Positions 1 through 34,840 of a stretch of DNA of 34,840 nucleotides are shown here, in pieces. Source of the stretch: a virus; the IMG/VR virus record IMGVR_UViG_3300019884_000008, positions 1 through 34,840 of that record; one strand, 5' to 3'. The stretch's first letter is position 1; each line of letters begins with the position of its first letter. The notes under the pieces are model-generated. The model did no database searches. It had not been told where the DNA came from and saw nothing but the letters and a program-made list of their open reading frames with translations. The position numbers were made by a program, and so were the translations under genes.

Positions 1-34
1 CCTCGGACACAAATACTGGACAGTTACGAATGAC

Positions 35-45
35 ATCCACTGGAT
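35..45. promoter_or_regulatory. Palindromic site ATCCACTGGAT upstream of the packaging genes
   Basis: This is a perfect 5+1+5 palindrome (ATCCA C TGGAT) 31 bp before the first gene. The same palindrome in reverse complement occurs at 4381-4391, and a 9-bp relative (TCCAATGGA) lies at 4514-4522 in the portal promoter region. The position just ahead of the late genes suits an operator, but no protein that would bind it is identifiable here. A -35-like TGGACA sits at 17-22, without a convincing -10. Confidence 0.35.
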
Positions 46-76
46 ACCAAACGAACCGAACCGAGTAGCGCACGCC

Positions 77-664
77 ATGCCGAAACCGAGCCGCAAGACA
101 CCGCAACGCGTCGCCCAAATGCTCGAGATGCACGGCAAGGGGGCTTCCGCTCGGGAGATGGCCGATGCGCTCGGGCTGAATCACGGGACGATCCTCGCCT
201 GGCTTGAGGACGCCGGGCTGAAACCGAACGGTGGGCAGGGGTCACGCAAGAATCGCGAGCGCACATCACCCACGGGTGCAGCGGCCGCGTTGCTGGAAGC
301 GCAGAAAAGGATCGCCGAGTTCACGAGCGGCCCGCCGCCGACCGACTTCGAAGGTGTGCTCGGCCGGTATCGGAAGCAGTTCGCGATCGCGTCGGGTCTC
401 GTCGAGTTCTGCTTCGCCGAGAGCATGGCGGGGCGGTCGACGATGGTCGAGCTCGACAAGGCGACGAAGGTTCAGGAGTACTACGCGATCAAAATCAAAG
501 AGCTGACCCCGTCGGCGCCGAAGAACCCCGCCGAGGACCCATCCAATCTCGAAGCAGCCGCGGAAGTGCGGCGCCGACTGAGCATGCTCGTCGAGGCGGC
601 GGAGCGTGTTTTTAAATGCAAGGCGTGCGGTGGTGATCCGTACGGAAAGGATGGCGGGCGATGA
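77..664 (+). CDS. Small terminase subunit-like HTH protein
   Basis: This 195-aa protein begins with a helix-turn-helix at about residues 13-50 (ASAREMADALGLNHGTILAW), the kind of DNA-recognition domain used by small terminase subunits to bind the packaging site. A helical middle region follows. The tail carries a single CKAC pair near the C-terminus that might hold a metal. It is the first gene of the packaging cluster, and its TGA overlaps the ATG of the next gene (ATGA), so the two are translationally coupled. The role comes from position and the HTH; the sequence is not one I can place in a named TerS family. A transcriptional regulator is the alternative. Confidence 0.55.
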   Translation: MPKPSRKTPQRVAQMLEMHGKGASAREMADALGLNHGTILAWLEDAGLKPNGGQGSRKNRERTSPTGAAAALLEAQKRIAEFTSGPPPTDFEGVLGRYRKQFAIASGLVEFCFAESMAGRSTMVELDKATKVQEYYAIKIKELTPSAPKNPAEDPSNLEAAAEVRRRLSMLVEAAERVFKCKACGGDPYGKDGGR

Positions 665-1638
665 TCGACACGTATAAAGGCGAGAGCGCTTCAAAAAAGT
701 TGGTGCGACTCGACTTCTGGAGGTCGGCGCTCTTCGAGGTCGACCCACGGCCGCGAGGAAGCATCGTGGTTCTCGCGTCTCGAGAAGGCGGCGACGTATC
801 AACCTTGACCGGAATGGGAATTCCGCCGCAAGCAATCGTTGCTGTTGACCGGTGCGCGGACGCGGCCGCCGAGTGCGAACGGCGCTGGCCAGATGCGCGC
901 GTAGTTCATGGCGACATCGTCGACAGCGTGACGTGCGACACCGACGTCGTCTTTCTCGACTTTTGCGCGCCGCTCGGTCGCGAGACGTTGGACACGAGTC
1001 TGAAATGTCTTGCTCGCCTCCGCGTGGGCGCGTTGTTCGGCATCGCGTTCCTGAAGGGGCGAGAGAACGACGGAGCGCTGGGTCTCAAAGAGTACGATGC
1101 AGCGAAATGCAACCGCTCGGAACGGCGTCGTTTGCGCGCCATTGTTCGCACGAGCAAAGGGTTCGAACGCGCGTTCGCCAAGGCGTTGATAGGGGAAGAG
1201 GCTTACAGCGCGCGCGACTTCATCGGCAACGTCTTCGATTCGGAGGATCAGATCTCCTTCGCTCGATTCGCGCCGCTACAGCTCGCATTCCCCAACCTGA
1301 AGGCCCTTGGATGGTGGATGTACCAAAGTGCAACGGCGAGCTCGCGAGGTGTGCCGATGACTATCGGTCTCTTTCGAAAGGAAAGACCCCGCGTGCGAAA
1401 CGAAGTGCGTGGGCGGCGTGGCCACCCAGAAGACTTCGCGCCACTTCGTCACGGTGGGGACTATGGGGCCCTCGGCGACGAGGCTGTCAAAAACAAGGCG
1501 CTCGAGATCTTTGAGTTCGCCGACGCACACTCGCGCGACGCGGTGACTCTCGCGTCGCTGCTGTTATCCATCCCACGGTCGACGGCGAGCGCTTGGCGAG
1601 CGCACCATACGCGCGGCACGTACGCAAACGTCGGGTGA
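661..1638 (+). CDS. SAM-methyltransferase-like protein with C-terminal HTH
   Basis: This 325-aa protein has a Rossmann-like N-terminal half. A beta strand and loop (SIVVLASREGGDVSTL) sits where motif I of class I methyltransferases would be. An acidic strand (IVAVDRC), an HGDIVD segment and DVVFLDFCAPLG, which resembles a motif IV region, follow. The glycine-rich motif I is atypical, so activity is uncertain. The last 45 residues look like a helix-turn-helix (LASLLLSIPRSTASAWRAHH). Codons are visibly less G/C-biased at third positions than in the tail genes, which suggests separate acquisition. It lies between the terminase genes and overlaps the upstream gene by ATGA. It could modify packaged DNA or bind near the packaging site; neither is shown. 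Confidence 0.45.
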   Translation: MIDTYKGESASKKLVRLDFWRSALFEVDPRPRGSIVVLASREGGDVSTLTGMGIPPQAIVAVDRCADAAAECERRWPDARVVHGDIVDSVTCDTDVVFLDFCAPLGRETLDTSLKCLARLRVGALFGIAFLKGRENDGALGLKEYDAAKCNRSERRRLRAIVRTSKGFERAFAKALIGEEAYSARDFIGNVFDSEDQISFARFAPLQLAFPNLKALGWWMYQSATASSRGVPMTIGLFRKERPRVRNEVRGRRGHPEDFAPLRHGGDYGALGDEAVKNKALEIFEFADAHSRDAVTLASLLLSIPRSTASAWRAHHTRGTYANVG

Positions 1639-1647
1639 TATTCACCG

Positions 1648-3210
1648 ATGGAGCACGACGTAGAATTTGAACGACGATATCAAGCCGCGATGGCTCAGGC
1701 GCGGCAGTTATCCAAGAGGCTTGAAGGACCGAGCCTCGCCGAGCGGATCGCCCGTCTCCCATTCGAGGCAAGAGGCGAGATCCTTTCCCACTTCGGCGGA
1801 ATCGACCTTGCCCGCTTCCGACACGATTGGGGCGTATGGGCCCGCCCGAAACAGGATCCAGATCTCTCGAGCATCGTGCACCGGATCTGGTTTCTCCTCG
1901 GCGGTCGTGGCAGCGGCAAAACGATAGCCGCCGCCCACCGACTTGGACGTCGAGTGCAGGCCGGTGCGCGGAGCATTGCAATCGTCGGTCCGACGTTGCG
2001 AGACATCGAGCGATATCAGATCAAGGGCGAGGGCGGCTCCGATGGTGTGCTCACCGTCTTTCCGCCGAACAAGCAACCGGAATACAAGCCGCACAAAGCG
2101 CTCGTCTTCTTTCACCGTCCGGCGTGCACCGGTTGTCCGAGCGCCGAGGACTGCGGAGGCGCGATCGCGTACATCAATTCAGCGGAGGATCCAGAATTCA
2201 GGGGCCCGAACCTGGACACCGTTTGGTGCGACGAGCCGGCGAAGTGGCGCTACCTATCTACGATTTGGCACAACATTGAGCTCGCGACTCGACTCCGGGG
2301 GCCCTTACCGCTCGAGATCATTTTGACCGGTACGCCGCTCCCCTTGCAGCTCTTTCGCGAGATCATCGTCGACGAAGAGACCATCACCATCCTGATGTCC
2401 CAAGCAGAGAACGAGTCGAACCTCGACCCGCATTACCTCGCCAGGATGGAGCGCAAATATGGCGGCACGCGGCTCGGCCGTCAGGAGCTCGAGGGCGAGA
2501 TCCTTACCGACAACCCTGACGCGCTTTTCCAGGCGTCGATCCTCGACGCCACGCGAGTCGAGTCCGCGCCGGCGCTCGAGGATGTCGCCGTCTCAGTCGA
2601 TCCCGCGATTGCTCAAGGGCCCGACAACGACGAGACCGGGATCATCGCCGGCGGTCGCGACGCCGCCGGGCACATCTACATTCTCGCCGACGTTAGCTCC
2701 CGAGCGCGACCGGAGAAGTGGGGCGACGACGTGATCAAGGCGTGCACGCAACACGAGTGCGATACGGTGATCGGCGAACGGAATCGCGGCGGCGACCTAG
2801 TGGCCGCGAACGTTCGAAGCGCGAAGCAGCGCGCGCATGGCGTCATCGCCGGCCAAGCGATCAAGATCGTCGAAGTGCACGCCACGCGCGGAAAGCTGAT
2901 CCGAGCTGAGCCGGTGGGCGCGCTGAGCGATCGCGGGATGATCCATATCGTGGGTCGCCTCCCGGAGCTCGAGCAGGAGCTCACTGAATGGAACCCGCGC
3001 ATCGGTGGTCGCAGTCCGAGCCGGCTCGACGCGCTGGTGTGGCTGGTTTGGTACCTCGCGCGGCTCGGCGAGGAAGAAAAGCCCGACTATCGCGCCGGGT
3101 TCAAGGGACTGCGGCAAGCTTCGGCGGCGATGCGGGGGCCGGCACGCCCGTCGGCGGCGTCTGGCTTTGCGGCGGCGCTACCACGGTGGCCGGGGGGATC
3201 AAAACTTTGA
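1648..3210 (+). CDS. Phage terminase large subunit
   Basis: This 520-aa protein is the packaging motor: an ATPase that translocates DNA into the procapsid and a nuclease that cuts the concatemer. Walker A is GGRGSGKT at residues 85-92, Walker B is TVWCDE with acidic residues 195-196, and the coupling motif is ILTGTP near 226-230. The C-terminal RNase H-like nuclease starts with VSVDPA (Asp318). Between Walker A and B sits a small Cys cluster (C160, C163, C169; CTGCPSAEDC) that is not part of the core fold and might bind a metal. The last 37 codons are overlapped antisense by the end of the portal gene, and both proteins are low-complexity Pro/Ala there. Confidence 0.93.
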   Translation: MEHDVEFERRYQAAMAQARQLSKRLEGPSLAERIARLPFEARGEILSHFGGIDLARFRHDWGVWARPKQDPDLSSIVHRIWFLLGGRGSGKTIAAAHRLGRRVQAGARSIAIVGPTLRDIERYQIKGEGGSDGVLTVFPPNKQPEYKPHKALVFFHRPACTGCPSAEDCGGAIAYINSAEDPEFRGPNLDTVWCDEPAKWRYLSTIWHNIELATRLRGPLPLEIILTGTPLPLQLFREIIVDEETITILMSQAENESNLDPHYLARMERKYGGTRLGRQELEGEILTDNPDALFQASILDATRVESAPALEDVAVSVDPAIAQGPDNDETGIIAGGRDAAGHIYILADVSSRARPEKWGDDVIKACTQHECDTVIGERNRGGDLVAANVRSAKQRAHGVIAGQAIKIVEVHATRGKLIRAEPVGALSDRGMIHIVGRLPELEQELTEWNPRIGGRSPSRLDALVWLVWYLARLGEEEKPDYRAGFKGLRQASAAMRGPARPSAASGFAAALPRWPGGSKL

Positions 3211-4483
3211 GCTTCGGTGCTGCGACGTCGTAGTCCTTGGCGAGCGTGTCCACGTAGGTTTGATCGACATCGAAGATGCTCGTTCGCGTTGCCATTCCGA
3301 TCGCCGTGTAGAAAGCCAGCGTTCGCTCCGCGAGCGACTTGCGGCGCGCGTCCTGATCGGCGTCGGGCAAGAGATATTCACGGTACGGGGCAAGGGTCGA
3401 GTCGCCGTAGTTGATCGCGGCCCATGGCTCGATCGTGCCGGTGAGCAGCCCGCGCGAGATGGCGCTGCACGTCCCCTCGACGAGGTCATCGCGCACGCCG
3501 AAGAGATACTTGACGCCGTCGCCGCCGGCGCTCGCCACGGTGACGTCGCGGCCGAGGTAGATCTTGTCGGCCGCCTTGTCGCCGCCGTCGATGATCTCCT
3601 TGAAGATCTGCCAGCCTTGCGAATTGTCGACGATGAGGTCGAGCACGGCGCCAAACGGTTTGAGGCCGACGGGCGACTCGACGCTCGCGAGATCGCGCAT
3701 GAGCTGCACGAACGCCGCCGCTTCGGGGGTGAGCTGCCCTTCGGCGTCTTGAAGGGCAATGCCTTCAGGTAGCGTGCCGACGTATTTGCCATTGCCGCGG
3801 ATGGTACCGGCGTGCGAGCGGTCGCGAAGACCGAGCGCGTGATCGGCCCAAAGCATCCCGGCTGAAAGGATCGCGCCGTGCTTCCACGGCTCGTGCTCGT
3901 GCATCTTGAAGACGATCCATCGGCCGTCGCCATGGCAGATCGTCTGCTCGTCGGCTCCTTCGACGCGCGTTCGGAAGGCGCTCCGCGTTGCGTCCCAGCG
4001 CACGAACTCGATCGGCCAGGTCTTCACCTCGAAGTCCACGCGGGATCCATCCTCGCGGGGGGTGACGACGTTGACGCCGAACGCGACGCCATGGTTTGCC
4101 AGCGTCCCGTCGATGTCGGTGAGCGTATCGGGGTGAATGCCGACGCCTTGCTTACCGAATAGCGCTTCGCCCTCGAACAAAACGCGCTTCGCTCGAGCGC
4201 TGTCGTTCGGCGGTTTCAGCGCGATCGGAAGGCCTCGTTGCGGCGCAAGCCGGTTGAGGAATGCGGAGAAGATCGCGTAGTCGGTCCGCGTCGCCTCGGC
4301 GAGCCGTGCGGGTAGCTCGAAGCGGCCGCGCATTTGTTCCTCGCGCGCTCTGCGGATCGAATCGAGGTCCCACGCATACAATCCAGTGGATAGTTTCGGC
4401 GGGCGAGTTTCCGCCGCGAGGCGGATGAGGTCGAAGTCGCTCGATACCCTGATTTTCTTCGCTCGCTTTGACGGTGCGCCCAT
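3101..4483 (-). CDS. Portal protein, Mu gp29-like (DUF935 type)
   Basis: This 460-aa protein fits the Mu-like portal family in length and layout. It has a basic N-terminus, a long central alpha/beta region with tryptophan-rich segments (WIVFKMHEHEPWKHG, SAGMLWADHALGLRDR), and a helical stem and crown region (LIVDNSQGWQIFKEIIDGGD). It ends in a Pro-rich tail. The portal forms the dodecameric ring at the capsid vertex through which DNA passes. It is the only late structural gene on the minus strand, convergent with the terminase and overlapping it by 110 bp. The start is set by GGAGG at 4488-4492, five bases before the ATG. A gpF-like minor head protein, which normally follows the portal in Mu-like phages, is absent here. 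Confidence 0.82.
   Translation of the reverse strand: MGAPSKRAKKIRVSSDFDLIRLAAETRPPKLSTGLYAWDLDSIRRAREEQMRGRFELPARLAEATRTDYAIFSAFLNRLAPQRGLPIALKPPNDSARAKRVLFEGEALFGKQGVGIHPDTLTDIDGTLANHGVAFGVNVVTPREDGSRVDFEVKTWPIEFVRWDATRSAFRTRVEGADEQTICHGDGRWIVFKMHEHEPWKHGAILSAGMLWADHALGLRDRSHAGTIRGNGKYVGTLPEGIALQDAEGQLTPEAAAFVQLMRDLASVESPVGLKPFGAVLDLIVDNSQGWQIFKEIIDGGDKAADKIYLGRDVTVASAGGDGVKYLFGVRDDLVEGTCSAISRGLLTGTIEPWAAINYGDSTLAPYREYLLPDADQDARRKSLAERTLAFYTAIGMATRTSIFDVDQTYVDTLAKDYDVAAPKLKVLIPPATVVAPPQSQTPPTGVPAPASPPKLAAVP
4381..4391. promoter_or_regulatory. Second copy of the ATCCASTGGAT palindrome, inside the portal gene
   Basis: ATCCAGTGGAT is the exact reverse complement of the palindrome at 35-45. 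It falls within the first 35 codons of the portal gene, about 125 bp from the related site at 4514-4522. Chance occurrence of an 11-mer is possible, but three related copies flanking the packaging module favour a binding site. Confidence 0.3.
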
Positions 4484-4504
4484 GTCGCCTCCGATGCCTC
4501 AGGT

Positions 4505-4534
4505 TTCTTAGTGTCCAATGGATATCAAAAACAA
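4505..4534 (-). promoter_or_regulatory. Putative portal promoter with operator-like palindrome in its spacer
   Basis: On the minus strand TTGTTT (4534-4529) and TAAGAA (4510-4505) are separated by 18 bp and would start transcription about 15 bp upstream of the portal ATG. The palindrome TCCAATGGA (4514-4522) lies between the two hexamers, a typical position for repression by occlusion. The same intergenic region must also serve the divergent head genes on the plus strand, for which I see no clear -35/-10 pair. Confidence 0.4.
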
Positions 4535-4621
4535 ATTTGCTTTGTGAATATCGACGGGTCCATGTGTTGATAACAGCGAATGAGGATCCGTGCACGCAAA
4601 GGAGGTCGACTTGCTGGTTTG

Positions 4622-5779
4622 ATGCTGGCACTCAGCGTCCTTCCGTCGGGTGACGAGCCGCCGAAAGAGTTTCGGATCTTCGCCGCGGGTCTCAACACGA
4701 CGACGAAGGGCAATGGCCTTTTCGACGAGCAAGCCGCGCGCGAAGTGATCGCGAGCTTCGAGCGGCACGGGGTCGACATGATGATCGACCTCGAGCATTT
4801 GTCGCTCGACGACGAGGGGCCGAATTTCGACCCCGACGCGCGCGGTTGGTGCCGGCTCGAAGTTCGAAACGGCGAGCTTTGGGCTACCAATGTCACTTGG
4901 ACGCCCGACGGCGAGGCGCGTCTTCGCGACAAGAAGCAGCGCTACATCTCGCCGGTGTTCGCATTCGACAAGGCGTCGCGGCGGATCACCGACGTGCTCA
5001 ACATCGCGATCACCGCGTTGCCGGCCACCGACCATTTGCAGCCGCTCGTTGCGGCGTCTCTCAACGGCGAAGGGGAATCCATGACACCGGAACAACTCGC
5101 AGCGATCGCGGAAGCTCTCGGCCTCGGTGCGGATGCGAACGTCGAAGACGTGCTCGCGACGATCGGCGCGATGATGAAGAAAGTTACCGACGCCGCGAAC
5201 GGGACGAGCGAAGAGCCGAAACCTGAAGAGATTGCGAAGGAACCCCCGCTCGAGGGGCAGCCCGTGCCGATGGCGGCGGCGATCCGCCTTTGCGCAGCGT
5301 CGCGTGTGCTCGTTCGCCTCACCGGCCGGAAAGAAATCGGCGAGGCGATGTCGGAAGTCGAGACGTGGCGCAAGTCGCACCTCGAGCTCGAGGAAGGCCG
5401 CACGAAGCTCGCGACGGAACGCACCACGCTCGAGAGTTCCGAGCGTCGCCGCCTCGTCGGCGAGCTCGTCAAGCTCAAGGCCGAGACGCCGGCGACGGCG
5501 TGGGCCAAAGACAAAGACGGCATCCCCGACGGCAAAACGCCGATCGCTCGGTTGGCCAGCGAGCCGATCGCCGAGCTCCGCGCCCGCGTAGACGCGCTGA
5601 GCCCGCCGAAGGGCGCGCGCCGCGAAGAGCAGATCCGCCCCCCGGCGAAGACCGACGACAAGCACGGGCTTTCCGAGCACGAGCTTGCCATTTGCGCCGA
5701 ACGCAAGATCGACCCCGCGAAGTACGCGGCAACCCGCGCCGGCATCCGAGCGCGAAGCAACACCGTGCAGGGAGCCTGA
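4622..5779 (+). CDS. Mu I-like head maturation protease / scaffold
   Basis: This 385-aa protein is of the Mu-like prophage I family (head protease). The N-terminal half carries the family pattern: LALSVLPSGDEPPKEFRIFA, then NGLFDEQAAREVIASFERHG, a DLEHLSLD segment, WTPDGEARLRDKKQRYISP and ITALPATDHLQPL. The C-terminal half is charged and helical, as expected for a scaffold. An in-frame ATG lies at 4580, but it has no ribosome-binding site. GGAGG at 4601-4605 lies within that extension, and family proteins usually start close to the LALS segment, so 4622 is preferred (spacer 16, somewhat long). The protease should clear the scaffold during capsid maturation. Confidence 0.85.
   Translation: MLALSVLPSGDEPPKEFRIFAAGLNTTTKGNGLFDEQAAREVIASFERHGVDMMIDLEHLSLDDEGPNFDPDARGWCRLEVRNGELWATNVTWTPDGEARLRDKKQRYISPVFAFDKASRRITDVLNIAITALPATDHLQPLVAASLNGEGESMTPEQLAAIAEALGLGADANVEDVLATIGAMMKKVTDAANGTSEEPKPEEIAKEPPLEGQPVPMAAAIRLCAASRVLVRLTGRKEIGEAMSEVETWRKSHLELEEGRTKLATERTTLESSERRRLVGELVKLKAETPATAWAKDKDGIPDGKTPIARLASEPIAELRARVDALSPPKGARREEQIRPPAKTDDKHGLSEHELAICAERKIDPAKYAATRAGIRARSNTVQGA
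5081..5779 (+). CDS. Probable nested scaffolding protein (Mu Z-like), in-frame internal start
   Basis: Within the protease gene an in-frame ATG at 5081 is preceded by GAAGGGGA (5069-5076), a Shine-Dalgarno-like stretch. Starting there yields 232 aa made only of the charged, coiled-coil-prone C-terminal half (MTPEQLAAIAEALGLGADAN onward), without the protease domain. In phage Mu the scaffold Z is produced the same way from gene I. The site and frame are seen; use of this start is inferred from the Mu precedent. Confidence 0.5.
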   Translation: MTPEQLAAIAEALGLGADANVEDVLATIGAMMKKVTDAANGTSEEPKPEEIAKEPPLEGQPVPMAAAIRLCAASRVLVRLTGRKEIGEAMSEVETWRKSHLELEEGRTKLATERTTLESSERRRLVGELVKLKAETPATAWAKDKDGIPDGKTPIARLASEPIAELRARVDALSPPKGARREEQIRPPAKTDDKHGLSEHELAICAERKIDPAKYAATRAGIRARSNTVQGA

Positions 5780-5780
5780 C

Positions 5781-6845
5781 ATGACCGCACTCGCCATTGA
5801 ACGCAACACGAACTTCGCCGGGGTGAGCCCGGCGCGCGGCACCTATCCCATCAAAGCGAACGTCCGCATCTTCAAGGGGGGGATCCTCGGTCTCGATACC
5901 GCCGGCCGCGCGATGCCGGGCGACACGATCGCCAATGGCTGCGTCAAGATCGTCGGCAAGTCGTCGGCGACCTACGACAACCGCACCGGCTCCGTGCTCG
6001 GCGGCGCGGCGGCGGCCGTCGACGTTGAGGTCGAGTACGGCGTCTTTCAATACCTCTCGGCGGCCGGCGGCGGTGATGACATCGCGGCCGACGACGTGGG
6101 GAAAGTCTGCTTCGTCGTCGACGATCAGACGGTGGCGCTCACCAATGGCACCGACACCCGAGCGATCGCCGGCCTGATCACCGAGGTCCGCGACGGGCGT
6201 CCGTACATTTGGATGGGGCCGCACGTCGCCGCGTTGCTCATCATCGCCGCGAGCGAGGCGAGTCAGGTCGACACCGCGCAAGTCGACATCGACGCTTTGC
6301 AGGCCGACGCCGCGACGGCCAACGCTTACGTGCACGTCCCGCTCACGTCGTTCCTCGACGCCGACGGTGATCCGCTCGCGAAGTTCGTGAGCGCTGGCAC
6401 GCCGACGTTCGGCTTCAACCTCGCCGACTCCGAAGCACTGAACCTCCGATGGAACAACGACGCGACCCCGGGCACCGCCCTATGCCAGCTTTCGCTTCCT
6501 CCGGACCTCGACGACAGCGCGGCCGCACAGCTCGAGTTTCTGTGCTCGAAGAGCGGCGCCACCGTCGGCGATGCAACGACCCTAACCTGTACGGCATTCA
6601 TCCTCGCGGCGGCCGATCTGCACGACGCGGACGCGAACGCCGGCGGCGTTACCGACGCGCTCGTCGGAAACGCCACGGCGAAGACGACGAAGAAGCTCAC
6701 CCTGACGATCGCCGCCGGCGACATCCCGGCCGACGCTCACTCGATGACCTTCACCGTCACGCCGACCGCCGGAACGCTCGGCACCGATGACCTGATGGTC
6801 CATTCCGTGCGGCTTCGGTACACCCGCAAAATCCAGACGTCCTGA
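5781..6845 (+). CDS. DUF2190-like capsid decoration protein with beta-rich C-terminal extension
   Basis: This is a 354-aa protein. Residues 1-155 follow the DUF2190 decoration-protein pattern: an N-terminal ERNTNF, YPIKANVRIFKGGILGLDTAGRA, a Val/Ala-rich barrel with GVFQY, DVGKVCFVVDDQTVAL and an AGLITEV close. Family members are normally about 110-160 aa and end there. Here a further ~195 residues follow (from ADAATANAYVHVPL), predicted all-beta and Thr/Ala-rich, resembling a jelly-roll of head fibres. It probably coats the capsid and projects a domain outward. It begins immediately after the protease stop. Confidence 0.65.
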   Translation: MTALAIERNTNFAGVSPARGTYPIKANVRIFKGGILGLDTAGRAMPGDTIANGCVKIVGKSSATYDNRTGSVLGGAAAAVDVEVEYGVFQYLSAAGGGDDIAADDVGKVCFVVDDQTVALTNGTDTRAIAGLITEVRDGRPYIWMGPHVAALLIIAASEASQVDTAQVDIDALQADAATANAYVHVPLTSFLDADGDPLAKFVSAGTPTFGFNLADSEALNLRWNNDATPGTALCQLSLPPDLDDSAAAQLEFLCSKSGATVGDATTLTCTAFILAAADLHDADANAGGVTDALVGNATAKTTKKLTLTIAAGDIPADAHSMTFTVTPTAGTLGTDDLMVHSVRLRYTRKIQTS

Positions 6846-6876
6846 TCACTGACGAGAGAACAAGGAGAATCGAAAA

Positions 6877-7827
6877 ATGGGCTCTGAACTCCACCTCGTA
6901 TCTCAGGACGCGCAACGCGCGCTCGAAGAGTTCGCGCAAGAATTTGCCATGGCGCTCACCCAAGAGCCCGTCGAGGAGTGGGCAAAGACGCTCGGTTTTC
7001 ACAAGACGTCGCGCTCGCTCAAAACGACGTGGCCGATCCCGGTGGACGCGGCCGGCTACAAGGCGTTTCTCGGCGATATCAAATACAGGTCGCTCTTCGA
7101 AAAGAGCCTCACTCTCGAACCGAAGACCTGGCAGGACGGTGTCGCCGAGCTCGCGAGCGTCGTCGAGGCTCCCGATTTCATCGGCTGGGGAACGGCACCG
7201 GCGGCGATGGCCACCGCGGCCAAGTCCCTTCTGAACGATGTCATCGCCGGCCAGCTCGAGGCTAACCCGACGAGCTGGACGGGCAAGGCCTTCTTTGCCG
7301 CCGACCATCCGATCAACGTCTTCGACTCCGGCGCAGGCACCTTCGACAATGACGTCACCGGCGCCGGCACGGACCCAACGGTCAATAACCTCGCGCTCGC
7401 CATGCAGAACTTCGATCAGATGACGGCGCCGAACGGCAAGAGCCTCGGCTTGCAGATGACGCACGTTCTCTTTCATTCGTCGAAGCGTCGACTGTGGAAG
7501 GAAATCCTCGAGCAGGACATCCTCATTCAAACGATCGGCTCTTCGTTCGGCCCGGTAAAAAACCTCTACATGGGGGCCGTCAAGCCGATCGCCTGCGACG
7601 AGTTCACGGCCGCGAACGCCGACCTCTGGTATCCGCTCGCGTTGAACAAGCCAGGGATGAAACCGTGGGTGACCCAGGACGATGGGTCGCCCGAAGAGAT
7701 CCGACAAGACAAGACGGATGCTCTTTACAAGACGACACTCAAAATCGGCATCGCCTACATCCTTCGAGGCAACGGCGGCCTTGCGCTTCCGCAGTGTGTC
7801 CAGCGCTGGGCCGGCACCGCCCCCTAG
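6877..7827 (+). CDS. Major capsid protein, Mu gpT-like
   Basis: This 316-aa protein matches the Mu-like major head subunit gpT in length and pattern: FAQEFAMALTQEPVEEWAKTLG, WPIPVDAAGYKAF, LFEKSLTLEPKTWQDGVAEL, then the WTGKAFFAADHPIN loop and a C-terminal KTTLKIGIAYI strand. It forms the HK97-fold shell. The strongest ribosome-binding site in the head module, AAGGAG at 6862-6867, precedes the ATG by 9 nt, consistent with high expression. A hairpin at 7851-7880 follows. Confidence 0.9.
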   Translation: MGSELHLVSQDAQRALEEFAQEFAMALTQEPVEEWAKTLGFHKTSRSLKTTWPIPVDAAGYKAFLGDIKYRSLFEKSLTLEPKTWQDGVAELASVVEAPDFIGWGTAPAAMATAAKSLLNDVIAGQLEANPTSWTGKAFFAADHPINVFDSGAGTFDNDVTGAGTDPTVNNLALAMQNFDQMTAPNGKSLGLQMTHVLFHSSKRRLWKEILEQDILIQTIGSSFGPVKNLYMGAVKPIACDEFTAANADLWYPLALNKPGMKPWVTQDDGSPEEIRQDKTDALYKTTLKIGIAYILRGNGGLALPQCVQRWAGTAP

Positions 7828-7850
7828 TCGCTAGCCGCGTAACCGCTTCG

Positions 7851-7880
7851 AGCCCCGCACCCCGCTTTGGGGCCGGGGCT
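7851..7880 (+). terminator. GC-rich hairpin after the major capsid gene
   Basis: AGCCCCG (7851-7857) pairs with CGGGGCT (7874-7880), and an inner CCCC (7860-7863) pairs with GGGG (7869-7872). Only two Ts follow, so it is a weak terminator or an mRNA-stabilising hairpin. Its place between the capsid gene and the connector genes fits a step-down in expression. Confidence 0.5.
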
Positions 7881-7897
7881 TTGGGCGTAGAAGGGCC

Positions 7898-8545
7898 ATG
7901 CCTAACCTCTACGCCACGCGCGCGGATCTCTATGATCACGGACTGCCCCGCGGGCTGCTCACCAACCCGGGCAGACGTTGCGCGGCCGCGAGCGCTTCGA
8001 CGGACACGTTCGAGCTCGACGGGCATGGCTTCGATACCGATGTCGAGCTCGTGCTTCGCGCGGAAGGTTCGGGCTCGCTGCCCGCCCCCCTCGTCGCCGG
8101 TACGACCTACTACGCGATCCGCGTCACTGATTCGACCTTCAAGGTGGCCGCGACCGCGGGCGGCGGCGCGATCGATCTCACCGCGAGCGGCGTTGCCGTG
8201 ATGGTCGCGACGCCACTGCCCTTCGACAAGGTGATCGAGCGCTATTCGCGCTTCGTGGACAGTTGCTTGACGGCGCACATCGTTCCCCTCGGCGTCGCCA
8301 AGCCGGTGCCGATCGAGGTCGTTGCGATCGTCGCGGAGCTGTCGGCAAAAAAGCTTTTGCTCATCCGCGGGCAGTCGAGCGAGAGCATGAAAGAAATGGA
8401 GCTCGGCGCCAAAGCGCAGGTCGAGCGCTGGGAAAAGGGCGAGGTTCTTCGCGACGGCAACGCGACAACGAGCGCGAATCTCGCCCATTCGGAAAGCGTC
8501 GTTGCAAATCCCCGCGGTTGGGGCGTGGGAGGAACGCTGCCATGA
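7898..8545 (+). CDS. gp36-like (DUF1320) head-tail protein with inserted beta domain
   Basis: This 215-aa protein opens with the gp36-like start (MPNLYATRADLYDHGLP) and resumes the family core after about residue 108 (FDKVIERYSRFVDSCLTAHI, a helix bundle, then ANLAHSESVVANPRGWGVGG). Residues ~27-107 are an insertion of the FELDGHGF...LVAGTTYYAIRVTD type, a small beta domain that recurs in phage structural proteins. Family members without it are about 140 aa. The protein is expected at the head-tail joint. Its stop overlaps the next ATG (ATGA). Confidence 0.65.
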   Translation: MPNLYATRADLYDHGLPRGLLTNPGRRCAAASASTDTFELDGHGFDTDVELVLRAEGSGSLPAPLVAGTTYYAIRVTDSTFKVAATAGGGAIDLTASGVAVMVATPLPFDKVIERYSRFVDSCLTAHIVPLGVAKPVPIEVVAIVAELSAKKLLLIRGQSSESMKEMELGAKAQVERWEKGEVLRDGNATTSANLAHSESVVANPRGWGVGGTLP

Positions 8546-8949
8546 GCGCCGGCCTCAAGGGCGATATCGGCAAGCTCCGCGCGCTCGAGCGCTCGATCCG
8601 CGATCTGCCTCGCGTCGTCGGTGCGAAGGTGGCGACGGCGTCCGCGTCGACGATCACTGACCTCGCGCGCGCGACGTTCAACGCGAGCGAGAACGCCTAC
8701 GGCGACGCGTGGGCGCCGGGCGCGGACGGTCAAAAGGTCGATCTGCGAAAGTCGGGCGCACTCGCCGGCGGCGTTTCGTACGTCGCCTCGGGCACCCGGC
8801 TACGCGCGCGGCTCGGCCCCTCCTACGCGAAATACCAGATCGGCAAGCGCCCCATCTTCCCGCGCGGAAAGCTCCCCATCTCCTACGTCGAGGCGATCCG
8901 CGCGACGACGAATCAGGTCATCCGCGCCGAGCTCAAGGGAGCCGCGTAA
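8542..8949 (+). CDS. Tail completion / morphogenesis protein (gpG or HK97 gp10-like)
   Basis: This 135-aa protein has the usual arrangement of this small family: an N-terminal helix (LRALERSIRDLPRVVGAKVATA), a loop with NASENAYGDAWAPGADG, and a C-terminal strand-rich part with RLGPSYAKYQIGKRPIFPRG. Similar Mu-like proteins act in tail completion between the connector and the tail. It is translationally coupled to the upstream gene by ATGA and followed closely by a tail-terminator candidate. The assignment combines pattern and position. Confidence 0.6.
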   Translation: MSAGLKGDIGKLRALERSIRDLPRVVGAKVATASASTITDLARATFNASENAYGDAWAPGADGQKVDLRKSGALAGGVSYVASGTRLRARLGPSYAKYQIGKRPIFPRGKLPISYVEAIRATTNQVIRAELKGAA

Positions 8950-8950
8950 A

Positions 8951-9529
8951 ATGCTGTACCAAATCGCGCTAGAGCTCGACGCTGCGTTGAAAGCGCAGAA
9001 GGTCCCGTATCCCGTCGTCTTCGGACCGGAACGCGCCGAGGATCTCTACGCCGCGCAAGATCGCATCGTCGTCGAGCACCGCGGCCCGGGTGCCGATTCG
9101 TTCGAGGTGACGAGAGGGACGCACCCCAACCCGCGATCGACCTACCGCCGACAACAGGGGGCGGTCATTCGCATCTACGCGCGGAGCGGCAACGCCAACG
9201 CGACATGGCATGAGCATGCCGAGCTCGCCGAGCAGGTTCTCGATCACGTCGTGGCCGAGCTCGACCTCATCGTGCGCGGCCGGCGAAACGTCCTGACGCT
9301 CGGCGCCGGCGGGTTCATCGAGCCCGACGACGCGAAGGGCTCGGAGACTCCCGGCGGCGCGGTGTACGAGCTCGCCCTCGAAATCGACCGGGGCATCGAG
9401 CGGCGCACGTGGGCGGGCGAGAAACGCCCGATCGCGCCCCCCGGCTTGACGATGAAGAGCACGACGAAAGTAAGCGACGAGCTCGGCCCCGCGGGCACCC
9501 CGCCCGTCGACGCCGAAACAGCGTGTTGA
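8951..9529 (+). CDS. Putative tail terminator protein
   Basis: This 192-aa protein starts one base after the previous stop. Its layout is an N-terminal helix (LYQIALELDAALKAQKVPYP), a beta hairpin region, a helix containing HEHAELAEQVLDHVVAELDLIV, and a final strand (GGAVYELALEIDRGI). This resembles tail terminators such as lambda gpU-type proteins. The last 50 residues are Pro/Thr-rich and probably disordered. Its place directly before the sheath gene supports the role. Family membership is not certain from sequence alone. Confidence 0.5.
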   Translation: MLYQIALELDAALKAQKVPYPVVFGPERAEDLYAAQDRIVVEHRGPGADSFEVTRGTHPNPRSTYRRQQGAVIRIYARSGNANATWHEHAELAEQVLDHVVAELDLIVRGRRNVLTLGAGGFIEPDDAKGSETPGGAVYELALEIDRGIERRTWAGEKRPIAPPGLTMKSTTKVSDELGPAGTPPVDAETAC

Positions 9530-9539
9530 GGAGACGACC

Positions 9540-11501
9540 ATGCCGGATCTTCCGAGAGCCAGAGTTCAACTTGACCAGCAAGCCGGCGCGGGCGCGAGCG
9601 GGACCGAGATCCTCACCGTGATCGCGTGCGTCGCGCTGAACGCCGATGCCATGCCGCGCGTTTTCTCGTCGACCGCCGCCCTGCTCGAGCAGCACGACTA
9701 TGCACCGGCCGTCGACTATTGCGCCGAGCACTTCGAGGAGACGCAAAAGCCCGTCATCTTCGTCGGCATTCCCATCGCGACCGTCGGCACCATCGGCCGC
9801 GTCGACGCGACGGGCAACACGGGGACATCCGTTGTGAGCGTCGCCGCCGGCGCGAATGGCGTGCTCGAAGATGTCGAAGGGATCGTCACCGTCTTGCGAG
9901 GCGGGACCATCGGCACCGATCAGATCCTTCTCGGGCTCTCGCTCGACGGTGGTTTCTCGGAACCGAAGACGGTTCGGCTCGGCACCGGGACGAGCTACGT
10001 GATCCCGTACGTCGGGCTGACGCTGAGCGCCGCCGCCGGCACGCTCGTGACGGGTGACACCGTCTTGACGTTCAAGACGACGGCGCCGCTTTGGGACTCC
10101 GACGGGGTCGCGGCCGCGCGCACCGCGCTCGCTGCACAGCAGAAGCAATCGCGCAACTGGCACGTCATTGGCGATATCCCCACGGCGGTGCTTGCGAGCT
10201 CGGTTGTGACGCAGATCAACGCGTACGCCACCGCGAGCGACCGATGCTCGCTCGCCCGCGTTTCGGCGCGCGATCGCAAGGTGCAAGCCGCAATGTCGCG
10301 CGTCTCGGTCCGCATGACCGGATCGCCGACGATCACCTTTGCCGAGGTCGGCGGCACGGGGGACACGATCACGCGCTCGGCCGGCTCGTTCGTTTCGGAC
10401 GGCTTCGCCGTGAATATGGCGGTCACCGTCGCCGGCTCCGTGTCGAACAACTTCACCCACGCGAAGATCACCGCCGTGACCGCATTGGTGTTGACGCTCG
10501 ACACGCAAGATCTTGCCGCCGAGGGTCCGGTATCGAACGTCGTGATCACGGGGTCGCACGCGCTCACGTTTGCCGAGGTCGGCGGAACGGGCGATACCAT
10601 CACCCGCTCGGGCGGTTCGTGGCTCGCCGACGGCTTCGCGGCCGGTGACCTGATCACCGTCGCGAGCACCGTGTCGAACAACTTCGCAAGCGCGCTCGTG
10701 ACGACTGTGACGGCAACGGTGCTCACGCTCGACACTCAGGACCTGGCCGCCGAGGTGATCGGGTCGCACGCCGTTACGATCACGGCCGGCGAGACGGATG
10801 CCGATTGGGTCGCGGCGATCGAAGAGGAGTTCGAGGACATCGACGGCGAGGCGCGGATCGACATCGGCGCGGGCCGCGCCTTCAAGGAATCCCCCATCAC
10901 CCACTGGTTTCTACGCCGCACCGCCGCATGGGCAGCGTCGATCCGGGAGTATCAGCACGACGTCCAGATCGCGACGTGGCGCAAGGACGTCGGCGTGCTG
11001 TCGGGATGGTCGCTCGAGAAGGACGGCGAAAAAGTCGAGCACGACGAGCTCACCGACGGCGGCCTTTTGCTCGGGCGCTTCACCTGTTTCCGGACCTATT
11101 CGAACGGCCCGAGCGGAACCTTCCTTGCCATGTCGCTCACCCGAGCCGACGACGGCTCGCTTCTTTCACGCACGCACAACATGCACGTCGCGAACATCGC
11201 GTGCAACGTCGCGCAATCGGAAACCGAGAACGCGATCGGTATGGATCTCGAGCTCAAAGACGACGGGACGGCCACCGAGGAAAGCCTCACCGTCATCGAA
11301 GGGCGGGTCAATTCAGCGCTCAAGATCGCCCTTCTGCAAAACCGGGCCGAGGGCAAGCGCGCAAGCGACGTGAAATGGGTAGCGAGCCGCGACGACATTC
11401 TCAACGTCGTCGATGCGGAACTGACCGGAACCGTCGATCTCCGTCTCAAGGGGACCATCGAGAAGATCAACACGCGCGTTCGCGTGCAGACCGCCGGCTG
11501 A
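9540..11501 (+). CDS. Contractile tail sheath protein with inserted tandem beta repeats
   Basis: This 653-aa protein is the sheath, identified by length, position directly before the tail tube, and the two-part core. The N-terminal core carries VFSSTAALLEQHDYAPAVDY and PLWDSDGVAAARTALAAQQ...HVIGDIP. The C-terminal core carries WFLRRTAAWAASIREYQHD, RTHNMHVANIACN and a closing strand typical of sheath subunits that interlock. Between them, residues ~266-415 hold two copies of a 77-residue unit (TFAEVGGTGDTITRS...DGFA...SNNF...VLTLDTQDLAAE). The insertion would point away from the tail axis. The phage is therefore a myovirus. The start follows GAGGAGACGACC. Confidence 0.75.
   Translation: MPDLPRARVQLDQQAGAGASGTEILTVIACVALNADAMPRVFSSTAALLEQHDYAPAVDYCAEHFEETQKPVIFVGIPIATVGTIGRVDATGNTGTSVVSVAAGANGVLEDVEGIVTVLRGGTIGTDQILLGLSLDGGFSEPKTVRLGTGTSYVIPYVGLTLSAAAGTLVTGDTVLTFKTTAPLWDSDGVAAARTALAAQQKQSRNWHVIGDIPTAVLASSVVTQINAYATASDRCSLARVSARDRKVQAAMSRVSVRMTGSPTITFAEVGGTGDTITRSAGSFVSDGFAVNMAVTVAGSVSNNFTHAKITAVTALVLTLDTQDLAAEGPVSNVVITGSHALTFAEVGGTGDTITRSGGSWLADGFAAGDLITVASTVSNNFASALVTTVTATVLTLDTQDLAAEVIGSHAVTITAGETDADWVAAIEEEFEDIDGEARIDIGAGRAFKESPITHWFLRRTAAWAASIREYQHDVQIATWRKDVGVLSGWSLEKDGEKVEHDELTDGGLLLGRFTCFRTYSNGPSGTFLAMSLTRADDGSLLSRTHNMHVANIACNVAQSETENAIGMDLELKDDGTATEESLTVIEGRVNSALKIALLQNRAEGKRASDVKWVASRDDILNVVDAELTGTVDLRLKGTIEKINTRVRVQTAG
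10335..10754 (+). repeat. Tandem in-frame repeat (77-codon unit, two copies) in the sheath gene
   Basis: The unit starting at 10335 recurs at 10566, exactly 231 bp later. Both begin with codons for TFAEVGGTGDTITRS and close with VLTLDTQDLAAE; the DNA has diverged mainly at third positions. This indicates an internal duplication of a surface beta domain. Confidence 0.8.
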
Positions 11502-11521
11502 CCGGCCGAGGTGAGGGGACC

Positions 11522-11992
11522 ATGGCTGAGCAAGAGTACCCGACGATCAACGGCATCGAGCCCAGCTGGGCCGACGTGGCCTTCTCGATTCCGCTCTACA
11601 GCGGACCGACCGTCCAGACGAACGACATTGCCGCTTTCAAGTTGAGCGACAAGGTCACCGTCGGTGTCAAGAAAGGCACGAGCGGCGGGCGGATCATGGC
11701 GCGCACGGTGGGCGATCTCGAGAGCGACGCCTCGATCACCTTCTACCTCGGCGGCTGGCGAAAGTTCATGCGGGCGCTCGCCACGAAGAACAAGAAGATC
11801 TCGCTCGTCGGATTCGACGTCCTGACGCTCTTCTCCCCGCCGGGAGAAACCGATATCTACAAATTCAAGATCATCGGCGGGCGCGTCATCGGCCGGTCCC
11901 TCGACATGGCGGAGGGGTCGGACGCTCAGAAGATCGAGATCCCGCTCAGCATCGTGACGTTCGAAGAGGACGACGGGATCACGCTGCTCTAG
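11522..11992 (+). CDS. Tail tube protein
   Basis: This 156-aa protein follows the sheath gene, as the tube gene does in nearly all contractile-tailed phages. It is beta-rich (KLSDKVTVGVKKGTSGGRIMART, DASITFYLGGWRKFMRAL, FSPPGETDIYKFKIIGGRV), with a strand ending in KIEIPLSIVTFEEDDG, in keeping with the tube fold that stacks as hexamers around the tape measure. GAGGGGACC precedes the ATG. The length is within the family range. Confidence 0.7.
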   Translation: MAEQEYPTINGIEPSWADVAFSIPLYSGPTVQTNDIAAFKLSDKVTVGVKKGTSGGRIMARTVGDLESDASITFYLGGWRKFMRALATKNKKISLVGFDVLTLFSPPGETDIYKFKIIGGRVIGRSLDMAEGSDAQKIEIPLSIVTFEEDDGITLL

Positions 11993-12016
11993 CGGCGCCC
12001 CTCGGGAAAGGTTCGT

Positions 12017-12439
12017 ATGGGAATCGAAGAGATCGAAGTACGGCGCGCAGCGCGAAAAGAGGGGATCGCGAAGGCGCGCGCCGAGCAGTACGAAAAGGAC
12101 CTCTTGGAGGTCGACAAGCTCGAGGTCGAGTATGGCGACGACCGTGTCGGGGTGCTCGAGACGTCGTCCTTCGTCGCGGGATTGCCGACGGTGGTCGTCG
12201 TCAAGACGCCGGCCGAAGAGTACTTCAAGCGCTATCGGCAGAAGGTTCGCCGGGCCCGAAAGCAGAACGGGAATCTTGACACCGAGGCGATGGGGGCCGC
12301 GGCGGACGAGCTCGCCGAGTGCTGTGTCGTCTATCCCGACAAAGACACCTATGCCCGCATGAAAAAGGAATGGCCTTCCTTTCACGACAACGTGACGAAG
12401 GAGGCCGTTCGACTCGGAGAAGCCAAGGAAAAAGACTGA
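12017..12439 (+). CDS. Tail assembly chaperone, zero-frame product
   Basis: This 140-aa, highly charged helical protein lies between the tail tube and the tape measure. In most long-tailed phages this interval encodes two overlapping chaperones related by a programmed frameshift that load the tape measure. The reading frame ends EAKEKD-stop at 12437-12439. Just before the stop is a run of five A residues (GGAAAAAG, 12427-12434) where slipping back one base enters the following open frame. Identity rests on position, size and overlap; sequence similarity across this group is always low. Confidence 0.6.
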   Translation: MGIEEIEVRRAARKEGIAKARAEQYEKDLLEVDKLEVEYGDDRVGVLETSSFVAGLPTVVVVKTPAEEYFKRYRQKVRRARKQNGNLDTEAMGAAADELAECCVVYPDKDTYARMKKEWPSFHDNVTKEAVRLGEAKEKD

Positions 12440-12597
12440 GCGAGCGCGTCGGTGCGGCGCAAAAAAGCGCCTACGTGCTCGCGGAATGTTTCATGGAACT
12501 TGTGCCGGAGGAGATGAGGACGGCCGACGCGTTTGCAGGAGCATTCGTTTTCGCGGAGTTCGTCAACCTCGTCCGCGGCGCTCTGACGAAGAAGTGA
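12430..12597 (+). CDS. Tail assembly chaperone extension in the -1 frame
   Basis: A reading frame shifted by -1 is open past the stop at 12439 and ends at 12597, seven bases before the tape measure ATG. It encodes about 54 residues after the shift (RLSERVGAAQKSAYVLAE, then ECFMELVPEEMRTADAFAGA). Joined at the A-run near 12430 it would give a fusion of about 193 aa, similar to lambda gpGT or the Mu gp41/42 arrangement. Independent translation from ATG 12490 is the alternative. The slip site is not a canonical X XXY YYZ heptamer in the zero frame. Confidence 0.5.
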   Translation, partial: KRLSERVGAAQKSAYVLAECFMELVPEEMRTADAFAGAFVFAEFVNLVRGALTKK

Positions 12598-12603
12598 GAC
12601 GCA

Positions 12604-14547
12604 ATGGCCGACGACCGCACGAATTTTCTCATCGAGCTAGCTGCCAAGTTCAGCGGTGGCGAATCAGCCGTCGCGACTGTTGCCACGCTCGGTGACCGAA
12701 TGCTCGCCGCCGGCGCGACCGCGAAGGACTTCGAGGAAGCGACGAAGGCGACGAGCTCGGCGCTCGAGGATGCGGCCGCGGCCGCCATGTCCGCGGCCGA
12801 CGCGGTATCTGCGGGCGAGAAAACCTACGCCGCCGCCGAGACCGCGGCCGATCGAGCGGCGAAGATGGTCGAGCTGCTCGGCGCGAAGGCGCAAGAGCTC
12901 ACCGGCAAGCTTCAATCGGCGCTCGACGCCGGCGACGGCAAGAGCATCGCGCGGGTCGAGAAGCAGATCTGGACTCTCGCTGAGCGACAGCAGGACGCGG
13001 TGGTGAAAGCGAATGCCGCCGCGGTCGCGCTCAAGGGCGAGGCGTCGGCACTCGACGCGCTCAATACCAAGGCCGCCACCGCCGCGGCGAAGCATACGGA
13101 TCTGAGCAAAGGACTGGCCAACGTGAAAGCGGCGGCCGATAAGACGGCGAAAGCTTCGGCGGCGGCGGCGGGAACGGGCAAGGTCAACGAGATGGCGGAA
13201 GCCTTCGGCAAGCTCGGGGGTCCCGCGGGCGTCGCCGGGCAGAAGGTCCTTGGGGTCGCGACCGGTTTCTCGAAGCTCAAGACGGCGATGGGGTCCGGGG
13301 GGCCATACGTGGCGATGGCAGTGGCGATCGTTGCAATCGCCTCGGCCGCCTTCCTCGCCGCGGTGGCGATCACGAAGTGGGGTACCAGCCTCGCCGACGC
13401 GAACCGAGCGCAAGCGATGCTCTCGCAGGGGGTCGCGCAAAGCGTCGAGGGCGGCGACGCGCTCAACACGAAGATCGCGCAGCTCAGCAAAACGGTACCG
13501 GCGACTCGCGACGAGCTGCTCAAGATGGCGGGCGATCTCGCGAAGACGGGGCTTGAGGGCAAGGAGCTCACCGACGCGCTCGAGACGTCGGCCGTCAAGG
13601 CGGCAAAGCTCAAGTTCGGGCCGGACTTCGCGAAGCAAATGGTCGGGCTCGACGTCCAGTCGCGGCGCCTCGGCGACAACCTGCAAGACACCTTCGGCGG
13701 GCTCAAGATCGAGGGACTGCTCGAGGGTATGTCGACGCTCGTCGATCTCTTCGACTCGTCGAGCTCGAGCGGCAAGGCGCTCAAGTTTCTTTTCGAGGCT
13801 CTTTTCCAACCGCTCATCGATGGCGCGACGGGAGCGATCCCGATGATCGAGCGGCTGTTTCTGCACGCGGTGATCCTCGCGCTCAAGGCCTACATCGCGG
13901 TCAAGCCGTACGCCGAGATCTTCGGTTTTATCGGGAAGGCGGCGCTCGTCGTCGCTGCTGTGATCGGCGGTACCCTCGTCGCGGCCGTCGCGGTCATGGC
14001 CGCCATCATGGCCGTGTCCATCGCTGTTTGGGTGGCGCTCGCGTTTGCGGTCTACGGCCTCGTCGAGGCGATCATCGCGCTCGTTACGAATCCGATGGAG
14101 GCGCTCAAGGGCTTCCTTGCTTTCATGTCCGAGCTCGGAACGGATTTGATTGCCGGGCTGGTGAACGGGATCACCGCCGGCGCGACCGCGGTTTATGACG
14201 CAATGGCGAGCGTCGTCAACGGCGCGATCGACGGCGCGAAGAAGCTTCTCGGCATTGCGTCCCCGTCGACGGTCTTCGCCACCATGGGCGACAATACCGC
14301 GGCCGGTTTTGCCGAAGGCGTCGAGGGTGGCGCCGACAAGACGCAAGGCGCGCTCGAGGCGATGGCCGCGCCGCCCGAGCTCGCGGGCGGTGCTCGCGCC
14401 GGCGGCGGCGGGATCTCGGTGTCGATTGGCCAGATCGTCGTGAGCGGCGAGAACGCGAAAGCGCAAGCGCTCGATCTGATCGATCAGTTCACGGCGTGGC
14501 TCGAGAGCGAGGGCATCACGATCGGCGGCGGGGAGGTGCCGGCGTAA
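12604..14547 (+). CDS. Tail tape measure protein
   Basis: This 647-aa protein has an Ala-rich, charged coiled-coil N-terminal part (residues ~30-220) and a first hydrophobic segment near 234-258 (VAMAVAIVAIASAAFLAAVA). A helical region follows, then a longer hydrophobic block near 446-494. The C-terminus includes DLIAGLVNGITAGATAVYDAMA and the LLGIASPSTVFATMGDNTA motif found at the end of many tape measures. It sets tail length and may form a channel during DNA entry. It is short for the class, implying a tail of roughly 100 nm. Its stop overlaps the next start (TAATG). Confidence 0.88.
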   Translation: MADDRTNFLIELAAKFSGGESAVATVATLGDRMLAAGATAKDFEEATKATSSALEDAAAAAMSAADAVSAGEKTYAAAETAADRAAKMVELLGAKAQELTGKLQSALDAGDGKSIARVEKQIWTLAERQQDAVVKANAAAVALKGEASALDALNTKAATAAAKHTDLSKGLANVKAAADKTAKASAAAAGTGKVNEMAEAFGKLGGPAGVAGQKVLGVATGFSKLKTAMGSGGPYVAMAVAIVAIASAAFLAAVAITKWGTSLADANRAQAMLSQGVAQSVEGGDALNTKIAQLSKTVPATRDELLKMAGDLAKTGLEGKELTDALETSAVKAAKLKFGPDFAKQMVGLDVQSRRLGDNLQDTFGGLKIEGLLEGMSTLVDLFDSSSSSGKALKFLFEALFQPLIDGATGAIPMIERLFLHAVILALKAYIAVKPYAEIFGFIGKAALVVAAVIGGTLVAAVAVMAAIMAVSIAVWVALAFAVYGLVEAIIALVTNPMEALKGFLAFMSELGTDLIAGLVNGITAGATAVYDAMASVVNGAIDGAKKLLGIASPSTVFATMGDNTAAGFAEGVEGGADKTQGALEAMAAPPELAGGARAGGGGISVSIGQIVVSGENAKAQALDLIDQFTAWLESEGITIGGGEVPA

Positions 14548-15089
14548 TGCCTAACCCAATCGATTCCCCGCTCCTCTACAACGTGATCGAGCTTGCCGGC
14601 CGCAAGTCGCCCGGGATCGTCACGCTGTCGGGGCACGATCGCAACGAGAAGTGGGACGTCAAGCCCGCGGACGGCGCCGGCGGCGCGAGCACGACCTACA
14701 AGGGCGAAGAGATCGCGCAGTTCCAAGCGTCGTTCTACCTCGTCAAGGACCTGACCGAAACCCTCGACGAGTTCGCCGAGTGGGAGTCGTTCGCGGCGCT
14801 GATCCGCTCGTCGCTTCCGAACAGCGGTAAGCCGAAGGCGCTCACGATCTATCACCCCGATCTCGCCGCCAACGACATCAAGAGCGTTTGCAAAGCGTCG
14901 ATCGGCGGCATGGCGCACGACGGCAAGGGGGGCGCCACCGTCGTTGTCAAGTTCATTGAGTATCGCCCCCCCAAGAAAAAGGGCGGTGCGCCGAACGCGA
15001 CGAAGGCGACGACGGCGAAGAAGGTCGATCCCAACGCGGACCTCAAGGCGGAGATCGACGGGCTCTTGATACAGGCGAGGCAACCATGA
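14547..15089 (+). CDS. Tail/baseplate protein of unknown family
   Basis: This 180-aa protein lies immediately downstream of the tape measure and is coupled to it by TAATG. It is a mixed beta protein (YNVIELAGRKSPGIVTLSGHD, ALTIYHPDLAANDIKSVCKA, GGATVVVKFIEYRPPKKKGG) with a Lys/Ala-rich linker and a final helix. In other myoviruses this position holds a protein that joins the tape measure to the baseplate hub. No LysM or hydrolase motif is visible. Function is inferred from position only. Confidence 0.5.
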   Translation: MPNPIDSPLLYNVIELAGRKSPGIVTLSGHDRNEKWDVKPADGAGGASTTYKGEEIAQFQASFYLVKDLTETLDEFAEWESFAALIRSSLPNSGKPKALTIYHPDLAANDIKSVCKASIGGMAHDGKGGATVVVKFIEYRPPKKKGGAPNATKATTAKKVDPNADLKAEIDGLLIQARQP

Positions 15090-15604
15090 GGTACGCCGCG
15101 TGCCATCCGGACGTTCGACACTACGCGCGCGGGCTGTGCAAGCGTTGCCACGATCGGCAACGCCGGCCGGCCAAGCCAAAGATCGAACGGAAAGCGGTTT
15201 GCCACACGGACCGAAAACACTTCGGCCTAGGGCTTTGCGAGCCGTGCTATCAGCAGCAGCGCTGGAGCCGGCCCGAAAATAGTTTGAAGGTCAATCACTC
15301 GCGGCGCGAGTGGCGGGCGGCCAATCGCGAAAGACTGCGCGAAGCCGAGCGGCGCCGCGAGTATGGCATGGTGCCCGGCCAATACGCCGCGATGCTGAAA
15401 GCGCAGGGCGGGCGATGCGCGATTTGCGATCGATGCCGAAAACTCAGCGTCGATCATTGTCATCAAACGGGTGCCGTGCGCGGTTTGCTTTGCCAGCCGT
15501 GCAACATGGTAATGGGTTTCGCAGACGCTAACCCTGCGTTCGTGGCTGGTCTCGTCGCCTACGCTGCCGCGGCCGTTGGTTTTAGGCGGAAGGGGACCGG
15601 ATGA
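15086..15604 (+). CDS. Endonuclease VII-like HNH nuclease inserted in the tail operon
   Basis: This 172-aa protein has a C-terminal recombination endonuclease VII-type HNH fold: CAIC (111-114), VDHCH with D123 H124 H126, GLLCQPCN (C136, C139, N140). Before it is a duplicated small Cys motif, CHPDV...GLCKRC and CHTDR...GLGLCEPC (C6/C18/C21 and C39/C51/C54), then an Arg-rich helix. T4 endo VII resolves branched DNA during packaging, whereas relatives of this domain in tail clusters can be mobile endonucleases. It is joined to both neighbours by ATGA overlaps, so it is expressed with the baseplate genes although it is not a structural protein. Confidence 0.8.
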   Translation: MRYAACHPDVRHYARGLCKRCHDRQRRPAKPKIERKAVCHTDRKHFGLGLCEPCYQQQRWSRPENSLKVNHSRREWRAANRERLREAERRREYGMVPGQYAAMLKAQGGRCAICDRCRKLSVDHCHQTGAVRGLLCQPCNMVMGFADANPAFVAGLVAYAAAAVGFRRKGTG

Positions 15605-16710
15605 GCACAGCTACCCTGAGCGGGCATCGTGTCACCCGGGCGCGCGTGCACCTACCCGCGTGGGGCTTGCCTTGGGCCGAGGTGTCGCTCGACGAGGAGG
15701 CGACGCTTTCTGGGGTCGTGCCGCTGAAGGTTGCCGATCTCGTTTTCTCCGGGACGGTCATGTCGGGCGGCGCGGGCCCCGTCGGCCGGTCGAGCTTCCG
15801 CCTCGCCGCCGGCGCCGGCGGGTGGGGACGGACCATCCCGCCGAAGAGCTACGCCGACGATGGCGGCGTCAAGACGTCAACCGCCCTGGCCGACGCCGCA
15901 ACCGCGTGCGGGGAGACGATCGACCCGGCGAGCCTGCCGCCGGCGACGACGCGCCTCGGGCCGGCATGGGTGCGGGAACAAGGTCCCGCGGCGCGGACGC
16001 TCGAGCGTGTTGCCCCCGCGGCCTGGTACGTCCGCGAGCTGGACGGGGTGACCGTCATCGGCAAGCGCCCTACCTCGACCCTCGCGACCCCGGTGACGAT
16101 CGCCGGCGTCGATCGCGCGCGGCGCGTCGTGACGCTTTCGGCCGAGTCGATCGCCGCCATCGTGCCGGGGGCCGTCGTCGAGGGCATCGAAGCCGTCGAC
16201 GTGATGCACGAGCTCGCGGCCGGGGCCGGCCTCGTTTCGACGATTTGGGGGGCGGGTATTGCCCAAACGGATCGCGCCCTCACCGCCATGCGCCGCATCC
16301 TCGAGCAGCTCGACCCAGGGCGCCCCTTCCGCGGCGTGTACGAATATCGGATCGTCACGCAAGAGGGCGAGCGCCTCAACCTGCAGCCCGTCCGCGTCTC
16401 GACGGGCATGCCTGATCTGCAGCGCGTGCCGGTGCGCCCCGGCATTCCCGGCGCACGCGCGGATCACGCGCCCGGCTCGAGGGTGCTCGTCCTCTTCGTC
16501 GATGCGACGCCGGCGCGGCCGGTTGTCGTTGGGTACGAGGACGCCGACGGCGATGGTTTCGTGCCCGTCGTGCTCGAGCTCGACGCGACGACGACGATCA
16601 ACCTCGGCGCCGGCGCCACCCTCGCGGCGGCGCGGCTAACCGATCCCGTTGTGTGCGGTCCCTTCGCGGGGGCGATCACCGGCGGATCCGCAAAAACGAG
16701 GATCGCCTAA
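15601..16710 (+). CDS. Baseplate hub / tail spike protein with OB-like domain
   Basis: This 369-aa protein has a beta-rich N-terminal hub-like part (HRVTRARVHLPAWGLPWAEV, a cleft domain with DAATACGETIDPASLP, then VTIAGVDRARRVVTLSAESI). Its C-terminus carries a short OB-like segment (PGIPGARADHAPGSRVLVLFVDA, RPVVVGYEDADGDG) as in gpV and gp45 spike proteins. A Gly/Ala-rich strand end (INLGAGATLAAARLTDPVV) follows, typical of proteins that carry a spike tip. Here hub and spike appear joined in one chain. The gene overlaps neighbours at both ends (ATGA and TAATG). Confidence 0.6.
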   Translation: MSTATLSGHRVTRARVHLPAWGLPWAEVSLDEEATLSGVVPLKVADLVFSGTVMSGGAGPVGRSSFRLAAGAGGWGRTIPPKSYADDGGVKTSTALADAATACGETIDPASLPPATTRLGPAWVREQGPAARTLERVAPAAWYVRELDGVTVIGKRPTSTLATPVTIAGVDRARRVVTLSAESIAAIVPGAVVEGIEAVDVMHELAAGAGLVSTIWGAGIAQTDRALTAMRRILEQLDPGRPFRGVYEYRIVTQEGERLNLQPVRVSTGMPDLQRVPVRPGIPGARADHAPGSRVLVLFVDATPARPVVVGYEDADGDGFVPVVLELDATTTINLGAGATLAAARLTDPVVCGPFAGAITGGSAKTRIA

Positions 16711-16928
16711 TGCCGCTCAACCCGACACGTCTAGCGACGGCGATCAAGGCGGCGCTTCTCGCCGATCCCGACACGCAAGCGCAAAACAACGACGCTCTTC
16801 AGGCAATGTGCACGGCGATCGCGGCGGCCGTCATCACCGAGATCACGGGAAACGCGACGGTGTTGCCGGCGCTTCTCGTTGCTCCCCCCGGCGGCGGGCC
16901 GGTCACAGGAACGGGGGTGGTCTCATGA
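16710..16928 (+). CDS. Small baseplate-associated protein
   Basis: This 72-aa protein begins with an amphipathic helix (LNPTRLATAIKAALLADPDTQ) and a second helix (AMCTAIAAAVITEITGNA), then a Gly/Pro-rich tail. Short proteins with this two-helix layout commonly follow the spike gene in Mu-like and related myoviruses. It overlaps both neighbours (TAATG upstream, ATGA downstream). The exact function is unknown. Confidence 0.5.
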   Translation: MPLNPTRLATAIKAALLADPDTQAQNNDALQAMCTAIAAAVITEITGNATVLPALLVAPPGGGPVTGTGVVS

Positions 16929-17344
16929 CGACGAACTTCGGCCTCGACCTCTCTTCGGTCGACGACGTCGACGAGACGCGCACGGTCACGGGCGTCGAGC
17001 TCGTCGCCGAGGACGCGCTCTGGCGACTGAAAACGCCGCACTCGCAAGGGATCTTCGCCGCCGACGATCCCGAATACGGGCTTGATCTCGAGGCGGAAAT
17101 CGGCAAGAGCGACGACCCTTCGGACGCGGCCGCGCTCCCTGACAAGATCCGCTCGGAGCTCACCAAAGACGATCGGATCCTCACCGTCGACACGACGATC
17201 AGCCGCACCGAGCAGAGCAACGGCGCCGTGGACTACGACATCGCGATCCACTGCGAGACCGCCGAGGGTCCCTTCGAGCTCGTCGGCAAGGCGGGCGACT
17301 CCGGCCTCGACCTCGCCGTGAAACTCCTTCCGGGGGGCATCTGA
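16925..17344 (+). CDS. Baseplate wedge protein, gp25/W-like
   Basis: This 139-aa protein has the compact alpha/beta layout of the gp25-lysozyme-like wedge family: an N-terminal acidic lead, a helix ending in PHSQGIFAADDPEYGLDL, a region with KIRSELTKDDRILTVDTTIS, and a final beta hairpin (DYDIAIHCETAEGPFELV). This family nucleates sheath polymerisation at the baseplate. Position directly before the J-like gene is the standard order, and the two are coupled by TGATG. Confidence 0.65.
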   Translation: MTTNFGLDLSSVDDVDETRTVTGVELVAEDALWRLKTPHSQGIFAADDPEYGLDLEAEIGKSDDPSDAAALPDKIRSELTKDDRILTVDTTISRTEQSNGAVDYDIAIHCETAEGPFELVGKAGDSGLDLAVKLLPGGI

Positions 17345-18504
17345 TGGCGATCCAACTGTCGTTGTCGCAGCTGCTTCAATCGGTGTCGCTCGACAGCTGG
17401 AAACAGCGCGTCGTCGACATCGCCACTGGCGTCGGCTTGCAAACGCAGAATTGGGCGTCGGGCGGCTACACCCGCATTCTCGTTGCGCTCTTCTCGCAGT
17501 TCTACAAGACGAGCAGCGATGTCGTTCCGCTCATCGCCGCCGGCGGGCTGCTCGATTGGGCCGAGGGCGCGTGGCTCGCGCTGCTCGCAAAGCAGGTTTT
17601 CAACGTCGACAAGATCGAAGCCACGTTCGCGGCGGCCGTCGAAGGGATCACGCTCACGAACACCGGCGGCGGCTTCTTCACCTTCGACGCGCGCGACATC
17701 GTCTTCAAACGCACGAGCACGGGCAAAACCTATCACAACACCAGCGCCGGCACGCTCAGCGCCGGCGCGACCCTCGAGCTCGACATCGAAGCGGACGAGG
17801 CGGGGAGCGACAGCAACGCGCCCGTCGCGACGATCACCGAGCTAGTCACGACGCTTCTCGGCGTCACCTGCACGAACACCGTCGCCCTGGTCGGGCTGAA
17901 CGAAGAGAGCGATCCGGAGCTTCGACAGCGGTGCCGCGACTCCAATGCGGCGCGCTCCATCGGCGGCGTCAAGAAAGCTTACGAGTTCTTTGCGAAGAGC
18001 GCGCGCCGGGCGGACGGTACGCCGGTCGGCGTCACCCGCGTGCTCGTGCCGCCGGCGGACGGTACCGGCACGGGGACGATCTACATCGCCGGCGCGGGCG
18101 GCGCGATCCCGGGACCGGATGTCACCGTCGTTCAGGGCGTCTTCGATGCAGATGTCACGCACTACGGCTTCACCGCGACGGCGGCGAGCGCCGTGGACAA
18201 GTCGATCGACGCGCCGTGCACGATCTGGATCCCGTCTTCGCTCGGGCTCTCGACCGAGCAAGCGCAGCAAAAAGTTCTCGACGCGCTCGAGGCGTATGTG
18301 CAAGCGGCGCCGATCGGCGGATTCATCATCTCGCCGACCGCGGGGCGCATCTATTGGCGCGCGCTCCTCGGTGTCGTGGCGAGTGCCATCCCCGGCACCC
18401 TCAAAGCGCAGCTCACCTCCGAGGCGGACATCACGATTGCCGCTAACGAAGTGCCCATTTGGGCCGGCCTGCTCGCCGACACGACCGTCAACCTGGTGAC
18501 CTGA
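17344..18504 (+). CDS. Baseplate J-like protein (Mu gp47-like)
   Basis: This 386-aa protein fits baseplate J-like proteins. It has an N-terminal helical part, a beta core with FTFDARDIVFKRTSTGKTYHN and TLELDIEADEAGSDSNAPVA, then GLNEESDPELRQRCRDSNAA (the conserved segment at the start of the second half), VTRVLVPP...GTIYIAGAGG and a final domain with LDALEAYVQAAPIGG. It forms the wedge arms linking the central hub to the fibres. It overlaps genes on both sides by four bases or fewer. Confidence 0.85.
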   Translation: MAIQLSLSQLLQSVSLDSWKQRVVDIATGVGLQTQNWASGGYTRILVALFSQFYKTSSDVVPLIAAGGLLDWAEGAWLALLAKQVFNVDKIEATFAAAVEGITLTNTGGGFFTFDARDIVFKRTSTGKTYHNTSAGTLSAGATLELDIEADEAGSDSNAPVATITELVTTLLGVTCTNTVALVGLNEESDPELRQRCRDSNAARSIGGVKKAYEFFAKSARRADGTPVGVTRVLVPPADGTGTGTIYIAGAGGAIPGPDVTVVQGVFDADVTHYGFTATAASAVDKSIDAPCTIWIPSSLGLSTEQAQQKVLDALEAYVQAAPIGGFIISPTAGRIYWRALLGVVASAIPGTLKAQLTSEADITIAANEVPIWAGLLADTTVNLVT

Positions 18505-19289
18505 TGGCAACCACCTTTCGCGAATCCGCGTGGAACCTTTCGCCCGCCCGTCTTCGAACGGCGCGAGCGGCCCGCATGGTTTACGCGTTCGTGGGGCTTC
18601 CGCTCGACATCATTGCCGAGGCGGTCAACCAAGCCGTCAAGACGCGCTTTCCCGAGCTCGCGCCCGACGACGCGCTCCCGTACATCGGCCGTGATCGCGT
18701 CATCATCCGCGGCCCGCTCGAGCCCGCCGCGAGCTACCGCCTGCGTCTTCTGCTCTGGATCGAAGCGTGGCTGGGGTCCGGCGTCGGCCGCGCGATGCTC
18801 GATCAGATCGCCGGCTTTCTCACGCCGCGCGCCGCTCGCATTCGGATCTGGACCCAAGTCGGCGTGATCTACACCCGCGAAGCGGATGGCTCATTCACCA
18901 TCGAGCGCGTCGCCGGTGACCTGTGGAACTGGGATGGGCAAACCTCTATGTGGGCCCGCTTTTGGGTGGTTATCTACTCGATCGCCGACGTCCCGTGGAC
19001 GCGTCATCCGCCCTACGGCGGGACGAGCGGCACGTGGGGAAGCCGAACCGGCCTCACGTGGGGCTCGTCGGCGACCGTCGCCGAGGCGCGATCGATCCGC
19101 GGCATCATCGACGAATTCAAGCCGGCGCTTTCGAAGTGCCAGAACGTGATCATCTCGTTCGACGCGACCGCCTTTGCGCCGACGGACACGGCGCCACCGC
19201 TCCCCGCTGGGACGTGGGGAGAATACTGGGACACCGCATCGCTCTCAGCGAATCGCGATCGGCGCGCTCTCTACTGGAAGGGGGTCTGA
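18504..19289 (+). CDS. Tail protein I-like baseplate protein (Mu gp48-like)
   Basis: This 261-aa protein sits after the J-like gene, where tail protein I/gp48 is always found. The N-terminal helical half (RTARAARMVYAFVGLPLDIIAEAVNQAV) is followed by a Trp/Gly-rich part (GTWGSRTGLTWGSS). Near the C-terminus is IDEFKPALSKCQNVIISFDA, the segment typical of this family. It likely connects the wedge to the tail fibres. The next gene starts with GTG one base after its stop. Confidence 0.65.
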   Translation: MATTFRESAWNLSPARLRTARAARMVYAFVGLPLDIIAEAVNQAVKTRFPELAPDDALPYIGRDRVIIRGPLEPAASYRLRLLLWIEAWLGSGVGRAMLDQIAGFLTPRAARIRIWTQVGVIYTREADGSFTIERVAGDLWNWDGQTSMWARFWVVIYSIADVPWTRHPPYGGTSGTWGSRTGLTWGSSATVAEARSIRGIIDEFKPALSKCQNVIISFDATAFAPTDTAPPLPAGTWGEYWDTASLSANRDRRALYWKGV

Positions 19290-19290
19290 C

Positions 19291-20190
19291 GTGTCGACCG
19301 AATATGTGGGCAATCTCTCGTACACGGCGAGCATCACCATCCCCACCGACGACGACGAATTCGACGCCGCGAGCGTCGCCGTTCCGCTCGAGCAGCTCGC
19401 CGACCGCTCGGCCTATCTGAAGGACCGGATCGACGGCGGGGTCGGCTTCGAGTTCACCGACGCGATCCTGCATGGCGACACGACCTTTCCGGACGGCACG
19501 ATCGTCGCGGATGTGACGACGATCACCCTCGGCGCGAGCGGCGACATCACCATCTTCGCGAGCGACGATATGACGGTCGGCGCGACCGATCAAATGGTCG
19601 TTAGCGGCGATACGACGACGCTCGCCGGAACGGTCGCCGTCAACGTGAACACCGCTTCGCTCAACGTGCGGAGTGGGCAATTCACGGCTGCGGCGGGGGC
19701 GATCCAGATCGGCGGCGGTTCCGACGTCATCACCGTGACGGGTGACCGCGTAGAGCTTGGAAACACCGATGTTGTGGGCGGTGCCTCGTGCAACGTGACA
19801 CTCGCGGCAGTCGTGATGTGCACGTCGACGTCGGACGTGGAAGCCGCGGGCGTCCTCAAAGTCACCGGCAAACTCCGCATTCTCACCCAGAACCGCAGCG
19901 TCGATTTCACCGCTGATGGAACGACTGGTTACGAGCACATTTTTACCGACGACCCAGCAGCGGACCGCAACGTCACGCTGAACCATACGGGCGCAGCCAT
20001 CGGGCAGCGCGTGCGCTTCAATGCGCAAAACGTCACGGGCCCCAACAAATACATCGTCGCACGTGGCGCGCAAACTTGGTTCATGAGCAACCAAGCCGGC
20101 GACACCGTGATCCTAGAGTTCGTCTCCGATGGATCGGCGTGGGTCGTCGACGATTGGCAAGAGGGCGGCGTTGGCCTGAGGAATGGGTGA
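19291..20190 (+). CDS. Tail fibre protein, beta-solenoid type
   Basis: This 299-aa protein starts with GTG. After a globular N-terminus (ASITIPTDDDEFDAASVAVPLEQLADR), residues ~55-190 are a long series of short beta strands rich in Thr, Val, Asp and Gly (GDITIFASDDMTVGATDQMV, TLAGTVAVNVNTASLNVRSG). This is the look of a trimeric beta-helical shaft. The C-terminus (DDPAADRNVTLNHTGAAIGQ, then FVSDGSAWVVDDW) resembles the tip of short fibres. Fibre function is inferred from pattern and location downstream of the baseplate. Confidence 0.6.
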   Translation: MSTEYVGNLSYTASITIPTDDDEFDAASVAVPLEQLADRSAYLKDRIDGGVGFEFTDAILHGDTTFPDGTIVADVTTITLGASGDITIFASDDMTVGATDQMVVSGDTTTLAGTVAVNVNTASLNVRSGQFTAAAGAIQIGGGSDVITVTGDRVELGNTDVVGGASCNVTLAAVVMCTSTSDVEAAGVLKVTGKLRILTQNRSVDFTADGTTGYEHIFTDDPAADRNVTLNHTGAAIGQRVRFNAQNVTGPNKYIVARGAQTWFMSNQAGDTVILEFVSDGSAWVVDDWQEGGVGLRNG

Positions 20191-20914
20191 CCGAATGTCG
20201 CACTGGCTAGATGGACTCTTCGACAGCGGCGGCATCACCATCGAATGGAATGGGACCGAGCTCGCCGACGCGCCGATCCTTGCGTTCGGCGAGCAATTCG
20301 AAGTTGAGAATAGCACCGAGCGAAACGTCGTCTCCATCCGCTTCATTACGCTCGAGGGCGACGTCACCGGGGACAGCGACGAGAACCGCGTCACCACGAT
20401 CAGCGGCGACGAAGAAGAAGGCCGCGTCGACATGGAATGCACGTCGCTCGTATGGGATCCGAGCGCGTCGGAAGGCGAGCCCGCGATCAGGGTTTCCAGC
20501 GGCGAGCTCGACGGCGGTGCGCTCGAAGTAATCCACAACGGCGAGCGCGTGATCCTTTTGGCGGCGAGCGGCGTCGAGATCGGCGGTGACGAGGTCGAGT
20601 CGATCAACCAATTGATCGGCGGTCTTCGCGTCACGCGGCAACTGATCAACACGACGCCCGTCACTCTCGACGCCACGACAACGTCGATCCTTCTCGTGAT
20701 CGACGCGTCGCTCGAACGGACCGTCAACATGCCGCCGCCGTCGACCGGGCGCGTCTTTTTCTGGGTGCTCGTCGGCGGCACTTCGGCCATCACGCTCGGT
20801 CGCGGCGCGGCGCTCATCAATGGCGCGGCGAGCAATTACACGCCGCCGAACAACTCGCGCGGGATCGTTTGGTCGGACGGTGTGGACTGGTACACGCTCG
20901 CCGGCGTTGCATGA
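20183..20914 (+). CDS. Second tail fibre protein with similar C-terminal knob
   Basis: This is 243 aa from ATG 20183, which overlaps the upstream stop by 8 bp; an in-frame ATG at 20195 is equally possible. It is acidic and beta-rich throughout. The last 85 residues (LVIDASLERTVNMPPPSTGR, then GIVWSDGVDWYTLAGVA) parallel the end of the preceding fibre protein, which closes FVSDGSAWVVDD. The two may share a trimerisation or knob domain. The residue order WNGTELADAPILAFGEQFEV at the front is not one I recognise. Confidence 0.5.
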   Translation: MGDRMSHWLDGLFDSGGITIEWNGTELADAPILAFGEQFEVENSTERNVVSIRFITLEGDVTGDSDENRVTTISGDEEEGRVDMECTSLVWDPSASEGEPAIRVSSGELDGGALEVIHNGERVILLAASGVEIGGDEVESINQLIGGLRVTRQLINTTPVTLDATTTSILLVIDASLERTVNMPPPSTGRVFFWVLVGGTSAITLGRGAALINGAASNYTPPNNSRGIVWSDGVDWYTLAGVA

Positions 20915-20927
20915 AAGGGAACCGTCA

Positions 20928-21785
20928 ATGAATCTTCCGAGCGGGAACGGGCAGAACACCAAAGACAAGAGCATGTCGATCGTCCATGCGACGGATGATC
21001 CGGCGCTCGAATTGCTACAGGCAATCGCCGTCGCGATCGGCGTGAGCGACGATAGCGACGCGGGGCAAGCGACGGCGGCGCGACAGGACACCGGCAACGC
21101 GTCGGCGACGAGCATCGACGCCAAGCTCGGGTCAACGGCGGTCGCAGCCGCGGCCGATGGCGAGTCCAACGCGACCACCATGGGCACGCTGCGCGCGCGT
21201 CTCATGGCGTACGGAGGCGCGTCGTGGGCAATGGTCCGCGCCGGGATCACGACGGTCGGCAACGCCGTCACCGGGTTTGCCAATGAGATCCCGTGGGCGT
21301 TTTTCAATACGACGCCGACGACGCGCACCACGGGGCAAGGCGGCCCACTCGAGGCCGACGCGAATGGTAGCTTGCGCGTCGCAGAGCAGGCACCGCCGGC
21401 GTATGAGAACGTCTCCGACGCCGTTGCATCGGTTCACGACAAGCCAGCAGCGTCCGCCGCAAACAACGCCATCCCTTACGACATCATCGCCAAGTCGACG
21501 GCGGGCGTTATCAAGGCAGCGCCAGGAAACCTCTATCGCATGTACGTCACGAATTCGAACGTTGCCGCACAGGCCTATGCGCTCGTGAACAAGGCGACGA
21601 CGCCGGCCACGGGCGACACGCCGGTGATGTATTTCATGGTCGGCATCAACGAAACGAAGCTGATCGAATTCAAGTACGGCAAGCGGTTCACGACGGGGAT
21701 CGGCTGGGCACAGTGCACCGTCTTCGGCGCGGCAACGATCACGACAACCACCGCCGACTCGCTTGTCGATGCCGAGTGCAGCTGA
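20928..21785 (+). CDS. Fibre-associated structural protein, unknown family
   Basis: This 285-aa protein is Ala/Thr-rich. A low-complexity N-terminal section (DSDAGQATAARQDTGNASAT) is followed by helices and a beta-rich C-terminal domain beginning near YENVSDAVASVHDKPA. The C-terminal domain (APGNLYRMYVTNSNVAAQAY...VMYFMVGINETKLIEFKYG) resembles small beta-sandwich domains carried by phage virion proteins. Placement between fibre genes suggests a virion role. It overlaps nothing and has its own weak ribosome-binding site. Confidence 0.45.
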   Translation: MNLPSGNGQNTKDKSMSIVHATDDPALELLQAIAVAIGVSDDSDAGQATAARQDTGNASATSIDAKLGSTAVAAAADGESNATTMGTLRARLMAYGGASWAMVRAGITTVGNAVTGFANEIPWAFFNTTPTTRTTGQGGPLEADANGSLRVAEQAPPAYENVSDAVASVHDKPAASAANNAIPYDIIAKSTAGVIKAAPGNLYRMYVTNSNVAAQAYALVNKATTPATGDTPVMYFMVGINETKLIEFKYGKRFTTGIGWAQCTVFGAATITTTTADSLVDAECS

Positions 21786-21800
21786 AAAGGGGGATGACCA

Positions 21801-22127
21801 ATGTCAACCGTCGCCGACGTTCTACCGTATATGCAGCACTGGCTCGACGCGCGCGCGGCGCAAGTGACGGCGCTCGCCGATTTTGCAACCGCGAAAACCA
21901 ACATGGCCACCGCCCGCAACGCCGTCGCGGCGCGCGTCGGTGCCGGTGACACCGCCGCCGTGATGAGCGCGGTGGTGACGACGTACCTCGGCGCGCGCGT
22001 TATCTACCTGCAAAAAGACCCACTCCAGCGGGCGGCCGTCGCGCTGACCGCCGCGCGCTTTCAGACATTCGAGCAAATGATGGAACTGCTCGCGACCGGG
22101 CAGACTGTCCCGCCCTTCACCGGATAG
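21801..22127 (+). CDS. Small helical protein in the fibre cluster
   Basis: This 108-aa, almost entirely helical and Ala-rich protein (ADVLPYMQHWLDARAAQVTA, RNAVAARVGAGDTAAVMSAV) is preceded by AAAAGGGGG, a good ribosome-binding site. It could be a fibre assembly chaperone or a connector between fibre parts. No family is recognised. It lies eight bases before the large LamG-type gene and is probably co-expressed with it. Confidence 0.45.
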   Translation: MSTVADVLPYMQHWLDARAAQVTALADFATAKTNMATARNAVAARVGAGDTAAVMSAVVTTYLGARVIYLQKDPLQRAAVALTAARFQTFEQMMELLATGQTVPPFTG

Positions 22128-22134
22128 AGGCGGA

Positions 22135-24246
22135 ATGCCGCGCGCGATCGAAGAACCGACCGATATAGCAGACTGTGCCCTATGGCTTGACGCCGCCGAT
22201 CTGTCGTCCATCACCAAAGACGGGTCGGACAAGGTCTCGCAGTGGAGCGACAAGAGCGGCAACGCCAACCACGTCGTCCAGGCCGCGGGGATCCGGCAAC
22301 CGACCCACGTCGCGGGCGCGCTCAACGGGCTCGCCGGCGTGCGCTTCGTTGCCGCGAGCGCCACGCGCCTTGTGATGGCGGTGACGGCAACGCCGCTCAT
22401 GTCCGCGAACGGCGGAACCGTCTTCGTCGTGGGGCGCCGCGCGTCGCTCGGCACCCTCCAGCTCTTTTATCATAACCGCCTCGGCAGTACGGGCTGGCAC
22501 ATCGGGACAGGAACGCTCGCGCAAAACTATCTCTCGACCGACGGCGACAACTACGGCAATCCGATCTCGACGGCCCCTTGCATCTTTACAGCGAAAGCGC
22601 GGCCGGTCAGTGCGACGCTAGCCGATCTCACCCTTGCCGTGAACCGCGCGATCGAGGTTCGCAATCCAGCCGTCGGCTCCATCGGGACGACTGCGGCCGG
22701 CCGCGTGCTGGTCGGCGCTTACGACGACGTTGGCAACTATCCCTTCGACGGCGATCTCTTCGAGGTCACCGCCTTCGAACGCGCGCTCACCGACGGCGAG
22801 ATCGTGCAGGTCGAGCAGTACCTTGCGAGCAAATGGGCGATCGTGCCCCCGCGCCAACTGTCGGCGCCGACGGAGCTCGCGGGCTGCGCCCTCTGGCTTG
22901 ACGCTTCCGACGTCGCATCGATCACCAAAGACGGATCGAACAAGGTTTCGCAGTGGTCGGACAAGAGCGGTAACGCTAAGCACGCCGTGCAGGCAACGGG
23001 CGCTAACCAACCAACGTACAACGCGACGGGGTTCGGCGGTCTGCCTGGCATCGATTGGGGAGCGGGCGCCGTGGCGGCGATGCGGCTGGTCACGCCGAAC
23101 ATTGCGATCGGGCGGCACACGATGTTTGCGGTCGTGCGCGGTGACGCAGGATCCGGCAACGTTCTTTTGCACGGGACCATCGGTAACTTTTCCGAGATCT
23201 TCTGCTTCCACTCTGGGCTTTATTCGATCGGCGTAGCGCGCGCGAACATCTTCACCGGCAAGCTTTTCACCAACTGGCTGCGCGACGGCGTTCGGCGGAT
23301 CGTCTCGGTGACCTACGACGGCACGTGCGAGGGGCATGTCGCGCGCCGCAATGGCGTCGAAATGCAGGAGGGGCTAACGGTTGCCGATCCTGGCACCGAC
23401 GTCGTCACCGAGCCTACGTATATCGGCAATGCGGACGGCACCTGGTACGGGAATAACCCGATGGCCGGAGTCATCGCCGAGATCGTCGTCTTCGATCGCT
23501 GTCTTGGCGACGGCGAGCGGTTCATGGTGGAGCAATACCTTTCGCGGAAGTGGCTTGTCTATACGGGTGGGCACGCGATTGCGTCGCCGGTCGAACTCCC
23601 CGACTGCGCGATCTGGCTCGACGCCGCGGACCTGTCTTCAATCACGAAAGACGGCTCCGATCTCGTCTCGCAGTGGAGCGACAAGAGCGGCAACGCCAAC
23701 CACTTCACCACCTCGGGGGTCAACCGCCCGACCTACAGCACGTACAACGGCAACGCGATTGTCAGCTTCGACGGGACCGATGATTTTATGACGGCCGCGT
23801 CCAACATCGTTGACGATACCGGCCCGGGCTCAACGATCATCGTCGCATGCCGCAAGCGCAGCGCGCCGGGTACGGCTTACAGGGGCGCGCTTGTCACAAG
23901 GGCCAATGGCCTTTACCTCGAAGCCGGCGCCAATAGCTGGGGCGGCTACTCTGGCACAGTCCGCCTTGCCGACGAAAACGCCGGAACGGCAATGCGCGTT
24001 TTCTCCACGCGACGCGGGGCGAACCACACACCGCACGGCTTCAAGCTTCGGGCTGACGGTGCCAGCAAGGGGAACTTTTCCACCATTGCAAGCGAGGCGC
24101 GCGGGTCGACTGAGCTCTGTCCTAATACGCAATTCGCTGACATGGACGTGCTCGGCGTCGTCGTCTACACGCGCTCCCTATCTGATGGCGAGCTCGGGTT
24201 GGTAGAGCAGTACCTCCAACGAAGGTATGGGCTGAGCGGAAGCTAA
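22135..24246 (+). CDS. Receptor-binding protein with three LamG-like domains
   Basis: This 703-aa protein is built of three consecutive units of about 235 residues. Each opens with a near-identical block (CALWLDAADLSSITKDGSDK, then VSQWSDKSGNANH) at residues ~17, ~253 and ~490, and closes with a segment like FERALTDGEIVQVEQYLASK. This is the layout of concanavalin/LamG-type jelly-roll domains that bind carbohydrates in adhesins and fibre tips. As the last structural gene before lysis it is the best candidate for host recognition. No enzymatic motif is seen. Confidence 0.7.
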   Translation: MPRAIEEPTDIADCALWLDAADLSSITKDGSDKVSQWSDKSGNANHVVQAAGIRQPTHVAGALNGLAGVRFVAASATRLVMAVTATPLMSANGGTVFVVGRRASLGTLQLFYHNRLGSTGWHIGTGTLAQNYLSTDGDNYGNPISTAPCIFTAKARPVSATLADLTLAVNRAIEVRNPAVGSIGTTAAGRVLVGAYDDVGNYPFDGDLFEVTAFERALTDGEIVQVEQYLASKWAIVPPRQLSAPTELAGCALWLDASDVASITKDGSNKVSQWSDKSGNAKHAVQATGANQPTYNATGFGGLPGIDWGAGAVAAMRLVTPNIAIGRHTMFAVVRGDAGSGNVLLHGTIGNFSEIFCFHSGLYSIGVARANIFTGKLFTNWLRDGVRRIVSVTYDGTCEGHVARRNGVEMQEGLTVADPGTDVVTEPTYIGNADGTWYGNNPMAGVIAEIVVFDRCLGDGERFMVEQYLSRKWLVYTGGHAIASPVELPDCAIWLDAADLSSITKDGSDLVSQWSDKSGNANHFTTSGVNRPTYSTYNGNAIVSFDGTDDFMTAASNIVDDTGPGSTIIVACRKRSAPGTAYRGALVTRANGLYLEAGANSWGGYSGTVRLADENAGTAMRVFSTRRGANHTPHGFKLRADGASKGNFSTIASEARGSTELCPNTQFADMDVLGVVVYTRSLSDGELGLVEQYLQRRYGLSGS
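22150..24240 (+). repeat. Triplicated ~0.7 kb coding repeat
   Basis: Units begin near 22150, 22866 and 23586. The first and third share an identical 39-bp stretch (22234-22272 and 23665-23703), whereas the second differs at several third positions. Identity at DNA level between units one and three suggests recent gene conversion or duplication and makes the locus prone to recombination. Confidence 0.8.
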
Positions 24247-24669
24247 ATGGATATCTCGTTTCACCCCCCGCCGGACCCACGCGATCGCAAGGTCGCGCGC
24301 GCAATGGTCCCATGGTGGCGCCGGCTCTTCGCGTGGGTCGGGGACTTTCACAAGTTCGTGATCACGCTGCTCGCCATCTCGGCCGGGACGACCGCGGTGC
24401 ACGTATGGCTAAAGGGACTCATCACCCGGGCCGAGCTCGATCTAGCCGTGGACGCAGCGGTGCAAAAGGCGACGAAGGATGCGTTTCTAGAAGTGCGGGG
24501 AGACTTGGCCATCATCAAAACGAACACGGGCGGGCTGCCGCTGTGGCGTGGCGAGACATCGGCAAAGGTGATCGCGCTGGAGAAAGACGTCAGCGCGGCG
24601 GGCAAGGATGCGCAGAAAGCAAACGACCGGCTCGACACCTATCTCGTGAACGCGCGGGGCCACCGATGA
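24247..24669 (+). CDS. Membrane-anchored coiled-coil protein, lysis cassette
   Basis: This 140-aa protein has a basic Trp-rich N-terminus (MVPWWRRLFAWVGDFHK), one membrane segment (FVITLLAISAGTTAVHVWL, residues ~37-56) and a long charged helix ending in a coiled coil (VIALEKDVSAAGKDAQKAND). The topology resembles a type II membrane protein such as an i-spanin or a phage haemolysin-XhlA-like protein. Its ATG directly follows the receptor-binding gene's TAA. The role in lysis is inferred from neighbours. Confidence 0.5.
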   Translation: MDISFHPPPDPRDRKVARAMVPWWRRLFAWVGDFHKFVITLLAISAGTTAVHVWLKGLITRAELDLAVDAAVQKATKDAFLEVRGDLAIIKTNTGGLPLWRGETSAKVIALEKDVSAAGKDAQKANDRLDTYLVNARGHR

Positions 24670-25028
24670 CGACACCCAAACCCGATGAGCCGTACCGGCT
24701 GATCCTGCAAGCGATCGCGCGCCTTGAAACCAGGGTGATCGAGGGGACGAAAGACGTAGCGGCAATCAAAGGGGAGCTGCGCAAGATCGCGCCGCGGCTG
24801 GACACGGTGTCCGCCGAAGTGCACGAAGCGGCGCGGCTCGTTCACCTGCAAGCCAACATTGCGCAGGCTGCCGCGCTCGCAGCGGCGGACGTGGCAGCAG
24901 CCCTAAGCCTATTGGAAGGCCGCGTCCGTCAGCTGCGCGACGTGACCGCGGACGAGCATGCCGCCGCTGCCCGCCTGCCACCACCACCGGCCGCGCCGAA
25001 GGAAGTACCGACGAACAAGGGGGACTGA
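24666..25028 (+). CDS. Coiled-coil protein, lysis cassette
   Basis: This 120-aa protein is helical from residue 8 to 95 (ILQAIARLETRVIEGTKDVA, heptad-like spacing) with a Pro/Ala tail. There is no signal peptide or membrane segment. It is coupled to the upstream gene by ATGA, and the C-terminal half of that protein has a similar helical, heptad-rich character, so the two may interact. Function is unknown. Confidence 0.45.
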   Translation: MTTPKPDEPYRLILQAIARLETRVIEGTKDVAAIKGELRKIAPRLDTVSAEVHEAARLVHLQANIAQAAALAAADVAAALSLLEGRVRQLRDVTADEHAAAARLPPPPAAPKEVPTNKGD

Positions 25029-25030
25029 AA

Positions 25031-25729
25031 ATGGATACCGTAACCGCCGATCAGATCGTGCAGCTTGTCCGCACGAACGCTTGGATCCCGCTTCTTGCGG
25101 TGGTGGTGGGCGCCATCATTCGCGTGTCCAAGAACGATCCCGCCGTCGCGCGGCTCAAGTTCTACATCAAGCCAGAGAACCGCGCGGCGTGGGCCCTCGC
25201 GTGGGGCATCGCACTCGCCGCGCTCGATCGGCTCGCGACCGGGGGGACCTGGTACGACGCGCTCGCCGGCGGGCTTGTCGCGGGGAGCGCGGCGATCGCT
25301 GGCCACGAAATCATCGTGAACAAGATCCGCAAGGGCCGAGACTTCGGTGTGAAGAAAGCACCACCGCCCCCGCCCGCGCCACCGTGGGAAGGCGATTCAC
25401 TGCGCCCGGGTCCGCCGAAGCACCCTTCGTCGTGGCCGATCGTCGCTCGCGCGGTTCCGTTCGTGGTGCTCGTCGCGGCGGCGTGCAGCATCTTCACGCC
25501 GAAGACTGTGTGCGCGACGCTCGATCTGGCAAACAACCTTTGCCCGCTCTTTTTGGTGAAGCTCGCCGACGGCACGACCGAGCTCGTTCCTCGCGATCGG
25601 ATCATCGAAGCGGCGATGCGCACACGGCTCTCACGAATGCACGTCGAAGCGGAGATCGCTCGACAGCAGAGCGCGATCGACGCGCGCCTCGACGTCGAGC
25701 TTCGCCGTCTCGACGGGGGGACCGAGTGA
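25031..25729 (+). CDS. Holin-like membrane protein
   Basis: This 232-aa protein has an N-terminal membrane segment (WIPLLAVVVGAIIRV, residues ~18-33). A second hydrophobic region spans ~53-96 (WALAWGIALAALDRLA, then DALAGGLVAGSAAIAGHE). A Pro-rich linker (APPPPPAPPW) leads to a further membrane helix (ARAVPFVVLVAAACSIF). The first half matches small phage holin layout. The C-terminal half after the linker adds a membrane helix and a charged helix, unusual for a holin and possibly a fused spanin-like part. It is adjacent to two wall hydrolases. Confidence 0.5.
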   Translation: MDTVTADQIVQLVRTNAWIPLLAVVVGAIIRVSKNDPAVARLKFYIKPENRAAWALAWGIALAALDRLATGGTWYDALAGGLVAGSAAIAGHEIIVNKIRKGRDFGVKKAPPPPPAPPWEGDSLRPGPPKHPSSWPIVARAVPFVVLVAAACSIFTPKTVCATLDLANNLCPLFLVKLADGTTELVPRDRIIEAAMRTRLSRMHVEAEIARQQSAIDARLDVELRRLDGGTE

Positions 25730-26199
25730 TCCCCGTCGCCCTGGTCGTCGGCTGGATCACCGCCGCCGCCCCGTGGGTCTCGAAGGTCGACCGCACGCGG
25801 TATGCGGCCGACATCGCGGCGACGGCGCCCAACGTCGTCACCGGAAAAGCCATGGTCGCGACGGCGATCACCGAGTCGGATTTCCGGCCCGCGATCGAGC
25901 GGTGCGAATGCAAAGAGAAGGAGTGCGATCCCGACGCGTCGGGGGTTCCGCGCGCCGTCGGGCTCTACCAGTTGCACCGCTATCACTACGCGGGGCACAC
26001 CGCCGAGGAGATCTGCGGCTCGAATCGGCTCGCGTCCGAGCTCGCGGCGCGCGCGCTTACGGGGCTCGCTGCGCGTGCGGGCGGGATGGAGGAAGCGCTT
26101 CGCGTCTACGTCGGCATCTCGGTCGGCCGTGACGATCGGCGCGTCAAGAGACGGCTCGACCTGTTCGATCTTCTGATGGAGGTGCACCCCGATGCCTAA
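25726..26199 (+). CDS. SLT/lysozyme-like transglycosylase (endolysin candidate)
   Basis: This 157-aa protein starts with GTG overlapping the upstream TGA. An N-terminal hydrophobic stretch (IPVALVVGWITAAAPWV) may be a signal-anchor. The catalytic pattern of SLT-type enzymes follows: AITESDFRP with Glu50, then GLYQLHRYHY at 79-88 in place of the usual GLMQ segment. Four cysteines (C60, C62, C67 and one in EEICGS) could form disulfides, which suits a periplasmic enzyme. It would cleave the glycan strands of peptidoglycan. Confidence 0.65.
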   Translation: MIPVALVVGWITAAAPWVSKVDRTRYAADIAATAPNVVTGKAMVATAITESDFRPAIERCECKEKECDPDASGVPRAVGLYQLHRYHYAGHTAEEICGSNRLASELAARALTGLAARAGGMEEALRVYVGISVGRDDRRVKRRLDLFDLLMEVHPDA

Positions 26200-27049
26200 G
26201 TTTCCTCTCGGTTACAAGCCCGACTCAAAGGATTACGGATACCCGTCGCATCATGCGCTCATGGCGGCCGCGCCGCCGACGCTCGACAAGGCCGACCATT
26301 TGCCGTTTCGAAAGGGGCTCATCTGGCAAGACGGCGTTGGCATGTGCGTCGGCACCGCGCTGAAACGGTGCGTGCAGCTTTGGCAAACCATGAACGGCGC
26401 CGGCGGCGACCGGATGATTTCGGCAAAGTTCGCCTACGACATCGGCCGCGCGCAAGAGCACGCCGGCACCAACCCCGACGACGCGCCCCCGCTCGCCGAC
26501 CGTGGATCGGAACCGGGGCTCGTGCTTCGCGCCGCGCAAAACGTGGGGCTTACGCTTGACTCCGACTACCCCGACCCGACCTCGCCCGCGTGGGATGCAT
26601 CGGCCGTGAACAAGCGCCCCTCACCCGACGCTCTCGTCAACGCGTACGACATGCGCGCGCTCCAATACTCGCAGGTCACGCGCGGCGCGTTCGGTTACAA
26701 GGAGTCGATCCGAGCGTGCATGGTTCGGCGTCAACCGATCAAGTTCTCGATGTTCGTCGACACGGGGATCATGCTGAACAACGGCGCAATCGTGAGCGCG
26801 ATCTACGACCGGGATCCCGACGGCGGCGGGCACATGCTCGCGGTCGTCGACGCGAGTCGCGAGGACTACGCGGTGATCGACAATTGGTGGGACAACCCCG
26901 ACGCGGGCGCCACGTGGGGCATGGCTCAAGGCAACACGCTCGGCCTTCCCCGCGGCGTTTGGCGCATCTCTTGGGGGCTGCTCGAGCGCGCGATCATTCA
27001 GTGCTTCGCGGTGACGGGCGTTCCCTTCGTCGAAAAGGCGGCGGCATGA
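26192..27049 (+). CDS. Papain-like (C1 family) cysteine peptidase
   Basis: This 285-aa protein shows the catalytic triad order of papain-type enzymes: Cys52 in QDGVGMCVGTALKR, His214 in GGGHMLAVVDAS and Asn231 in VIDNWWD. Between them is the helical ISAKFAYDIGRAQEH segment followed by an SEPGLVLRAAQNVGLTLDSD region, as in C1 peptidases. There is no signal peptide or prodomain. It overlaps the upstream hydrolase by 8 bp and the downstream lipoprotein by ATGA, so it belongs to the lysis unit. It could cleave envelope proteins, wall peptides or host proteins; an injected protease is an alternative. Confidence 0.7.
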   Translation: MPKFPLGYKPDSKDYGYPSHHALMAAAPPTLDKADHLPFRKGLIWQDGVGMCVGTALKRCVQLWQTMNGAGGDRMISAKFAYDIGRAQEHAGTNPDDAPPLADRGSEPGLVLRAAQNVGLTLDSDYPDPTSPAWDASAVNKRPSPDALVNAYDMRALQYSQVTRGAFGYKESIRACMVRRQPIKFSMFVDTGIMLNNGAIVSAIYDRDPDGGGHMLAVVDASREDYAVIDNWWDNPDAGATWGMAQGNTLGLPRGVWRISWGLLERAIIQCFAVTGVPFVEKAAA

Positions 27050-27333
27050 AAACTCTATTTAGATACTACCTAGACGCTAGTTATCTCGCCGTCCTCGGCG
27101 CCCTCGTCGCCGGATGCCCGATGCCCCCGACCCCGCCGGGCGGCGAAGAGTGCGACGCCGCCTATGGTCACCTCGCGGACGTCGGGTGCGAGCCGCCGAA
27201 ACCCGCGTCGGGCACGTGGGTCGACGTCTGTCGCAACGGGCGCCGCAATGGCGTCTTCGAATTGAAGTGCCTCAACCGAGCGTCAACGACCGACGCTCTC
27301 AAGCTTTGCGGCGTGACCTGCACGCCGAAATAG
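27046..27333 (+). CDS. Small Cys-rich lipoprotein (possible o-spanin)
   Basis: This 95-aa protein has a signal sequence ending in a lipobox (LGALVAGC, Cys near residue 24). The mature part is short, Pro-rich at its start (PMPPTPPGGEEC) and has six further cysteines, suggesting disulfides in the periplasm. Outer-membrane spanin subunits are short Pro-rich lipoproteins, and the lysis context agrees, but the disulfide-rich fold is not typical of them. The start is set by the ATGA overlap with the peptidase gene. Confidence 0.55.
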   Translation: MKTLFRYYLDASYLAVLGALVAGCPMPPTPPGGEECDAAYGHLADVGCEPPKPASGTWVDVCRNGRRNGVFELKCLNRASTTDALKLCGVTCTPK

Positions 27334-27343
27334 GAGGGCCCCC

Positions 27344-27994
27344 ATGGCTGAGCACCTTCCGAACGTCATCACCCCGATCACCGCCGCCGAGCTCGCGAGC
27401 GCCCTCGTTGCCGCTTGGCGCTCGCTCTTCGCGGTGATGCCGGCCCGCGGGTCGATTCTCGTTTTGATGGCCCAAAGCGCGCACGAGACAGGCAAGTGGA
27501 AGAAGGGCTTGCACTGCTTCAATATCGGCAACGTCAAGAGCCGCGTGGACGACGGCCGCGATTGGACGATGTTCCGAGTTCGCGAGAGGGAGAACGGCAA
27601 GGACGTCTACTACGACCCCCCGCACCCCGCGACCCGCTTTCGCGCTTTCCGGACACTGGCCGAGGGGGCGATCGATCACCTCGGGTTCTTGCGCGGCTCG
27701 AAGCGGTACGCCGACGCGTGGGGGGAAAACGGCGCCCCGCACGGCTTCGCCGAGGCGCTCAAGGCGGGCGGCTACTACACCGATCCCGTCGAAGTCTACG
27801 CGCGGGCGCTCGGGCTCTTTTTCGCCGAGTTCAGCCGCACGCTACCCGCCGTGCTCGAGCCGCCGCCGATCGACGAGGCGGGGGCGATGCGTGCGCAAGG
27901 GCTCGTGACGCTGTCGCTTCGGGACCTCGCCGGCAAGTTCGTCGTGCACGACACGGACCCCGCGCCACCCCCTGACGACGAGCGGCGAAGCTAG
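27344..27994 (+). CDS. Glucosaminidase-like peptidoglycan hydrolase
   Basis: This 216-aa protein has the core of GH73-like glucosaminidases: a helix leading to MAQSAHETGKWKKG with Glu48 as the likely acid, then HCFNIGNVKS, a YYDPPHPATRFRAFRTLAEG strand, and a helix containing the LRGSKRYADAW motif. A disordered tail (PAPPPDDERRS) follows. No signal peptide is seen, so release would depend on the holin. GGAGGG lies five bases before the ATG. Together with the transglycosylase-like gene this gives the phage two glycan hydrolases. Confidence 0.7.
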   Translation: MAEHLPNVITPITAAELASALVAAWRSLFAVMPARGSILVLMAQSAHETGKWKKGLHCFNIGNVKSRVDDGRDWTMFRVRERENGKDVYYDPPHPATRFRAFRTLAEGAIDHLGFLRGSKRYADAWGENGAPHGFAEALKAGGYYTDPVEVYARALGLFFAEFSRTLPAVLEPPPIDEAGAMRAQGLVTLSLRDLAGKFVVHDTDPAPPPDDERRS

Positions 27995-27995
27995 A

Positions 27996-28679
27996 TCACG
28001 GATCGCAGAGCTTGCCGGCCGCGCAGCCGTTCGAGCACTCGTAGGTTGCAACCCATTGCACGCCCGACCATGAGCCGGCGAGCCGCCACGCGCCCATTCG
28101 GCAAACCATGGGGAGCGTATCGATCACACCGCCGCGGTCGACCCCGCCGCATTTGCGAAGCCCTTCGGGGCTGCATGGTTGCGGGAACGCGGCGCGGATC
28201 GCGGCATCCGACTCGGTCGCTTCTCGACAGCTTGGCCGGCTGATGTCGGGGCAGATCGGATCGCTGTTTCCCGCGTCGACGTCGGCCGCTGCCGCGTCGC
28301 TCGAGGGGGGGGCGCCGTCGTTGCCAGCGTCGACGCGCGGGGGCGCGGCGTCGGTGCCGGGCGGGGCAGCGTCGTCCGTCGGCGGGGTCGCCTCGGGTGA
28401 CGTGCCAGCATCGGCGTCGACCTTCGCGCCCGAGTCGATCGCCGGCGCCGCGTCCGCCTCGTGCCCAGCGTCCGCCTCGTGCCCAGCGTCCGCCTCGTGC
28501 CCGTCGGGCCCCGTACCGCCGTCGACCGTGGGGGCGGCGTCGGTCCCCGGTGTGGGCGGCGCGATCACGTCGTGGCCCGCGTCGGCCTCGGGGGTCGGGG
28601 TAGTGAAGTTACCCGGCGCGTCGGCGGCGCTCGAACAACCGGCGACGGCGAGCAGAAGGGCAAGGGCAAGCGTTTTCAT
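27996..28679 (-). CDS. Asp/Ala/Gly-rich lipoprotein, myxobacterial style
   Basis: This 227-aa protein starts at MKTLALALLLAVAGCSSAAD, a clear lipoprotein signal with lipobox AVAGC. Residues 25-150 are a low-complexity linker rich in Asp, Ala, Pro and Thr, including three GHEADA repeats. The C-terminal 70 residues hold six or more cysteines (CPDISRPSC, CSNGCAAGKLC), indicating a folded disulfide domain. Upstream in-frame methionines are rejected because the signal would be internal. It ends one base from the convergent hydrolase gene. A surface-altering lysogenic conversion product is plausible; no function is known. Confidence 0.7.
   Translation of the reverse strand: MKTLALALLLAVAGCSSAADAPGNFTTPTPEADAGHDVIAPPTPGTDAAPTVDGGTGPDGHEADAGHEADAGHEADAAPAIDSGAKVDADAGTSPEATPPTDDAAPPGTDAAPPRVDAGNDGAPPSSDAAAADVDAGNSDPICPDISRPSCREATESDAAIRAAFPQPCSPEGLRKCGGVDRGGVIDTLPMVCRMGAWRLAGSWSGVQWVATYECSNGCAAGKLCDP
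28451..28502 (-). repeat. 18-bp tandem repeat (nearly three copies) in the lipoprotein gene
   Basis: The unit CGTCCGCCTCGTGCCCAG occurs at 28451-28468 and 28469-28486, with a third copy truncated after 16 bases. It encodes the GHEADA repeats. Exact repeats of this kind change copy number by slippage while preserving frame. Confidence 0.85.
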
Positions 28680-28682
28680 CAC

Positions 28683-28733
28683 CGTCTTAGACGACCCAAA
28701 CGGGCCCTTTCTGTACCCAAACCGGCCCATTTT
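28683..28733 (-). promoter_or_regulatory. Repeat and palindrome cluster upstream of the lipoprotein gene
   Basis: CGTCT-T-AGACG (28683-28693) is a perfect inverted repeat just before the lipoprotein ATG. Next to it, ACCCAAACGGGCCCTTT (28694-28710) is repeated at 28715-28731 with two differences. The repeat spacing is 21 bp, two helical turns, so a protein could bind both copies on one face. The cluster fills the gap between two minus-strand genes and is probably an operator region. No -35/-10 pair is certain. Confidence 0.4.
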
Positions 28734-28935
28734 AGACTTTCGAGAGCGTGGCGACGTGTCGCACGTTCTCGGCAAGGTCATGGATCGCGCGCGAGGTGTT
28801 CTCGTAAGCGATGCCCATCGTGTGGGTGGGCGGTTCCGTGGACGCGAGGCATTCGATGAGCAGCGCCGTGATTTGCATCATCGCGCGGAGCTGCTCGATA
28901 CCGGCTTGGCGTAGTTCCTCGACGGCCGTACTCAC
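28732..28935 (-). CDS. Small helical protein
   Basis: This 67-aa protein starts at GTG 28935, which overlaps the upstream gene's TGA. It is nearly all helix (STAVEELRQAGIEQLRAMMQ, then ENTSRAIHDLAENVRHVATL) and may form a coiled coil. Longer versions starting further upstream are rejected because they overlap the preceding small gene and lack a ribosome-binding site. Function is unknown. The 45-aa gene, this gene and the lipoprotein form a minus-strand unit set apart from the flanking plus-strand genes. Confidence 0.5.
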   Translation of the reverse strand: MSTAVEELRQAGIEQLRAMMQITALLIECLASTEPPTHTMGIAYENTSRAIHDLAENVRHVATLSKV

Positions 28936-29069
28936 TTGGCACCGCGGGGGGCGAAGGCCATTGCAGCGAAGAATCGGCCCCAGCCGATCGCGTGCTTCCA
29001 CTCGGTGATCTCCTTGCGAACGAGGGCGAGGAGCGCGCGGAAAAAATCTGGTAGGTTTCGAGGTGCCAT
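28932..29069 (-). CDS. Tiny basic amphipathic protein
   Basis: This 45-aa protein (MAPRNLPDFFRALLALVRKE, then WGRFFAAMAFAPRGAK) is preceded by TTGGAG about 9 nt before the ATG. It is basic and amphipathic with no definite membrane helix. It is the first gene of the minus-strand moron-like unit and is coupled by GTGA to the next. Longer in-frame starts lack a ribosome-binding site. Not recognised; possibly membrane-associated. Confidence 0.45.
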   Translation of the reverse strand: MAPRNLPDFFRALLALVRKEITEWKHAIGWGRFFAAMAFAPRGAK

Positions 29070-29143
29070 GTGAACGACTCCAATCGTTTGCGTGGTTTGC
29101 CTCGGGTGTGGACGCGTTAGATACGTCCTGCCCCGTGGCAAGG

Positions 29144-29172
29144 GCCCTTCGGTGGTGAAAACACCGGGGGGC
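29144..29172 (+). terminator. 11-bp stem hairpin upstream of the 29274 gene
   Basis: GCCCTTCGGTG (29144-29154) pairs with CACCGGGGGGC (29162-29172) through eleven pairs, two of them T-G, around a 7-base GTGAAAA loop. The wobble pairs work only in the plus-strand transcript. No T tract follows. There is no plus-strand gene for 1.1 kb upstream, so it may instead be part of a 5' untranslated region or a small RNA. Confidence 0.4.
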
Positions 29173-29273
29173 TCGCTTATCTAGTACGGCGCGGGCGGAC
29201 GTTCCTTGAGCTCGGGGACCCTCAATCGCGGTAGAAAAAGAGGAAGTCGCGGAGGGTACCGGCCGGGTGTAGG

Positions 29274-29813
29274 TTGGGGGCAGTGGGCACCCCGGTCACC
29301 CTCTACGCCGACGACGACGGCGCACTGTCGTTCTACCCGTCCGAGGGTGCGAGCCCCGTCCCGTTCGAGCTTGCCGACGGCTATCGGCTCGAGGGCGGCC
29401 TCGTCGGCGGCCGCGTGGCCATCTTCGGACCGCCCGGCAAGCTCGGCCTGCAGGTCGACGAGGCGCTCACCGCGGGCGTTCTCAAGCCGGTGTTCGACGA
29501 GCGGCTCGCGAGCGTCGACGACGCGACCGCCTCAGCGCTCGGCAACCTACAGAACGCCCTTGCGTCGACGGGCGCTCGGCTCGCAGCCGGCGACTGGGTC
29601 CACTTTCACGAGGGCAAGGTCGACGGCAACGACCGTCTCTTTCGACACTTTGGTAGACCTGGCCAGCCGTGTCCGTACTGCGAGCAGGGGAACAAGCCGA
29701 CGAAAGTCCTGACGTGCCTACGCGTCGAAGCCGCCAACGTCGAGTGGGACGTCGCCGAGCATGTGAAGGGCACGATCCCGATGGTCACGACGAAGGTCAA
29801 GCTCGACATCTAA
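29274..29813 (+). CDS. Unrecognised protein with CPYC motif
   Basis: This is 179 aa from TTG 29274; a GTG at 29283 is an equally good start, and neither has an ideal ribosome-binding site (GGAGGG is 18 bases or more away). The N-terminal part (VTLYADDDGALSFYPSEG, LEGGLVGGRVAIFGPPGKLG) is beta-rich. The C-terminal part holds HFGRPGQPCPYCEQGNKP, a CxxC that could be redox-active or bind zinc, then an acidic region and KVKLDI. It is separate from both the lysis and early modules. No family is recognised. Confidence 0.5.
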   Translation: MGAVGTPVTLYADDDGALSFYPSEGASPVPFELADGYRLEGGLVGGRVAIFGPPGKLGLQVDEALTAGVLKPVFDERLASVDDATASALGNLQNALASTGARLAAGDWVHFHEGKVDGNDRLFRHFGRPGQPCPYCEQGNKPTKVLTCLRVEAANVEWDVAEHVKGTIPMVTTKVKLDI

Positions 29814-29848
29814 AGCAACCCGCCTCCGGCGCTGGCCGACGTGGCGGC

Positions 29849-30001
29849 ATGCTCTACGCGCGCGACGTGCCCACGGGTTGGATCGCCATCTTCCGCGGCG
29901 GCTTCGAGCTCGAGCTACGGACCGACCTCGTGCGCCCCGTCGTCCGTTGGTTCAGCCGGACCGGCGCGCCGCTCGGGTTCGCACGGTGGGGGGCGGCGTG
30001 A
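29849..30001 (+). CDS. Small protein adjacent to the attachment region
   Basis: This 50-aa open frame (MLYARDVPTGWIAIFRGGFE, ending RWFSRTGAPLGFARWGAA) lies 35 bases after the CPYC gene, with GGCGGC as a poor ribosome-binding site. Codon choice is G/C-biased at third positions, consistent with a real gene. It ends eight bases before the convergent integrase stop. Function is unknown and the call is tentative. Confidence 0.35.
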   Translation: MLYARDVPTGWIAIFRGGFELELRTDLVRPVVRWFSRTGAPLGFARWGAA

Positions 30002-30009
30002 GCCGATAA

Positions 30010-31563
30010 CTACCGGCTGGATCGCCCGTCTTCCGCGTCCGGGTAGGCCGCTTTGATTTGCGCCGCGGTGGCGGTCGGAACGAGCACCTGTTCGGCGAGC
30101 CGGGTCGCTCGACTGTACGTGCGGGTCTCCGAGCTCTTAACCTCTCGGGCCAACCGAACCAGGTCCGAGTTCAGCACGGCATCCGCCAGCTCGACGGCGT
30201 AACGGTCGGCCAGGCGGCTACGGCTCTTGACGGCGCGGAGGTAACGCTCCGCCAAATTGGCCCAAACTTGGCCCAAAACACCAGCTATCGCAGCGAGATC
30301 GTTGGACCGGGCATGGCACTCCGGAGCCGTAGGTCCCCGGTTCAAATCCGGGGTGGCGCGCCCTTGTTTTCCAGTGGTTTCCGCGTCTGTGGACAAAATA
30401 GCCTGGGCCAATATTGGGCCAATCGTCCCCGAGCCCGCGTCGAGGATCGCGGCCGGGGCGAGGTGGGCGTAGCGCTCAGTCACATCGACCGAGCTGTGCC
30501 CCATCACCTCCCGCACCTCCTCGAGACGCCAGACCCGGCCCCATACGCCGGACACGAGGGACGAGCCGAACGTGTGCCGAAGCTCATGCCACTTGATGTG
30601 GCGAGCGATGCCGACTTTCTTACGCCACTCGTCCCAGCCGGGCGCATCGGTGACGCGCCGTCCTCCATCCTCAGCGGGCCACACCAGGCCGAGGGGGTTC
30701 TTCGGGCAGTACGCGGGCAAGAGTGCCAGCCACGCCTTGATGGCGCGGAGTGCTGCCCCGAAAAGCGGGACCGTCACCCACTTCACTTTCTTGCCGACGC
30801 GACGCTTGCGCATCTTGAATCGAAAGTAGGGTTGCGGAGCGTCGAGGTGCAGCTCGTCGAGCTTCAAGTCCCATTGGTCCTGTCGGCGCTGCCCCCCGCC
30901 GTACGCGAACATCACCGCGTAGTAGAGAAAGTCGGGCACGCCGTCCGCGTTCTCCCATCGGCGCTGATCGTCGAGCTTGAGATAATCCCATTCCGGCTCG
31001 TCGAGCCCCGGCACCTCGACGCCGTCGGCCGGGTTGCTCTCGATGATGCCGTCGAGCTTCGCCTTCTCGAGCGCCACTCGTAGCAGGTTCAGGCAATGCT
31101 TGGCGCTCGCCGGCGAAACCTTGCGTGGTCGTCGGCGCGCCCCATACCGAAGGTCCTTCGTCTTCTGCCTCAAGAGCCACTTGACCCAAGCGCGAACGGC
31201 GACCGCGGTCACGGCCGCCATCGGCCAGTCCGCAAACTCAGCAGCGAGGATCCAATTCTCCCATCGGCCGCGGTCCGTCTTGATGTTCTTGACCTTGTCG
31301 ATCAGCTCTCGGTCGTCGAGGAAGCCATCACCGAAGGTGCGCAACGACTGCCCTGTCGTCCACCCGCCGGACGTCGACGCGACCGCGAAGAAGTCGTCAA
31401 GCGCTTTGGCCGCCTGGTCCTCGCTATCGAAGATACCGAGCGTCGGCTTTGAACCATCGGGCTTGCGGACGCGCGCGCGGTGGCGGTCGCCGTACTTTTC
31501 GATGATGCCACTCCCATAAATGCGCTTGGGATCTTTCAGGTCAGAGCTTTCGGCGTATGTCAT
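30010..31563 (-). CDS. int: Tyrosine integrase with attachment core inside its coding sequence
   Basis: This 517-aa tyrosine recombinase has an AP2-like N-terminal arm-binding domain (KYGDRHRARVRKPDGSKPTL), a core-binding helical domain, and a catalytic domain with Arg226/227 (YGGGQRRQDQW), HELRHTFGS (His326, Arg329), GHSS (His356) and the nucleophile Tyr365 in ERYAHLAP. Residues ~401-415 (GRATPDLNRGPTAPE) are the antisense reading of a tRNA-Arg 3' half, the crossover core. About 102 residues follow the core. Integration would keep the catalytic residues but replace this tail, as reported for Mx8. The ATG overlaps the upstream stop (ATGA), so it is the last gene of the early operon. Confidence 0.93.
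   Translation of the reverse strand: MTYAESSDLKDPKRIYGSGIIEKYGDRHRARVRKPDGSKPTLGIFDSEDQAAKALDDFFAVASTSGGWTTGQSLRTFGDGFLDDRELIDKVKNIKTDRGRWENWILAAEFADWPMAAVTAVAVRAWVKWLLRQKTKDLRYGARRRPRKVSPASAKHCLNLLRVALEKAKLDGIIESNPADGVEVPGLDEPEWDYLKLDDQRRWENADGVPDFLYYAVMFAYGGGQRRQDQWDLKLDELHLDAPQPYFRFKMRKRRVGKKVKWVTVPLFGAALRAIKAWLALLPAYCPKNPLGLVWPAEDGGRRVTDAPGWDEWRKKVGIARHIKWHELRHTFGSSLVSGVWGRVWRLEEVREVMGHSSVDVTERYAHLAPAAILDAGSGTIGPILAQAILSTDAETTGKQGRATPDLNRGPTAPECHARSNDLAAIAGVLGQVWANLAERYLRAVKSRSRLADRYAVELADAVLNSDLVRLAREVKSSETRTYSRATRLAEQVLVPTATAAQIKAAYPDAEDGRSSR
30319..30363 (+). other. attP: attP core: 3' half of tRNA-Arg(CCG)
   Basis: The plus strand reads as the anticodon-loop-to-3'-end part of a tRNA: loop CTCCGGA with anticodon CCG, stem GCCGT, variable AGGTC, T-arm CCCGG-TTCAAAT-CCGGG, acceptor strand GTGGCGC, G and CCC. 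The 5' half is absent upstream, where ATGGCA does not complete a 7-base loop. Phages that integrate at tRNA genes carry such a 3' fragment so the tRNA is restored after insertion. It lies within the integrase gene, about 36 codons after the catalytic tyrosine. Confidence 0.88.
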
Positions 31564-31778
31564 GGGAGGTGAATGCCAGCCTTTCTCGCCATACGCTTTA
31601 CCGCGGCAACGTCGATATCGGTAGGCATCGGCGGCCGGTACGGCGCTCGCGTCGGGCGCTTCCTTGGGTGTTTCGCGAGCTTGTCCGCTCGGCGCGGTTC
31701 CGCCTTTGTGCTTTCGTCGTCGCGCTCGAACTCGTCGGCGAGCGCCCGTAGCAGCTGAGCGACGCGGGCGCTGTTCAC
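31560..31778 (-). CDS. Small protein upstream of integrase (excisionase position)
   Basis: This 72-aa protein starts at GTG 31778, which overlaps the upstream TGA in the operon's usual GTGA/ATGA manner; the ATG at 31853 would overlap the previous gene by 79 bp and is less likely. It has an N-terminal helix (NSARVAQLLRALADEFERDD), a basic Pro/Arg-rich middle and a helix (PTDIDVAAVKRMARKAGI) that could contact DNA. Position directly before int suggests a directionality factor, but no excisionase fold is evident. Confidence 0.45.
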   Translation of the reverse strand: MNSARVAQLLRALADEFERDDESTKAEPRRADKLAKHPRKRPTRAPYRPPMPTDIDVAAVKRMARKAGIHLP

Positions 31779-31990
31779 GGCGGCGGCCACAGGCAAAGCT
31801 GTCGTCGTGCTAGTCGCCCGATCCCCTTCGTCGGCACACCCGCCGGGCACCATGCCGGCTCATTCGCGGGCTCTTCCCAGTCGGCGAGCGGGTCTTCCCT
31901 TGGGTGCGGCTCGACGAACCCGCCCCCGACGTCGTCGGCGCGCTTCTCGTCGTTCCGCACGGGGGATCGCGCGCGTCCGTAGGGGCTCAT
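31775..31990 (-). CDS. Small unrecognised protein of the early operon
   Basis: This 71-aa open frame is coupled by ATGA to the J-domain gene upstream and by GTGA to the next gene. It is acidic and Pro-rich (VEPHPREDPLADWEEPANEP) with little predicted structure. Continuous overlaps on both sides are the main argument that it is translated. No function is suggested. Confidence 0.45.
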   Translation of the reverse strand: MSPYGRARSPVRNDEKRADDVGGGFVEPHPREDPLADWEEPANEPAWCPAGVPTKGIGRLARRQLCLWPPP

Positions 31991-32589
31991 GTCGACACAC
32001 CGCTTTCGTGGAAGGCGACGTTGATAGCGGACATGCGTGACGCGTCGCCTCCGCGGTCAGGGTGGTGCTCTTGGGCGAGCTCGCGATACCGGCGCCGTAT
32101 CGTTTCGGAGTCAGCGTCGACGGATACCCCGAGCGTCTCCCACCATGGCGCCCCCGTCTTGGCTCGCTTCGGTGGCAACGCAGCGAATCCAGTGAACGCC
32201 TGCTCGAGCATCGACGACGCGCCGTGCCGCTGGATTGAGCGCAGCGCTTCGACCGTTGCTCCGATGGCGCGCATGTTCCACCGCACTTTGCAGTATGTGT
32301 CGCAGGCAATGACGAACGGGCGAAGGTCGGCACCGATGCGCCGATCGAAGTACACGGCCACTCCGGGATCTTGCGGCTCGGGCATGTTCGCGTAGGGCAA
32401 GCCGTCTTGCCGAAGCGCGACGTTGCTCGACAGCACGAAGCCGCGCCCGCCGAGGAGGTCAATCGACCGCAAGAGCTCGTTGCGAGCACGGGCAAAGTCG
32501 ACCTTGAAGGCGGCGTCGTGCCGCTGGTGAGACGGCGTGCGCGGTTGGCCAGTGGGCCAGGTCAGTGGATAGCGTTCCGCGGAGCTCAT
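31987..32589 (-). CDS. Phage J-domain (DnaJ-like) protein
   Basis: This 200-aa protein begins with YPLTWPTGQPRTPSHQR, a lead found in phage proteins of this type, followed by a ~100-residue domain (ELLRSIDLLGGRGFVLSSNV, then GVAVYF...RPFVIACDTY). The C-terminal 50 residues are a J domain, WETLGVSVDADSETIRRRYR with the HPD tripeptide at 176-178. J domains stimulate the ATPase of host DnaK, so this protein would recruit the host chaperone to a phage target through its N-terminal domain. There is no Gly/Phe or zinc domain. It lies in the recombination operon. Confidence 0.75.
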   Translation of the reverse strand: MSSAERYPLTWPTGQPRTPSHQRHDAAFKVDFARARNELLRSIDLLGGRGFVLSSNVALRQDGLPYANMPEPQDPGVAVYFDRRIGADLRPFVIACDTYCKVRWNMRAIGATVEALRSIQRHGASSMLEQAFTGFAALPPKRAKTGAPWWETLGVSVDADSETIRRRYRELAQEHHPDRGGDASRMSAINVAFHESGVST

Positions 32590-32590
32590 G

Positions 32591-33094
32591 TCAGTCGTCT
32601 CCGGGTTCGCGCGTCGACGTCGCCGGCGGCGCTTGCGTCGGTGGAGCTTTCCCGCCGCCGGCGGCGACGACCTTGTGCATGGTGAGCGTGTAGGGCTTAC
32701 GCTTGCGTAGCTGGATCACGACGTCGAGATCGTGGGCGAGCTCGGGCGATCCATAGATCCGAATGCATGGATCGCCCTGCATAGCGCCCGCCTCTTTCAC
32801 TACGTCGGGGAAGATGGTGACGCGCTTACCCTCCCATTCCTGCACGAGCCGGCCGAACAGCGCTTTCAAGCAAATGCCGTTGATCTTGTTCAGGGCGACG
32901 AGCTTCGGCGTTTCCTTGAACGAGAGCACGCCGCGTTTTTGCGCGCCCTTCGCGCCCTCGAGCTCGTAGAGGTCGACGCTCTTGATGGTGAGGGTGAATT
33001 TCTTCCCCTTCAATTCGCCGGCCTTGAGGAAGGCTCCGTCGTAGAGCTCGTCCCAGTCGACCGGCTTCGCCAACGGCTTGAGGTCCTCGCTCAT
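32591..33094 (-). CDS. Putative OB-fold single-strand-binding partner of the exonuclease
   Basis: This 167-aa protein is beta-rich: KGKKFTLTIKSVDLYELEGA, RGVLSFKETPKLVALNKING, WEGKRVTIFPDVV and GDPCIRIYGSPE, a strand order compatible with an OB barrel. A flexible Pro/Thr tail ends it. It is coupled by ATGA to the RecE-like gene, a common pairing of nuclease with annealing or single-strand-binding protein. The ATG at 33094 is chosen by that overlap; longer frames read into the nuclease gene. The fold call is inference. Confidence 0.5.
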   Translation of the reverse strand: MSEDLKPLAKPVDWDELYDGAFLKAGELKGKKFTLTIKSVDLYELEGAKGAQKRGVLSFKETPKLVALNKINGICLKALFGRLVQEWEGKRVTIFPDVVKEAGAMQGDPCIRIYGSPELAHDLDVVIQLRKRKPYTLTMHKVVAAGGGKAPPTQAPPATSTREPGDD

Positions 33095-33984
33095 AGTCCC
33101 TCGTTGAGAGCGGCAACCGCCCGCGCCCGCGCGTCGCCCTCGAGATCGAGGTCGTCGAGATCCTCGTCGTCGTCTCGCTTGAGGTACGCGGGCAGCTCGA
33201 AGACGAGCTCGTTCTCGGCGCGACCGGGCCAGCGCTTCGACGCCTCGCACTCACCGAGCTTGGCGAGCAGTCCGCGGTACTCTTCGCGCCCGAGCTCGAG
33301 CACGTCACCCGGCACGATGTAGACAACGACGTCGAAGGGCGGCTCGGCCTCGACGCAGATCTCGACGACACGCGGCTCCTTGCTGGTGATCGTCGAGTAG
33401 CCGTCGTAATAGAACCCCCATTGCAGGTAGTAGAGAAGGCTCGCCGCTTGCGCCGAGAACTTGCGCGGGTCGAGAGAGCGCGCCGTCTTGAGCCCGACGA
33501 GGCAGTCGACCCCTTCGACGTGCGTGACCAGGTCGAGCCGCCCCTTGCAAGCCATCTTCGTTTCGGCGTCGTCCCAAAGCATCGACAGCTCGCGCGGTCC
33601 GTCGCCGAGGTACTTGCGCGCGACGGGCTTTCCGTGCATGGCGTCGCGCACGTTGCAAGCGAAGCGATGCTCGCTCGGCACGACGATCGTTTTGCCCGGG
33701 TAGAGCGCGCTGAACGCTTCCCACTTCTTACCGCGCCGCGGGCTCATCTTCCCCGCGTCGGTGACCTCGTCCCAAACAACGAAGTCCCGCTCGAACCGCT
33801 CGGGCTCGAAGATCGCGGTGTGCGCCGAGCGGCCCATCGAGAGCGTCGGCGTCTCCTTCTGGTGCGCGCACCGGTAGCGGTAGTGCAGCGCCGAGCGCGC
33901 CATCTCTTTCAGGTTCGAGACATTCACCCGCTCGAGGCTCGTGTAGCGCTCGAACGTGAGCCCGGGATAAAGGCCGGGGTTCAT
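33091..33984 (-). CDS. RecE-like PD-(D/E)XK exonuclease with altered active site
   Basis: This 297-aa protein fits phage RecE/DUF3799-type nucleases: a lead helix with NVSNLKEMARSALHYRY, the GRSAHTAIFEPE motif (His55), CKGRLDLV with catalytic Asp151, and the lysine motif VGLKTARS (Lys166), followed by LLYYLQWGFYYDGY. In active relatives the residue two before the lysine is Asp or Glu; here codon GGG gives Gly164. The enzyme may be impaired, use a migrated carboxylate, or reflect a sequence error. An Asp/Glu-rich tail follows. Overlaps (ATGA) join it to genes on both sides. Confidence 0.75.
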   Translation of the reverse strand: MNPGLYPGLTFERYTSLERVNVSNLKEMARSALHYRYRCAHQKETPTLSMGRSAHTAIFEPERFERDFVVWDEVTDAGKMSPRRGKKWEAFSALYPGKTIVVPSEHRFACNVRDAMHGKPVARKYLGDGPRELSMLWDDAETKMACKGRLDLVTHVEGVDCLVGLKTARSLDPRKFSAQAASLLYYLQWGFYYDGYSTITSKEPRVVEICVEAEPPFDVVVYIVPGDVLELGREEYRGLLAKLGECEASKRWPGRAENELVFELPAYLKRDDDEDLDDLDLEGDARARAVAALNEGL

Positions 33985-34280
33985 CGCCCTACCGCGCTCG
34001 TTTGCGGCGGCGGGCCGTCGAGCGACTCAAGCGGCCCGAGGGGGAAGTCGAAGAAAGGGCGGCGTCGGGCGATGCCCGCGCGCGCTTCTTCAATGAGCCG
34101 CTCGGGATCGGCGGCGTGAAAGTAGAACTCGGGGTGTCTGCCCGAGCTCACCGTCACGCACCACTCGACGTTGCACCCCGACTCGTCTTCAAAGGAATTC
34201 GTCGTCACCATGAACGACGTCAGGCGGGTACCGTGCAGCATTCGGCGCATCTCGAGATGAACGTCGGCATGGGTTTTCAT
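33981..34280 (-). CDS. Small early-operon protein
   Basis: This 99-aa protein starts at ATG 34280, preceded by AAGGGA; upstream in-frame starts would run through the previous gene. It has an N-terminal helix (THADVHLEMRRMLHGTRLTS), a beta hairpin (NVEWCVTVSSGRHPEFYFHA) and a basic end. It overlaps neighbours by ATGA at both ends. Not recognised; probably a DNA-metabolism accessory given the context. Confidence 0.5.
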   Translation of the reverse strand: MKTHADVHLEMRRMLHGTRLTSFMVTTNSFEDESGCNVEWCVTVSSGRHPEFYFHAADPERLIEEARAGIARRRPFFDFPLGPLESLDGPPPQTSAVGR

Positions 34281-34564
34281 CGTCGGTTCCCTTTCTGCTG
34301 TTCGATCCAATTGCGTCGACGGAGCCGAGCGGTGCAGTCGCGCGCGTTGAGCCGGTAGGTTTGCGCGTCGCCGGCGCAACCCGCGATCTCGAAGTGCGCG
34401 GCGATGCGCTTGTAGATCTTGCCGGCGAGCGACAGATCGCCCGCGAGCTCGGCGGCTTTCAGCTCGGCAAAGAGCGGCTCAGCTGCTTTCCGCGCGATCG
34501 CGCGCTCGGCGTCCATCTTCTCGGCGAGGGCAAGGAGCGCCTCGTGCTCTGGCCGGATCCCCAT
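34277..34564 (-). CDS. Coiled-coil protein, first gene of the early operon
   Basis: This 95-aa, highly helical and charged protein (EHEALLALAEKMDAERAIAR, ELKAAELAGDLSLAGKIYKR) has a basic C-terminus. A TTG at 34591 would extend it by nine residues, but the putative -10 element lies at 34590-34595, so ATG 34564 is preferred even though its ribosome-binding site is weak. The stop overlaps the next ATG. Function is unknown. Confidence 0.5.
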   Translation of the reverse strand: MGIRPEHEALLALAEKMDAERAIARKAAEPLFAELKAAELAGDLSLAGKIYKRIAAHFEIAGCAGDAQTYRLNARDCTARLRRRNWIEQQKGNRR

Positions 34565-34589
34565 GTCGCGCTCGTTGACCACGACGAGC

Positions 34590-34619
34590 AACGTAGTCGC
34601 GTCGGCACCGTGAAGTCAA
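34590..34619 (-). promoter_or_regulatory. Putative early-operon promoter
   Basis: On the minus strand TTGACT (34619-34614) and TACGTT (34595-34590) are separated by 18 bp. The start point would be near 34583, some 20 bases before the first ATG of the overlapping seven-gene cluster ending in int. The -35 matches the sigma-70 consensus at five of six positions; the -10 is poor. Confidence 0.45.
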
Positions 34620-34630
34620 CACGCAAACGC

Positions 34631-34647
34631 GTTGCCACGTAGGCAAC
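34631..34647. promoter_or_regulatory. Inverted repeat upstream of the early promoter
   Basis: GTTGCC-ACGTA-GGCAAC is a perfect 6+5+6 inverted repeat, 12 bp upstream of the TTGACT hexamer and downstream of the partial gene's stop at 34655. It could be an operator for the early operon. The stem could also form in RNA reading leftward from the partial gene, but no T tract follows. Confidence 0.4.
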
Positions 34648-34654
34648 GGGCAGA

Positions 34655-34840
34655 TTACCTCGCGATGGCGGGGGCCGGCCTCATCGAAACGTGCGAGCGA
34701 TTGCGGAAGGCGGCGACGAACCAAGGGGCCGCATAGGTGCCGACGGCGGGATCGGCGGGCACGAGCAGGTAGCCCACAAGGCGATAGACGTCTTCGAGGG
34801 GGGCGGGCAACCCCAGCTCATCGAGCACCGACGCCGAGAT
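34655..34840 (-). CDS. Partial gene running off the right edge (C-terminal 61 residues)
   Basis: The minus strand is open from the window edge (34840) to TAA at 34657-34655. The translation begins ISASVLDELGLPAPLEDVYR and continues LVGYLLVPADPAVG, YAAPWFVAAFRNRS, ending in PAPAIAR. It reads like the C-terminal end of a folded protein with hydrophobic strands and helices, and codon third positions are G/C-rich. Only the end is present, so no family can be assigned. The inverted repeat at 34631 separates it from the early operon. Confidence 0.55.
   Translation of the reverse strand: MSASVLDELGLPAPLEDVYRLVGYLLVPADPAVGTYAAPWFVAAFRNRSHVSMRPAPAIAR

Follow-up and report, generated by a model that had tools for sequence, protein, structure and literature searches.

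The stretch of DNA analyzed here (the window) is a linear virus record of 34,840 bases from IMG/VR (IMGVR_UViG_3300019884_000008) without detectable end repeats. On its minus strand, positions 30010–31563 are occupied by a tyrosine integrase gene (int) in its free (attP) form, an open reading frame for a protein (Int) of 517 amino acids that matches Pfam PF00589 over residues 215–370 (E = 1.1e-13) and PHROG 1, integrase (E = 2.9e-40). The catalytic domain (residues 215–370; 30454–30921, minus strand) is delimited by the Pfam match, by Foldseek and by its invariant residues: R226, H326-x-x-R329 and Y365 are complete in the window Int and invariant across its relatives, with the codon of Tyr365 located at 30469–30471 (minus strand) from its position in the reading frame. 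An AlphaFold2 model of Int was mostly confident for the recombinase proper (residues 20–370), and Foldseek placed it close to the integrases of Tn1549 and lambda (E about 1e-10). Residues 20–64 (31372–31506, minus strand) are predicted to form three strands and a helix, and we refer to them as a putative N-terminal arm-binding domain because the fold is like that of lambda/Tn916-type integrases. Residues 377–424 (30292–30435, minus strand), with pLDDT values below 50, are predicted to be a disordered linker; as this flexible segment holds the residues encoded by the attP core described below, a swap of sequence there would leave the catalytic domain undisturbed.

To the left of attP the window carries a virion protein and the terminase large subunit (1648–3210, plus strand; assigned by Pfam and PHROG), and on the far side, to the right, an exonuclease VIII-like phage gene (33091–33984, minus strand; PHROG 412, E = 3e-58; DUF3799). 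Since phage genes flank attP on both sides, the phage in the window was not opened at attP; this and the uninterrupted int bear out the claim of an earlier note on this DNA that the sequence is not integrated at this site. Near int lies a gene for a DnaJ-domain protein (31987–32589, minus strand; PHROG 9210), which was considered as a link between this phage and myxophage Mx9; the idea was dropped, as the window protein shows no similarity to the DnaJ-like gene product of Mx9.

Antisense to int, at 30319–30363 on the plus strand and overlapping the codons for residues 401–415, lies the 3' half of a tRNA-Arg(CCG), the presumptive attP core. It reads, in order, CTCCGGA (anticodon loop, with CCG), GCCGT, AGGTC, CCCGG-TTCAAAT-CCGGG (T arm) and GTGGCGC-G-CCC (acceptor), with five pairs in the T arm, GTGGCGC as acceptor strand and a G as discriminator. 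The core is in frame with int and begins 36 codons past Tyr365, exactly as the earlier note had described, and 102 residues remain after it. The anticodon loop (30319–30325, plus strand) is the probable crossover region, a position in the window that we infer from the divergence of free and integrated relatives at this loop. Allowing as many as 3 mismatches, a 37-base segment of the core had no second match in the window, nor did any of 100 shuffles contain one; the likeness to a tRNA is therefore not a product of chance. Neither ARAGORN nor Rfam reported a complete tRNA in the window, as would be expected because only half a tRNA is present.

The core is framed by four copies of the motif TTGGCCCA, two of them on the minus strand on the catalytic side of the core (candidate P' arm, 30404–30423) and two on the plus strand on its C-terminal side (candidate P arm, 30256–30275), the sites of each pair being 11 bp apart; the whole window holds five copies, as against 0.39 expected. 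In a scan for an inverted arrangement of two plus two sites spaced 11 bp, with 54 as the top score, the window reached 51 and the 100 shuffles at most 34, with p-values to be taken as rough because the shuffles preserved base composition alone. Arm-type pairs beat all of their own shuffles in 8 of the 18 attPs scanned (those of the window and of seven related free integrases), and in most of these eight the pairs lie about 66–81 bases before and 74–82 bases after the core start. The arm motif differs from phage to phage while the pair geometry recurs, and this recurrence of a geometry with unrelated motifs is a stronger argument than the shuffle p-values. With two inverted repeat pairs flanking the core, a complete arm-core-arm attP thus appears to sit inside int, which makes it likely that a lambda-like attP of about 170 bp, its repeats serving as putative Int sites, is contained wholly within the coding sequence.

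The earlier note had looked to a host tRNA-Arg(CCG) identical to the core, and none turned up: the exact 41-base core matched none of 84,980 genomes and no viral contig, and a search of one Myxococcota order (184 genomes) gave nothing within 3 mismatches. When the pattern was relaxed in the T arm and acceptor, 66 stretches were retrieved from genomes, largely of Myxococcota and Acidobacteriota, with tRNA-Arg(CCG) genes matched in dozens of genomes. The 17 nt from the anticodon loop to the variable loop are the same in all of these matches because the pattern fixed them, and the tRNA-Arg(CCG) matches differ from the window in the T arm and acceptor. These parts are supplied by the phage itself. 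The acceptor strand GTGGCGC is common to the window, three Myxococcales genomes (L019, L051, L060) and one delta-proteobacterial genome (L043).

Integration was then simulated with the 5' halves of 13 Myxococcota tRNA-Arg(CCG) genes, a fourteenth (L060) having been left out as it is cut by a contig end. Joined to the window half, they gave a complete tRNA-Arg(CCG) in 13 of 13 cases, and in all 13 the simulated int read ...TAPEAVALSS followed by a stop, at a length of 421 aa. The stop after AVALSS arises because the conserved D arm of the tRNA is read backwards. The earlier note had proposed that the last ~102 residues would be swapped for host-encoded sequence; 102 residues do follow the core, but the replacement comprises only AVALSS and a stop. 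As the tail swap comes down to six residues before the antisense D arm supplies a stop, integration would in effect truncate Int from 517 to 421 aa. Relatives of the window Int were detected (E 1e-15) in 27 of the 379 Myxococcota genomes searched, and the 297 Acidobacteriota genomes had none, which points to a myxobacterium as the probable host; a prophage of the window phage itself was not found in the genomes searched.

Chromosomal relatives allow the consequences of integration to be followed directly. Of 29 such relatives, 25 run into or end beside a complete antisense tRNA, and in 17 of those 25 the stop codon of int is inside the tRNA; the copies L078, L092 and L100 stop short of it. Targets are tRNAs for Arg (four anticodons), Asp, Lys, Gly, Thr, His and Met, among others. 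The assignment of tRNA-Arg as the target in the earlier note agrees with four relatives (L093, L094, L096 and L099) that have tRNA-Arg(CCG) as attB. Both ends of one element are preserved on a single 10.75-Mb contig (genome G369). This 15,826-bp element occupies a tRNA-Arg(CCG) and has perfect 46-bp repeats; at one end int runs out within the tRNA, and at the other the severed C-terminal domain follows the far repeat in the same frame. Joining the ends in silico produced one open Int frame of 553 codons, and removing the element in silico left an intact tRNA-Arg(CCG). Three more genomes combine an int that lies at a tRNA with an orphan C-terminal domain that follows a second copy of the matching tRNA part; the repeats are perfect for His (66 bp) and Asp (46 bp) and 92% identical for Arg(CCG) (103 bp). 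In three of the four split pairs the halves are on separate contigs, and in the Asp pair (G007) int appears frameshifted. At the level of sequence, these relatives show integration to truncate Int and to orphan its C-terminal domain, and rejoining of the ends to restore Int. As to its content, the 15.8-kb element of G369 (L211, 1730–17601) encodes a DnaB-like helicase and has only a weak terminase match, and could be either a satellite or a prophage in decay.

A single-sequence search of viral contigs with Int gave no confirmed match, and viral relatives were recovered by using an alignment of relatives as query. Six of them, from the first scan, have only the antisense 3' half of a tRNA inside int, followed by 48–96 residues; a further viral relative (L125) is already in the integrated form. 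Free forms could be matched with integrated or contig-end counterparts in three instances. L214 (free) and L215 (at a contig end), both at tRNA-Arg(CCG), share 64% protein identity. L214 has the 3' half only, followed by a C-terminal extension like that of the window (...LAERVLRAVAGRSRFAGRLAVQFADAFL; window counterpart LAERYLRAVKSRSRLADRYAVELADAVL), and the Int of L215 ends at the contig end with ...TAPEAVALSS, identical to the tail simulated for the window. The detached C-terminal domain was sought in the L215 contig and is absent from it, the contig stopping at the tRNA. L221 (free) aligns with L220 (with a complete tRNA-Trp) over 4.2 kb at 74% identity, the two diverging in the anticodon loop, and L229 (free) and L227 (contig end) constitute the third pair. 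The Int C terminus had been expected by the earlier note to differ between integrated and free forms, and relatives in the two states indeed diverge from the core onward. The extensions of the free forms L122–L124 and L127 are without recognizable similarity to the window C-terminal domain, and in some free forms (L122–L124, L127 and L237) the extensions are short or unrelated. A search among known phages returned distant integrases only and an uninformative terminase.

Some relatives depart from this simple layout. The free integrase L236 carries the 3' half of a tRNA-Thr(CGT) in sense direction, which is antisense in its close relatives. A Myxococcales contig from lichen (L031) has three tRNA-Arg(CCG) 3' halves (923–963, 2059–2099 and 2818–2858), about 0.8–1.1 kb apart and each with a short 5' piece, perhaps the outcome of stacked integrations or a repeat family. 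On contig SECP01000048 (L035, L007) an integrase-like frame enters a tRNA-Arg(CCG), and the displaced 3' half has a different T arm, which suggests that phages replace the host tRNA 3' half with their own version.

The part of Int that would be lost on integration is a helical C-terminal domain of approximately residues 431–500 (30064–30273, minus strand), defined by a profile HMM and by the helices that AlphaFold2 places after the linker with moderate confidence. The HMM was rebuilt because the seeds of its first version had partly been chosen by likeness to the window tail; the final version was made from four relatives found solely via the catalytic domain and was searched against 11,220 frames. 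It recovered the window tail with E = 4.8e-9 (6.8e-5 without L214) and the orphan tails L106 and L115 with 6e-13 and 8e-11, respectively. Single-sequence searches of genomes with this domain ran into a tail of chance matches and became specific only with an alignment, and no Pfam family scored above its cut-off. Relatives carry the domain downstream of cores from different tRNAs, and the reading frame also varies; in L115 (G128:C76), with a tRNA-Ser half, and L068, with a tRNA-His 3' end, it stands behind a core in sense direction and thus occurs with either target orientation. In the closely related pair L122/L124, pN/pS was 0.44 for the post-core part, 0.86 for the core and 0.30 for the catalytic part, ratios by which the region behind the core is under purifying selection. 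The codon-position GC of the window tail fits the coding frame. A two-fold repeat within the domain is merely suggested, at an hhalign probability of 65% obtained with hand-cut units.

We favor the following interpretation, to which we assign a probability of somewhat below 0.8: attP lies inside int, Int is complete as long as the phage is free, integration splits int and drops the conserved tail, and the short Int favors stable lysogeny. The free phage would synthesize the 517-aa Int including its conserved helical C-terminal domain, which may render the enzyme proficient for integration during infection. Recombination would occur at a host tRNA-Arg(CCG), with the crossover probably in the anticodon loop, and would rebuild the tRNA from the host 5' half and the phage 3' half. 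The catalytic part of the integrated int would then read antisense into the tRNA, gain the six host-encoded residues and stop at 421 aa, leaving the C-terminal domain stranded without its gene at the opposite prophage end. Loss of the domain might provide the lysogen with a shorter, weaker or redirected Int and in this way favor stable lysogeny; the short Int kept in the lysogen may still serve excision, upon which the long Int would be restored. For the window phage itself the anatomy and the split are predictions; in relatives both are shown by the genomic arrangement. A role of tail loss in locking lysogeny would be in line with the analogy to Mx8, where neither Int nor its tail is a clear homologue of the window counterpart.

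The split might also be real and yet have no regulatory meaning, in that int and attP form a compact module, the C-terminal part being passive read-through over the P arm, and both Ints act alike. The P arm (30256–30275) lies within the extension and would constrain its DNA, the core-encoded part is predicted to be disordered, and short or unrelated extensions are what some free forms have (L122–L124, L127 and L237). Speaking against a passive overlap are a conserved domain behind cores of different tRNAs and reading frames, the purifying selection after the core in L122/L124, a codon-position GC in the window tail that fits the coding frame, and the helices predicted after the linker. This conservation of the tail weakens the explanation, and we regard it as unlikely. 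Quite unlikely in our view is the converse case, in which the C-terminal domain restrains or destabilizes Int in the free phage, and its removal upon integration yields a more active or more stable Int. There is a precedent in the BPs repressor, where a degradation tag on the long viral form is removed by integration (PMC4557955). The window tail, however, ends in ...AEDGRSSR, without an ssrA-like end or recognizable tag, and the integrated form of Mx8 Int is reported (PMC4701971) to be less rather than more active. That the tRNA half is a relic or a chance likeness, with the phage integrating elsewhere or never, would fit the lack of an exact host tRNA and of prophage context in the window, yet is extremely improbable in view of a 45-nt tRNA-like stretch with a paired T arm and complementarity to real host acceptor stems, a 37-base segment without chance match, arm sites in attP geometry and relatives that have demonstrably inserted at this tRNA.

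Very few elements have been described whose integrase gene harbors the att site, with Mx8 being named among them (PMC4701971). In the integrase clade considered here, att within int is the usual layout, it involves tRNA genes for at least 8 amino acids, and both states can be found in sequence data. The findings indicate a conserved, as yet undescribed domain that is present or absent according to the integration state. The long and short Ints of this clade also form natural pairs for asking if recombination takes its direction from the tail swap. In practical terms, annotation pipelines will enter a single phage as two distinct integrases plus an orphan ORF. On a wider scale one might imagine a broad clade of Myxococcota phages in which a detachable Int domain reports integration, attP within int switches the enzyme form, and the arrangement has moved among tRNAs and reading frames, a tentative generalization that we consider doubtful at present. 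If true, one DNA rearrangement would toggle the enzyme between an integrating and a lysogen form, in both directions.

Among the systems closest in layout is that of myxophage Mx8, which has tRNA-Asp as its target and whose intP/attP was reportedly described by Tojo in 1996 and Magrini in 1999; we compared it by means of the sequences D86464 and NC_003085. In both phages attP lies within a tyrosine integrase gene, past the part for the catalytic domain, and has a 3' part of a tRNA as core and a tail behind it (112 residues in Mx8, 102 in the window) that is swapped on integration. The core, however, covers 29 bp from the T arm in Mx8 and 45 bp from the anticodon loop in the window, and the replacement tail has 13 residues in Mx8 and 6 in the window, where the target is tRNA-Arg(CCG). 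According to PMC4701971, integration of Mx8 trades the 112-residue Int tail for 13 residues and renders the product less active, the integrated Int being alternatively described as changed in specificity in PMC6070905. The two Int proteins are 23% identical along a 90-aa stretch (E = 3e-5) that lies outside the catalytic domain, and the C-terminal HMM matched neither Mx8 Int nor Mx9 Int. Judged by this weak similarity, the unlike tail and the different core start, the window Int falls outside the Mx8 Int homology group. The label Mx8-like given by the earlier note thus applies to the working principle, the split being seen in relatives, and not to Int and its tail, which are no close Mx8 homologues. 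Mx9, likewise a myxophage with a tyrosine integrase (OQ709411), integrates on a similar principle according to the review PMC6070905; its Int differs in having 31% identity to that of the window over merely 71 aa, and our scan recognized no tRNA half in the Mx9 int.

Related solutions exist outside the myxophages. The integration-dependent immunity of mycobacteriophage BPs (PMC4557955) resembles the window in that attP is inside a coding gene and integration shortens the product and changes its activity. The gene concerned is that of the repressor in BPs and int in the window, which is therefore not of the BPs type. In streptococcal ICEs that reside in rumA (PMC4701971), the att site is again in the integrase gene and the excised form has a different C terminus. 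The enzyme there is a serine integrase, in contrast to that of the window, and a tRNA target is lacking. A tRNA-Arg gene is used by SSV1. The archaeal suicidal integrases of the SSV1 and pNOB8 type equally have att in the integrase gene, which is split by integration (PMC8371274). Whereas the split disables the archaeal enzymes, an Int of the window type would lose its tail only; given that the core begins 36 codons past Tyr365 and that integrated relatives retain an intact catalytic domain, the window Int is not a suicidal integrase of the SSV type.
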